A stretch of DNA of 64,000 nucleotides, from assembly GCA_000827205.1 (NCBI GenBank), contig KN832554.1:2962690-3026689 (forward strand). The letters are read 5' to 3'. Within the stretch, counting starts at the first letter, position 1. Each line of letters opens with the position of its first letter. A program made the position numbers and the translations under genes. The notes below the pieces were generated by a model. The model was not told the DNA's origin and ran no database searches. It worked only from the letters and a program-made list of their open reading frames with translations. This document shows positions 1-64,000 of the stretch, one piece after another. The stretch is from Plicaturopsis crispa FD-325 SS-3 (Eukaryota > Basidiomycota > Agaricomycetes > Amylocorticiales > Amylocorticiaceae).

Positions 1-2831
1 CTCCCAATACCTCCCGTTCTTCGGGGCGGTTGATCAAATATCGGCGGTGGCGAGCTCCCCGTGGAACTAGACGGTTCCGAAGGTGGCCGGCGACGCTCCT
101 CGAGAGATGGTCGACTTGATGTCGCCCTCGGAGATTCCATGGCACGCGAAAAAGAGGGAGATGAACCATCACCTCGCCGCGAGCTCGTACTACTTGCGAA
201 GCGTTGATGAGTAGAGGACTTCCCTTCGTCTACCGACCGAAGTGCAGGCGAGTATCCGTTCGTAGCATTGCCATAACTCGACGTCGGTGGTGGTGCAAAT
301 TGTTCTTGCTCGCTCTTAGTCGCTTTACGAATGCACACCGTTTTTCCGAGTTCCGTGACGCTGGCAGAGACGTGGCTTGCAGCTGCATCGAGTAGACTGA
401 CAGGAGCCATACCTGCACTCTGCGCATGCGTTTTGGACGCCGCAACGAGGTTGCTGAGGGTGGCCTCGGCGCGCTCGCGCAGGGCTCGCAAGGCTTCGGT
501 GTCTACCTCTGCTCGATCCTGGGAGGCACGCCGTTCAAATGCCCGGACATCATCAACAATGGCGGAGACGGCGTTGACAATAGCCTTCATGGGTGTAAGC
601 ACACGCGTCGGAGCATTGGAGCGGCCAGCGGTGAGGAGGGCGTCGACGCCGGAGAGGAATGCGGTGATATGTATGTCGAGAATTGCCCCGTCAGGAGAAA
701 CAGGTAGCTGGTCCTCGCCGTGCGATTTGGGTGCTTGAAGATAAAGCTGAGATGTCGCTGCATGGCAGAGTCAGCATATTGACGGTATGCATAGAATGAG
801 CTGAGCGTACCTTTCAGACTGCGTAGCTCTGTCTTGGCCTGTTCATATTTATGTTTGTACTCCTTCATCTGCAAATCGAGGTTGCGAATGACCGCAAGAT
901 CCGAGTCTTTGGCTGTCATGAGCTCATCATTCCTCCTGGACAAGTCCTCGAGCTCGCTCAGCAAGCCCTCCATGTCAGAACGGAGCTGGTCGATGATCTC
1001 TGCGTCTCCCTATTCGGCGTCGTCGATTTAGCCATAAATTTCGTTTAACGACGAGTTGCGAACGTACCCCGCCTGCGCGCTCCGCTTCGAGCTGCTCACA
1101 TCGATCTCGCAAGATCTGGAGCTCGTCGTCGTCTTCGCGTGATCGTCGAGCCTTGCCCTCCTTCAGGTCGGCAAGTTCTCTCTCTAGTACGCGCATGGTA
1201 TTGCTCTCTGCTTCTGCACGCTACACGAGAGATAAATATTAGAAATAAAACGTTCGGTCCAGAAAGCAAACATACCCGTCGCAAACCAGCAAGTTCCTCT
1301 TCCATTTGTCGGACGCGTTTCTCACCCTCGAGCCACTTCTGTTCACGCTCCTCAACATCCCCGAGATCCCGCTCGAGGCCCGTGATCTTGCTCTGCATCG
1401 TCGCGATCTTGAATTCGTATTCACGGCGCAAACGCTCCTGGTCTTCGCCCGACGCGCTTGCCCCGCGCGCTGCACCGCTGAGTCGTAACGGGCCCGTACC
1501 GCCGTTCGAGCGATCAGACGCGACCGACGCACGTCCAAATGACACTTTGTCGTAGTAATCGTCGCCGCTACGTTCTTCGGCGACCGCGTCGCCCTCGTCG
1601 TCAGATTCGCCGACGCCGCCCAACCGAGCGCGTAGTCCGCTGAGCCCGCTGAGCCCACCAATAGGCCCCGGGCTGTCGCGCTCCCGTTCGTCGAGCGCCG
1701 TACCAGAGCTCTCCCGCTCCCGTCCATACGGTACTTCGATCTCTTCCTCGGCGATAGTGCTCTTGTTCGGGATGATCATCCCGCTCGTCGCCGTTGCACT
1801 CTGAGCGTTCTCGCTTCCAGCGCTGCCGCTCACACTTGGCCGTCGAACGAAGTCGTCTGCGCTGGGCCGCCGTTCCGTGTCTTGCGACGCTTTGCGCCTT
1901 GACGACTCTCCACTTGTACGCCCAACGCCGCCATACGCATCCTCACTACGCCGCCCGCCGTATGTATCCTCACTCCGTCGCCCGCTGTAGGTGTCCTCGC
2001 TCCTTCGTCCACCATACTCTTCTCCGCTGGGCCGCCCACCTTCGCTTGCCTTCCGTCCATATCCACTTCCCCCATACCCGCTATCTCCCGTACGATCTTC
2101 CGGAACGCGCATGGGCGTCTGCTGTCGCGGCGAGGCTGGGTTAAAATCGGGAGAGGGGTAGTCATCGTATGCAGAGCGCGGCGAGAGCGGTGCACTGTCC
2201 GGAGGCTGTTGATACGTTAAACAGAGCCATGTATAGAACAGTAATCCACTCACCTCCTCCTTGAACTCCGGGTAACGTCGAACAAGCTCATAGTACACAT
2301 CACTAGAGAGGTCCTCGAAACGAGATGTCGGGAGTGTCGCAAGTTTTTGGCGAGCCTGATTTCGTTTCGGGTGGAAATCCGATCGAACGGGTAAGAAAGG
2401 AACTAGATCACAGTTAGTAGGGTTGAGTAGGACAACCAAACGGCATACCTTCGTTCTCGCTCGATGAGTTCTTCTTCCGTCTAACGAGTTCGTCGTACAC
2501 GTCCGTGGAAAGTTCCTGGAATTGCTGGCGCGTGAGCCGGGTGAGTTTCTGTCTTGCAGTCGCGCGCGAGTTTGCAGGTGCTAGAGAATCGTCAGCCCTG
2601 ACTCCTGGCACTAGAGAATAGTGCCTCACCTCGTGCGAGGTACGCGGCAAGATATTTGCTGAGCTCGTCAAAATGTGTCCTAGCAATTATGCGAGGATCT
2701 AAGGATGGAACGGCGGGCGCAGCAGAGCCATTGATCGGTCGATACGAGTCGGTACGATAGTTGGATATGCCCGAGAACGCTGTCGGTGTCGGCGACGGTG
2801 CGCGGTTGCTTGCAGATGGCCCGCGTTTCAT
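1..2831 (-). CDS. SPA2: Spa2-like polarisome scaffold protein (3' end off window)
   Basis: Polarity scaffold of the hyphal tip and bud neck; in yeast Spa2 binds formin, Pea2 and MAPK components through N-terminal Spa2 homology repeats. Two such repeats are visible: one with ARQKLTRLTRQQFQELSTDV (about 2550-2480) and one with ARQKLATLPTSRFEDLSSDV (about 2375-2315). A disordered Ser/Arg/Gly-rich segment follows, including a tandem RRSED(T/A)Y(S/G)GG repeat near 2020-1925. Then come heptad-rich coiled coils (about 1450-830) and a more globular C-terminal part containing KAIVNAVSAIVDDVRAFE (about 590-520), as in Spa2 C-termini. The start at 2831 (MKRGPSAS) is chosen because the upstream residues are hydrophobic and look untranslated. 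Introns interrupt both repeats and the coiled coil. The frame stays open to base 1, so the 3' end is missing. Family assignment is firm, exon ends less so. Confidence 0.85.
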
Positions 2832-3294
2832 GGCGAGACAATGGCGGTAGGAGATGAAGACCGCAGAAAGGCGAAGCACAGAGACAAGCAAGATACACGC
2901 TGTTGCAATGCGGTTCACTTTCGGCGCCCAGCCTGCTAGCGGAGCTTGAATTGTCTATAACAATGTTGTAGTCTTCATTACGATCTGAGCTTCAAAGCTT
3001 CAAACTTTACAACCTGGTTGTAATCTTCACTGCAGCTGGCGATCTTGACATCAGTACACTTGTACTCGTTCGATCCCAAATAATGTGTCCAGAGCAGTTC
3101 CAGAGCATCCTGAGCATCCCACGACGGCGCAGTTTCGTTCGTACTGCTCTGCATTACTGGCGCTAATCTACAGGGGAAAAATACAGTTCTTAGTACTCTA
3201 CAACAAGATTCCAATCAACACATCCCAAGACAACGCGCTTGCAACAGATTGCGAGACTAGCTCACTGCCCCAGGTTATAGTTGCACGGCAAAGC
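2832..3294. other. Spacer between SPA2 start and PCH2 stop
   Basis: Holds the SPA2 promoter/5' UTR and the PCH2 3' flank. Short open frames occur (for example 2978-3214 minus) but none has recognisable protein character or splice partners. I see no gene here. Confidence 0.5.
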
Positions 3295-5204
3295 TTATAG
3301 CGCGTCTAGTTTCTCCTGCTCGGTCGCCTGGTCCTCGACGACCTTTTCCATGGCCTCCAGCCAGACTTCAACATCAGCCGCGCCCGTCGCGTCGCCATCC
3401 TCTTGGGCGGCAAACCCGTTGCTTTTGTTGTGATGCTGTTTTCCTCCGTTAGTTGCGGTGGTAGACTCTGGAGAGACGGATAGGCGGCTGAATCCGAGTC
3501 CAATATAGCGTGCGAGGGCAAGGACGGGTAGGCGGCGCAGGGCACGGCCTGACATGCGTTGTTTCTAAATATTGAGGAAGGCAGTAAGCATTTATGAACG
3601 GATTGTGAAGGAACGCGACAGACCCGACAACGTGCTGACAGTGCTAAAAGTTTGGTGGCTACATGCTTCGTCTTGTTACGTGCTTGGTCGGCGAAAGATG
3701 TAGTTGATTCTGCCGACAACCGCTCAAAGAGCTTGGCCTGGGCGAGCGTAGGAACGTCCTGAGTCGCAGGGATCACATATAAGCTTTTGTACACACGGAT
3801 AGAGGATGAGTGCGTGTGTGTTTCGTACCACTGCGTTGATCAGTCCCTTGCCTATGATCTCGGATAGCGAGCCTCTGAGAATCTCGTAGATGGCTTCGCT
3901 TGGTGGGAGATCGACGTATTGGATGATGTCTGCGCGGTCAACAAACGCAGAATCTACATATCCGTCAATATCCAGGAATGGAGTCGATGCAATAACAGAG
4001 GTATACCGATGGCTTTCACGAGGTTACTGGTGGACATGACGAGGACATTCTTGCGGTGCTTCAATTTGTCGAGTTGGGTTAATAATGCATTTACCACCTG
4101 TGGACAAGGGGGTAAGCAGCAGTTTGGGAAGACATGCATGCTCTTACACGCAATCCATCAGAGGGCTCGGTTCCCGCCATAGCACCAGCCCGTGCAGCTG
4201 TCAATGATTCTACTTCATCTAAGAAAACCACAGTAATCAGTAAAAATGGACCATAAGTGTGGACGAGTTAATAATACCAATAAGTACAACGACGAACGTA
4301 TCTTCCTCGTCAATTAATTCATTTATGCTGGCAAAAAGGCGCTGGACGAGCTTCCCGGACTCGGAGAACCACCGGGAGAATAAAGAATGCGAATTGATTT
4401 CTAGAAGGCGTGAATGAGGGTAACTTCAAGTGGGAAGATGTTCAGCTACAGTTGTACATGAAATAGAATATTGAGCTTACCGATGCGACAGACGAATGGA
4501 AAGTTTTTGGGCAAGAGCACGGCACAGCGAGGTTTTGCCAGTACCGGGTGGACCGTGCAGCAATATGACACGATTCCAGGAGACGAGGTTGACTACAGAT
4601 CTCGACCGGTGAGGTCGATCAGCAAGGTGATAGAACGGGGCGCTTACAATCTACATTTGCGTCACTCAATATTAGCGTGGCATGTATATATTCGAGCAAT
4701 TTCAGCTTGATGTCGTCCGAGTATATCAAACTGTCCCAAAGGCCATCCCATCCGCGGTTTGGAAGCTCGCACACGGTCGCGGCCATTACCTCCTCCGCGC
4801 CATCGTCTCCGCCACCGCTCATCTCTTCAAACGCGTCGCCATCGGAAGGCTGATAAACGTGTATCTTGAAAGCAATTTCATCGAGCGGCAGAGATGTGGA
4901 CGGACACGCGGATTCGGACGCGACGATGCGTTCTACGGATGAGGCCAACGTCGGAACCTCCTCCCAGCCTTGAATAGTAGAGGGCAGGTAGATTCTGTCG
5001 CACGAGGACGTAAGATAAGAGTGCACAAGGTGTCTGATGGTATCATGTCGCGTCGTAGCCTTCAAAGAAACGCGAACTTCGACTGTGGTAATAGGTCAGT
5101 TGCGGTGCCTTGAGATGGGCTCCGAAGCAGAGCTCACTGTGCACAGTCCATATCTTGACGGGAGTCGGTTTGATTTCGTCTTTGAGAGGAGATGGGGGTG
5201 CCAT
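3295..5204 (-). CDS. PCH2: AAA+ ATPase Pch2/TRIP13 (HORMA remodeller)
   Basis: Hexameric AAA+ ATPase that unfolds HORMA-domain proteins (Hop1 in meiosis, Mad2 in the spindle checkpoint). Visible in order: an N-terminal domain; the linker [18 protein letters not shown] (about 4735-4685), very close to animal TRIP13; Walker [12 protein letters not shown] (about 4555-4525); Walker [14 protein letters not shown], split by an intron near 4215-4280; AGTEPSDG and [17 protein letters not shown] (about 4180-4050); sensor-1 STSN; the arginine-finger region FVDRAD (about 3940); and the C-terminal lid [16 protein letters not shown] (about 3550-3505). The lid holds a roughly 30-residue polar insertion (about 3480-3380) that I do not recall in TRIP13. 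The start at 5204 ([10 protein letters not shown]) precedes the first conserved block. It is divergent from STU1 with 232 bp between start codons. Confidence 0.93.
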
Positions 5205-5436
5205 TGTAACGTCTCTAGAGTGCTGGGATTTTACTGACATCGAAGAGCAAAAGACAACAAAAAACGAAAAAGAAAGACGCGCTGGTGAATCGACAACCGT
5301 TGGCGCGTCTTCAAAGTAAAGTTCCACGTGGTTGCGAACGGTGACCGGTGGCGCGTGCACAATCGCCACTTCTTCCGTTGATAATTCAGACTCTGGCAGG
5401 TCCAAGTTTTCTCTTCCTGCCCGCCATCTGTCCGCC
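5205..5436. promoter_or_regulatory. Divergent promoter PCH2/STU1
   Basis: 232 bp between the two start codons, which must hold both 5' UTRs and promoters. No clear TATA box. The placement follows from the gene models only. Confidence 0.5.
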
Positions 5437-8400
5437 ATGGAGGACGACGCGACAATAGACCGCCTGGTCAATCAGTGCAAAAGTAGCGGTGCGCACTATT
5501 CTACAGCTCTCGCGCTCGCTTACTGAAAGGCGCGCACTCCGCAGATATCGATGTCAGAGTTGACGCAGTCACAAAATTACAAGCCGAGTGTGAAGCAGGG
5601 CTAGAGGTCTGTCGTGTCCTCTCTGGTTGTGCTCGTGTACGATCTAAAAACGTCGTGCTTGTGTAGATAACAGACCCTGAGCCTCTCATCTCTGCCTTGA
5701 AAACATGCCTAAGGACGCCCAACCAACACTTGACGACCGCCACGCTTTCCGCCCTGCCACCACTTATACCTCTCCTCATTTCACGGAATGTATCGCAACC
5801 CCAAATGCCTGTTGCCTCTGCTTCATCCTCCACTTCGTCGACTAGCCCGGGTTCCGTGGTAGACGCCATGACACTGCGACAGGTCTTGATGGCGTTTCTC
5901 CCCGCTGGAGGTGTCCTTGAACGCTTGGGTGACAGTAGGGAGAAAGCCAAGGAGAAAGCGCGTGAGACGCTAGTAGTCATTGGTGGACTAGCATATCGCT
6001 CTGCGGCTCCGGGATCGGTGTCAAGCAAGAAAGAAGGGAAAGGTCCCGAAACACCGATCATGTTGTTCGAAAGGTTCCTCAGGGAGGGTGGGCTTGGTAG
6101 TAAAGTGTGGAAAGTGAGAGAGCAGGTAAGAGAGTCAATGCGCCTGTCGGGCTTAACAACACTCATTTGTCTACTAGAGCATTCTGACTTTGGTTCATAT
6201 CCGCCGGGCACACCACCTTTTTCCCATTCGTCCTTACCTTCCGCAACTCGTAGATGCGCTCGAGGACACGGACGCTCACGTACGCGAATGCGCGCGCCAG
6301 TCGGTCGTTGAACTCTTCACGGGCCCTGGCGTTTCGGACGCCGCGCGCGCAGATCTGAAGAAAGAAATGACAAAGAAGGGCGTGCGTAAAACTATAGTAG
6401 ACGGCGTTCTATCCAAAGTCCTGGCAGGTGCGAGCTACCCGCAGAGCGAGGGTAGCGAGAACGGGGATGCCGCAGGACCGAAGGCGTACGTCCCGCCAAG
6501 CTTGGCATTGCAAGGGAGACGCCCCACAGGTGGAACGAACGCGGGTGGAATAGCTAGGACGGTGAGTCACGGTAGCGTGAGGGACTTGTCAAGACCCGCC
6601 AGTCGTGCAGCCGGATCTCCGCCGATGCCGCCGCCGCCCGAGACCTCTGGTCCCGATGTTCGTCCTGTCTACGTGAGTTCTTTCCTGCAATACCGCGGAA
6701 ATAATAAATATCAAGTGGCGAATTTTTCAGATTGCATCGACTCGAGATCTGGAGCACGAGTTCGAAGGGATGATCAAAGCTTTTGAGGTTTGTGCATTTG
6801 CTATGAATTGAATTCGGGTAGAGGCTCACCGTCATATAGGGCAAAGAAACCGAACACAACTGGCTAGCCCGTGAACAGTCCATTCAAAGGGTGAGGGGGA
6901 TGCTTAAGGGTGATGTGCATGTGCGATACACAGACGTCTTGCTTGCCTGTCTGAAGGAAAGCTTCATAAAAGATTCCTTGAAGGCCGTGCGTCATTTTAT
7001 CCTCTTCCTTGATGAAGATAGATGATAAACGAATGTTTTGAATATAGTTGGCGAGTTTGCGGACAACTGTTTCTGCTAATACCGCCTCTCTCTACGCGGA
7101 ACTTGCAATTGCCTTGGGACCAGCACTCGACCCATGGACAGACATCCTGCTAACAAACCTGCTCAAAATGGCTGGTTTTACGAAGAAAATAGCGGCGCAA
7201 CAGTCCCAGGCTTCGGTCACCACCGTCATCACCAATACCTCCGCCCAACCGCGTATAGTTCTCCCTCTACTGTGGAACACGATTCAAGAAAAGACGGTTC
7301 AAGCGCGGGCATTCGCAGTCGCACATGTCAAGAACTACATCGAAGTGCATGGCTCCCGCTCAAAACATGCCATCGAGGGCTCGGGCGGCCTCGACATCCT
7401 GGAAAAAATGATGAAACGTTCCCTCGATGACGCTAATCCCACAGTCCGCGACAGTGCGAGGGTGTGCTTCTGGGTATTTGAGGCAGTGTGGCCTGAGAGA
7501 GGAATTGTGATCCTCGATGGCCTAGGCACACATGCGCGCAAGGAGCTCGAAAAAGTATGTCCCAATCCAGAGCGTGCTGCCGCGGTCCTGCCACCCGCTA
7601 CCCCGAAGACCACGAAGAAAACCAGTGTGTCCGCCGCGATTGCTGCCAGCCGTGCAAAGGCTAAAGCAATTGCAAATGCTCCTCCGACATTGAGGCACCA
7701 GGCTACGTCTACATCACATGCGGTACGCGCTACGTCGCCCCCTTTGAAGCGTGCTCCATCACCGTCGGTGTCGAGGAGTCCAACGTCTGGCCCGTCGTCG
7801 CCCAGCAGGATTCGTTCCTCTCTTTCCTCACCCCCAAGTCCCCCTCGGTCTCGTGTAGTCTCTAGCTCCAGTGTCGCTCGCTCAACGAGTAGCGGAGCCC
7901 CGGGTACACACTCCCGCACTGCATCAGGGAACATACGTTCGGCATCCCCATCTCCCGTCGACCAATCTACGTTCCGCCGCCGGACCTCGTCTCCGCTTGC
8001 ATCGCCCACTGGCCCGAATCGTCAATCTGTCATACATACCACCGGTTCAGTACCATTGCATACGAACGGGGTCCATGTCTCACCGACCCCGCGACAAACA
8101 AATGGTCGATCTTCTGTGGCTATCCCTGTTCCGCCGCGGCATTCGCTATTTAACGGGATGCAAGGTACAGGGGACGATGAATCACTCCTCCTTGCTACTG
8201 CAATACCCATACCCGAAGACAGCGACTCCGATAATGACGACTCGGTCAATCTTATGTCTTTCTCGACTCCCTTCGAGCTTTACCCGCCCAAAGTTCATAG
8301 CGCTGGTAAAAGTTCCCCAGCACCGCTATCGCCTGCTCCCAAGTCTACATCCCAAATAATGTCCTCCCCCAGGTCTGCACCAGGGGTATCGAACGCTTTA

Positions 8401-9970
8401 TCAACTGGCTCCCCGCCACCTGGGCAGTCCGAGCCTATCATCGAAGATGCTATGCGGGCGCGTGCCGAGCAGGCAGAGAGCGCGGCTGATCGTCTCCTAG
8501 AGCTCGTAGACCCCGAAGAAGACGGTCAGAACTATTCGACAATCCCGTCATCCCTTTTAATGGGCAGCGGACGTGGGGCGCCAAAGTCAAGCACTAAGGC
8601 TGCGCCAGCGCCTGTTGTTCGAGCACATGTTCTCCCCCCTGTGACGCCAATCAACAGGAATGCGCAGATTCTGAGGCAGGCTGCATTGTTCAAGAATAGT
8701 CCGGCCCAGAACGGGTCATCCGCTTCTCTCATGAACGTCCTCAAAGACCGAAGAGACGAAACGGGATGGTGGCTAAAGCGCATGTCGAGTGAGTGTCTAC
8801 GCTGCATTTGATGTACTAGTTCACTGATACTCACTGTACTAGTCGTTGAGCACGGAACACCACTGAAGGCTGTCCAAGCTGAAGACCGCGTGCAAGAGCT
8901 ACAGACCTATATTGCCGCTTTGGAGAACGGCGATGCAAGCATCCGTGTTCTCCAGAAGTTGGCTCTCCTATGCATAGAGAACCCTGTCATGGAACCGCCC
9001 TCGCCGACGAGTTCAGTGTATACACCCGCGAGTCCTTCGCCCTTCATATTAACGTCAAGAGCGCTTCCTTCACTCCACCCCGACATGTGGACAAATGACA
9101 AAAGTTTCGAACGGCTATTCAATGCTCTGATCAAATTCTTGGATCCGTCTCAGGTATTTACCCCAAACCAATCAAGGCTACAGTTGACATTGACAGTGTC
9201 TTCATAGGCGGAGGATCAGCTCGAGCACGGTCTGATTGTTCTCTGGGAGATGCTAGAAAACCAGGCGCCGAACATCGAAGGACGCGAAGCGGATATCTTT
9301 TCCGTTCTGCTGAAAGTCCGTTATTGCAGTAAGCTCAACGTAAGCCTCTATCTCTGCTCTTTCTTGCGCCAACTGTGCTCAACGTTGCCCATGTCAGGTC
9401 CTTGAGGCCACCAATACCATTCGGGATGCCCTGACAGCCCGTATCGAACCTGTGTACGGGCTGACGACAATGCACGCCAGCCTCCGGGCATTCCATGCAG
9501 AGGCTCCTCCATCCTTCTCTGATGCTGACGCGAAGGCAGCGACGTATGCATTTGGGCTCGTCGCTCTTGGTAAGTTCATCCTGAGGCTTCCAGACGAGAT
9601 TTTGGAGGAAGAACTTCCCCGTTTGAAGGCAACGCTCATTTCGGTTCGTGACTTACTTACCGATACCGGATGAATATTTTGACTGATGATGCGACAGGCG
9701 CTCAACGACAAATCCTCCTTGGTTGTGCGTGAATCGGCCGCGGCATCTATCATCGCGGCTCAGCTCGTCCTCCGTGACGAGACGCACCTCTTCACCCTCC
9801 TTGACGGTTTGGCAGACGAAAAGAAGAATCTACTCACGTACCTGTTCGACAAGCACGGTGCGCGTGGGTTGAGCGCTGCGCCCGGTCCGTCTGACATGGA
9901 CAAGCTCGAGAAGGAGATGCGGCGCCTTGACACCAGAACCAGCACACCCCCGAGACCGATTGCAGCATGA
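5437..9970 (+). CDS. STU1: CLASP family microtubule-stabilising protein Stu1
   Basis: CLASP proteins bind tubulin through TOG/HEAT domains, rescue microtubules and are needed for spindle integrity. The first exon begins MEDDATIDRLVNQCKS; the next start with ADIDVRVDAVTKLQAE and ITDPEPLISALKTCL, a HEAT-type helix pair. A CLASP_N-like TOG array follows, containing PYLPQLVDALEDTDAHVREC (about 6230-6290) and PLLWNTIQEKTVQARAFAV (about 7265-7320). A long Ser/Pro/Arg-rich basic linker (about 7560-8760) resembles the microtubule-binding linker of CLASPs. C-terminal HEAT repeats run from about 8850 to the stop (TPPRPIAA). Introns are short and dense in the 5' and 3' parts, while a single exon spans roughly 7050-8790. 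Length and domain order match fungal Stu1. The exact start rests on the Kozak-like context GCCATGG. Confidence 0.88.
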
Positions 9971-10266
9971 TTTTCCGCATCTATGTTCTTAGACTTTTGA
10001 ACTGTCCTAGGCTACCGTTATGCACGACCGTTTTCTTATGTTTTCTTGTTCTCTCTTTATTGTGTTTTCTGTACGACCCTCACGACCCTCACTTTACATA
10101 TCTTCCCACTGGCTTGTCTCAATTGTATGATTATGCTTGCAATAATACGGGTAATCAATTTCTTGACTGAAGATAACGCCGCTGCACGAAACAGAATCGT
10201 ATTAAATAAATTGTCCAGTGGTAGCTTGAGTAGGGATGCTCTGCGAGTTCGATGCGAGCGCAAAGG
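9971..10266. terminator. Convergent 3' flanks of STU1 and PCP1
   Basis: About 300 bp between two convergent stop codons. It is AT-richer than its flanks and holds pyrimidine runs; it must contain both polyadenylation regions. I see no gene. Confidence 0.4.
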
Positions 10267-11521
10267 CTATAGCAGTCTCAGGCGCCGAGCGATGAAATAA
10301 CCAATTCCGCTCAAAACACCGCCTACATGGCCTCCGTGATCTGTCCCGCTTTCCTATAACGAATGCACAGTAAGGATCAAATGCGAGACAACCTGGGTGG
10401 CACAAACCTCTCCACGCAGCGTTCGGAAGCTATCGTATGCGAAAAGTCCCGACACGCACGCCCAAGCAGGGACAGGTATTACGCCGAAGAATAGAAATTT
10501 GGATGTGGGGCTGACGCAGGCTAGCAGCGCCATGACCGCGTATATCGCACCTGCGGCAATGTTACCGCTGAGGTTGATGATGCAGGAAGAAAGGACGTAC
10601 CACTGGCGCCGTGACTATGGGCGTCTTTACGCATCTCGTTCGTGCTGAACAATTTGACTCCTTGGCTGAAGAGGGACGACGCAATGGAACCTGTTCGTCA
10701 ATCATCGTCAATTATGAAGCCACAGATCCCGAAGTCTGGTCACTTTCCTCCGAGGTAGAGTATCAGGAACTGTTTGTTCCCGAGCATTTCAAGCACAGGC
10801 AACGCCATGAACCAAAATGTGAAACCATTGAACAGTATGTGGTCAAATTTGTAGTGGGAGAACGCAGATGTCAAGAGGGTCCAGCTGAGATGGATTCGTT
10901 AGCTGGCAGTAGCCCAGTTAAAAGAGGTACACACATCCGTCCTTCTTTGAGGTTCCGCATACTACACATAAAATTATTGCGCAAGAATCGCAGTAAGGCA
11001 GGATCCCCATCCTATGGTGCCCTGTTAACTAGACATATTGGAGAAATGAGTAGGGTACGCGCCTTGGCTGAGATCTGCGCCAATTGCCACAGTCCAAAGA
11101 TCACACCGTTGGCAGCGATAATGCCGTAGAATATGGCAGAACTTGGAATGTCGTCGATGGACGAACGGCGACCCCCTCCGGACGGTCGGCGTACATTGCG
11201 ATGCGTCGCGTTCCGCGCAGAACTGGTGGAGAATGGCAATGTCCCGCCATTCTGTGAGCGTGCTAGCCGTGCGATACCTAACGGGAGTGATGTGGTTGTC
11301 GATTTCACCATACACAATGGTGAACGATGAAAACACGGCGTGTTTAATGCAGCCAGCTTGCTGCTGCTAGTGAGTCTTGTCGCGCTTGCGAGATGTACTC
11401 CTCGCGTAGTCGGACTTGCAGCATTTAGTATAGCATTCGTGAGTGAGCGCGAATAGATGCCTTTCCATAGTGTGGATGTGCCATGAAAGCTATAGCTGCG
11501 TTGAAGCAAGGAGGAGGCCAT
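10267..11521 (-). CDS. PCP1: Mitochondrial rhomboid protease (Pcp1/PARL type)
   Basis: Intramembrane serine protease of the inner mitochondrial membrane; the yeast enzyme processes Mgm1 and Ccp1. The N-terminus (MASSLLQRSYSFHGTSTLWK) is basic, hydroxylated and free of acids, as a targeting sequence should be. A first transmembrane helix carries SAIFYGIIAANGVIFGLWQL (about 11130-11075). The core reads LTSAFSHYKFDHILFNG, then the serine active site SHGASGAIYAVMALL, with an intron between the codons of GASG and GAIYA (about 10605-10555). The catalytic histidine lies in TDHGGHVGGVLSGIGYF (about 10340-10290). Both catalytic residues are present, so it should be active. An in-frame ATG lies further upstream, but the start at 11521 gives the cleaner presequence. 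It is divergent from TRS20. Confidence 0.9.
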
Positions 11522-11603
11522 GGTCTGGCCATGGTGGCGCGAGTTTCGGATGTAGTTTCTTTGGTCAGTCGCGCTCGCTGTTCCTAACGGCGACCACGAC
11601 ACT
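11522..11603. promoter_or_regulatory. Very short divergent promoter PCP1/TRS20
   Basis: Only 82 bp separate the start codons of the rhomboid gene (minus) and TRS20 (plus). Both 5' UTRs must fit here, or transcripts overlap. An upstream in-frame ATG of PCP1 even lies close to the TRS20 start. Confidence 0.55.
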
Positions 11604-12312
11604 ATGTCACATCACCTTTTCCTGCTATCGCCGTCGGACACGCCGCTTTACAGTCTTACGCATTATTCTTCCAAGCCTGTACAGTCGACAGCGTCACCGC
11701 TCTCGTCTAATCTGCCGACATGGTCGACATCTGCCTTTGCCGGAACGTTGACTGCACTTTCTGGCGCGTCAAGCGCAACACAGTCTCACCACATACCTGG
11801 CGGAGGTGCTCGAATGGGAGGTGGTCAAGATAGGCATGTCATACAGATGATTGCGAATGCTAGCTTAGACGTTGTGGAGGAGGTCATGCGGAAGGACAAC
11901 GCTATGTTCGCTTGCTCTTCAATACCGTGTTCTCTTGAGGCTGACGCGCGTATCTGTCAAGGTATCTGAAGTCCGTCGATAAGTTCAATGAATGGACGAT
12001 ATCCGCCTTCATTACCCCTGGCAGTAAGTTGCCGCTGACCGGTCAAGCAGAATGGTGGAATTGAATCGTATACAGATATGAAATTTATACTGCTACACGA
12101 ATCCAAGAACGACGACGGCATCAAGTCGTTCTTCAACGACGTTTGGGAGCTCTATGTCAAGGTGAGTAGCCCTATCTGTCCCGTGTGTCCCAAACATGAC
12201 TTGCCCTTGATTCGCGTAGACAATGTTGAATCCCTTCCACACGGCGCACACACCCATACGAAGCACCGTGTTCGACACGCGTGTACGCGCTAGCGCGAAA
12301 AAGCATTTATGA
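11604..12312 (+). CDS. TRS20: TRAPP subunit Trs20 / sedlin (TRAPPC2)
   Basis: Longin-fold core subunit of the TRAPP tethering complexes in ER-Golgi traffic and autophagy. Four exons join cleanly: [18 protein letters not shown]..., then [20 protein letters not shown], then [20 protein letters not shown], then [15 protein letters not shown] ending SAKKHL. The last three blocks are nearly diagnostic for sedlin. The first intron has the unusual donor GTTCGC, and joining there restores [11 protein letters not shown]. Compared with human sedlin, a Ser/Thr/Gly-rich insertion of roughly 40 residues sits between the first two strands (about 11660-11820). Function should be conserved; the insertion looks like a disordered loop. 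Confidence 0.9.
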
Positions 12313-13140
12313 GCGCTCGAGCCTGGCTCTTTTATGTCTTTGCTGATGGCCCGTTACACGTGTACGTATGGTCGGGCAGGGCGGTGATGCGTGCCACACT
12401 TGGAGCAGATGGAGGAGCGACACCACCGCCGGACGCGCCCAGCTCTACAGGCGTTTCACCGCTTGCTATGTTTCAGAGATACTCCGTGTACATATCATGA
12501 CGCCGTGATATCACAGCCGTGTTTTTCTTACATTGTCTGAACGACGCATGTGCATGAAGCCAGAGAGGACTCGGCGAAAGACGAACAAAAGGGATGGTAC
12601 CAGGGTGACCGGGGTCCCGTGGCAGGGCTATGGGATTCGGGAAACAGACGCTTGGGCTGTTCACGCTCTCTCTCTCATCTCGCTGGGTGGCCCTTTTCTC
12701 GTTTGTCTCTCTGTCTCTCTCCTGTCTTCACCTTTGGCATCTATAGCTCTCAAGAAAATACCCATAAAATCCATAAACATCGTCCTTCGCATCCCTTTTA
12801 TCGTCTAATCGCACCATTTATCCTCATTTTCCCCCTCGAGTCAAACGGTCTACATTCACCCCGCCCGCATCCCAACTGCTCACTAGTTGTTGCTTCCAAA
12901 GAGACTCAGAGAGAGAGAGTCCCCAGTAGCGCCGTCAAACGCTTCATTTTCCTGTCATCGCCCAAGCCCGTCAAGTCAGTATTCGACCGACCTTCGATAG
13001 CGCTTATCTGCTGACAACAGCATCCTACAGCTGTACACTTCTCTCTTTACCATAACTTTTGTTCCATACCCGCTACCGCATAATTACTCCCATCTCGATC
13101 GCTCTCTTTGTCGCCAATTCATCCACGTCCCACCGCAGCA
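12313..13140 (+). promoter_or_regulatory. Long pyrimidine-rich upstream region
   Basis: 828 bp without a convincing gene. It has strong CT tracts (about 12660-12740 and 12820-13130), as is common just upstream of highly expressed fungal genes. It probably holds the promoter and a long 5' UTR of the gene at 13141 plus the TRS20 3' end. Confidence 0.45.
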
Positions 13141-14634
13141 ATGGCCACCGCACCCGCACCCAACCCCCGCGCCTCTCTCCTTTCCGGCCTCCGTACAGGC
13201 GGCGTTCGCTCCACCTCTGGCAATTTCCCGCATACTGCAGCCATTGGCGGATCTTTCAACGTTCCCCACTTCGCTCAGGACAACGACATCCGCTTCCAGG
13301 TCGACGGACCCCCCGACGACGTTCCTGATCTGCCTAACCACGGCAACAGCCTGTACATGGGCACCAACCGGCACGCACCCATGACTGCTGCCGTCGATGG
13401 GTCCAACAACAGGTTCCAGCAGCAGCAGCAGTACCAGGCAGGACCTCAGAGAGGTTTGAATGTCAACAGTCAGCCATTCAACCCTGCGAACATGCCCTCC
13501 CACGAGGCACAAGCTCAGGCTATGCAGATGCAGATGATGCAAATCGAGATCCTGAGGCTTCAGGTAAACTCCACCACCAACATACGTTGACCGCTCGCTG
13601 ATTGAATCGCCACATTTTAGGCTATCCAGGCTCAGCAGTATCAAGCTGAGTTGTTTGCACAGAACCAGCGCCTCCAGCAGAGTCAACAAGCGCAGAACAG
13701 ACGCGCTAGTTTCAACCCTCCTGCCACTGCTGGGCCGCTCACCAGCTCATTCGGCGTCAACGCCCAACGTCGTCCCAGTCATGCCGAGCAACTCAAATCC
13801 CAGCTCGGTGTATCCGGTCACAATGACCAAGTGCCTATGACTGCTGCACTTGGCGGCAAATTCGGCGGACGTGCGTTCAGCTTGAGCGATGGTGGAAAGT
13901 TTGGTGGCGAAGTCGATGATGTTCCTCCTTCCACTCCGGGTCACACAACCGTGATCAGTGGCGGCACATCCCTTGGGAATCCCTCTTCTAACAACATCGG
14001 TCTTAGCACACCTCTTACTGCTAGCTTCACTCCCCCCTCCAAGTCGGATTCTGCCTCGTCCTGGAGGCGCGGTGGGAATAACAACTCCGTGCTCAGCGGG
14101 AACCGCTCTGTCACCATGTCGGGTGGCTCGCCCAGCGTGAAAGTTACTCCTCCGCCCGGCGAGCGTGTGTCACCGCCCCCTTTCAACAAGACACGCCCCC
14201 AGCCTCTCCGATTCAATCTCGCTGCCTCGCTGCCTACCTCCGAGGTCGTTGCGATTGATCAGGACGCTGGCGATGCCGAAGACGGCGCGTCTACCGCGTC
14301 GTCCAAGTCCGCGCAATCCTCGTCGCACGGATCGTCCCCGACGACGCCGCACTCTGCGTCGTCGCACCACTCCAACGAAGTGCCGCCGCTCTCGCCGCGC
14401 GAAGAGGCCGCGAAGAAGCTTTACGAAGGTCTGGGCATTGGGCGTCCGGTCCCAGTATCCACGGCGAACCACAGGATGGCAAGCCAGCCGACGAGGCAGC
14501 CCCGAGGGCCCCCGTCTGGCGCGGATGAGCTGGGACCGAAGAACTTCGCCACGCGCATCAGGCGTAAGGCCATTGGGGGACTCAGCACCCTGATGGCTGG
14601 GCGCGAGCGTCGCGAGTTCATCGAGGCGTACTGA
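13141..14634 (+). CDS. Disordered Q-rich fungal protein with TAAxGG repeats
   Basis: Two exons (13141-13563 and 13621-14634, intron 13564-13620) give 478 residues. I do not recognise a named family. Visible are a Ser/Pro/Asn/Gly-rich composition and a Gln/Met-rich segment likely to form a helix or coiled coil across the splice junction (EAQAQAMQMQMMQIEILRLQ, then AIQAQQYQAELFAQNQRLQQ). A spaced motif occurs three times: PHTAAIGGSF, PMTAAVDGS and PMTAALGGKFGG. The C-terminus is a conserved-looking basic block, NFATRIRRKAIGGLSTLMAG. There are no signal peptide or membrane segments. The strong CT-rich leader suggests high expression. Start 13141 has a good context (GCAGCAATGGCC); an in-frame ATG at 13108 is possible. 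The pattern fits a low-complexity RNA-binding or scaffold protein, but that is inference only. Confidence 0.75.
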
Positions 14635-15346
14635 GCGCGGCGTCCATGGAGCTCGTCCACCTGCAAGAGGTTTTGGATCACAGCGTCGAGCAATCTTGGC
14701 TGTTTCAGTTACAGCGTTCTCTGAACCACCCCTTAAACCAACAAGCAAATTCATTCATTCATTTTATATTTGTCATGCCCAAATAACGGCCGTTGTCTCC
14801 CTTTCTCGGTTACTATCTTATTTGCGGGCGCGAATTCTGACGGACACTTGGGTGCTGAAGCAGTCTTCCGTATCGGCTACATACAGTTGCGATAAATCCA
14901 CCACCAGCCACTGGCACCTTCCTTTTTTCTTTCAACTTCGAGGACCCATTCCTCGACTGGTTTGCGATCTCCATGGACTGAGTTGTTGTTTTGAAAGGGT
15001 CGTTGAAGTAGGCGGAGATTTTGTAGGAAGCTAGGGAGTGGTGGAGTGAGGGCAGCAGTGCTTCCCGGAGTCGAGTACTTACTCTGTCCATTTTGTGTAA
15101 CCGTCAAGGCTATACATATATGATATAGCGTGCAAAAGTCCTGAAATTTAAAGCTTCACGGAAATTAATCAGGGATACAGCAAGCGACTGGGGTCGGTGC
15201 GATTGTACGCTGAACGTTGAACCTCAGGGGAATGGATTCAAGAAGTTATCCTGAGGCCAGAGGCGTGACACCTCGGATTCTGGTTTCAAAATATTCAAGG
15301 ACAACAGAGTAATGCACAAAAACTGCAGATAATACAGAGCGGCATT
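14635..15346. other. Convergent spacer with one weak small ORF
   Basis: About 710 bp between two convergent genes. On the minus strand an open frame at 14813-15091 (92 codons, MDRVSTRLREALLP...) could also be spliced to a start at about 15107. I recognise nothing in it, and the alternative frames are equally plausible. The rest looks like 3' UTR. Confidence 0.3.
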
Positions 15347-17178
15347 TTATTTGCACCGTTGCCCCACGATGTTCTTTCCATGTTCCTGTTCTCACCCGTC
15401 AGTACTATGTCAAAAGGGCAGCTAAGCAAACAGCGCACCTGCCACTCCTCCTTGCTGATCCACAGCTGATGGAATGTGCCAAGACTTGCCAAAATGCTGC
15501 CACCAAGCCAGCCACCATACCGCCTCTCAGTAGGGTTTCCCGGCGCATGGATTTTGACCTGGACAACCCCCGCAAATGATTAAGGACCATGCACAGCGAA
15601 GGGAACGAAGGATAAAGTCGTACATGTGAGAAGTTCCTCGACAGCTCGTTGTTCAATCGCTCGCTGAAGCCTGCAAAGAGCGAGCCACCGCCTGTCAGGA
15701 CGACGTTCCCCATGAGGACCTGTCGTAGATCCGGGTCGCAGGCACGCAATGACTCTGCCAGAAGGGCTGGCATGTTTTTGGGAAGGTTTGGGTTTGATGC
15801 CTGCGTAGATACTACGTTGAAAAAACAGGCAATCTTGGGCAACGGAGACGACGCACGACTAATGCTTGCGAGTGGAAGAAGAATTGCTCGCCGACATTGA
15901 ACCGCTCCGGCCCAAAGTATGTATTATACCCTGTGGGGAACTCGTACTGTCTTACGGGTCTTTGCGCCGCAAGTCTAGAAAACGCACGGCAAGCATGTTA
16001 AGTAGTCTACTACAGAAGGAGACGCGATAGCACACGTACTGATCGTTCCACCCCTGGTCTAGGACACCAGCAACACTCTGTATCCACTCGTCGATTTCCT
16101 TCGTCTCGTACCATAACTTCCAACTGTCTGTAGTTCCCGCGATACGGTCCTCTCTCAGAGTAAAACGTGGAGGTGCCCCAGGTTCTACAGGCTAAAATGG
16201 CGCACATGGATGTCAGAAGGTCCTACAAGCAAATAGTCGATGATATTACCAATTTCGAAGCAATCAGTTGGTGTGGGTACAGGTCGATGCCGCGGCGGGT
16301 GTGCGTTGGAGCAGTCAGGACATGTCGGGCATGGGCGTGGACGAGTTTGGGGAGAGCAGAGGATACTAAGCCTATTTCGAATGATGTGTAAGCGCGCAGA
16401 CAAGGCTAAAATTAAATGCAGGTGGACCTAACATACCTTTGCGGAGGACGAACCCATCAACGACGGGTGTGACGCTTGCCATATTCTGGCCCACGTCGAT
16501 AACAAGTGCTGACCCCTTGCCGGCAGCAAACCTGTGTCGAATGAGGACCGAACACGTTGTATATCGTCGAGAAACTCACGCGTTTAATACACCTGTATTA
16601 GCGATGTAGAATGCGGGCACGTCAAACTCCTCGAACATGATCTCAGCCATACGCTCTCTGTTCGCGACGGTATTCCATGCGGGCTCGGTCACCAGTATCG
16701 GGTGCTCCGAGGGCTCGCAGCGCATCACGTCCTTGAGCGCGTGCGAGATGAGCGCGGGTATGGGGTTGAAGTCGTAGACTGCACACCACGTAAGAAGGTG
16801 GGCACCGAAAGAAGAGGGCACAACTACTCACTAAGACCATCCTTCACAGGGTTCGCGACCTCCATCCCTTCTCTCCATATAGACGGCCCGTGCTGCCCAA
16901 TGTATGTCTTTGCGTTTTTTGTGTTGGGCGTATCCTGCCGAGACGCGTCTTCGCCTGTCATTGAGACATCTCCATCGGATTGTGGTTGCGGTATGTATCC
17001 ATACGCGGTCGGAATGATAGCTCGAGGGGTGTCGTCTCCAGCGTACCCCGCGCGTAATGAAGAGCCACCAATGTCCACAACTAGCGCCGCAACTTCGTCT
17101 GCAGAGAGCGTATCGTCAGTAAAATGCGCGTCATTTTGTGTTATGCAGGAACAACGTACCTCCGCCATAGTTCACCAT
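15347..17178 (-). CDS. ARP4: Actin-related protein Arp4 (NuA4/SWR1/INO80 subunit)
   Basis: Nuclear actin-related protein that pairs with actin in the NuA4, SWR1 and INO80 chromatin complexes. A tiny first exon MVNYGG (17178-17160) joins [20 protein letters not shown], the first phosphate loop of the actin fold, then [14 protein letters not shown]. An insert of about 25 residues rich in Asp/Ser follows. Next come [20 protein letters not shown], then the hallmark [20 protein letters not shown] (about 16705-16645), then [20 protein letters not shown] (about 15705-15645). The C-terminus is [21 protein letters not shown] plus a last exon [12 protein letters not shown]. At least eight short introns are present. 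The LVTEPAWN block and the tail fit Arp4 rather than actin, Arp5 or Arp6. It is divergent from ERB1 with 200 bp between start codons. Confidence 0.9.
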
Positions 17179-17378
17179 ATTTTGTACCTGGTTTTTGTTG
17201 CAATTCGGAGAAGTAGTGTTGGTCGGCGTTGAGTACAGGTTTTGGTGTCCCCGATCCAATCTAAGGCTATTGGCGTCTAAGCCGTGGGAATGCTTTATTT
17301 CTATCTACTGCCTCCGAGATTTTTCTCTGCATTGCACACGGACGCTCTGTATTTTATCTATAATATCTAGGCCTGAAC

Positions 17379-20046
17379 ATGGCTCCCCCCGAGTCCAAAA
17401 AAACACAGAGGAAGCGGAAGCAGGCCCCCGATGAAGTCGTCGAGCAACCCACACCATTTGCAAAAGCCGTCGGGCTGGAGATGCTCAGCGACGAGGAGGG
17501 ATCGGACGATGAGCACGCCGCGTCCGGCTCCGACGACGGGGAGGTCGACGCATTCCCCGAGATCGACATGGGCAGCGACAGCGAGGACGACGATTTCGAG
17601 CCGGAGCCAGAGTCTGACAGTGGCGAGCAGGAGGGAAGCGATGAAGAGGACACCGACGACGGGGAGACATCCGCCGACTCGGACGAGCTGCACATATTCC
17701 CCAAGTCCAAAATGATCGTCTCGGACATCACCCGGCAGCCAAAACGCGTTTACCCCGAGATCGAGCCAGATTACGACTCGGATTCGTCTACAGAAGATGT
17801 ACTGTGCTCCATGTATTCTCCGGAGACGCGAAGAACTCACGCGTTTGTTTTATGCAGGTCCAGAACCGCGTGGGGAATATACCTATGCACTGGTACGATG
17901 ACCTGCCGCATGTCGGGTATGATGTTAATGGCAAGAAAGTGCTGCGGCCCGCACGGGGTGACGAGCTGGACAAGTTCCTGTCGACTGTTGAGGACCCTTC
18001 TGCATGGTACGTACTCGATTCATTTCTCTGCTCACGGATGGTGTTCACGCCAAATCTGCAGGACATCTGCGTTCGACAAGACATCCCAGATGGACAAACC
18101 GCTGTCGAACGAGGAGCTCGAGATTATACGGCGACTGCATGCAAACGAGGTGCCCGACGCGGAGTACGATCCATACGAGCCAACCACAGAATGGTTCACA
18201 GGAAAGGGCAAGGAGGAGATTATGCCCCTTTCCGGCGCCCCCGAGCCCAAACGCAGATGGGTGCCCAGCAAGTGGGAAAAACAAAAAGTCAGTATATGTG
18301 GATATGATAATGCCAGAGCTACATCTTATCATGTCTTCCCAGGTCATGAAAATTGTACGCGCCATTCGCCAGGGCCGCATCCTGCCCTCCAAACCCAAAA
18401 CCTCGTCATCTCAACTCCAATTCTACTCCATCTGGTCCGAGCCCTCGACCTCCCACCCGCCGCCGCTCCCCGCCCCAAAGCCCCGGCTTCCCACGCACTC
18501 CGAATCCTACAACCCACCTGAGGAGTACTTGCCCACAGACGCCGAGCGCAAAGAATGGGAAGAAACGGAGCCCGAGGACCGCGAGCGCGACTACCTGCCG
18601 CAGAAGTACGGCTCCTTGCGCCTGGTTCCCGCGTTCGACGCATTCATAAAACAGCGCTTCAACCGGCAGCTGGACCTGTACCTCGCCCCGCGGATACAGC
18701 GCACGAAGCTGCGCATCGACCCGGAGAGCCTCGTCCCCAAACTGCCGAGCCCAAACAGCTTGAAGCCGTTCCCGAACTACCGTAGTCTGCGGTTCGTGCA
18801 CGATGGTGGCCGCGCGAGGTGTGTGGGCGTCAGTCCGGACGGTGCGTGGGCCGTGAGCGGGGACGAGGACGGCGTCGTTAGCTTGTGGGAGGTCAATGTC
18901 GGCCGCGAGGTCAAGCGGTGGAAGTTTGACAGCAAGATCGGTGCGGTTGAATGGTGTCCGAGGTTGGATGTCAGCTTTTTCGTTGTCGGCCTGTGCGTAT
19001 CTTGGACTGTTTGTCATTTGCGGACGCTAACACCATTTTTCTAGTGATGACACCCTACATTTCATTATACCCCCGCATTTACCGCCGGCTGTTTATACTT
19101 TAACCTATGCCTTGTTAGCACCTGCGACCCTCCCTCCCGCACCCGCTACGCCCTCTCCCATCCAATGGACCACCGCATCGTCCGCCACTTGGTCCGTCGA
19201 TCTACCCATTCTGACGGTCGAGCTTCCGCCTTCGTCCGGGCTGTCGAAACAAATAACATGGCATCGAAGGGGCGACTACTTCGCCACCGTTTGTGCGTCA
19301 ATCACCTTGTTTTTCTTACTGCGGGCGTTGCTAATAATGCGGTGTAGCGAATAGCGAGAGCCAGGGTGGTGTTTGGATACACCAGATCAGCCGTCGTCAC
19401 TCGCAAGCGCCATTCAAAAAGATCCGGGGTTCAGTCCAGTTGGTCCTGTTCCACCCCACGAAACCTAATTTCTTCGTCGCCGTGCGTTGCCCCATGCCAG
19501 TCCTACTGATTTCCTTTTGCTAAATCGAGTATGGCTGCAGACGCAAAGATATGTCCGGATGTACAATCTCTCCGAGCAGAAGCTACTGAAGACGCTGACC
19601 CCTGGCATCAAATGGATATCGTCGATGGATGTGCATCCTTCCGGCGACCATCTTATTGTTGGCGGGTATGACCGAAAACTGTGCTGGTTCGATCTCGAAC
19701 TCAGCGACAAGCCGTACAAGATTCTTCGGTGAGTCCACGTTGCGACCTTCCATAGCGATGTGCACTCTAATACGTGAACAGGTATCACACGCGGGCGATA
19801 CGATCGTTGCACTTCCACCCGACGTACCCCTTATTCGCGTCGTCGTCAGACGATGGGTCAATACAAGTGTTCCACGCGCGGGTGTACAACGACCTGATGA
19901 CGGATCCGCTGATTGTGCCACTCAAGATTCTACGTGGGCATACCGTGAAGGACGGTCTCGGTGTGCTTGCAGTACGGTGGTGTAACAAGCAGCCGTGGCT
20001 GGTCAGTGCAGGGGCTGATGGCGGCGTTGCTGTATGGTGTAGCTAG
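17379..20046 (+). CDS. ERB1: Ribosome biogenesis protein Erb1/BOP1
   Basis: Nucleolar WD40 protein of the PeBoW complex (Nop7-Erb1-Ytm1), needed for 27S pre-rRNA processing and 60S assembly. The N-terminus is basic, then strongly acidic (about 17480-17700: long Asp/Glu/Ser runs). The BOP1NT domain follows with [54 protein letters not shown] and [14 protein letters not shown]. Then come [19 protein letters not shown] and seven WD repeats, the first with [20 protein letters not shown], the last with RCWNKQ-like text ending [11 protein letters not shown]. About seven introns of 45-65 nt are read, each restoring the frame. Family identity is certain; the small exon borders near 19040 and 19500 are less so. 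Confidence 0.93.
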
Positions 20047-20801
20047 TGCGTGGCTTTATACTAATTGTAGGGTTGTTGTGTCGCGATGTATTGATGACCG
20101 GCCATCGTCGAGCTGCACAAACTTGAGAGTGAAAACGGCGTGTTTGTGCCTTGACGCGGCAAGATCACGTACTGCTTTGGATGCACGGAAATAATTCGCT
20201 TTCCCGACAGGATATCTATATCATTAGTCAATGTTTCTGTTGCACCTGGTTGTTTGTTGTTGACTTCACCCTACAGGCACGTAGACGCCGAGGGGGTTAA
20301 GTGTGCGAGTTCTATTCGAGCCTAAGGAGCGAGTGCATATTTTGTGGCGTTTCCGCGGGTCCGCGGCGGTGCGTGATGTCTCGGAGATGTTTCCAGTGCT
20401 GAGCGACTGGATTTGGACCTGTCCTTGTACTCGATATGTCTGGAAATCAGCAGAAGTTGCACATACCTGCATTCGAGAGCAGCCTCGTATCAAGACCGCA
20501 TAAGCAAAGGATCCGACAGCGCCATCGACACGCCTCACGAGTCAGTTTGACAGCTAAACTCCGTGGAGACTGCTATGGATGCTCGCTTTCCTCGCTCTTC
20601 CCCTCTAGCTTTCCCGTCCCTATGGGTTTCACCGTGCCTCGTTTGGGACCTGTGTTTGTTTTCCATTTAGCGCGCAGAACTCGGCACCCATGCCTTCAAA
20701 TACTCGGCCCAGGCGCCGCCTTCAATCCCCCACCCCTCCTCATTTCTGCCCCGTCCAGAAGTCCCCTTCCCTACACTTAGCCCTCTGCCGACGTGATTGC
20801 T
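20047..20801. other. Spacer upstream of the 7-TM gene
   Basis: 755 bp with ERB1 3' flank and the promoter of the membrane protein at 20802. Short frames on both strands have no family signature. I see no gene or repeat. Confidence 0.4.
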
Positions 20802-22573
20802 ATGGCATCGACCACCAAGACTGCAGAGATCGGGGAGGTCAAGTATACCAGTGCGTGCTCTCCTTACCATCGTGGCGTACTACCGTTGACCGTGCACCCA
20901 GCCGTCCTACTGGGCATATACTGTTGGGAGATCTTCCTCACGGGGAACTTCGAGTGGTCCCTCATCACTCGGCAGAGGACATTTGAATGGGCTTTCGTGA
21001 GTAGTGCATCTATTCCATGACGTTTTCTCGTCTGACTTGGCGCAATAGAGTACGTGTCGTTGATCCAGTCGTGTCGATAGCGATTGCTAACATATGATCG
21101 CAGTTCCTCTGTTCTTGAGCCGATATTCTGTCCTTATGTCCTTTCTCGGAATGTGCGTGTTTGAGCCATCGATGATGGTGACTGCTTCCTGAGACTCTAT
21201 TTTCCAAACGTAGAGAGATCGCGTATGCGCTACAAGAGCAGGTACATACGCCTCCTCAGAATTTTTCTATTTGACACCTACTAAACATCGCTATTTCTCA
21301 GTACGATTGTCAGGTAACCTCAAGCATTGCCTCACTACAAACTCACGAGCTTACTCTGTCCTCTCCCCAAGGCGACATGGTTGTTTAATTCTGTACGCAT
21401 ATTCAAACTCCCTGTTTCAGTCCTAGTGGAAGCTAATCTTCACCACACAGATAACCGTATACCTGGCGGTCGCGTCGGCGTCTACCCTCATGATGATTCG
21501 CACGTACGCAGTAGCAGTCTACTCCCGCCCTTACCATCTGACACACATTCTACCGGGGCGCAGCATCGACCTCTGGAAGCGCTCGTTCGCAGTCGCGATC
21601 CCACTAGTCGTAGTGTCTCTCGGCCAGTGGGCCATCTTCGTGCGCTCCATCACGCTCCTCTCGGCATCATGGGATCCTACGGTTCTGGCATGCACATTTG
21701 AGATGGCGCAGCCGATTGTGTTCACTGTAGGCTTTGTGTACAGTCAGTTCAGCCTACCTGTCTGCCTACGTCGTGTGCGTATCTGACGCATGTGCAGCGG
21801 CGTTCTTCCACTTGATACTGTGGCTGGTTGCCCTTCCCGCGCTGTTCAAGAAATACCGCGGCGGAGGAGTGTTCGGCTTCTTGGGACAGAAGGACCTTGT
21901 GTGTCTCGTGCTCGCATTCTTTGCGACGCTGATCCCTATGGTACGTACCTCCTTGCAATGGTTCCGCCACTGCAACGTTGGATCTCATGCGCCCACAACT
22001 AGATCTGCAACCTAGTCAAAGTAAATGGTACGCACTATCCCGCCTTGCTATGTCACACTCTTGTCTGATATAATCTCTCAACACAGACCTATCCGAAATG
22101 TGCGCCACGATTGCTTAGGTACCGGATCCAAGTAGCTGACCTTGAACCCCCTTATGCAGGATCGTACTCGTCCCGTCGTACGGCATCATGTGCATCGCCG
22201 CGTGCCGCCTCGTCGTGAGCCAGAACCGGCCCGCCAAGCGCTCGTCGGACATCTACTTCCACACCATGTCGCACGTCGCGCCGACGCCGTCGAAGTTCCG
22301 CCTCGGACGCACCAGGGCGCCGCCCGCGGAGACGATCCAGACGGGCACGTTCCTGCGCCCTGAGGTGCATGTCACAACGGACGTGGTCATGGGCGGCTAT
22401 GCGTGAGTACTAGCGCTTTCCTCCCGCTCCTAGACGCGCTGTGATTGACGGCTGGCTGGATGTTTGACAGGTCGGATGACCGCCAGGACAGCGGGCGGAC
22501 GTCTGATACCGGCAGTCCGGACACGGACAGGATGTTTGAGAAGTCCCTCAAGCCTGAGGGCGCAGCTCTTTAA
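20802..22573 (+). CDS. Seven-helix membrane protein of a basidiomycete family
   Basis: Many small exons join into a protein with about seven hydrophobic helices. Examples are RGVLPLTVHPAVLLGIYCWE, a conserved-looking FEWAF/FLSRYSVLMSFLGIEIAYA segment, TWLFNSITVYLAVASASTLM followed by MIRTYAVAVYSRP, WKRSFAVAIPLVVVSLGQW, FFHLILWLVALPALFKK and LVCLVLAFFATLIPM. The C-terminal tail (from about 22230) is hydrophilic, Ser/Asp/Arg-rich and ends KPEGAAL, so probably faces the cytosol. The layout resembles the large fungal set of DUF6533-like 7-TM proteins, though the DHxxTFDEEV signature seen in the genes at 57-61.6 kb is not evident here. Its function is unknown; a receptor role is only a guess. The start at 20802 is the first ATG in frame (MASTTKTAEIGE). 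Confidence 0.75.
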
Positions 22574-22931
22574 CACCCCTTCGATTGATCATCCGCCCCG
22601 GAGACCTCGATTACACTAAAATTTACTAACGTGCCATACTCAGTACATATACAAGTCCACCCTCGCTTTCAAAGTAATTCTTTCAATTGTGTAGCCACTG
22701 CCGACCTACATACCCACTGAATGACGAATGCATTTTTATAAGTGTACATTATATTTGACCCACGCACATACCCCAGCGTAGCAAATTCTGATCGTTCGCT
22801 GTCCCCTGCGCGTACTTAACACCAAGGGTCCTGCAGCTTCAAAGTTTCAGCTTGGCTAATGTCTGGCTGCTAGGGTATCGAGTTAGTTCCTGCATATATG
22901 TATGGCATAGACAAGACACACACCGTGGAGT
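22574..22931. other. Convergent 3' flanks
   Basis: 358 AT-richer bases between the 7-TM gene stop and the F-box gene stop. Likely two polyadenylation regions; no gene seen. Confidence 0.4.
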
Positions 22932-24482
22932 TTACTCCTCTCCTTCCTCCACGATGTAATCCACAGGGGAATTCTCGATAATAAGTGTGAAGTCATCGTT
23001 ATCTATAAAGCCCATAGTCCCGGAGCAACGCTTGAGCAGGAGCGTGTGCGGCCCGACGCCGCACGCCAGGCGGCGCCGTATGCATCCTTCAAATTCATTG
23101 GGTTTGCCGTTGTCAAAATTCACTGCCTCCAGCGTGAGGTGGTCGAGCCGCGGCCAGAGGGGCGCCGTATTCACAGAGGAGGTCCCGCTGTCCTTGCCTT
23201 CCAGTGAGCCGAGGAGGGCAACTATTCGTGGTACGGTGTAGCAGGTCAGGCGCAGACTGGTCACCACCGCGCTGCTGCGCACCGTAGGCGGCGTTTTGTC
23301 CGTGTCTTCGAGGCTCAGATCCACACCCACGACCTTCGAGGCGGACAAATGGTCCAGCAGTGCCGTCCATGAGGGCCAGTAGGATCGATTCGAGGGATCG
23401 CGCCACCGCAGGAGGAGGTCCACGTGGGGGACGGGTGGCCCCAAGGCTTCTAGCCGGATTTGTAGGTGTCCTTGCTGGGATGTGGCCGATAGAGAAACGG
23501 TACCCGCCAGAGCGCGGATGGTTGGTGCGAGGGACAAAATGAAAGACATCATGACAGCGCTGCGGGCCGTCCCCACGGATACCAGCTTCAAGTAAGGGCC
23601 TATAGTCAAGGGGAAGCGGCGAAAGAAGTGCCCGCACTGGTTCGGGGTGCCGGAAATCGTAGCGGACAAGGTCCTTGTTCCAGCCTGCGAGACGGTAGTC
23701 ACGGCACCATCCCGATCGGTGGGGAGGGCGTCGGAAATCTTTAGGTGCTCCAACTGGGGCAAGGCGTTTACGACCGAAGCTAGCTCTTGTGACGTTGGCC
23801 TGTAGTCTGCTGCAATGTTTTTGAGGGATAGTTCTGTCAGATTGGCCGGGAAGGGGGCGCTCCATGGCATTGCGCAGCGCTCTAGGCAGAGGACGCGCAG
23901 ACAAGGCTCCAGGATGCGCAGAATGTCAGGCGGGAAGTCCAATACGCGTCTTGACCTCGCACTGATGTCTAGCACGCGCACGGTGAGGGAGGGGGCAGCC
24001 CGGAGCCACGCGAACAATCGCTCGTGAGTTAGATTGTCCGTGCTCAGGCGGATCTCCTGCACTCGGCGGAGATGTGTGCGCACAAGCCAAAGGGCTGACG
24101 AGGCCGACGTGAAAAATTCTGTGCCGCAGCCTACAATAGACAGAGGAGCAGATTTTGACCTCTTGAGCATCTCGGAGACCAACGCGCGCTTCCGCAACGG
24201 GGGTTGCGTCCAGAGACGGGGACAGTTGAGGGCCACTGTGCGCCACTGGCTGCAGACATGGGATACGGTGACACAGCCCAAGGGGGTGCTGCTATCATAG
24301 ACGTCCACAGGTATAGTCTTGCAGAATATGATAGCGAGGATCTCTGCCGGCAGGACCGAGATTGGTGCGAGCTCGTTGCGGCGAGCGCGCAGGTCGTGTA
24401 AGCCCTTCAGGTAAGATTCTATGACTTCGTCGATCTCGAAACGCGCGACTTTGATACGGGTTTTGCTGTAATCAATGGGCAT
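22932..24482 (-). CDS. F-box protein with LRR-like repeats (single exon)
   Basis: 516-residue uninterrupted frame, unusual in this intron-rich window. After a helical N-terminus (YLKGLHDLRARRNELAPI) comes an F-box: SVLPAEILAIIFCKTIPVDV, then VSHVCSQWRTVALNCPRLW (about residues 42-93). This is the typical arrangement in Agaricomycete F-box proteins. The rest holds irregular leucine-rich repeats (for example LTELSLKNIAADYRPTSQEL, then LPQLEHLKISD). F-box proteins bring substrates to SCF ubiquitin ligases through Skp1; the target cannot be read from sequence. The family is greatly expanded in mushroom-forming fungi. The lack of introns may point to retroposition or recent origin. It is divergent from the Rdx gene with 134 bp between start codons. 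Confidence 0.85.
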   Translation of the reverse strand: MPIDYSKTRIKVARFEIDEVIESYLKGLHDLRARRNELAPISVLPAEILAIIFCKTIPVDVYDSSTPLGCVTVSHVCSQWRTVALNCPRLWTQPPLRKRALVSEMLKRSKSAPLSIVGCGTEFFTSASSALWLVRTHLRRVQEIRLSTDNLTHERLFAWLRAAPSLTVRVLDISARSRRVLDFPPDILRILEPCLRVLCLERCAMPWSAPFPANLTELSLKNIAADYRPTSQELASVVNALPQLEHLKISDALPTDRDGAVTTVSQAGTRTLSATISGTPNQCGHFFRRFPLTIGPYLKLVSVGTARSAVMMSFILSLAPTIRALAGTVSLSATSQQGHLQIRLEALGPPVPHVDLLLRWRDPSNRSYWPSWTALLDHLSASKVVGVDLSLEDTDKTPPTVRSSAVVTSLRLTCYTVPRIVALLGSLEGKDSGTSSVNTAPLWPRLDHLTLEAVNFDNGKPNEFEGCIRRRLACGVGPHTLLLKRCSGTMGFIDNDDFTLIIENSPVDYIVEEGEE

Positions 24483-24616
24483 AGTCGACGTCTCTGTAGC
24501 TGGATAATGTTAGAAGGTAGGAATTGAGGAGCAAGAGGGAAATGCCACTGATTTTCGTCGCGTCGGAGTCGCGACCAGTCCTCCACTTCCTTTGTCTTCC
24601 TCCACTACAGCGATCC

Positions 24617-25206
24617 ATGGCTACCGAAGAGCCCCCAGCACCATCCTGTCCTATTGACGATGGATCAAACGTCCCAAGCCAGGCGACGCACGATCCACTC
24701 GACCGCTCAACTTTCATTGCTCCAAATCCAGGCCACGAAACTCCCAGTATTGCCATAGAATTCTGCGACAGAGTACGTTCGTGCACTTCCTCAGGCTGAA
24801 CCGTATCTCATCGCAGCTTACTCAGTGTCGTTGGTTAGTAGCGAGATTCTGAATCCCTAGCAAGCTTACTCATATCGTCGTAGGCTTCATCGTGCCTCGT
24901 GGGTATCCACCGAGCTCTTCCTCACATTTCCCCCTCCTGCGCTCAAAAGCATCACGATCATACCGCGCAATTCGGACGATACTGGCGGGCGTTTTCGAGT
25001 GTGGCTTTACCTTGAGGGCACTGCGCCTGTCCTCGTATGGGATAGGAAAGTCGAGGGTGGGTTCCCGGAGCTCAAAGTCCTCGTGAGTGGGGGCCCATAT
25101 CGACCGTCTGGCAGAACTGACCGTGCATTCTCGGAGACAGAAACAACGTATCAGAGACTACGCGCAGCCTGAAAAGTCGCTTGGACACTCAGACAAAAAG
25201 CCGTAG
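24617..25206 (+). CDS. Rdx family (selenoprotein W/T/H-like) redox protein
   Basis: Small thioredoxin-like protein of the SelW/SelT/SelH group, in fungi with Cys instead of selenocysteine. Four exons give 142 residues: 24617-24772, an 8-nt microexon 24826-24833, 24884-25082 and 25141-25206. Joining them reads IEFCDRCRWLHRASWVSTEL, with redox motif CDRC, then FLTFPPPALKSITIIPR, GGRFRVWLYLEGTAPVLVWD, RKVEGGFPELKVL and a short tail ending GHSDKKP. The F-C-x2-C start, the ELFxTF helix and the GGRF strand are typical of the family. The first 45 residues are a disordered leader. Skipping the microexon would lose the second cysteine and break the frame. An alternative first acceptor (exon 24817-24833) would add three residues, giving CDRLTQC. 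Confidence 0.85.
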
Positions 25207-25533
25207 ATGTGGTCGAGGGTTTCGACAAGTTTCGATGTGCCAGAGCACTCATAGCGAGCAGCCGATCATAAGTATAGAATCGAGGATGTATCACATGTGT
25301 ATGTACTAGTAGAAAACTGTATGAATTTATCATGCGTTTGTGAAGAGACGCCGTTTCGCGTGCTTACTACGAATGAATTCGTGTTGTAGAGTACCAATAG
25401 AGTACAATGTATTTTTCTGCGTAGCCAGGGCTCCTAAGAGTGCACATCAGGATAATGTATGCCGATATGGTCGATGAAAAACAAATGGTATGGTATATGT
25501 TAAGTAGGCGAAATGTGGTGATACAAGTACAAC
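25207..25533. other. Convergent 3' flanks
   Basis: 327 bp between the Rdx stop and the DUF2423 stop. AT-rich; probably two polyadenylation regions. No gene seen. Confidence 0.4.
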
Positions 25534-26239
25534 TCATCGTCTGCGTTTTGACCGTCCAGCCTTTCTCCTGCCCGCAATGCCTCCCTGCCGATTAACGCCT
25601 GTATGCTTTGGTTTCGGGACAAGGCCCTTCGATGCACGCCACTCCTCATTCCGAGAGTTTCGTGGGCCGTGCGTGGATATCCGTTGCGACTTCTCAGTGG
25701 ATGCATCAAGATCCATCGAATCTGGAAAACAGAAAACAGAGGCGTTAACACATGAACGTCAACAAAACATCGGCAAAGAACTCACCTGCTTGCTGTTCGG
25801 TCTGCGCAGCGCCCTCTTCTTCTGCAAAAAAGACAAGATGAGGTCAATGATCAGATATAACCAATCAAGACGCCCAGCAAAAACCACGGAGGACATCGTC
25901 CCCAGCGATTCCATGCCCTGCCTTTAAGCACCGGCTCCTAATGCCGTCCGAACTCCACTCGCGAGGACCGCCCAAGGCGCCCTCCATGCTCTCTGCCGTG
26001 ATGTCTGCAGGGTCTAAGAGACCGAGGACGGTAAACCAGGACCAACCTGGTATCTCTTCTGCACCCTCTCCTTCGGCGTCCGGTAACGCTACATCGCCCT
26101 CCTTATCCCTCGCCGTCACAGAGGTGAGCTTCGCGTTCAGTCGTGCGAGCCGTGCGGCCTCTGTCGCTGCATATATGCCATCTTCACGCTTTTTCGAGCG
26201 GAAGGAACGTTTGACCTTGGATCTCATTGATTTGGCCAT
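25534..26239 (-). CDS. DUF2423 nucleolar protein (yeast YBL028C / LLPH like)
   Basis: Begins MAKSMRSKVKRSFRSKKRED followed by GIYAATEAARLARLNAKL, the signature of the DUF2423 family of small basic proteins related to yeast YBL028C and animal LLPH, which are thought to act in ribosome biogenesis. The middle is acidic and Pro-rich. The last exon encodes MDLDASTEKSQRISTHG..., then HTGVNRQGGIAGRRKAGRSK, ending in an Arg/Lys cluster typical of the family. Two introns are read (about 25720-25785 and 25820-25870 or nearby); the border after the first exon is uncertain, because that frame also runs on to 25865. Its leader contains an (ACC)n repeat 22 nt before the start codon. Confidence 0.8.
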
Positions 26240-26260
26240 CGTGCGATAGTGTTTTGTGGG

Positions 26261-26292
26261 GTGGTGGTGGTGGTGGTGGTGGTGGTGGTGGT
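26261..26292. repeat. (GTG)10 microsatellite
   Basis: A pure GTG run of 32 nt on the plus strand. On the minus strand it is (CAC/ACC)n, lying 22 nt before the DUF2423 start codon, so probably in the 5' UTR. Confidence 0.95.
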
Positions 26293-26742
26293 AAGGAATG
26301 TAGAACGAATCTCAGTCAGCGCCGCAGCCCCTTGCTGTGGCGGCGCAAATTTTTTCCCCGGCCGCGCGCTAGCCACGTGGGAGAGACTCGAGCCTCCGAT
26401 CCGAGACGCAATATCCGTCGACGCGGATTTGGACCAGCATTGAAGCAATTCGTATTATCGACATTCACTTTCAGGGAAAATCATACTACGGTACGCGTAC
26501 ACGACCAGTACACGGAGGCTAAGCATGATGTCAGGTCTCAAAAACTGGGTAAATGAGGGCCTCAATCAATCTTACTGGTAGCAATTATTAATTTCAGGAT
26601 ACAGCAAAAAGCAACAACACACTTCCAAACCACAACATCTCCATCCTCGAGCGTCAAGCTTTTTGGGTGTACACCAGGGAAGTCTGTTTGCATGCCTGCG
26701 CAGGAAGCAGCATCCAGACTATGGTGCCAGGGTGCAAGCCGA
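26293..26742. other. Spacer upstream of DUF2423 gene / downstream of Sm-F
   Basis: 450 bp between the microsatellite and the Sm-F stop. Likely the DUF2423 promoter plus the Sm-F 3' UTR. No gene seen. Confidence 0.4.
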
Positions 26743-27229
26743 TCATTCTGGCGGTGCCTCCCTGTATTGGAACAGATCAGGTGTCAGCAAGGGATAATAT
26801 GCACAGTGCGCGAAAAGACTTATTATGTAGAGAACGTTGTTACACCTGAGACAGTCAGATCGCGTCAGCACAGGAGCAAGCTGATTTGGATCGTTGAACA
26901 CTCACCGAATGAATACCTCCCCCAGTGCACCGTTTGACACTCCTTCCTGGTATTCCTCCGTGTTGGCAAGCTAGATATATAGGAGGATTGAAAACGACGA
27001 TCAGACGATAGAACAGGGATAATATAGCCGATCGCATGCAGACCTGGAGGTTCATGTATCCATCTGTACTGACAAGGAAACCCTTGTACTCTAATCCCCA
27101 TTTTAAGCGAACGAATACGGGCTTGCCCGTGAGCTCCTGCATGAACGGTTTGGGGTTGACGGGGTTGACCTGCGCGATCTGTCAGTTCACAGCATATAGC
27201 GAGCGCAAAATATAACGCACAGTAGCCAT
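26743..27229 (-). CDS. SMX3: Sm-F core snRNP protein with probable AT-AC intron
   Basis: Subunit of the heptameric Sm ring on spliceosomal snRNAs. Five exons give 80 residues: 27229-27221, 27169-27044, 26970-26906, 26845-26824 and 26763-26743. The product reads [20 protein letters not shown], then [60 protein letters not shown]. Both Sm motifs and the usual length are present. The first three introns are GT-AG. The fourth (26823-26764, 60 nt) gives the expected YIR terminus only if it starts ATAAGT and ends in AC; a CTGAC branch-like site lies about 20 nt from its end. Alternatives are retention (in frame, 20 extra residues) or a GT-AG variant that yields a long unrelated tail. The gene is divergent from NC2-beta (181 bp). 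Confidence 0.88.
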
Positions 27230-27410
27230 GGTGGTCGAGAGTCAAGGCGGGATACCTTCGGAGTCTGAACTTCGAAAACCGTCGCGGCCGGATTTGGTCG
27301 AGGGGATCGTCAACGCCGATGAGCACACATAAAAGGGCACTCTGGCACTTGAACATTGATACCCACTGCCTCCTTGGCTTGTCTATATTGTCTACCCAAA
27401 GGCCTTCACC

Positions 27411-28095
27411 ATGTCTGACCGCGAAGGCCATTCGTCGAACGCGCCGCCGCTCGACGAAGATCTCTCATTGCCGAAGGCGACGGTGGCGAAGATGATTAGC
27501 GGTAAGTTGCCCCTCGTCGTCCCATGCTACACTCGTTCTGACCCCCACGCATTGTGCCTGGGTAGAATTACTGCCCAACGACGTGACGTGCGCAAAAGAA
27601 ACGCGCGATTTAATCATAGAGTGCTGTGTAGGTAAACAGAATACATCCTCTCCGGCCGTGCTCGTTGAGCCTAATACGCTGACCATGCGTCTTTGACAGA
27701 GTTCATCCACCTGATATCCTCAGAGGCGAATGAGATCTGTGAGACAGAGTCGAAAAAGACGATTGCCCCAGAACATATCATTGGTGCTCTCAAGGTACAC
27801 GTGCTTCCTTCCGTGCCATAACTCCAGACGTTGATTGCGCCGCCATTCCATAGCGACTGGGTTTCGACACATTCACGACAGAAGTAGAAGACGTCCTGAA
27901 AGACCACAAGCAACAACAAAAGGTGTGAATCCTTCGACTAGTGTTCCTTGTACCTCATGTTGACGAGGGAAACTGCAGGACCGGGAAAAGAAAGTTTCCA
28001 AGTTCGAGCAGTCTGGTCTCACGGAGGAGGAATTGCTTGCGAAACAAGAAGAGCTCTTTGCCGCAAGCAGAGCTAAGTTCCAACCCGGACAATGA
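27411..28095 (+). CDS. NCB2: NC2-beta / DR1 transcription repressor
   Basis: Histone-fold subunit that with NC2-alpha (Bur6) binds TBP on DNA and represses or retunes RNA polymerase II initiation. Five exons: MSDREGHSSNAPPLDEDLSL with PKATVAKMIS, ELLPNDVTCAKETRDLIIEC, EFIHLISSEANEICETESKK with TIAPEHIIGALK, TLGFDTFTTEVEDVLKDHKQ and a charged tail ending AASRAKFQPGQ. The H2B-like fold and the DLIIEC / FIHLISSEANE / TIAPEHIIGAL blocks are diagnostic. The length of about 145 residues fits fungal NCB2. Shares a 181-bp promoter with Sm-F. Confidence 0.93.
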
Positions 28096-28217
28096 TCAGT
28101 GCTTGTCGCTTTCCTTGCTGCTGTACCGTATATTTTGGGACTCTGAACTGCCAGTGTACGATCACCATTCGCATTCACGTCCATCGCAGTTGTGTACATA
28201 CCGCTGTTTATTATTGT

Positions 28218-29675
28218 CTAAGATTCCGATACATAGCGAGTCTGTAATTCTTCTAGCCTCCGTCGTGCTGAGTCGCCATTCCATTCCTCCGTGGCCGGTG
28301 CATCCCCAAACTTGGTGAGTTTAGGTAGACCCTCTTGCTCAATGATAAAGGACGCAGAAACCGTCGCGTAGAATGTTGCTGGCCAGGAGGTCAGCAGGTC
28401 GTGGTGCACGACGAAGTAACTCTCACCCTCGTATATATCGCCCCCTGCTAAAAGTAATCCAGCGGAAAGACCACCTAAAAAGCTGTTCCCAGCACCTAAG
28501 AGATCGCCGGGTCAAAATTACTCGCCGTGGTCTTCTGAGGAAACCTTACCGGTTACATCGACGATTTTATCTGTACCCCCATTTGCGGCGGTCCAAAACG
28601 CGTCGACCCACCTGCCTCCGAGTTTGCGAGTCGCAACATACGCACCCAAACCGCCACTTCTGAGAATTACCGAACCTCCTCCAGTTTCTCCGATACCCAA
28701 TTCAAGGAATCGCGCTGCCGCTTCGTCAATTTTGGGCTTCGTTGGAGGTAAAGGGATCGAGAGAAGAGATAGGGCTTCTTCTGCATTTGGGCTGACAATA
28801 AAATATAAGACACCGTAGTATGTTAATGGAGGTGTGCCTTCGGCAAATAAGAACTCACCTCAGGACAGTTATGAAGGGCAGAACCTTAACAAGCGCTGGC
28901 AGTTCTTCGGGGATACACCTGTCCTAATGCCAAGAAAGTTCAGCACTTACGCGGGGGAAGCAGAAGGGGGTAAAGCCCAAACATACCGGTATCGGTTCAT
29001 AGATCGTCGTCGGTGACCAACGCAAATCATGAACTTCAGCCATGATATCTCCGGCGCGCGAAGGAGAACAAATAAAATGCAACGTCTCCGGCTGCTCGAG
29101 TCTCGTGCCTACAAGGTCGCGGGGCGTTATGCGCACGCGCGGAGTTAGATACTCAAAACTGGGCATGGGGTCAGCGTATAGCGGGATGTTAACGGCCGAG
29201 AAAAACGGAGTGACCTTCTGTGATCGCCTCGATAGGCATTCAGTGCGCGAGTAGTGCCCCGGTCCATGTTGTCGCGAAACATCCACATGTCAGATCCGTA
29301 GATCTGTAGCGCGTTTTGTATGTGCTCCGGGAAATCGTGACCTCGGTCAACAATCATTCCTAGTTTCTCTGCAGGAAGCCTGATAAGTCAACCGCAAGTT
29401 GTTAGTTGACATTCACGGGGATCGGTTCTGGCAAGTATATGATTGATTTGACCGACCATATACGTGCACCAACGTTGGCGTAGGTTCCACCACCCCCGAT
29501 CTGAGTAGATGCATAGTATCATCATGAGATGAATGCCGAGAGCTGCATATGATCGAGTCCGGCTTTCCTGTGGAGGTAGGGTTTGACCTGTTGGTTTGCC
29601 GTCTTCATCCGAGAATGTGAACTCGTCGATGATGAACATCCCGAGAGTAACAAAATGAGGTTTGGTTGTAGACAT
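28218..29675 (-). CDS. PfkB-fold protein, Mak32-like
   Basis: Ribokinase-like fold with many short exons. The start MSTTKPHFVTLGMFIIDEFT has the usual first strand. Then come an ANVGARIWL segment, DMWMFRDN with RGTTRALNAYRGDHR-like text, TLHFICSPSRAGDIMAEVHD, TTIYEPIPD, VLSPNAEEALSLL and SVILRSGGLGAYVATRKLGG. The second PfkB signature reads VTGAGNSFLGG (across the intron near 28500-28550), and the C-terminus is an alpha helix rich in Arg/Glu. The D-[ST]-x-x-G-F-x-D start and the FRDN...R motif fit the fungal Mak32 group rather than ribokinase or adenosine kinase. The usual catalytic Asp in GAGD is Asn here. Substrate unknown; yeast MAK32 was found as needed for maintenance of L-A virus. Divergent from the PPTase (224 bp). 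Confidence 0.82.
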
Positions 29676-29899
29676 CTCTCTGTTGTTCTGTATGCTAATT
29701 TGGTTACGATTGTGGTAGCTTTGCTTTGGATGAAGTTGAGGGGATGAAGGAAGGAACGCGCCACCGAATTCAGAGCTTGTCACGAAATCAGTCGCGTCTC
29801 GGGTAATTTCACGGGGCTCGCGCGTCAACAGCTCCTTCGTTCCTAACCTCATCGAGGCCTCATCCTTCACCATCCTCAAGAGACCTCAAGTTTCCATTG

Positions 29900-30893
29900 A
29901 TGAGGGTTTGGCTTGTGACTTACGATGCAGCTGAGATAGACGAAGATGTAAGTCCAATACTTCAAAATCCACGTATGTGTCCAATCAATATTTCCAGTTA
30001 TACCAGCAGGGCCTCCTCCTGGTCGACGCAGATTCCCAGAGTCGCGTCAAGAAATTCTATCGACGCGAAGACGCTTGTAGTAAGTACCATTGACCACCTC
30101 AACCCCCCCGAAACAATAATTTCTCTCGGCTTCCAAAAGGATGCCTCATCGGCCGCCTGCTGCCGCGCATGTTACTCAGTGAACAGAGCGTGCCGCCGCG
30201 TACAGTGACTTTCGGTTACACTGAGGCTAAGAAGCCCTACTTCGTGAGCGCACTTCCATGCCCTGCGCAGTTGCTCATTTATTTACGGCGCATGTAGACA
30301 ACTCCTGACATACAACCACCCATTGCATTTAATGTGTCTCATGACAATGGCCTAGTCGCGATGGCCTTCGCGCCTGGAAAGCATGGTGCCCCTTCGTATG
30401 AAATAGGTGTGGATGTCATGAAAGTCCGGCTGCCTCCGCGGGAGCCGTTCATCAATTTCGTCAGGACCGTGGGCGACCAGGTAGGCCTCTCCAACAACAT
30501 GTGCATTCTCACCAACTGACCTTGTCATAGCTCACGGCAGTGGAAAAACGGGTACTTCTAGGCGTGCCCCAAGCGGAGGGTTTGCGCCGATTCTATTGGA
30601 TATGGACGATGAAGGAGGCTTACACGAAGGCACTCGGTCTTGGTCTGGGATTCGACTTCCGTCGCATTGAATACAACGTCCCGGAAGAAATCGTGACCAT
30701 CGACGGACAGGTTCCCAAAGGATGGACATTTGTCAAATTTGAACTCGTCGTCGACGGTGATTCCTATGTGGGTGTGGCGGCAGAGCACCTCGGGGGAAAC
30801 GACGCAGCACGTATAACTTCTGCTGATAGTGACTGGCTGGTAAAATACAATGCGTCTTCCTTCATGCGTCAAGCAATACAAAAATTGAATTAG
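29900..30893 (+). CDS. 4'-phosphopantetheinyl transferase (Lys5/Sfp type)
   Basis: Transfers the phosphopantetheine arm from CoA to carrier proteins: alpha-aminoadipate reductase, and also PKS/NRPS if it is the broad NpgA-like enzyme. Exons join as MRVWLVTYDAAEIDED, LYQQGLLLVDADSQSRVKKF with YRREDACR, a GRLLPRMLLSEQSVPP helix, PIAFNVSHDNGLVAMAFAPG and YEIGVDVMKVRLPPREPF. The hallmark WTMKEAYTKALGLGLGFDF follows near 30600-30650. Mg-binding GVDV and WxxKEAY are both present, so it should be active. The tail (to QAIQKLN) is short. The ATG at 29900 is the first in frame. Only one such gene is seen here, with no biosynthetic cluster next to it. Confidence 0.92.
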
Positions 30894-31079
30894 CACGATG
30901 GGGGGATTATGAGGGGCGCAGAGGATACAATATGTAGGGTAAGTATGAGTAGGGTATAGTAAAATCTAGGTACAAAGCATGAAAGCAAGGGATGTAAACA
31001 CAGAAAGCTGGCCGGAGGAAGACGAGAATACAGGGTTGACAACAAACACTGTAGGTATCATAAAAAAAGAATATTAACA

Positions 31080-32128
31080 TTAGTATGCGAAGAAGAGATC
31101 GTAGTCGATGGGGATATCGTCGTCGCGGTTCTCGAGGTCAAAGCTTTCGACCAGCGGCTTCGACTGCCAGACCCGCTTATTACCATCTTCGTCATCATGC
31201 TTCGAGCCCCAATGGATCCCACTGAGTTCGAAGGCAGTCAAGTCTGGAAATGCGACCAGTGCGTTTGCGACTTGGTTATAAAAATCCTAGACATGCCATG
31301 AGACAAGGAACATGTGTGATATTGTGAGAGACTTACAGCATCGGGTGCCTTTTCAAAGTTGTAAGTGGTCATTACCCGAAGGTATGACAGATGCGGCATG
31401 TGCTGCGACAATGCTTCCAGCAATGGACCCGGGAGGGCGCTCGTGATAAGCTGAAGGATAGTCGTCTGGGCAGTTGTCCGCGAGTAGTCTATTATGTCTG
31501 CCACTCCGACATCTCCACCGTGCAAAATGATGCTCTCGAGAGGACGCCCAACGGCTAGGTGCTTTGCCACTCTCGGGGAGCCGATATACTGGATTAATCG
31601 GGGGATGGAAGTAGGGGCGAGGGAGAACGCGGGAGGAGGGGTAGCTATCGATGTCGATTCTGCTTCGAGCTCCAAGAGATTAGGAGTGCGTTCCAGGAAT
31701 GTCCCAACATGGTGGTCCATGGGGAACGAGCAGGTAAAATGCTCAAGACGAGTATAAACGGTGGGCTGCGACGGGCCGCTAAGAATCCAACTCGCGTGAG
31801 AGTCGACGGTGAGCCGAAGGGATGTGAGATTCGGCATGTTGGACAACGCGTCACGGAGGAGGCCATAAAACGAGGAAAACGCGTACATCCCGTCATGAAC
31901 ACTAATAGCAAAGGTCCGGACATCCTGCGCGATCCCGGCTTTCTGCGCAAGCGTCTTCACGACACTGAAGTTGTGTGCGTGAGCGGATACGGATATATCG
32001 CGGTAAAGTAGGCGCCGTGCGACTGGAGAAAGGGTAGTGCTGGTGCGGGTGAGCGCTGCGAGGTCTGCGGGGGCAACCTTGTGGCAAATGCTGTCTAGCA
32101 GCTCAACGGGGAGTGCGACGAGAGACAT
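31080..32128 (-). CDS. F-box-like protein
   Basis: Two exons (32128-31337 and 31286-31080) give 332 residues. The N-terminus MSLVALPVELLDSICHKVAP, ADLAALTRTSTTLSPVARRL, LYRDISVSAH is a degenerate F-box common in Agaricomycete proteins, with LYRDI closing it. The rest has leucine-rich segments (NMPNLTSLRLTVDSH, MPHLSYLRVMTTYNFEKA). The C-terminus is acidic, DLENRDDDIPIDYDLFFAY. Likely an SCF adaptor with unknown target. It is divergent from MSD1 with 497 bp between start codons. Confidence 0.82.
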
Positions 32129-32625
32129 GTTGTTGGAGGGCGAATGACTCGGGCTCCGAGGTGGTATATATATGATTCCCTTGGGCTGGGATCAGGAGGG
32201 GTGTATATGGACTCCGAAATGAGAACGAGGACGGATGATCGGAGATGTGCGGTGGAAGAGAGCAGTTAGGATGGCAGAAAACGGATGAAAGACCGCGGTT
32301 ACGGTGCAGCCTGCGTCTAAGATTTGGAAAGCGGTGCAGCAAATGACCGTGAAACAGAGAGCATGGCTGATTGGAGAGAGATTTACTCAAAAGAGAGGAC
32401 AGAAGGCATCCAGAGGTTATATGAAGGCAGCATGAGGCAAGTAGAAAACGGTCTATCGATAGGAAAAGTTTAGGAAAAAGGGACGGCCTTGTTGCCGTTT
32501 GGGAAGGACGCAAAATATCTCGCTTGCCGTGGTTCCTTGCCGAAACTCTTTCCCTCTCCGCCACCACCGCCGCCGTCAAGGCTCCGTTTTCAAGTCTCCG
32601 AACTCTTTCTCTTCTTGCCCAGTAA
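32129..32625. promoter_or_regulatory. Divergent promoter F-box/MSD1
   Basis: 497 bp between start codons. A TATATATA stretch near 32165-32172 on the F-box side could be a TATA box. Pyrimidine-rich bases precede the MSD1 start. Confidence 0.4.
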
Positions 32626-35395
32626 ATGCTTAGGTTTGGCGCGTATCGTCTTTCCCGCAGGATACACGCCACTGTCTTGGAGCACCAGCATCGTGCTTCA
32701 AGCTTAACTCTCTCCAAACGGTCCCATGCCACGAATACACCGCCCCCGGGCGTTAATGCGAACGCTCACCTGCGCACAGACGCGCACTGCGGTCAGCAGC
32801 TGCTCAACTCGCGACGTGGCGTGCTTGGACTGACATGTCATCCTGGCAGCACCGTACCCAAAGCGTACACACAACTGCGGCGCGCTTACAGCCGCTGATG
32901 TAGGATCGCGCGTTGTGCTCGCTGGATGGATTCTCCCTGAGCGGTAATCATATCAAGTTCCTTGCCCTAGATGTCTGGCTGAATCCTCCGGTCAGCAAAG
33001 TATCCAAGGCTATGTCTTTCTTCCCGATCAAGGATTCTTTTGGCACGACCCAGCTCCTGGTGCAGAAAAATCACGCTATGCCAGCCGCGTTAGCGCTCGG
33101 AGACGTACCTATCGAATCGACCGTGCTGATCGAGGGCGTGGTACGACTGAGGCCAGAAAGAGACCAACGGCCCGTCAGTTCACAAACGTTTGACTGGCAA
33201 TGCCACCGAATAATAACAGAACACCTTCCCTAGGACTCGACTGGACAGGTAGAGGTTCATGTTGACAGTTTCACATTGCTGAACCCAGCCCTACGAGAAC
33301 TGCCTTTCGTACCTTCTGATGCCCAAAACCTGGTATGTGGATTGCTACGTCTCTCACGGAAAGCTAATGCGTTGCTGAACAGGCAAATGATGACTTGCGG
33401 GCCCGTTATCGGTACCTCGATTTACGCCGCACTGTGTTGTCAGAGAATCTCCGAAAGAGAAGTCAAGTCGCACGCGTCGTACGCAATGTGCTCGACCAAC
33501 GAGGTGCGGCAGCATGTCCCATGCTTGTGCGACTCAATGCTAATGCTAATCATTGCATTGTTGCTGCTCAGACTTCCTTCAAGTTGAAACACCCATGCTC
33601 CTCAAATCTACGCCAGAGGGTGCGAGAGAGTTCCTTGTCCCTACGCGCTCCGCCAGTGGAGCAGGGCCACTATTTTATGCTCTTCCGCAGTCCCCACAGC
33701 AGCCTAAGCAGCTGTTGATATGCTCAGGCAGCGTTGATCGGTATTACCAATTGGCGAGATGCTTCCGCGACGAAGACGGCCGAAAGGACAGACAACCGGA
33801 GTTCACACAGATTGATCTTGAAATGGCGTACGTATCCTGGGGGCCGACCGACCCTTCTGACGGCTGGAGGATCGGGGGCATCGAGGTCCGCGAAGTGATA
33901 GAGGAACTCATCCGAGAAGTATGGGCGAGAGTTGAAGGCGTCACTCTTGCAAACAGATTCAAGGTGATGACTTATCATGAGGCTATGACACGTGTGAGCT
34001 TGTTATTTTATGTGTATCCTTTCACGGTAATAAATCGGTTTTCGTACGACCCTAGTTTGGTTCAGATAAGCCCGACACGCGCTTTGGTCTCGAGGTCAGC
34101 AAACTCTCAGCGTGCTGACAAGTTACGGTCTGATTCAACCCAACGAAAGATCAAGCAAATAGCGCACCTATTGCCTCCCAGTACTGCTACAGCTTTGGAA
34201 AATATTGGACAGATTGCGGAATGCATCATCCTACGACCGGGGCAGGAGCCTGATTTTTTCACCGCAGGGCAAACTCTTGAACTCCAAGATGATGCAGACA
34301 TAGTCAGTGTCCACACTTTCGACAGAAAGCTACGCTAAATACCTTCCCAGGAGCGAATCGTTATCAATGATGATAATATCTCGACGTGGATACACCGCAG
34401 CCGTATCCTTGGCGAAAGCACCCATGAGGGATCATGCTATGGAATCAATGAAGCACTCCCACTAGACGTTGGGGATATAATCTGGCTCAGCCGTCGGCGG
34501 CGATCACCCGAGGTAAGTAAACCTCGCCAAAGTCATTGTCTACGCGTCATGAATGAGCACACCAGGGTGGAGCGACTGCTCTGGGACGACTCAGACTTCG
34601 CTTGTCGGAAATTGCACAGGCCCGGGGTTCGTGGTCTCCGCGTCACTCTTGAAAGACAATAGTACTGACACTGTTTGCAGGAGATTACACTCCTCCTGCA
34701 GCGCCTCACTTCCTTTGGGTGACTGAGTTCCCTCTCTTCACGCGTGCGGACGCAGACAAAGACTTCCTGGCGCACGGCCGGTGGAGTAGCTCTCATCACC
34801 CGTTTACGGCACCAATGTGGGAGGACATTGAAGCTATGTATAACGGCCACGTCGAGACGGTCAGTTGCCGATACCATCCCAATGCCGTACATACCGACTT
34901 AGCAGAATTCCACAGGTCCGCGGGCAGCATTACGACCTCGTGCTGAACGGCGTGGAGATTGGCGGCGGGTCTGTTCGCGTGCACGACGCGGCAATGCAGG
35001 AATATATATTCTCCAACGTCCTGCAGGTGCGCCTTCTTTGCCTCGTACCCACCTTCTAACACCCGCTTATGGGAGCACTCAACTCTCTCAGCTGGACGAT
35101 ACCGAGAAGGCGTCTTTCAATCATCTCCTGCATGCCCTGAAATGCGGTGCACCTCCTCACGGTGGTATAGCCCTAGGTGGGCAGCTCTATTACATCTGTA
35201 CATGTGACCCAGCTGGCTTACTTACATGGAACCCTCCCAGGCTTCGACCGCCTCATGGCCATTCTATGCAAGACGCAGTCCATCCGGGACGTCATCGCGT
35301 TTCCGAAAACTGGCGCCGGAACCGACCTACTCTTCCAAAGTCCAGCCTCCGTCGAATCCAAAGTGCTAGAGCAGTATGGTATCAAACCCCAGTGA
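32626..35395 (+). CDS. MSD1: Mitochondrial aspartyl-tRNA synthetase
   Basis: Class II aminoacyl-tRNA synthetase of bacterial type. A basic leader ([20 protein letters not shown]...) free of Asp is the likely mitochondrial presequence. It is spliced to [20 protein letters not shown] with WILPER, then [20 protein letters not shown] (anticodon-binding OB fold). Motif 1 region: [20 protein letters not shown]. Motif 2: [20 protein letters not shown] with [10 protein letters not shown]. The bacterial-type insertion region carries [13 protein letters not shown] and [12 protein letters not shown]. Motif 3: [20 protein letters not shown] with RDVIAFPKT. It ends LEQYGIKPQ. About nine short introns each restore the frame. 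The FRDEDxRxDRQ and RDVIAFPK blocks fix the specificity as Asp, organellar type. Confidence 0.92.
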
Positions 35396-35558
35396 TTTAA
35401 TTCGGATACTTGATAAAACATATCCCACAAGGCTCGAACATAAGGCATATATGCTACAACTCGATGATATGGCATTCACAAATGTCCTCGTGTGGTGAAA
35501 AAAAAACTATGAACAAACCGCCGCACGAGAATCCCACTTATTGGGTATAAAACGTATG

Positions 35559-37322
35559 TCAAGTCGTCAAAGCTACGTGGGTAGGTTCTTCAGAGTGCAC
35601 CGAGTCCGGCGGTATCGCTTGTTGAGACGAGAAAAGCGAAGAGTTCCGCGGCGTGGATTCAGCGTCACTGTAAGGGGATTGACCATATGTGAATCCCCAA
35701 CTATCCGGCGGGTCTGGATTGCCCCCATTCGTAATTCCTGACGATGATGGCGGCAAGTCAGGAGTCAAAGTGGTTACACTCGAATCGCTTGCCTGCCGTC
35801 CGTGGCTTTCGTCGATAACCGAGAGTACGCTCCGAAGTTTCGACTCAGATTTACGAGGAAGGTGGCCTGACGAGGGCGGGTGCGAGCTGCGCCGGTTGGG
35901 AGGTGATACAGAGCGTGGGGGTGTCGAGGACGGTGTGAGTGCCGACGGGACATCCGCCCACTCCGACGTCCCTTCAGGGAAGAAGCCGTTGCTGGGCGGT
36001 ACCCAAGAATTTCGGCGGGACGAGTCGCCCGACAATTCGCGATCTGGAGTGGCAACACCCGGGGTGCTGGGCGAGGGTGAAGGCGAAGGCGCATTTCCGA
36101 TGATAGATAGTGGAGGAAGTATGCTGAATATTTGGTCCTCGGCTTGAGGGGGTCCATACGAGTCGAATGGATCAGGTACAGATTGGAGCATAGGCTCAAT
36201 TACGGGGTCAGAACTTCAGCATAGGGTGAGAAATGGCCACATTAGATAAGAGCGCATAGAACTGACGCTTTTGCTGTGAAACGGTCGAATACATCCATTG
36301 TGGAACGAACCACGATGCACGTCTGCATATGCTAGCATTTAGTGGAATATACGACGTCGTTTTGTGAATTCCGTACCTTTCCCTGCACGACGTCCCACAC
36401 TTCTTCCTCGTGTTCAACGATTTCCTGGTAATGATTTGCCTTCAAATCATCCAGCTCGTCTACTTGTCGCTGCAGTACAGTCAATGCTTCGCGGAAGCTC
36501 TGCAGATCTGCAATAATGGTCAGACTACTTGACATCAAACAATATTTCGAAAGTTATACGCACTGCGCTCTTTCCTATTCATGTTATTTATCTCCGTCTG
36601 ACGAATGATTTGGCTCTTTTCGTGGAGAGCCCTTTCGTACGCGGCAGACCGTTCCTATAGTAGACGATCAGAATAGGGTACCACGAAACGGGACTGGATC
36701 CACACACATTTACAATAGTACGATAAGTTTCTAGATGTTGCCGCAGAGGCTTTTCGAAATTCTTGTCCAGTGTTTCGGCCTGTATTGCGAGTCAGTATCA
36801 AAATGCAATGCAAACACATTGCTACGTACAAGGACATGCCAGTGATTCCCTATGAGGTGATGCAGACCGCTAGCTGCCTGAAGCCGCGTCCCCGCCTCAT
36901 ACGAGGGCCCTTTAAGCCTGATAAAGTTCGCTTCAGCATTCCTGATATCACCTCAGATGCTTGGAGTCGTACGCAGAGCAAGCCTCCATAGAGTTCGCGA
37001 AAGCGGCCGTCGCTTTCGACATGGTCAGGAGCGCCGCCCGATAGTTTGCGCTCGTCGTCATAAGCTAGTAACAGCAACATCGTAAGACAGCAGTCCGAAG
37101 CTGCTGATGGGTCGTGAATTGTGGACGCACATCTTCATACGCCTGCATGCTCGCTTTGAGATTAGCCCTAGTGATTATCTTCTCGGGCCCGTTGGCTCCA
37201 AAGTTCATAGCGGAAGCGTGTGTGGCCTCGCTGAAGGTAGGTGATGGGGGACCAGGAGAAGCATTGCGCCTTGGATTGGTTGGCGAGATAGCGAGGGAGC
37301 GAAGAGAGCGAGGCCGGGGCAT
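35559..37322 (-). CDS. IVY1: Ivy1-like BAR domain protein
   Basis: Fungal I-BAR-like phospholipid-binding protein; yeast Ivy1 sits on the vacuole and binds Ypt7 and PI3P. After a disordered basic N-terminus (MPRPRSLRSLAISPTNPRRN) comes ITRANLKASMQAYEDV, then small exons: a NYRAALLTMSKATAAFANSM helix, AAGLHHLVGNHWH, LAETLDKNFEKPLRQHLETY, ERSAAYERALHEKSQIIRQT, NLQSFREALTVLQRQVDELD and KANHYQEIVEHEEEVWDVVQ. These long charged helices make the dimeric BAR coiled coil. The C-terminal 200 residues (about 36190-35559) are Ser/Pro/Asp-rich and disordered, ending EPTHVALTT. Family assignment rests on remembered similarity of the helix blocks. Gene symbol is tentative. Confidence 0.78.
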
Positions 37323-37796
37323 GGTGCAGTGCGTGGAGACTGTTAGAGGAACTGAACAGACTTTACTGAGGCGCAGTCCGTGCCAATACTTTCTTGGACA
37401 TTTCTGGATCGTCGTGCCTGACGATACTCAACGCTTCGTTCAGCTTGCTTCTGACAATGATAACTGTCGCTGTCAAGTCAGGGCTTCATATGTTCGACAT
37501 TTGACTTGGACTCGAGTACGATCGTCATTAATTATAAACGTTATCGAAGGCTTGTTGGAGGCTTGTGCACAAATTTATGCATTCTACCGTCTCTTGCTCG
37601 GGTTGGTCTTACGGGTCATATATCGTTGCTTCGGATAGCTCCATGAAAGCAGATTGCTCCAGTATCCCACTAAATCTCAACGAGCACCGGCAGCACAATG
37701 ATCGACGAAAGCCATAAGATTATATCCCATCCGTAGATTCGGTGTCTGCAGTGCGTCAGTTAAGGAGACCAGAATGTGAAGCGACAATACTCACAA
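37323..37796. other. Spacer between IVY1 start and bL19m stop
   Basis: 474 bp holding the IVY1 promoter and the bL19m 3' flank. The plus-strand frame through it has no recognisable character. No gene seen. Confidence 0.4.
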
Positions 37797-38375
37797 CTAC
37801 TTGTCGACACCTCTGGCAATATTCGTCATCTTCTCCGGTGAGTCCCTCAAGAAGAACAGCTTCGCCCTCCGTTGTCTCCTGCTCTCATTCGGTCCCGACC
37901 CACCACCCGCCCTCTGCTCTATCTTGATCTCCTTCACGTGAGGCGAGTTCACGAAAAACTGGAATTCCACGCCCGTGCGCTGTACAACGTTGCGCAGGAG
38001 GAACGATGTGTCTGGCCCGCGCCGCCGAATTCCGAGGAGAACGCCAGTGAAGACATTCGGTGCGTGCTCGAGGATGACGGTTATGATCGAGCCAGGGAGG
38101 AGTCGCTTGGGATGCCGCCTCGAAAACAGCGTCTTGAGAAGGACTTGCTTCTCTGGGGTCGGAAGGGTAGTGCGTAGGTGCGCCATTATGCCCTTGCCCT
38201 TGGCAAGTTGGGGGGTGGGCGGTAGGGTAGGCGCGGGCGGAATGATCGCTATGCTGGAGAATGGGTAGGGTTTTCTCGTAGGAGCTACTGCCTCTAGCAC
38301 TGGCGCAGACGCAGACGCCTTTGTCGGCGTGGTCGACGCATGCCTGACGGCGCCCCGAGCAGCGTTGCGCAACAT
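37797..38375 (-). CDS. IMG1: Mitochondrial ribosomal protein bL19m
   Basis: Single-exon frame of 192 residues. The N-terminus MLRNAARGAVRHASTTPTKA is a clear mitochondrial presequence. The mature part matches the L19 fold: RRHPKRLLPGSIITVILEHA, NVFTGVLLGIRRRGPDTSFL, LRNVVQRTGVEFQFFVNSPH, VKEIKIEQRAGG. The end is basic (RRQRRAKLFFLRD). A further ATG 60 nt upstream would bury the presequence, so 38375 is preferred. Divergent from PAB2 with 150 bp between start codons. Confidence 0.9.
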   Translation of the reverse strand: MLRNAARGAVRHASTTPTKASASAPVLEAVAPTRKPYPFSSIAIIPPAPTLPPTPQLAKGKGIMAHLRTTLPTPEKQVLLKTLFSRRHPKRLLPGSIITVILEHAPNVFTGVLLGIRRRGPDTSFLLRNVVQRTGVEFQFFVNSPHVKEIKIEQRAGGGSGPNESRRQRRAKLFFLRDSPEKMTNIARGVDK

Positions 38376-38525
38376 CCCGTTGTAAAATGCGAATTGAAGA
38401 GGAGTGTCAAGAAATAAATGACGGATTTCAGCCACGCGTTATTTACACGTATTTATTTTACTGTGGCGCCGAGGAACTTCAGACTCTCCATCCGCTACCA
38501 CCAGCTCTGTTTCACTTCCTACATA

Positions 38526-39445
38526 ATGGCAGACGAGGACACCACCATACCGTCCGTGCACGATGGTGCCGAGGTTATTGACGACGGGGAGGAGGAAGAG
38601 TCAAAAGTAATTCAACTCTGTGTTGTTTCCCCAAAGAGTAGCCATTGACGCGTTTGCTTGGTTTTATAGGAGATTCTCCTCATGAAGCAGCGGGTAGAGG
38701 AGATGGAACGGGAGGCTAAGAAACTACGAGAGCTCCAGGCAGAGGCAGAGAAGGCAAACAATGCGGCAGAGAATGGAGAGGACGGTGGTGCGCCCATGGA
38801 GACTGAGGAGGACAAGAGTCTTGCGGATGGCCGGAGTATTTTCATCGGAAATGTGAGTAGCAAAGACCCCTGTAAGTGCTGCGACTGCAACTAACGTCTT
38901 ATTCTTTCTTCTTCCTTGCTAGGTTGACTACAGCGCTACGCCGGAGGAGATCCAGGGCCACTTCCAAGCGTGCGGAACAATTAACCGAGTAACAATTCTT
39001 TGCGACAAGTTCACTGGCCATCCGAAAGGGTTAGTCCTTGGGCATCCTCCTCGGATAACGATTGTCTAATACCAGGCTAATCCTCTCTAGGTTTGCCTAC
39101 GTTGAGTTTGCGGAGCCGGAACATATAGATGCAGCACTCGCCATGGACAACTCCTTATTCCGTGGACGGCTGATCAAAGTCTGTGTGCTGAATTGGTTTA
39201 ATGACCCACGCAAGTCTGATCGCTTATCTTGTTCCAGGTTACACCAAAACGGACAAATGTGCCTGGATTCAACCGCGGTCGTGGACGAGGTGGTTATAGA
39301 GGAGGGTACCGAGGCGGATATAGGGGAGGTCTCGGAGGGTACAGCCCGTACAGAGGGGCACGCGGCAGGTAAGCTTGATTGTAATGACTACCCGCAAATT
39401 ACCACTTACACTTCGACTTGCAGAGGAAGGGGGCGTGGGTTCTGA
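38526..39445 (+). CDS. PAB2: Nuclear poly(A)-binding protein Pab2/PABPN1
   Basis: Binds poly(A) in the nucleus; in fission yeast it links polyadenylation to the exosome. Order: acidic N-terminus ([20 protein letters not shown], then an EEEE run), coiled-coil helix [20 protein letters not shown], acidic linker, then one RRM. The RRM has RNP2 GRSIFIGN joined to [36 protein letters not shown] and RNP1 [20 protein letters not shown]. The C-terminus spliced at about 39237 reads [12 protein letters not shown] followed by an RGG-rich tail ([12 protein letters not shown] type), the usual arginine-methylation target. Domain order is that of PABPN1. Five exons with short introns. Confidence 0.93.
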
Positions 39446-40705
39446 GTCTGCCAAAATGATTGTACGCGCGTGGGCGTGCCCGCCGCATCTGCGTATGTCA
39501 CTGCTATTTATATTGTTTTCAATCCCTTCTCTTCTGCCTCATGCAATTTCTCCTCCAGTCAAAACTATATATGTATAGCTACCCAAAACCTTACTGGGAT
39601 CGACATGTCGTGTACATGAATAATAGTGCCTGTCGATATAGACGGAGAGACCTATGCACGCGCCTCACACACTTGTGAAGTGTATATACGGTGGTACATG
39701 GCCGTAAGTACAAGTCTCCGCAAGGAAACATGTGATAAGTTTTTCCGAGAACCAGTGTACGGAGAATGCGTATCGACCAGCGAGGTCCCCGCTGATTCCA
39801 TCGGCGCAGGAGGATTGTAATCTGGTTTAATGGCGGCCCATCGGTGTCCGCGCATCGCTCGTTTAGCTGATGGTTTTGCGATAGCATCATGAAAACAAGG
39901 AATTCCGCGGCAGGAATGCGCATTTTCCCTTGAGTTTTCCTTCTGAGGCATATCTGCAACTCGGCGAGTGTGGAGAACGTGCAGTGTCCGCGGTACGTAG
40001 CGAGTTCATTTCCGATTGCGCACGAAGTCTAGTGTCGTCGCCAAAGTGATGAGCGAAACGCCTCCTACTCAGCGATGGATGAGAACCACGGGGAAAACCC
40101 TAAAGCATGCCATCCCATGGGATGAAGTGATAACCGAGGAGCTGCATTTGTTGTCTGCAGACCAGGCGTCGGGCCGGCCTATCCAGATGAAGGATCAGTT
40201 TGGCATCTTTGCACAAGAGTCTGAGAGAAAGGCAGGTGAAAACAATTAATGTAAGTGGACCCATTGGCCCTCCCCTGGCCGTCCCGAATGACCGCTGCGG
40301 AGAGAGCAAAGCTCGGTGAGATGATGCCACCGGGACGGGCATACCAGGGACATACGTAGCACTGTGCACACGAGGCAGGGAGCCGCGCGTATGCAAATTT
40401 GATATCTCTTGTATGGCAGAGTATAAAGAAAGGAGGGCTTTTGAGGGCTGTCGGTCAAGTTATCGCCTAATTCAAAGTAGACTCAAGTCTCGAGGACGAG
40501 GAAGAAGACGACAAGGCAGACGCGAACCGCGTTGTCGATGGAAATGACACGACTCGATACAGCCGCGTGGTTTTGGACGCCGGGCGCGGTAGACGCCGAA
40601 CCGCTCGATGATCTGTTCCTGGGTGGCCTCAAACCGCTTTCTTACAGACCGCCAGTATCGGTATCTCTCCTCTGTTCTATGCGCCTGCCAGACAATCCTA
40701 CTGGT
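39446..40705. other. Long spacer upstream of the Zn2Cys6 gene
   Basis: About 1.26 kb. It contains a weak small plus-strand frame (40046-40249, listed separately) and a plus-strand frame open from 40532 into the transcription-factor gene. The 39591-39959 minus frame has no protein character. Probably mostly promoter. Confidence 0.35.
40046..40249 (+). CDS. Possible small gene or upstream exon (unrecognised)
   Basis: A 67-codon frame starting MSETPPTQRWMRTTGKTLKH and ending SERKAGENN. A donor-like AG|GTGAAA near 40234 and an acceptor near 40480 would add an acidic segment with SLEDEEEDDKADANR. The required intron of about 250 nt is long for this genome. I recognise no family. It could be an upstream ORF or exon of the Zn2Cys6 gene, or chance. 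Confidence 0.25.
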   Translation: MMSETPPTQRWMRTTGKTLKHAIPWDEVITEELHLLSADQASGRPIQMKDQFGIFAQESERKAGENN

Positions 40706-43700
40706 ATGTCACACCCATCCAAGAAGAAACGCGTAGACGAGGACCCCGATTCTGCCCAGAGACCGGTGCAGCCGCAGAGGCGGAGAGTGTGGCGGGCCTG
40801 CGAGAGCTGCAGGTGTGTATTTACTAATCTCCAGCTTTTTGCGTCGCTATCGCTGACGGCTTCATGTTTTTTGTCAGGCGGAAGAAGATCAAGTGTGACG
40901 GGAACGAACCTACCTGTACGCGTCCGCTCATCTGACCAGAATCCAAGTATTGACCGAGGGTTTACAGGTTCGCAATGCTCGACGTCTGGCTCTCAGTGTA
41001 CTTGGCTTCAAACCAAGGACAGAGCAGCTCTTAGCAGACAGTGAGTGATGCACTCTACCTTGCGAAGAATAGGTTCTGATGAGAGTTACTTTTAGTTACG
41101 TTCAGGAGCTGGAAGCTCGACTAATTCAGATGGAACACATATTCGGCCAAATCGCTCCAGCTATCGACATTGATAGCTTGCCAGCTTCTGCTAAAGCTCT
41201 ATTTGCTGGCTCGTCCACAGGCTCTGGTACAGCAGGGAATGCAGAAGCTTCATCATCCATAACTGCGTCTGCGTATTCTGCACCCAGAAACGCCGGCTCG
41301 CATTCACCGCCACAAAGTGGTTCATCCCCGCAGGTCAAGGTTGAAGAGGACGAAGTCGAATCTTCGGGGCAATTGGCTCTCGACGAACATGGACACATGC
41401 GGTGGATAGGACGCTCGTCGACCATGACGCTGATACAGAATTTCAAGGCCCTCACCACTTCACCGTTGAACCGGGTGTCTCCCATGGAGGAGGACCCACG
41501 CGCCCCCGGACCTAGCGTCAACAAGCTCTACTTCCCAGCATCAGTATTCTTTGGCAAAGTCCATGCTCTGCCCGGACCCGAAGAAGTCGAATATCCTGAG
41601 CGAGATTTAGCGGATAAACTAGTACGCCATCTTCTCTCACCACATGCATTTCTCTTCCTTGTTAACGACCTCTATCAGGTCGACGCGTACTTCTCGCGCT
41701 TCCACTTCCTTATGCCTGTGATTGACAAACCCTCGTTCATGCGGCAATACGCCACATTGATGGACAACACGCACGACATAAATATGGCGCGGACACATAC
41801 CGCGTTTATTTCTCTCGTCTTTGCCGTCTTCGCGTGCTCGGCCCGGCTGGTGGACGATCCACGATTAGAGGCAGAGGACCGTCTGGACGACGGCGGGATG
41901 GGTATGGTATACTACGAGCGGTAAGCAATCCTAGTGCATTCATGGACTCCATGCTGATGCGACCTTTTGTGCAGCGCTTTAATTCTACATTATATTAGCC
42001 ATGCTTCCATTCAACCGGAGCATGTGCAGTGTTTCATATTGATGGCTTCCTTCCTGTGTTCTGTGAATTGTCTCCCGCAAGCATGGCTTCTGGTCGGGCA
42101 AGCTGTTCGCACCGCGCAAGATCTTGGCTTCCATGTAGGTTCATTCCTTGGACACTGTACCATCACTTGTGCTAATGTCCGCCAAAACGCAGCGCTCACC
42201 GCGGCGATTACTTATCACAAGCATCGAGAAGGAGACACGGCGGAAGATTTGGTGGGGCGTATACTCCCTGGATCGAATGCTTGCGCTGTCTCTCGGCCGT
42301 CCCTTAGGCATAGAGGATGCCGACTGCGACGTCGAATGGCCCGTTGACGTCGACGACGAAGAGCTGCCGGAGTACTTCGACGGCGCCCAGCCTCAGCGCA
42401 AATACCCGTCTCTCATGACCGGATATATTGCGCTGACGCAGCTGTATCAGATCGCTGGACGCGTACTCCGTGAGGTCTACGACATCGAGCTCTGCAAAGA
42501 CCACCTGGAGGAACAGAAGAAGGCACAGCTGCAACGCACGGTCGAGGAACTGGACAGCCAGCTGAACAAATGGTGCGATGACCTCCCCGTAGTGTTCAAA
42601 TCCGAACCGGTAAACGAGAAACAAGTCTCGATGGGCGCTGTGCTCTGCAGCCATTACTACTCTGTTCTGACCACGCTCCACCGGAATTTCCTCCCCGTCA
42701 AACGGGATCAGCCCGCAGCCCCCAAATCGACAGCCAAGGCGGTATCCTCTGCCCGTTCCTGCATCCGATTGGCACCGTCGATCAGGAACGTCGTGCCTCC
42801 CTCCCATCACCTCGCTTTCTTCATTCAGCACCTATTCAGCTCGGCTGTCATCATCTTGCTCTATGCCATGCACGCCACCGACCCTCGAGCTGCCAATGCT
42901 GCCATGGAGGAGGCGAGAAATTGTCTCGCCGCGTTGGAGACGTGGGTCGGCTTTTGGCCGGGAGCCTACAAGTGCAAAGAGCTTTTGACAGACCTGGCGA
43001 ATACGGCGTCCGAAGCAATCAAGACCGCGCAAAGCGGCCAGCAAACACCTACTGTAACTTCTACCCCATCCTCCGCCGCACCTCTAGAGCGGCGACGGTC
43101 AATCACTGTATCAACCCCCAGCCCCCCGAGTTCGTCTAGAGTCATCAAGAACAAACCGCGACGCCCTAAATCCAGAGATCCCAACGCTCCTACAAGACGA
43201 CCACCTGTTTCGGGGCCCTATCGCACAGATCGTGAGTTTCTTATACCTTCGCTTTGCAGACAGCGCTGATTTTCCTCCCTAATAGCCCAAAGAGCGCGCT
43301 CCACGTCCCGCAAACGCGGTCACGGAGAGACGGACGGGTCAGAGGAGCCCAGTCTTATGTCATCATACCATAGCATCTTCACAAGTCCAAATTCCCTACG
43401 GTCTAATCTCAGCAACCATAGCTCCCCTACCTCTGTCGATCTCCCGTCCCCGGCCATGGCCTCGCTCGAAATACCCCAGGAATCAAGTCCACGGCTGGTG
43501 CCAAATACCACAACATTTAATTACCATAATTCTAACTCGACACTATCGTCCCAGCCTAGCACGTCCTCCCAATTCGACTACCAGTACGGCATCCCCCAAC
43601 AACTGCCTAACATTTCTAGTGGGCACCAATGGCCCGGCAACGGCGACGGCGATCAGGATGGCATGGACATATACTCTGGCTCGCAGCAGGGCGGGCTGTT

Positions 43701-43974
43701 TGCGTATTCCGGAAACGCGTATGGCGCACCGTCCGAGCCCAATTATCTCGGTTACGACGATATCAATGGGGGCGGGCTGTCGACGGCATCATTCGCGGCG
43801 CCCGGCCTGCCTTTTCGAGGCCTGGACTACATCCGAAATTACAACCCTGAGACGGTGGGCAGCGGCCAGGACTCGCTGTGGCAGAGCTTCGACCCGGGGG
43901 CGTTTGGCTACGATCCTGAGCTGCCGTTCACCGCGCTGGGCGATATATCCGAGACCAACGACGGACGGCAGTGA
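40706..43974 (+). CDS. Zn2Cys6 fungal transcription factor with MHR domain
   Basis: Binuclear zinc cluster after splicing: CESCRRKKIKCDGNEPTC followed by SQCSTSGSQC, which fits C-x2-C-x6-C-x5-C-x2-C-x6-C. A basic run (KKKR, then PQRRRVWRA) precedes it. Then a linker WLQTKDRAALSRHYVQELEA begins a dimerisation coiled coil. The fungal middle homology region follows (DLYQVDAYFSRFHFLMPVID, then SLDRMLALSLGRPLGIEDAD near 42270-42320). The C-terminus (43260-43974) is Ser/Pro/Asn/Gly/Gln-rich, typical of an activation domain. The zinc cluster is intact, so it should bind DNA; targets are unknown. The N-terminus is uncertain: the frame is open from 40532, and GTATGT at 40704 could itself be a donor. 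Confidence 0.85.
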
Positions 43975-44314
43975 GTGGCTGTGACGATGGGTTGCGGACA
44001 TTCCTTTTCTCTTGTCCCGTGCGATCGACATTTCTTTGCATCTGATTTCCTGGCGCTGTTTGTAGTTCTTGCTATCAGTATACTAACGTCCTGTACATGT
44101 ATCCCTACGTATCTTACCGTCAAATATTCCCGACTTAGAGCTAGAACTTCAACAAGGCGTGGTCGATCATGGTCATGCGGGGGTGTTACCCCGGATTTCG
44201 GCAATGGGGTACCCGCCGCCGGACCCCGCAGAATAAGTACTTAAAGCTTGCTTAAAGCACCCAAGTATTTCAATCATTCCACCTGCTGGCTGTACTTATT
44301 GCCTTTCTTACAAA
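43975..44314. promoter_or_regulatory. Spacer between TF stop and acyl-CoA dehydrogenase start
   Basis: 340 bp holding the TF 3' flank and the promoter of the next gene. No gene seen. Confidence 0.4.
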
Positions 44315-46147
44315 ATGGCGCAGCATCCCATCGTAGAGCTAACCTCCGAAGCGTCGTGGTCTTTGGTTCGTGACGATTCGGCACCTGCAACGCGAGGGTA
44401 CTGAACACCCATAGATCGAGGACAAGTTCTCGCCATTCGCGAAAGATATCCTCGCGAAGCTCGTCAAATTCCACAAGGTAAGGAGGCAGACATAGTAACT
44501 AGAGATACCTTCCTGACGCGTGCTACAGGAGGACATTCTGCCCGCAGTGCGCATCGCGCACGCGCAGGTGCCAGAGGGCGAACAGCGGTGGAACACCATC
44601 ATTCCTGTCGTCGAGGAGCTCAAGGCGAAGGCGCGCAAACTGGGCTTGTGGAACCTCTTCCTCAGCAAGGCGCACTACCCAGAGCACGGCGTGCCGTTAA
44701 CTAACCTCGAGGTACGCAGCGCAGTGGTCTCCGCTTTCGCCATTCCCACCTAACCGTACGCAGTATGCCGTTATGGCGGAAATATTAGGACGGACGGGCC
44801 ATATTGGCTCAGAGGCTGTCAACTGCTCTGCACCAGATACTGGAAACATGGGTACGTCTCACCCGCACTCGAAGCTGTCATCGCGATGACGCAGGCTGTC
44901 CCGCAGAGGTCCTTGCGCGCTATGCGAACCCGGAGCAGCAGAAGAAATGGCTCCTTCCCCTCCTGAAAGGCGAGATCCGCTCCGCCTTCGCCATGACCGA
45001 GCGCTTCGGTGAGCCCTCCCCTCCCCTCCATTCAGCCTCCTTTCTAAACACGCGCACACACAGTGTCTTCCTCCGACGCGACGAACATCCGCACGTCCAT
45101 CGTCCGCGAGGGCGACGAGATCATCATCAACGGGCACAAGTGGTGGATCAGCGGCGCCGGCGACCCGCGCTGCGCCCTGCACCTCGTGCTCGGCAAGAGC
45201 GACCCCGGCAACGCAAGCGCGTACTCCCAGCAGAGCATCGTCATCGTCCCCGCCAACGCACCCGGCGTGCGCGTCGTGCGCCCCATGCGCGTCTTCGGAT
45301 ACGACGACGCGCCAGAGGGCCACTGCGAGATCATCTACGAGAACGTGCGCGTGCCCTTGGGTAACCTCGTCCTCGGCTGGGGCAAGGGCTTTGAGATCAT
45401 ACAGGGCCGGCTTGGGTGCGTGCTGTGCTGTGTCGTGCTTAGTGGACGGCGGCTGAATGAAATGACGACAGTCCTGGGCGGATCCACCACTGCATGCGCT
45501 CTATCGGGCTCGCACAGGCCGCGCTCGACAGCATGATCTTGCGCGTCACAGATCCCACGCGCAAGACCTTCGGGAAGTACCTTTATGAGCACGGTCGGTC
45601 TTTCTTTTCCCCATTTCCAAAACTCTTTCCTGACTGGAATATGCAGGCACGGTCGTCGCGGATATCGCGAAATCGCGCGCGGAGATCGAGTCCGCGCGCC
45701 TGCTCGTGCTGAGCGCAGCCCTGCAGATCGACAAGTACAAGGCGAAGGGCGCGCTCAAGGAGATCGGCATCGCCAAGGTAAGCCGCAGATACATCTTCTT
45801 GTAGCACAGCGCGCTGACCGCACCGCAGTTCGTCGTACCCTCCATGGCGCTCGGCGTCGTGGACCGGGCCATCCAGGCGTACGGCGCGGAGGGTGTCTCC
45901 CAGGATCAGCCCCTCGCGGGCAACTGGGCAGGCCTACGGACGCTTAGGCTCGCTGACGTACGTTCTCGCTATTTTGCTCACTCTCACTGCGGCTAACGTG
46001 CGGTTACAGGGCCCCGACGCGGTGCACATCCAGCAGGTCGGCCAGCGCGAGCTGAAGCGCGCGAAGCACCTCGCCGAGCAGAACGAGGCGGTGAAGAAGC
46101 TCGAGCAGGCGGCGTACAAAAAGGCGGGGATCAAGGCGCATCTGTGA
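44315..46147 (+). CDS. Acyl-CoA dehydrogenase (ACAD10/11-like)
   Basis: FAD enzyme that oxidises acyl-CoA to enoyl-CoA; ACAD10/11-type members favour long or hydroxylated acyl chains. Exons: MAQHPI (44315-44332) joined to [100 protein letters not shown]. The FAD-binding stretch is [20 protein letters not shown], then [20 protein letters not shown]. Later [20 protein letters not shown] and [20 protein letters not shown] match the C-terminal helical domain. It ends KKAGIKAHL. There is no aminoglycoside-phosphotransferase domain as in full ACAD10/11. A final SKL-type signal is absent; the subcellular site is unclear. Confidence 0.9.
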
Positions 46148-46466
46148 GGCCTGGATTTTTATGTTTTGCTATTTTTTTGTGTTTTCGCTCCCGTTGCTGG
46201 GATGTATAGTATTCAAGTAACACCCTTGGCTCTAGTGCATGTTCAGTAATCCGAGGTGCGTTATACCGTTTAGTGCGTCTTTTCATTTTCACGGCGAATT
46301 CGAGCAACAACCGAGCACGTTCAATATCCAATCCGCTTCCGTGTCCTATAATCATCTAGTAGATCCGCTAGTCGACCGTCGACCACCCCTCTAGCCCTTC
46401 CCCTCCCCCTCATCCCCTCCACTTCCCCTCGCCAACCCCTACCCTACCCTATAGTACCCTCCTCCG
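46148..46466. terminator. Convergent 3' flanks, G-rich on the minus strand
   Basis: 319 bp between two stop codons. The part at 46375-46466 is almost pure C/T on the plus strand, so G/A-rich with many GGGG runs in the sense of the Apd1/Aim32-like gene. Confidence 0.5.
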
Positions 46467-48156
46467 CTACCACGCCAACCCCTCCCCCTCCTCACACACG
46501 AGGTTCACCCCGCCCCGGAGGAGCGCGGGCAGCACGCGCCCGCCGAGCACCGTTTCGCGCACGATTGCGGGCACCTCGTGCGGCGTGACGCGCCCGTACC
46601 ACACGCCTGCGCCGCGGGGGGTGTATATCTGCGAAGGGGGAGGAGTCAGGACGCGGCGAGAAATGAAGGGCGCAAGACGCCACACATATAAAACGACGCT
46701 AGCCCAACAGACGGTACAACCCAGAAGAAAGAAAGAAAGAAAAAAGAACAACACGCACCGTACAGTTCCCCGCATACTTGTGCCCGCCAACGTGCGAGCA
46801 CTTCAGCACGAGCGCCTGCCGCTCGTTATGTGCGGCGTCGTGCAGGCGCGCGGTTATGTATGCCGCGCGGCGCTCGGCTGGCGTGGACGCGTCGTCGTGG
46901 GCGGTAGCTGGAGTGGTGTCACTGGGGGGTGCGGCGGGCGTGGACGAGGACGCGGCAAAAGCGCTGAGCGGTGGTATGGGGTCGGGTGTGTTGGCCTCGA
47001 GCTGCGTGTGCACGGCAAAGTCGTGCTCTTCGAGTGCGTGCGCGAAGGCTGCGGGCAAGGCGGGTCAGTACGGTGTGCGATAGCAGCGTGATAAGTAGGT
47101 ATGAGGATGTGAAATGCGGAGCAAACACAAGATGCAAAAAGACCAGGATATGCGGGACACACACCTTTCTCCAATTTCGGCGCCGCGATCGCACAGCGGT
47201 TATCGCGCTTTTTATGCGAGCCTTTTCCACCATCCCCGTCAGCACCACCCCCGCCTCATCATAAAAAGAAACGCCACGCACAGAGCAATATCACGCAGCT
47301 ATACGGCAGCACCCACATCTTAGTCTCCCCGTCCCCTCCCTCGCCCCCTTCACCTGCCTCACCCTCGACGGCCCCTGCCCGCCCCACACCCGGACTCACC
47401 ACGCGCCCCCACAGCGCCTCCGCGCCCGCACGCGTGCGCGGGACGTCCTCCACCGCGACGTAGTCCGGGAACACCAGCACCGTCTCCCCTGTCCCCGATG
47501 AGTGGTGCGAGCCGTTGAGGATGGAGGTGCGGCTTGCGGATGTGGCGGGGAATATGCCCGGCGGGAGTTCGGGCTCGGGCTCAGACTTCGTATGGGTGGA
47601 TTTGGAGGCGGATTTATGATGATGGGAATGGGATTTGGAATGGGATGCAGCGTCGTGGAGGAGGGCGGCGAGGGAGCCGGACTCGTCTGTGACTTCGCGC
47701 GCCCAGTCGGATTTGCCTGTGGATATCACGATCTGCGCAGTGCATGGTATTCAGACATGGCAACGGACGCAATGGGAAGAGGGGGGCTAGGGACAGGGGT
47801 GGGGGGCGCACCTGTCTGTTATACGGCTTGATGGTGCCGAGGAGCTCTGCGTCCGTATCGATGGAGAACTTGGCAGGGTAGTCGTCGTGCCCTGCGGATA
47901 TAGCATCAGCGCACGGTTACATGTCATAGCCCCCCTCCACCCTCTACCCGCACCCCTCATCGCACACGCCGCAACCACCCCCCTCATCGCAACCACCACA
48001 CCACATCCAATGCTATCTATCAGACCAGACCAGACACGCACCTTGGTCGCAAGGATCCGGGCACGCCCTACAGGGCGCGTCCGAGACGGGGACGTGTGCC
48101 GCCCTGAGCGCGTCCGCGCCCTTTGCAGGTTTCGAGGGGCGTAGCCAGCTTCGCAT
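46467..48156 (-). CDS. Apd1/Aim32-like bis-His [2Fe-2S] protein, copy A
   Basis: Suc_Fer-like (thioredoxin-like ferredoxin) family. Start MRSWLRPSKPAKGADALRAA is followed by CRACPDPCDQG. The middle contains ISTGKSDWAREV, a His/Ser/Lys-rich loop (SKSHSHHHKSASKSTHTKSE, about 47650-47590) and VLVFPDYVAVEDVPRTRAGA. Then WVLPYSCVILLCSHKKRDNR with CAIAAPKLEKAF gives C-x8-C, and KCSHVGGHKYAGNC gives H-x3-H. Yeast Apd1 and Aim32 use just these Cys and His pairs to hold a redox-active [2Fe-2S] cluster. The C-terminus is YTPRGAGVWYGRVTPHEVPA, ending GEGLAW. Four introns are read. The cluster ligands are intact. It is a close paralogue of the gene at 50412, in opposite orientation. Confidence 0.88.
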
Positions 48157-49030
48157 CGTCAGGAGTACTACTGGGATAGGGTGTAGTATGTAGGGTCGGT
48201 GTGTGGTACTAGTGTGTTGCAGGGGTTTACACTAGCACTGAGGGGGAGCAAGTGGTCTGCAATTTGAGGACTCGTCGTAGGAAACGTATCTGATAACTGG
48301 AAGCTATTTCGGACGTCGATCACGGCTGCGCACGACGGAAGCGGAAATCTGCATAGCGATGGGCACGGCGAGTCACTGTCAGCCTGCAGCTGCTCGGCCG
48401 CCTGGACGCGCGTCCAATAATATCAATGTAATGAGGGAGAACGCGAGACCGAGGGAGATGCACTTCGCCGCAGCAGTATGAACGTATGGGTAGGTTGTAG
48501 AAGCGACAATTGGCGTTACGATATGCGGGCAGTCGGACTGGTGCTCGGGCGACAAGACTGATTTTGCATTCGCAAGGCTTCGATAGGCTCGGTAAGCTAC
48601 ATCCACGATGCAAACAGTCTTGCGCAGTTCAATATGAATGTGCTCGGGGCACGTCAGGATTATTACGACTTGAAGTTGGAGGCTTTGAAGCGATTTCGAC
48701 ACGTACGCATGCACGGTATTTTGAAGCTGGCTGCGCTTTTGCAGCAAGAATCACTCCCATTGGGATATATTATATGACCTACTTAAGTATGCGCGGTGTA
48801 TTTGCCTCGAAGATGTGGGCATCGCATGCACTCTAGTGGGAGGCGCTTGAACTTCATTCAGTCGTCGGTCGACGTGTAGCGAGGAACACGAGACTCGGCA
48901 TTAACCAAAAGAACGGTGGTGTAAGTATGCAAACGCGAGTTGCACTCTCAAGGCTCATACAACCCCCTACACCCCACGCAAAATCAGCCTTTTGCCCCCC
49001 AACACACACACACAGCACAAGAGAGCACAC
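48157..49030. other. Spacer inside the inverted pair, left side
   Basis: 874 bp. Holds the copy A promoter and the 3' flank of the gene at 49031-49663. Dinucleotide ACACAC runs occur near 49005-49015. No gene seen, although the small mitochondrial gene could have a further 3' exon here. Confidence 0.4.
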
Positions 49031-49663
49031 TCACCGCATCTCCCGATCGCGCCTCCTCTCCGCATCATGCTCCTCCGCACTCTCCTTCACAATATCCCAC
49101 CCGGGAAAGCCCCTCTGCGCAACCCCATACAACGCCGCCTGCTCGCTCCCCTCCACCCTCCCTCCCCACCCTCCACTCCCTACCCCTCCAAACACCCCTC
49201 CTCCATTCCCTCCCCACCCCCCAAACCCACCCGCCGCCCCACTCGCCACCTGCACCGGCTGCGCGCGCCTCCTCACCACGCGCGCCTCGAGCTCGCGCGC
49301 GCTGGCCTCGCCCGCGGGCGCGAGGGCGGGGTCCGCGAGGGTGGAGTTGGCGTGCGAGCGCACGAAGGCGGCGTCGATGGCGGCGGAGAGGCGGTGTGGG
49401 GAGATGAAGTGCTCGGATTGGTGGTAGAGGGCGACGAGGGCGCGCATTTTGGCGTCGGGGAGGTGCGGGCGGGTGGGGGTGGGTTTGGGTGGTGTGGAGG
49501 ATTTGGAGGTGGGTTGGGGCGAAGGGGATTTGGAGGAGGATTTTGGGGATTTCGAGGATTTCGAGGGGGATAGTAGGGAAGAGGAAGAAGAGAATGGCGA
49601 TGAGTGGGGGTATCGGTGTTTGAGGGCGGTGGAGCGGACTTGGCGCAAGATTAGAGAGGCCAT
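49031..49663 (-). CDS. Small probable mitochondrial protein, unrecognised
   Basis: Uninterrupted frame of 210 residues. The N-terminus MASLILRQVRSTALKHRYPH has the basic, acid-free character of a mitochondrial presequence. A Ser/Lys/Pro-rich segment follows, then LPDAKMRALVALYHQSEHFI and SPHRLSAAIDAAFVRSHANS, which look structured (amphipathic helices). A Gly/Trp loop (GGFGGWGGNGGG) follows and the end is charged, GWDIVKESAEEHDAERRRDR. I do not recognise the family. The last codon pair lies at a donor-like CGGTGAGT (about 49030), so a spliced extension is possible. The DNA is extremely G/C-skewed, with competing long frames on both strands, so the call depends on the presequence and the structured middle. 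Confidence 0.6.
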   Translation of the reverse strand: MASLILRQVRSTALKHRYPHSSPFSSSSSLLSPSKSSKSPKSSSKSPSPQPTSKSSTPPKPTPTRPHLPDAKMRALVALYHQSEHFISPHRLSAAIDAAFVRSHANSTLADPALAPAGEASARELEARVVRRRAQPVQVASGAAGGFGGWGGNGGGVFGGVGSGGWGGRVEGSEQAALYGVAQRGFPGWDIVKESAEEHDAERRRDREMR

Positions 49664-50411
49664 GGTGGTCGAGTGCTTGAACAGACTGAGAGAGACGCCC
49701 ACGGGAAATTTCGACGACGACAGCGACCGTGGGAATTGTGCATCGGAACTCCGCGGACTTTTCTCGCGGTGCTTTCAAGTGCTTTCATCTTGCTCTCTGC
49801 TTCGCCCCGTTACACTGACGGCCTCTTCAGAATCTCTGCCTCCAAGTTTGCAAATTTATCCGCCGGTCGACCTGTCTATAGTAAAATACGAGGAAATGCC
49901 TTACAAGGATCTATAGATGTACGCGCCTTGCGGATAGCTATGCCTATGCTTAAGCCTTATGCACCTACTATCGCTGACCAGATTTTTTGGTGAAGAAATC
50001 ACAGATTGGGCCCGCTTGCTCTTTGAGGTTGCGATGGGGCCCCAGGTTGCATCTCTACCGTCTTTTTCTCGGGATCCGAGACATGGCAGACATTTTACAT
50101 CCCACTCCTAGGGTCGAGAAAGCCTGACAGAAAATTTCTGGACATCCTTTGGCATGTCCGCGCGTCGACAACATCACATCGCGCCCGAGACCGTCTCCGT
50201 AGATGCATGACAATGGACACGTGCAGCATCGGTGAGCTGCGCAGCTGGCGAAGGATGTGCACACTGCAAGAGACGTCGACCGACGGATTAGATCCTTTCG
50301 CTTACATAACCGGGCCGATTATCAGATAAAACGCAGTCTAATACGCACTCACTCGGCATCCCCGCACTCGTATTTATCAACAGCCATGGCACTCCCAACC
50401 CCGCAGCCCAA
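49664..50411. other. Spacer inside the inverted pair, right side
   Basis: 748 bp divergent promoter between the small mitochondrial gene and copy B. A TATTTATC motif lies 48 nt upstream of the copy B start codon. No gene seen. Confidence 0.4.
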
Positions 50412-51975
50412 ATGGCGTTCACCCTCCGCCGCCTCAAACATGCTGTCATCGGTCAACCACAAGACCCCCTAGCACACCTCCCCCTCTCCACTGACCCATG
50501 CAGAACATGCGCGGACCCCTGCGACGAAGGCCACGATGAGTACCCCAAACGCTTCACCATCGACACGAGCAGCGACATGCTCGGCTCAGTGAAGCCCTAC
50601 CGCCGCCAAGTCGTCATCTCTACCGGAAAATCCGACTGGGCGTCCGAGGTCACGTTCGAGCCCTCGTCTCTCGCCTGGTACCTCGCTGCTGCTGCGCGCC
50701 CGTCCGTGTCGGCGATGTTGTCGTTGTCGGGGCCTGCGTCGGGCGTGTTCAAGTCGGCGGAGGCGGGAAAGACGTCTATACTTAATGGGTCGCACCATTC
50801 GTTGTCGGAGGAGGGGGAGAAAGAGACGGTGCTCGTGTTCCCGGATTATGTCGCTGTGGAGGACGTCCCACGTACGCGCAAAGGCGCGGACGCGTTATGG
50901 GAGCGCGCCGTGAGCCCGGCTGTTGGACGTGCAGGTGCACCGCCGGCGGATGCGGAGGTAGAGAACGAGGCGAAGATGTGGGTCCTGCCGTACGTCTGTG
51001 TTATCCTGCTCTGTGAGTTGCGTTTTCGCATCGCGTCGCGTCCTGCTCACACCGCGTTGTGTCCTCCTCCTTCGTCATCGCTGCCTACTCACAAGTCCAC
51101 AATTCCCACAGGCTCACACAAACGCCGTGACAACCGCTGCGCCATCGCCGCGCCCAAGCTCGAAGAGGGTGCGTGTGCTCACCTTCTCCTCCCCCTCCTC
51201 CCTCTTCTTCACCGCACGTTTCTCCCTCTCACGCCCCTTACTCATAACCGTCCACCCGCACAGCATTCACCCAAGCCCTCGCCGAACACAGCATCGCCGC
51301 ACACACCCAGCTCGACCCCTGCGCGCCCGACCCGATCCCGCCGCTGCAAGCGTTCGCGGTGGGTCGGTCGGCGGATGATGTTGAGGACGTCGTTCCAGCT
51401 CCGGGGAAGGACGTGGTAGGCGACGAGGAGGAGGAGGAAGAGTTCCACGACGCGCCCGAGTCACACGACAACGCGCCCGAGTCGCACGACGGCACTCCAC
51501 GACATACGCATATCGACGTCCAACCCACCGACCGCACGACAGATGCCCACACCCGCCGCACCGCGTACATAACCGCCCAGTTCCAATCCGCCGCGCGGTC
51601 CGAGCAGGCGCTGATCCTCCGCTGCTCGCATGTGGGCGGGCATAAGTATGCGGGGGTGTGTACGGTGCGTGTTGTTATTTCGCCGTTTCGTTTTTTTCTT
51701 TTCGTCCACCCCTGCCTTCCCGCTTCCCCTTCCTACGCCCTTGCCCTTGCCCTTGCCCTCGTCCTCCCTCGTGCATCAAGACTATTGACAACTGACGCGC
51801 ACACACACAGATATACACCCCCCGCGGCGCAGGCATCTGGTACGGCCGCGTCTCCCCGCACGAGGTCCCCGCCGTCGTGCGCGAGACCGTCCTCGGCGGG
51901 CGCGTGCTGCCCAAGTTGCTCAGGGGCGGGGTGGATTTGGGGTGTTTGAAGGGGGGTGGGGAGGGGGCGTGGTAG
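50412..51975 (+). CDS. Apd1/Aim32-like bis-His [2Fe-2S] protein, copy B
   Basis: Close paralogue of copy A. It reads MAFTLRRLKHAVIGQPQDPL, CRTCADPCDEGHDEYPKRFT, IDTSSDMLGSVKPYRRQVVI, STGKSDWASEVT, then a shorter Ser/Ala loop without the His cluster, VLVFPDYVAVEDVPRTRKGA and WVLPYVCVILL. Spliced to CSHKRRDNRCAIAAPKLEE it has C-x8-C. After an acidic, disordered insert (about 51350-51560) comes RCSHVGGHKYAGVC with H-x3-H, then YTPRGAGIWYGRVSPHEVPA and the end GGGEGAW. First exon 50412-51012; four introns in all, at positions matching copy A. All four cluster ligands are present. The basic N-terminus might be a targeting signal, which would suit Aim32 more than Apd1, but this is weak. Confidence 0.88.
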
Positions 51976-52904
51976 GGATGGGGAGGGGAGGGGGTGGTAA
52001 TTATTTATGGGGATAAGGGGAGGGGGAGGGGGTAGGGGAGAGGGAGGAGTGGGTGGATCTATGGACCTGTAGAGGGGAGGGACTGAGTTTGTTTATACGG
52101 CTTCAACGCCGCACCGCGCACACCGTATACCGTATACCGGAAACGTCTACTATAACTTATTCGCTTTGACGCGCACCTACGTTTTGGCCGCGTTCGTGTT
52201 CCTGCGCGATGAGGGGCGGAGCAGGGGCATGGTTGCGACATCCAGGTCGCCATGTAATCAGGGATCACTAGTTACACTTACGCGTACGCGCCCGGCGTAG
52301 TACGCGTTACGTGTCCAATATCAACGCCATTGTCGCCTCGCAGACCGTCCAAATTTCATTCATACAACTCTGTTCATTTCATGGGCAGTATGTATATGAC
52401 AATGTGCAATCAGTACTGTACTATGGTGGGTTAAAAAATTGGCAGTACACAGGCATTACTTATTCAGGATTCGGGGCGTCCGTTATGGATGATTTCGATT
52501 GGATGGTGGGGGGTGGGGAAGGCGTTAAGCGTGGAGGGACGGGCGGGCACAGGGTGAGCGATGAAGGGGATGGGAGGGGAGACAGGGAGTAGGAAGAGAA
52601 CAGTAGGATAAAAAGAGAAACGTTAAACCGCGGTTGTTACATATGACATTGATTGATAGACCATGTTCGATGTTCGAGATTGAGTTCGATGACGGGAGGT
52701 GGGAAGGAAGGAACATGCACAGTGCACACTGCCGAGGTCCCCAGATACACTGGATTTGGGCCCCGGGCATAAAAAATCAGAACCAGCCTGCACGTCGCAG
52801 TAGTCAGCAAGGCGTGGGGCAAGCGCGGCAAAGGAAGAGGAGGGCACCCACAGGAGAATTAAACACACCACTAAAAAAAACGGACGGATGGCGACTCTCG
52901 GCAC
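51976..52904. other. Convergent spacer, G-rich left end
   Basis: 929 bp between the copy B stop and the SCH9 stop. 51976-52080 is strongly G/A-rich with repeated GGGG runs (3' UTR of copy B). The rest has no convincing gene; a plus frame at 52634-53113 runs antisense into SCH9 and is not credible. Confidence 0.45.
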
Positions 52905-55790
52905 TCACGCGCCCATCTCCTCATCCCCAAGCCCATGCCGCCGCGCATTCGCATACCTCCCCGCACTCCCCTCGCCCTCAAACTCATCCTCCGTCGTCGG
53001 GTCCTGCGCGTCCTCCTCCTCCACCGCTCCATCCTCCCCCTCCCCATCATCATTCACGGCAAGACCCGCCTTGGCAGCGAGCGCGCCGACGCTCTCCCCG
53101 CCCGAGTACGTGAACCCGCGGAAGTTCTCCTGCACGCTGTTCGTCAGCGGGCTGCCCGCCGCGCCCTTCTTCTTACTCTTCTTCCCATTCGGCTGGATGG
53201 CGATCCCCGCCGCCGGGGTCAGCGGCGCCAGCGGACTCGTCGTTGTCGTCATCGAGCTCGTCGTCGTCAGCGAACCCGCACCCCTATCGCTCCCAAGCGG
53301 CCCATTCGGCGTATGCGCAAACCCCGCGTTACCGATCGACTGCGAGACCCAGTCCTCGCTCGGGTCCTCCTCGTCGAGGTCGCACACGTCCCGCACGTCC
53401 GCGTTCGTGAACTCCGGGTCGAAGTTCGCCGTGCTCTCGTCGCTCTCGACGACCGGCTTGAACGGCGGGGTTACGCGCTTCGCGGACAGCGCCTCCCAGT
53501 CGATGGACGCGAAGAATGGGTGCTCTTTGAGCTCGGCGGCGTCGCGCTGCGCGCCGAGGCGGTGTTTCGGGTTGCGGTTGAGGAGCTGTGGGTAAGGGTG
53601 GGTGTCAGTATAGTGAGGTAGATGGTAAGCGGGGTAGGGTGGGGGAGGGTACTTACGCCTTTGACGAACTGCTTGCCCTGCTCGTTGATGACGCCGCGCG
53701 GGAAGCGGATCTTGCCGAAGCAGATGTTGCGGTACATCTGCTGCGTGTCCTCCGCGTAGAACGGGCTCCAGCCGCAGCACATCTCGAACAGCAGCACGCC
53801 CAGCGACCAGAAGTCGACGAGCTTCGAGTACCCGAGCTCTTCGAGGAGCACCTCCGGCGCGAGGTATTCAGTCGTGCCGCAGAACGTCGTGGTCAGTTCG
53901 TCTGACCGCAGGTCTGCTTTTGAGAGACCGAAGTCGCATAGGGCGACGTGGCCGGTGGCGTCCAGGAGGATGTTTTCCGGCTTGAGGTCACTGCGCATCT
54001 TGTCAGCACTCGAGCACGGATGGGAGGCTAAGCTACTCACCGATATACGATATCGTACTTGTGTAGATGCTCCAGTGCCAGTATCAACTCGGCAATATAA
54101 AACCGCGCACGTTCCTCGCTAAACCGTGTCTCCTTCTGCAGATGCCAGAACAGCTCTCCACCGCTCTTGAAATCAGTGACGAGGTAGAGGTCAGTGTCCG
54201 TCTGGAAGCTAAACTTGAGTCCAACGAGGAAAGGCGACTCCAACGACCGCTGCAATATCTTGCGCTCGCCGATAGTATGCGCCACCTCCTTCTTCGCGAC
54301 GATCTCCCGCTTCGACAGCACCTTCATCGCGTAGATGCGCTTCGTGTCGTGCTTCCGCACCTGGAACACCTTTCCGAACGTGCCTCGACCGATCAGCTTC
54401 AGGAATTCGAAATCCCGCGGTGTCAGTGCCCGTTTCGTCTATATTACCACGCAAGCATGGGAGATTAGGTACGTAATGCCCGGGGACGGACATGATCGGG
54501 CCTCACCTGGTACTGCTCGAATGTGACCTGCACACGCATCTCCCCGCTCACCCCGCTAGCGGCCTCGCTCTCGAATGGCCGGAGCCTGCGCAGCGACAAA
54601 AATCGGTCAGCACGCGGAAAATTTTTAAGCGGTGCGATGACCAAGCCTCACTTGTACCACTGGTCGACGGTGTGGTCGTGGATGAGCAAGGGCTTGATCT
54701 GCACGGTCCCGAGGAAGCCTTGGTCCTCCACGGCTCGATCGTATACGTTTAGTGTGATGGAAGAGTTCACCATTGTTACGTCGCTGCAAAATGGGGACAT
54801 CAGATGCGCGGGCCTCGGTCTGCACTAATGAAGAACATGCACGCACAACGAGACCTCGTGTTTCCAGACCGGATTGTGAGCAGACACCCCACCGAAGAGG
54901 GTGCTGGGCTTGGATGCGGCCGCTGCGGCTGTAGACGCCGCTGAGGCCAAAACAGACTTTCCCGAGGAGACTGATGATGACGGCGTGTTGCCTGAGCTAC
55001 CCTTGCCCCGTTTCGCGGCGTCCGCTTTAGACCCGATAGCGCCCAGGGCTGAGATGGCGTTCGAGGAGCCGTTCGAGGCGAGGGTCGTAGCCGTGCCCTT
55101 CGCCTCCTTCTCCGTCTCCTCTATCGGATCTCGACCGACGAACTCGTTCTGCTCGAACTGTACGACGACGTACGGCCGCGCATGGATCGAGCGCACGCTC
55201 AGTCCGCGAGCCTGGATGAGCTTGACGTGTATCTGGCCCTTGGAGGGCCCTGCGGTCGAGGTCTGAGACTGCGTGCTCGAGGTGGACGATGACGATGGCG
55301 TTGAGGATTTATTTGGTAGGGCAGCGCGGTGCTTGGCTGTGGGGGGCTGGCGCATATTGAAGTCCGGTGCATGAAGGGACAGCTGGGTGGTGGGGAGTGC
55401 AGACGCGGCAAGGTTTCCGGTAGGCGTCAAGGGGGCAGGTGAAGGCGTGAGAGCTTCCGGCGCGCCGCCGTTGCTCGCCGCGGCAGGGATGTTTAATAAA
55501 TGGTGGTGATATGATGCCCCGCCCAGCGTTGGCGTCTGCGAGCCGTTCCCAGCTGGCGATGGCAGAGGCGAAGACGGCACATCGAAAGGATTTGGCCGTT
55601 CCTGCCCATTGGGACCTGCTCGCGGTGTAAGCTGGTCGGCCGCGCTCGTGGGCCACAGTTTTATCATGGCTTTCGGGATCAGGAGCTTTGTCGACAGATA
55701 ACTTGCGGGTTTCGATATAGAGGACTTGCGCGATGTCGATGGGGAGGGAGAGGGAGAGGTGGGCCAGGAAAAGCTGCCATTTCCCGCCAT
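52905..55790 (-). CDS. SCH9: AGC kinase Sch9 (C2 domain plus kinase)
   Basis: TORC1-regulated growth kinase of fungi. Ser/Pro-rich N-terminus (MAGNGSFSWPTSPSPSPSTS). Next a C2 domain: KGQIHVKLIQARGLSVRSIH, PYVVVQFEQNEFVG, then NPVWKHEVSL, SITLNVYDRA and DQGFLGTVQIKPLLIHDHTV. A disordered Ser/Ala-rich insert of about 75 residues splits it (about 55115-54905). Then the kinase: FEFLKLIGRGTFGKVFQVRK (glycine loop), YAMKVLSKREIV (catalytic Lys), IVYRDLKPENILLDATGHVA, CDFGLSKAD, activation loop TTFCGTTEYLAPEVLLEELG. The C-terminal extension ends with hydrophobic motif FRGFTYSGGE, the site matching the TORC1 target. All catalytic residues are intact. ATG at 55790 chosen; the preceding in-frame codon is not ATG. 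Confidence 0.94.
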
Positions 55791-56178
55791 TTTTGCCACA
55801 GTCTGACCTCACTTCTTCCGTGGAGCTTTAGACGATCACAGGAACAGGGCACCACTGATAACACAAATACTGGTATCCACGTTTGTCGTCCTCGTCGTCG
55901 TCTCGGTTGTCGTGGGCGTCGTTCAGCTCGCTCTCGTTGTCGTGGTTGTGGTGCTCCGTACGTTCTGTCGAGTCTATTTTACCCCACATTTTTCTCGTCG
56001 TCTTTCACCCGACCGAGGCCTCGGCGAGCGGATACGTCTTCCGGGATTCGAGCAGATTCGAGCCCTTTTTACCTTGCCTTTGCTATGCACAACCGAGAGT
56101 AGATAATAAAGTGTCTATATATCCGTTGTTGACCGGAGAATGGAGGCTCGAGACAGTTGATCAGGTCCACAAAGCAAG
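55791..56178. promoter_or_regulatory. SCH9 upstream region
   Basis: 388 bp holding the SCH9 promoter/5' UTR and the 3' flank of the gene at 56179. (GTCGTC)-like repeats near 55882-55960. Long plus frames here are low-complexity artefacts. Confidence 0.4.
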
Positions 56179-56838
56179 TCATCTCTGTTTGTCGGCAGGG
56201 ACATCGTCTTTGGCATATGAATCTCGCTCCTCCGACGATTCACCATCCTCCGCTACCCGGACACGCAACTGTTCCCGCATCTTCTCTTGCCCCCATCTCA
56301 TGAATGAAAGCCCCCCTCCAATCATCACCGCAACCGCAACAGTCCGTCGCGCAACTTTCCAGGGTAATCGGTCTGCAGACGGCACGTCGGGCTCAGCTCA
56401 GCTTCTAAAGCGTTAAAGGTTAGCCTAAAGGCATAAACGGCACTCACAAACGGCTGCAAAGACGCCCGCAGTCGCAAGCCCTGCCCCCAGCTCTCGCACG
56501 TCATCAAGTCCAGCCTTCTTGATACCTTCCTCCGCAGCGAGCCACCCCACGGCGGTTAGTCCAAGCTTTCCAGCGTCTGCGCCTCCCCCTTTCAGTGCGC
56601 CCCACATGACGCGGTAGTTCTTCGTCTTCCAGTAGAAGTACCAGCCCTGTTTCGTCGTAGGTGGCCGGTGCGCGTTTTCTGCGAGGAAACGAAGCGAGGC
56701 GCTCCGTCCACCGCGAACGACGCCAATCATAGACCCTACGAGCATGGCCGTCGCTGGCAGGAGGAAATAACGGGGAGGCGAGTCGATGTAGACGCGGGCT
56801 TTGCCATCTTCACCTCCCTCTGAGGATACGCGGATCAT
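56179..56838 (-). CDS. Tim17/TIMMDC1-like mitochondrial membrane protein
   Basis: Two exons. The first reads MIRVSSEGGEDGKARVYIDS, PPRYFLLPATAMLVGSMIGV, VRGGRSASLRFLAENAHRPP, then GWYFYWKTKNYRVMWGALKG with GGADAGKLGLTAVGWLAAEE and LGAGLATAGVFAAV. The second reads YRLPWKVARRTVAVAVMIGG with GLSFMRWGQEKMREQL and a charged tail. Four Gly/Ala-rich helices with GG motifs suit the Tim17/22/23 superfamily. The layout recalls TIMMDC1-like complex I assembly proteins, but the assignment is from memory and tentative. The intron acceptor at TCTGCAG was chosen because it restores a frame into RLPWK. Confidence 0.7.
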
Positions 56839-57060
56839 AGAGGGAATGAAAATTTCATGGAGCGTGTAGTAAGGAGAAGGGCAACGCGTTTGAAATCTAT
56901 CCTTAACAAAAGGCTAAACTCTAAATCCCGAACTCTGAAGTTTCTGTACGTCTTCATTACAACGCTGCACTTCAGCTATAACCCAGGACCATGAACGGCG
57001 AATCGTTAAATGATAATCGCTACACTCGCAATATCCAAAATATATGCCGCATACATTGCT

Positions 57061-58984
57061 TTATAATTCCTGCGTGGACTCGGCGCTGTCGCCTGTGTGT
57101 TTTGCTTCGCGCTCCAAAGTCCATAGTGCATCGTCAACGTCCTCAGGCGGCTCAGCGTCTACGCTTGCGGCATCGCAGTCGCTCAGCCTTCCGCTACGCT
57201 CATCCCATCTCCACGGCGGTGGTTGGGGATGCTCGGATTCCCCGGGCCCATCTCTTTTGCGATCCCGCTTTCCATTCACTGCCTGCGGCCTGCCTATCTC
57301 TCCCGTCAAGCGTCTGGCCAACTCGATGCTATCAGACGATGCCGGCGTGTTACTCCAGACCACTCCGTCAACCGAGATCTTCGGCCGCACAGACGGCAAG
57401 CGCAGCCCATGCTTTTTCGGAGGAGCAGCTGAATAAGGCCGTGGCATGGTTCGAAGCACCGTTATGTGGTCGAGCGCGGATGCTTCGTCGTAGCGAGTGG
57501 AAAATGGTAGCCAGTACGCTGCCCGAAGGTTGAGGATCATGTGGGCTCCCAGAATCACCGTCACGGCCAGCGCGAGGTTTTCAGGGATCTCTGTTCGAAG
57601 AGACTGCCAGCACTGTCAATATGCAAGCGCAAGGAGAACGATGGCAACTCACATAGCCCATGATCCAAACGCCCGCACACGCGGCATACGCGATTAGAGC
57701 AGCGAGAAAATAGGAGAGGCTGTCTCGCAGCAGCACGTGTAGTATATGGCTTGCCGACCAGGTCCCTACTTGCCGCACATGTTGGATACCTATCCACAGC
57801 GCGAGCAGAAACAGAACCGTCTCGAAGCATATGATAGCCACCCAATAACCAAAATAATAAGGGGGTACAGCAACAAACGCGCATTGCACTGGGCCCAGTT
57901 CAATTTGCTCTTGAAGGAGACGCTCATCAGGAACGTGAATAGGGAAGAGAGACAAGTGCCGCACCAGGTTTTCCCGCCATGAACAGGGACAGGATAATGA
58001 CATTCGAGGCGACTTCTGCCCCGAAACAAGCCGACAAAAGGACGATGACGATCCTCGAGCCGCCATATAAGGCATGGATTCGCCATTGCAATACAACTGA
58101 GCTGTCAGTCAGGCGCGGTGCGGGACAGAGGAGACTTGCGTAGACAAACTTTGCATCGCCCATATAATCACGGAGCTACTCCATGCCTGAAAAGTAAAAA
58201 AATGGCGGCAACTGACCGCCAACCTATCAAAAGGCTTGAGGATCATGGGTCATTGACAACGACTCCATGGCGGCTTACAACTGAGACACGTTAAGCGCAA
58301 TTTTGAATATTATATCGAACAAGAAGGACGCACCGATTGGACATCCGTAACACTTGTAAAAACTATGGCATATTAAACATGAAATGAATCATAGCTAGCT
58401 AAAGAACACTAACCAGCAGTGTTGAGACTGTAGGGAGGACGACGGCATCAGTATCCAGCGCTGAAGAGACAATTGCGAGACCGTGACACACATCATGAGT
58501 GCTTCCCCAAAATAACGAAGCTAGCGGTCCGAGGAATGAAATTGAGATTCATTTCGACCTTGAGCGCGTCATGCACTCACAACCAGGAAGATAATCTTCG
58601 AATACGACCAGTTCTTCCTCTAAACGCGATTGGTGTTCAAGTACGTGACAAAACCACAATCCCAGCATGTAGGCGTACCCAAATAAATTCAACCTAAAGG
58701 CGTCTGTGAGTATTGGGGGAGACACAACTGATGATGAACTAACGAACCTCTTCATCAAATGTCAGAACTGTTTTGTGTGCAAACGGTGTCAGAGCTAACT
58801 ACGGAAAACAATCTGTGTCACTCACCATGGTCGTAAACAGCGGCAGACAAAGTTATGACTGCAAGATCCCAACCATTAGTTGAACTGAGCATGCAATCAT
58901 CGCTTTCCGTCACGCGAACGTACGTGTACATATCCGCGTGAGGTCGAGGTCAAGCAGGAATCCCAGCTCAGTACTGTCAGCCAT
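57061..58984 (-). CDS. DUF6533 seven-helix membrane protein, paralogue 1
   Basis: Small exons join to MADSTELGFLLDLDLTRICT, LITLSAAVYDHVLTFDEEVE with FIW, RKNWSYSKIIFLV, then LDTDAVVLPTVSTLL, LQWRIHALYGGSRIVIVLLS, YYFGYWVAIICFETVLFLLA, VGTWSASHILHVLLRDSLSY and LALAVTVILGAHMILNLRAA. The YDHVLTFDEEVEFIW entry is the DUF6533 signature, found in a large basidiomycete family with seven helices. RIHALY after helix 3 and the L(L)RDS helix 6 are also typical. The cytosolic tail holds VLRTMPRPYSAAPPKK and RWDERSGR. Function unknown; the fold suggests a receptor. A paralogue lies just upstream in the same orientation. Confidence 0.82.
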
Positions 58985-59750
58985 ACAGTGGACTGCGCGC
59001 CTGGGAACTAATGTAACATGCAGTACGGTGGATGGGCGGCACTAGCAGGAGATCGATGGGGGGAATAGGGAAGGCGTCTATGAACATCCAACCCAGCATT
59101 ATATAACTGTACTCACCTCGTGGTGGACATTGAATCAGGCCCCGCCCCAGGGTCAGTGGGATGTCAGGCTATGAGGCGGCGCCGCAGGGTCCCGTTTAGC
59201 TCCGTGTTCCTTCCACCCTAAATTTACAAAAAGCCAGCAAAAAGCCGTCGGCGCCTTTAATGGTCGTGTGCGCATAATTAAATGGAACTCTGAGATGATT
59301 CAGATTCTTCAGAGATGAACATACCTACTTATATGGCCTAATGCACACACAGAGTCACACGCGTCGCCATTCAACGAAGACGGTTCATGCCTCGACACTA
59401 CCACGAACGAGGAAGAGCAGACACAATAGAGAAACTTTGGACTGGTTGAGGACCTGTTATGCGGCTGGCACGTTGTGAAGTGGCAGCTAGGCGAGAGACT
59501 GACAGTGACAGCCATCTCTCGTGGCGCAATTGCTAGGCAATTTGATCAACCTTCTTGTCGCATCGAGTCGGAAGCTGTTGGGGCCAGCGCTCGGAGCCTC
59601 GGACTCGATTGTGGTGGCACTCAAAAACTTACTTATCCAGTGAGGAGTCGGACGGCGGGTATAAGCCAATGCGCCAGCAGCTGTAGGTCCTGGTTTTACG
59701 ATAAATCATGGGTGCCGGTGGGGCTCACTCCTGAGATTCATGTGTGACAT
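58985..59750. other. Spacer between the two DUF6533 paralogues
   Basis: 766 bp: promoter of paralogue 1 and 3' flank of paralogue 2. Short frames only; no gene or repeat seen. Confidence 0.4.
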
Positions 59751-61660
59751 CTACATACCCTCCGGCGTGTGAGCGCTGTCATCGATATCCACCGGCACCT
59801 CGGATTGCCTGCCGTCGGCACTCTCCTCTTCCCAGTCGTCGACTCTACCGCTTCTTTCATCCCATCTCCACGCCAATGGCTCTGGACGCGCGTCCGACCG
59901 AGTCTTCGAGTGATCGTGTTCACGCCTGTCTTTCGCTATCTGCCGACAAGTTTTTCCCGTCGCCCGCCTCAGGTCCAATTCGCTTCCCGATGGGGTTTTA
60001 GGATGCGCGTCGTTGCGTTCTGCGATGCTGGCAAAGATATTGCATGTCGACGTCGAAGCCTTCGCCCGCAGCCGACGATTATCGTGGGGGGTCGCAGAGG
60101 CGGGCCGCGGCATGGTCCGAAGGCAAGTTACTTTGTCGAGAGTAGATATTTCACCTTCGCCGGTAGCGAAAGGGAGCCAGTATGCTTCGCGGAGGTTGAG
60201 CATCAGACGGGCCCCCATGATCACCGTGAAAGCGAACGCGAAGCTCTCTGGAATCTCTGTTTTGACGGACTAATATCGCTGTAAGCATCTGTCCCACGGA
60301 TATAATCATGCAAAGACTCACCGGGTCCACTATCCATACGCCCGCGCAGGCGATATAGCCTGCCAAGGTGACTAGAAAGTAAGAGAAACTATCTCGCAGC
60401 AGCACATGCAGGATATGGCTGGCCGACCAGGTGCCTACTTGCCATACGTGCTGGATGGCGACCCAGAGAGCGAGAGAAAATAAAACCGTCTCGAATGCAA
60501 TGACTGCGATCCAGAACCCATACACAAAGTGTGGAACCTTCGTGAACGAGCATATGTGCACGCCAGGCAGGCCCAGGGGTTCACTGAGGGCTATGTCACA
60601 AGGAGCGGTGCAAAAGGGTGAATTTATTGACACACAAAAAGGCGTGTGGTTTTCGCACCAATTTCTGTCCCCATCCGAAGTCCGAGGAGCACGCACATGG
60701 AGATGATTTCGACGCTGAAGCAGATGCACAGGAATACTAGGATTTTTCTCGATTCCCTGTACATTGCGTGTATGCGCCATTGTAGTGTGACTACACTTCT
60801 GGTCAAGATGAGGAGATGATATACTGAATTGGAACACACCTTGCATCAACAATAATATGACACTGCTAGCACTGGCCTGAAAAATTGTGTATTGACGACA
60901 GCTAGTGTGGCGAATAAGTATTTATAATCTGGGACTGGCAGCCAACAGCGCATCTCTTACAACTGTTAACATGGACTGTCAGATCTAGCCTTGTTACACG
61001 ATGGGGAACCCCGACATACCGATCGTGAGATGTCGGTACTTAGAAAGACTGCAGAGCTGTGAGCTGTGTAGTCAAGTAAAGCGGCCATCTTACTGACCGA
61101 CTGCATTAGCACTGAGGTGTGGTCAGCATAGTGACGGGGGTAGGGTGAGTTCTAAAAGGCCCAAAACGCACATAAGGACGGCCTCCCCAATATATCTTAT
61201 CTGGCAGCGCGGACAGACAAGGTGAGACCTCTTGGCCGTCGGAACGAACAGAGAACTCACTATTAAAAACAGTATTTTAGAATACGACCACTTCCTTTTC
61301 TGTTCGTACTTAAGCGTAGGTAGAGAGAGTCCTGCATGTATCGGAGCGTACCCATATCAATTCGACCTAAATTAGAGTTGCGGTAAGAGACCCGCTCATA
61401 CAACAGACAAGCACACATACCTCTTGGTCTAGGGACAGGACTGCATCATATATCAGCATCGCCTCACACCATGAGCAACTGAAAGCCTCACAGTGGTCGT
61501 AAATAGTAGCACACATAGCTGCGACTGCGTAGAAGGACAGGACAAGTTCCGAATATCAGAAAGGCACGCGTGCACATGGTACATACGACGGGGACGTACG
61601 TTGACATATCCGTGTGGCCTGAATCTCGTACCCCAGGACCAGCACCGCTTGGTCTGTCAT
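59751..61660 (-). CDS. DUF6533 seven-helix membrane protein, paralogue 2
   Basis: Start MTDQAVLVLGYEIQATRICQ parallels paralogue 1. An exon with FYAVAAMCATIYDH is followed by LSLDQE (the LTFDEE region), then LQWRIHAMYRESRKILVFLC, VYGFWIAVIAFETVLFSLAL, VGTWSASHILHVLLRDSFSY and an IMGARLMLNLREAYWLPFAT helix. The tail carries CLRTMPRPASATP, then RWDERSGRVDDWEEESADG, ending HTPEGM. The helix-5/6 block is almost identical to that of paralogue 1, while the extracellular and tail regions have diverged. That fits a tandem duplication. The DFDEE signature is less well kept (LSLDQE). Exon borders in the 5' half (61000-61500) are uncertain. Confidence 0.78.
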
Positions 61661-62329
61661 GGTACGGACACCTGCAAGACACAACACACCGTAATGATAC
61701 CGATGCAAACTTGGAAAGGCGACAAGTGAAAGTTGGCGACAAGAGCGCCAACCGCCAAGCTTGGAGTCGGCTCATTTTGGCTCATCCCTGGCTCATCCTG
61801 TCGCTTGAGTGAGCCCTTCGAAGTTCGGACTGCTGTGTTAGTCAGGTACGAACTTATCTAATGAGTTATGACTACTTGAAGGTTTCATGGCTCACTGACA
61901 AACGGCCAGGCCTGGCAGCCCCAAATAATTTTGAGCTGGCAGGTTTGATAGTAAAACATGCGTACGACGAGCACTTTTCTGTCCTGCATTTGAATTTCGA
62001 CGATTGGATTCGGAATCAAATCCCAAATGGTTCGGCGGAGGAGTCGCAAATGAACGGTCGGCGGTCGCCAAGCGGGGTCTGATTCGACGGAATCTTTCGA
62101 AATATTAATTGGATCAGTGATGGGCCGACGCTTATTTGGCAACAGCTCCTCGGGCAAACAATGCCTGTTTTGCACATACTTTTCAGTGCTCGCGACCCAA
62201 GTGCATCCCCTCAAACTCACTGAGTAAGCATGCCTTCATTCACCGGCGACCAAGTAGAAAGGAACCATGTTTTCAGGTCGTTGTAGACGATGCGATGCAT
62301 CAGTAACTCACATTCTCCGCCGTGGCGCA
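61661..62329. other. Spacer between paralogue 2 and DPH1
   Basis: 669 bp. Promoter of paralogue 2 and 3' flank of DPH1. Frames at 61861-62082 (plus) and 61885-62220 (minus) have no recognised features. Confidence 0.35.
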
Positions 62330-64000
62330 TCAGAACGCAGCCTTCGTCCTAGAGACGGCCCACGGGCTCCCGGCTTCGTAGAAGTCCATCGGATAGATAC
62401 CTCCCTGTGCTCGCTCTCTTCCTTTCTTGCTCTCGTCCATCCACCCTACACTTTTCCCCACAGCCACCGCGGTCTCGTACGGACTGAGCAGTGGACGGTC
62501 GAACGCGTATCCCCAGTCGATGGACAGGCGCGGACACGACGTCTGGATGAAAGTGGATATATGTGGATTGAAGAGAGCGAGTTTCGCAGGTGATAGTTCA
62601 GATAGGAGGATGGGGATGTAGGGAATAGGCGTGCGTGAGGTCTCGAGTTGATTTGTGATTGCCTGAAACACGCGAGCCATTACCAAACATGCGTCGCTGA
62701 ATGCACAAATCTGGGACACACCTGTAACTGTTTGAAACTTCCCTGTCTGCCTAGGGTACCCAGAATAACACCCCATAATGGCGCTGGCTCACCAGCCCGA
62801 CTTGCCGTATCAAGGGATAGACTGTCTGCTGGCAATGCATCAATACTTTGGCGGGCTGTCTGTACAGCTTGGTCACGGATAGTCCTCATTTCGTCGTGGT
62901 CGTACCGCTCCCGAGTGAGCTTCTTCGAATACGGGTCGTAACGGAAGGCCGGTACAGTTGGGTTGGCAATCATGATCGACTCGAGGTGAAATCGACCGTC
63001 GCCTAAATATCTGCGAGCACGCGTTACTTCTAAGCCGCATGAGTAAACCTGATCGTCACTTACATGAGCGCGTCGACGTCACCCAACCGGGGTGCAGTGC
63101 ACCCAAGGATCTCCCCGGGTGACAATGGTTTTGACCGGGGGATTGTAGCATCGTATCTTCCACGCCACAACTTCGATGCAGAGGCTGTGGACGTCTCGCC
63201 TCTCGAAGACGACATCCCTACGGCTGATTCCTCCGTGGACTCGGCAGATAGGTCTTCTTGCAGCCGCTGCAACGCAGCGACAAATTGAATCGTGGAGACC
63301 AGTGCCAATTTCGTGGGCTCGTGGGTAGACACCTGTAGTGTGCTAAGTGCATCGGCGCCTTCGGACTGGGCGGTCTCTGTCGTAGCATGGCCGGCAATAC
63401 GGAGATGTCGCATTTGTCCGATTTGCGTGCCCGTAGGTATTTGGCTGTCGGTATCTTCCGAGTCGAGAAGAGTCTCATGAAAGAGCTGTCGATCATCAGG
63501 AAAATTGAGGCGCACGGTCTGTGCTAAGTGGGACGAATCGATGCCAATCTCGACAAAGACATAGAGCGTCTTGATCGACGTCTGGTCCATCGGAACTAGA
63601 GAGTGTATGTCAATGGCCGCTGAATTCAATACTTCGCCAAAACGCACCTAGACAACTGTGCCCATAGTGGACGAGCATGTCGCATCCAAGAGCAACTGCC
63701 GAATAATCGTCGATGCAACATGCACCGTAGGTGACATCGCCCATGATCACAGTCAGGGCGGGCGTGAACCTGCACCATAGTTGATAATAATTGTGAGCTC
63801 GTCAATGATTCCAATCGGTCTTGACATCGTCACCTGCGCACCCCTCGATTATATCCGCAATAGTGCAAGCAAACATCTGCAATCCCTCTGGCATTTGCAA
63901 AGCGACCATTTTTGCACCATTCTTCCGAACATGGTGGATAGTTTTGTGAATCTCGAAAGAATAGTTCGACGGAAGTTGCCTGATAGCTGCGTTTAGGTTC
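62330..64000 (-). CDS. DPH1: Diphthamide synthase subunit Dph1 (5' end off window)
   Basis: Radical-SAM-like (non-canonical) Fe-S enzyme that with Dph2 makes the first step of diphthamide on elongation factor 2. The window's right edge opens inside [20 protein letters not shown], then [20 protein letters not shown]. The first cluster cysteine lies in [20 protein letters not shown] (about 63755-63690), followed by [20 protein letters not shown]. The second is in [20 protein letters not shown], and the third in [20 protein letters not shown]. Also seen: [50 protein letters not shown] and the end [20 protein letters not shown]. All three cysteines are present. A polar insert of about 35 residues sits before TIQFVAAL. 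The start codon is missing. Confidence 0.93.

Follow-up and report, generated by a model that had tools for sequence, protein, structure and literature searches.

A probable U2-type AT-AC intron in the SmF gene of Plicaturopsis crispa

The minus strand of the window (the whole stretch of DNA analysed, 64,000 nt) carries a gene of the splicing machinery, the fourth and last intron of which, judged from its sequence, appears to begin with AT, to end with AC and to be spliced as such. This raises the question of whether the 60 nt are indeed an intron with these ends and, if so, which spliceosome would remove it. We consider it probable that intron 4 belongs to the U2-type AT-AC introns and is spliced out by the ordinary (major) spliceosome, given the AT...AC termini, the AAGT in the donor, a CTGAC upstream of the 3´ end, a length like that of the neighbouring introns and a conserved protein end that is obtained only if AT joins AC.

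The SmF gene and the junction of intron 4

The product of the gene gave a Pfam LSM match (E=8.2e-23, 80.3 bits), and the top ten matches in a PDB search were all SmF chains, with scores between 87.8 and 121.8 bits; one further chain labelled SmF, 9if7, scored 61.6 bits and the best LSm6 chain 65.8 bits. On the strength of these matches we assign the gene to SmF (small nuclear ribonucleoprotein F) rather than LSm6, in agreement with an initial sequence-only reading of this DNA. The coding span (26743..27229, minus strand) starts with the ATG at 27229, closes with a TGA whose last base is 26743 and comprises five exons; removal of 27220-27170, 27043-26971, 26905-26846 and 26823-26764 leaves 80 residues ending CNNVLYIREAPPE. 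Introns 1 to 3 are all GT-AG: GTGCGT...CAG (27170..27220, 51 nt), GTCTGC...TAG (26971..27043, 73 nt) and GTGAGT...CAG (26846..26905, 60 nt). Exon 4 (26824..26845), of 22 nt, codes for CNNVLYI within the Sm2 motif, and exon 5 (26743..26763) for REAPPE and the stop. Between them, in phase 0 and separating I from R, lies the stop-free intron 4 (26764..26823, ATAAGT...CCAATAC), the letters of which read ATAAGTCTTT...CCTTGCTGACACC...TTCCAATAC, followed downstream by AGGGAGGCACCGCCAGAATGA.

Searching the genome in full at the protein level gave three matches, namely two exons of the SmF gene and one locus on another contig (C20) that we read as LSm6-like; a single SmF locus was found. In the LSm6-like gene L024 (about 1444-1710), the last intron is GT-AG and interrupts the Val codon within the corresponding GNNVLYI, away from the site of SmF intron 4. 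The SmF gene is followed directly downstream, also on the minus strand, by a frame with a YBL028C ribosome-biogenesis N-terminal domain (25868-26311). Ordinary fungal genes lie nearby, with Pfam matches to GIT_SHD, CLASP_N, BOP1NT, tRNA-synt_2, Fungal_trans and Suc_Fer-like; the neighbouring Pfam-matching frames are at 1099-2580 (-), 7048-8808 (+), 17364-18518 (+), 33550-34335 (+), 42139-43266 (+) and 50310-51416 (+). The Fungal_trans match, a transcription-factor domain, is consistent with a fungal source.

The sequence-only reading had placed intron 4 between 26823 (the A of ATAAGT) and 26764 (the last C of CCAATAC) on the minus strand, and these limits were borne out. It had also held that only an AT-AC pairing gives the expected C-terminus, which we examined in two sets of splice-site pairs. 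The first combined GT-AG, GC-AG and AT-AC ends; its donors ranged from exon 4 to a point 40 nt inside intron 4, and its acceptors reached about 200 nt beyond the stop. The second joined GT/GC donors lying between 26960 and 26775 to AG acceptors as far as 26700, for products ending APPE. Among the GT/GC-AG and AT-AC pairs tested, YIREAPPE was obtained only with AT-AC at 26823/26764, and to this extent the claim held; by inspection, a TA-CA junction shifted by 1 nt gives the identical product. We know of no precedent for TA-CA termini.

The C-terminus of chain 3jcm_W, which we take to be yeast SmF, reads CNNVLYIRELP, close to the CNNVLYIREAPPE end that exon 5 completes. Against this chain, the tail produced by AT-AC splicing scored 41.2 bits, retention 33.9, a GT-AG intron (26819/26762) 33.0, an AT-AG intron 33.0 and a skip of exon 4 17.2 bits, scores that are roughly comparable at best for queries of 31, 51, 51, 51 and 23 residues, respectively. 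The AT-AC tail was the top scorer on 9 of the 10 solved SmF chains compared, several of which are variants of one species' protein. The exception was 8ro0, presumably the C. elegans SmF, for which the AT-AG ending scored 32.9 bits and the AT-AC ending 29.3. Chain 9if7 stands outside this comparison, being present only in the AT-AC tail search, which was run with a laxer threshold. The homology to SmF chains is independent of the splice signals; on these alignments the ends are set by the protein, with ambiguity only toward the TA-CA shift.

Splice signals and wider searches

The donor ATAAGT has a U1-like AAGT at +3 to +6, with G at +5, and its predicted duplex with U1, at +2 to +6, has an energy of -2.5 kcal/mol. 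The corresponding values for the donors of introns 1, 2 and 3 were -1.1, -5.8 and -11.3 kcal/mol, such that the intron 3 donor is the strongest match of the four and the intron 4 donor is weak, yet stronger than that of intron 1; two LSm6-like donors gave -9.7 and -4.3 kcal/mol. The pairing refers to the canonical U1 end; the genome's own U1 was looked for and not found. The CTGAC pointed out in the sequence-only reading (26783..26787, minus strand) is a likely U2-type branch site, its A (26784) lying 20 nt upstream of the intron's final base. Intron 4 also has a CTGAT at 13 nt, and CTGAC is found at 12 nt in intron 1 and at 19 or 9 nt in intron 3. In length, too, intron 4 resembles the neighbouring introns. 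Among 400,000 random sequences drawn from a first-order Markov model of intron 4's own base transitions, 142 started with RTRAGT, 10 of those ended in AC and 0 also carried CTRAY in the branch-site range, a chance figure that serves as a guide only, because the criteria were set after the sequence had been seen.

As had been proposed, intron 4 is divisible by 3 and has no in-frame stop, and its retention would add 20 residues to give 100 aa. There is nothing special in this state, since 9.2% of GT-AG and 10.7% of AT-AC introns in fungi are likewise 3n and stop-free, according to PMC7072748.

Several points count against the U2-type AT-AC reading. The junction rests on homology over a short tail, 8ro0 is matched better with the AT-AG ending, the donor is weak, and retention would be open and in frame. 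In addition, a canonical AG, overlooked by the sequence-only reading, follows directly after the AC (ACAG at 26762..26765, minus strand, with AC ending at 26764 and AG at 26762), forming a good acceptor, CAG/GG, that overlaps the AC.

A count of AT-AC introns was attempted over 264 kb of the genome (200 kb plus the window) with Markov and codon coding models, whose power to tell real introns from mock dinucleotide pairs was too low. With a lower threshold, the donor GTRNGT gave 20 candidates when combined with YAG and between 6 and 13 when combined with one of five mock acceptors; for the donor ATRNGT the yield was 1 with YAC and between 1 and 5 with each of the remaining five. There was no sign of a larger AT-AC class in this 264 kb sample, where the models had low power. 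Relatives of the gene were also sought in other collections. A scan of GTDB genomes returned one SmF locus only (L021) and no fungal relative, and a scan of viral contigs for SmF relatives returned none. Positions 5001-5210 of L021, on a contig filed under a Verrucomicrobiaceae MAG, encode an uninterrupted eukaryotic SmF ending CNNVLYVRASDE, and for this reason the contig is probably a contaminant of the bacterial genome. L021 was of no use as an intron comparison.

Competing explanations of the 60 nt

One alternative, which we regard as unlikely, is that there is no fourth intron and that the 60 nt are translated as a 20-residue insertion that follows the final strand of the Sm fold. The reading frame continues through the 60 nt without a stop, and the mixed codon use of SmF would allow it (20-codon windows of the coding sequence range from -0.52 to 0.43, and the intron frame scores -0.32). 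A score as low was found in 2 of 692 windows (0.3%) of a rough exon set, itself selected for codon bias; the codon bias of intron 4 does not discriminate, since SmF's own exons reach about equally low scores in places. Against an insertion, its limits coincide with the break in homology and with donor-like and branch-like signals (the 0 of 400,000 above), and the tail with the 60 nt retained scored below the AT-AC tail on all ten SmF chains.

A canonical GT-AG intron of 58 nt, from GT 26819 to AG 26762, is very unlikely in our view. It has canonical ends and a donor that would pair with U1 about as well as the AT donor (-2.4 vs -2.5 kcal/mol), at the cost of REAPPE; the 141-residue product would instead acquire a new 66-residue tail without similarity to SmF, and it scored below the AT-AC product on all nine chains matched.

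We would give still less credence to an intron from AT 26823 to the same AG 26762. By consensus CAG/GG is the better acceptor, and 8ro0 prefers this ending, but the resulting 109 residues would include a long, unrelated tail of 35, the score was below that of AT-AC on 9 of the 10 SmF chains, and A at +1 reportedly functions with a final C in yeast. It is just as improbable that exon 4 is normally skipped by way of a single canonical intron of 144 nt (26905-26762), in which the strong intron 3 donor (-11.3 kcal/mol) would join AG 26762. The 22-nt exon would be skipped in frame to give 72 residues, and exactly CNNVLYIR, of the Sm2 motif, would be lost. The skipped tail had matches in no more than three SmF entries, all of yeast type (17.0 to 17.7 bits), and no other SmF locus was found in the genome. 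This form could exist as a minor isoform but would not do as the working protein. Errors in the assembly, with a true intron of the GT-AG type, deserve equally little weight: each end is one letter off the usual base, but two independent errors would be needed at precisely the two ends, jointly making a recognised pair.

As for the minor spliceosome, we searched the genome for two of its snRNAs, U12 and U6atac. A model search, which also missed U1, found no U12 gene, and a U12 pattern search gave one 3-mismatch match versus four for the backwards control. U6atac was not found either, its two 18.1-bit model matches overlapping two U6 genes and its core pattern giving none. Six U6 snRNA genes were over the cut-off (L004-L009, on contigs C15, C12, C13 and C2), and three U6 genes cluster within about 22 kb on C13. 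U1 was not identified in the genome with the Rfam model or with two patterns (9 matches vs 5 control matches each) followed up with Rfam. Because U1 was missed by the same search, the absence of U12 and U6atac is weak evidence. The basidiomycetes include Cutaneotrichosporon oleaginosum. Minor snRNA genes are reported for this one fungus in PMC7072748, and a lone U4atac is known from Phakopsora (PMC2846911); for Basidiomycota, two surveys report no convincing minor introns (PMC10639083, PMC2846911). In intron 4 itself, as the sequence-only reading had stated, the U12 signals are missing: the donor ATAAGTCT does not conform to the U12 rule RTATCCTT (PMC2846911), and the closest branch-like element, CCTTGCT, lacks the branch A of a consensus given in PMC3033335 as like CCTTAAC near the 3´ end. 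The signals are U2-like rather than U12-like, with a U1-pairing ATAAGT and a CTGAC branch site set against a U12 consensus that finds no counterpart, and a U12-type intron, for which the AT-AC termini speak, is extremely improbable.

Overlapping 3´ ends, mechanism and known systems

If intron 4 is a U2-type AT-AC intron, U1 would pair with +2 to +6 of its donor and the A at +1 would pass step one. At step two, A(+1) would work with the final C, favouring AC over the AG just downstream. Yeast work by Parker and Siliciano from 1993 and by Chanfreau from 1994 is said to have found that the two terminal nucleotides of an intron interact in step two, with an effect on which 3´ splice site is chosen, and that an A at +1 functions with a final C; such a pairing would explain the use of AC despite an AG 2 nt away. 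The intron could have arisen from a GT-AG intron altered at both ends, or from an older U12-type AT-AC intron that turned U2-type and was then trapped. The second route is the one that Lin et al. (PMC2831892) put forward for the sodium-channel introns; they argue that U2-type AT-AC introns become trapped, because both ends must change jointly.

The choice between AC and AG sets the frame, since joining AT to AG yields the 109-residue product with its foreign tail. That the skip of exon 4 keeps the frame is no strong sign of design: the AG is part of AGG, a codon that accounts for 87 of the 1,012 Arg codons in the rough exon set, and agreement of frame has a chance of 1/3. The sequence-only reading had suggested that the gene could regulate itself through this intron. 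Retention of introns 1, 2 and 3 would lead to premature stops (after 15 aa, after 92 aa with a foreign end and after 67 aa, respectively), unlike that of intron 4, with 100 aa and none. Intron 4 is for this reason the least suited to ordinary NMD-coupled feedback, which fits introns 1 to 3 better, and the idea of NMD-type self-regulation through intron 4 was dropped. We think that removal of intron 4 is constitutive and regulation secondary. A different possibility, to which we attach a small probability, is that AATACAG is a two-way acceptor, in which the A(+1) of intron 4 would pick AC (80 residues) and the G(+1) of intron 3 would pick AG (72 residues, without the Sm2 core), with a ratio that, the AT donor being weak, would report spliceosome capacity. 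If so, a core snRNP gene could monitor the machinery to which its product belongs and adjust it, with no premature stop codon involved.

Should intron 4 be spliced as proposed, a fungus would have, in one of its own splicing-machinery genes, an endogenous AT-AC intron that the major spliceosome processes. How the first and last nucleotides work together could then be studied where minor introns are reported absent, and, with AC and AG overlapping in different frames, the site would be a natural test of their pairing. We infer that annotation software restricted to GT-AG would predict one of two products, the 100-residue one with intron 4 retained or the canonical 72-residue one without exon 4.

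U2-type AT-AC introns are a rare class already known, and SmF intron 4 would add one example. Non-U12 AT-AC introns have already been tallied in fungi. In the fungal annotations of PMC7072748, the stop-free 3n share of 10.7% corresponds to 46 AT-AC introns, which by arithmetic implies ~430 AT-AC introns in all. A search of open-licence papers, by titles and the starts of abstracts, gave no AT-AC intron in a fungal SmF gene among the matches listed. Among basidiomycetes, the Phakopsora ESTs include 2 "other AT-AC" introns beside 571 U2-type introns (PMC2846911, Table 2), and in C. elegans 59 non-U12 AT-AC introns were found, at least 42 of them thought real (PMC3033335). Both sets share with SmF intron 4 the AT-AC ends without U12 signals or machinery; they are counts, and SmF intron 4 differs from them in lying in a single named gene with its isoforms worked out.

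Two further systems are similar. The vertebrate sodium-channel introns, such as SCN4A intron 21 (PMC2831892), are likewise AT-AC, with G at +5 and U2-like recognition; SmF intron 4 also has A at +4 and T at +6, and, unlike them, lies in a fungal splicing-factor gene and has an overlapping AG. The need for the major spliceosome was demonstrated for the sodium-channel introns, whereas for SmF intron 4 it is deduced. The intron of an Arabidopsis GFP reporter (PMC5473141) is also U2-type AT-AC, with a competing GT-AG 3´ end a few nt away. There, AT-AC use rises from roughly 17.5% to more than 50% in smu1 and cwc16 mutants, and in the smf mutant of the same screen splicing was not substantially altered (PMC5473141). 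The reporter is a transgene with 3´ ends 3 nt apart and the AC outside, whereas in SmF they are 2 nt apart and the AG is outside. By analogy, these systems make it plausible that SmF intron 4 is a U2-type AT-AC intron.
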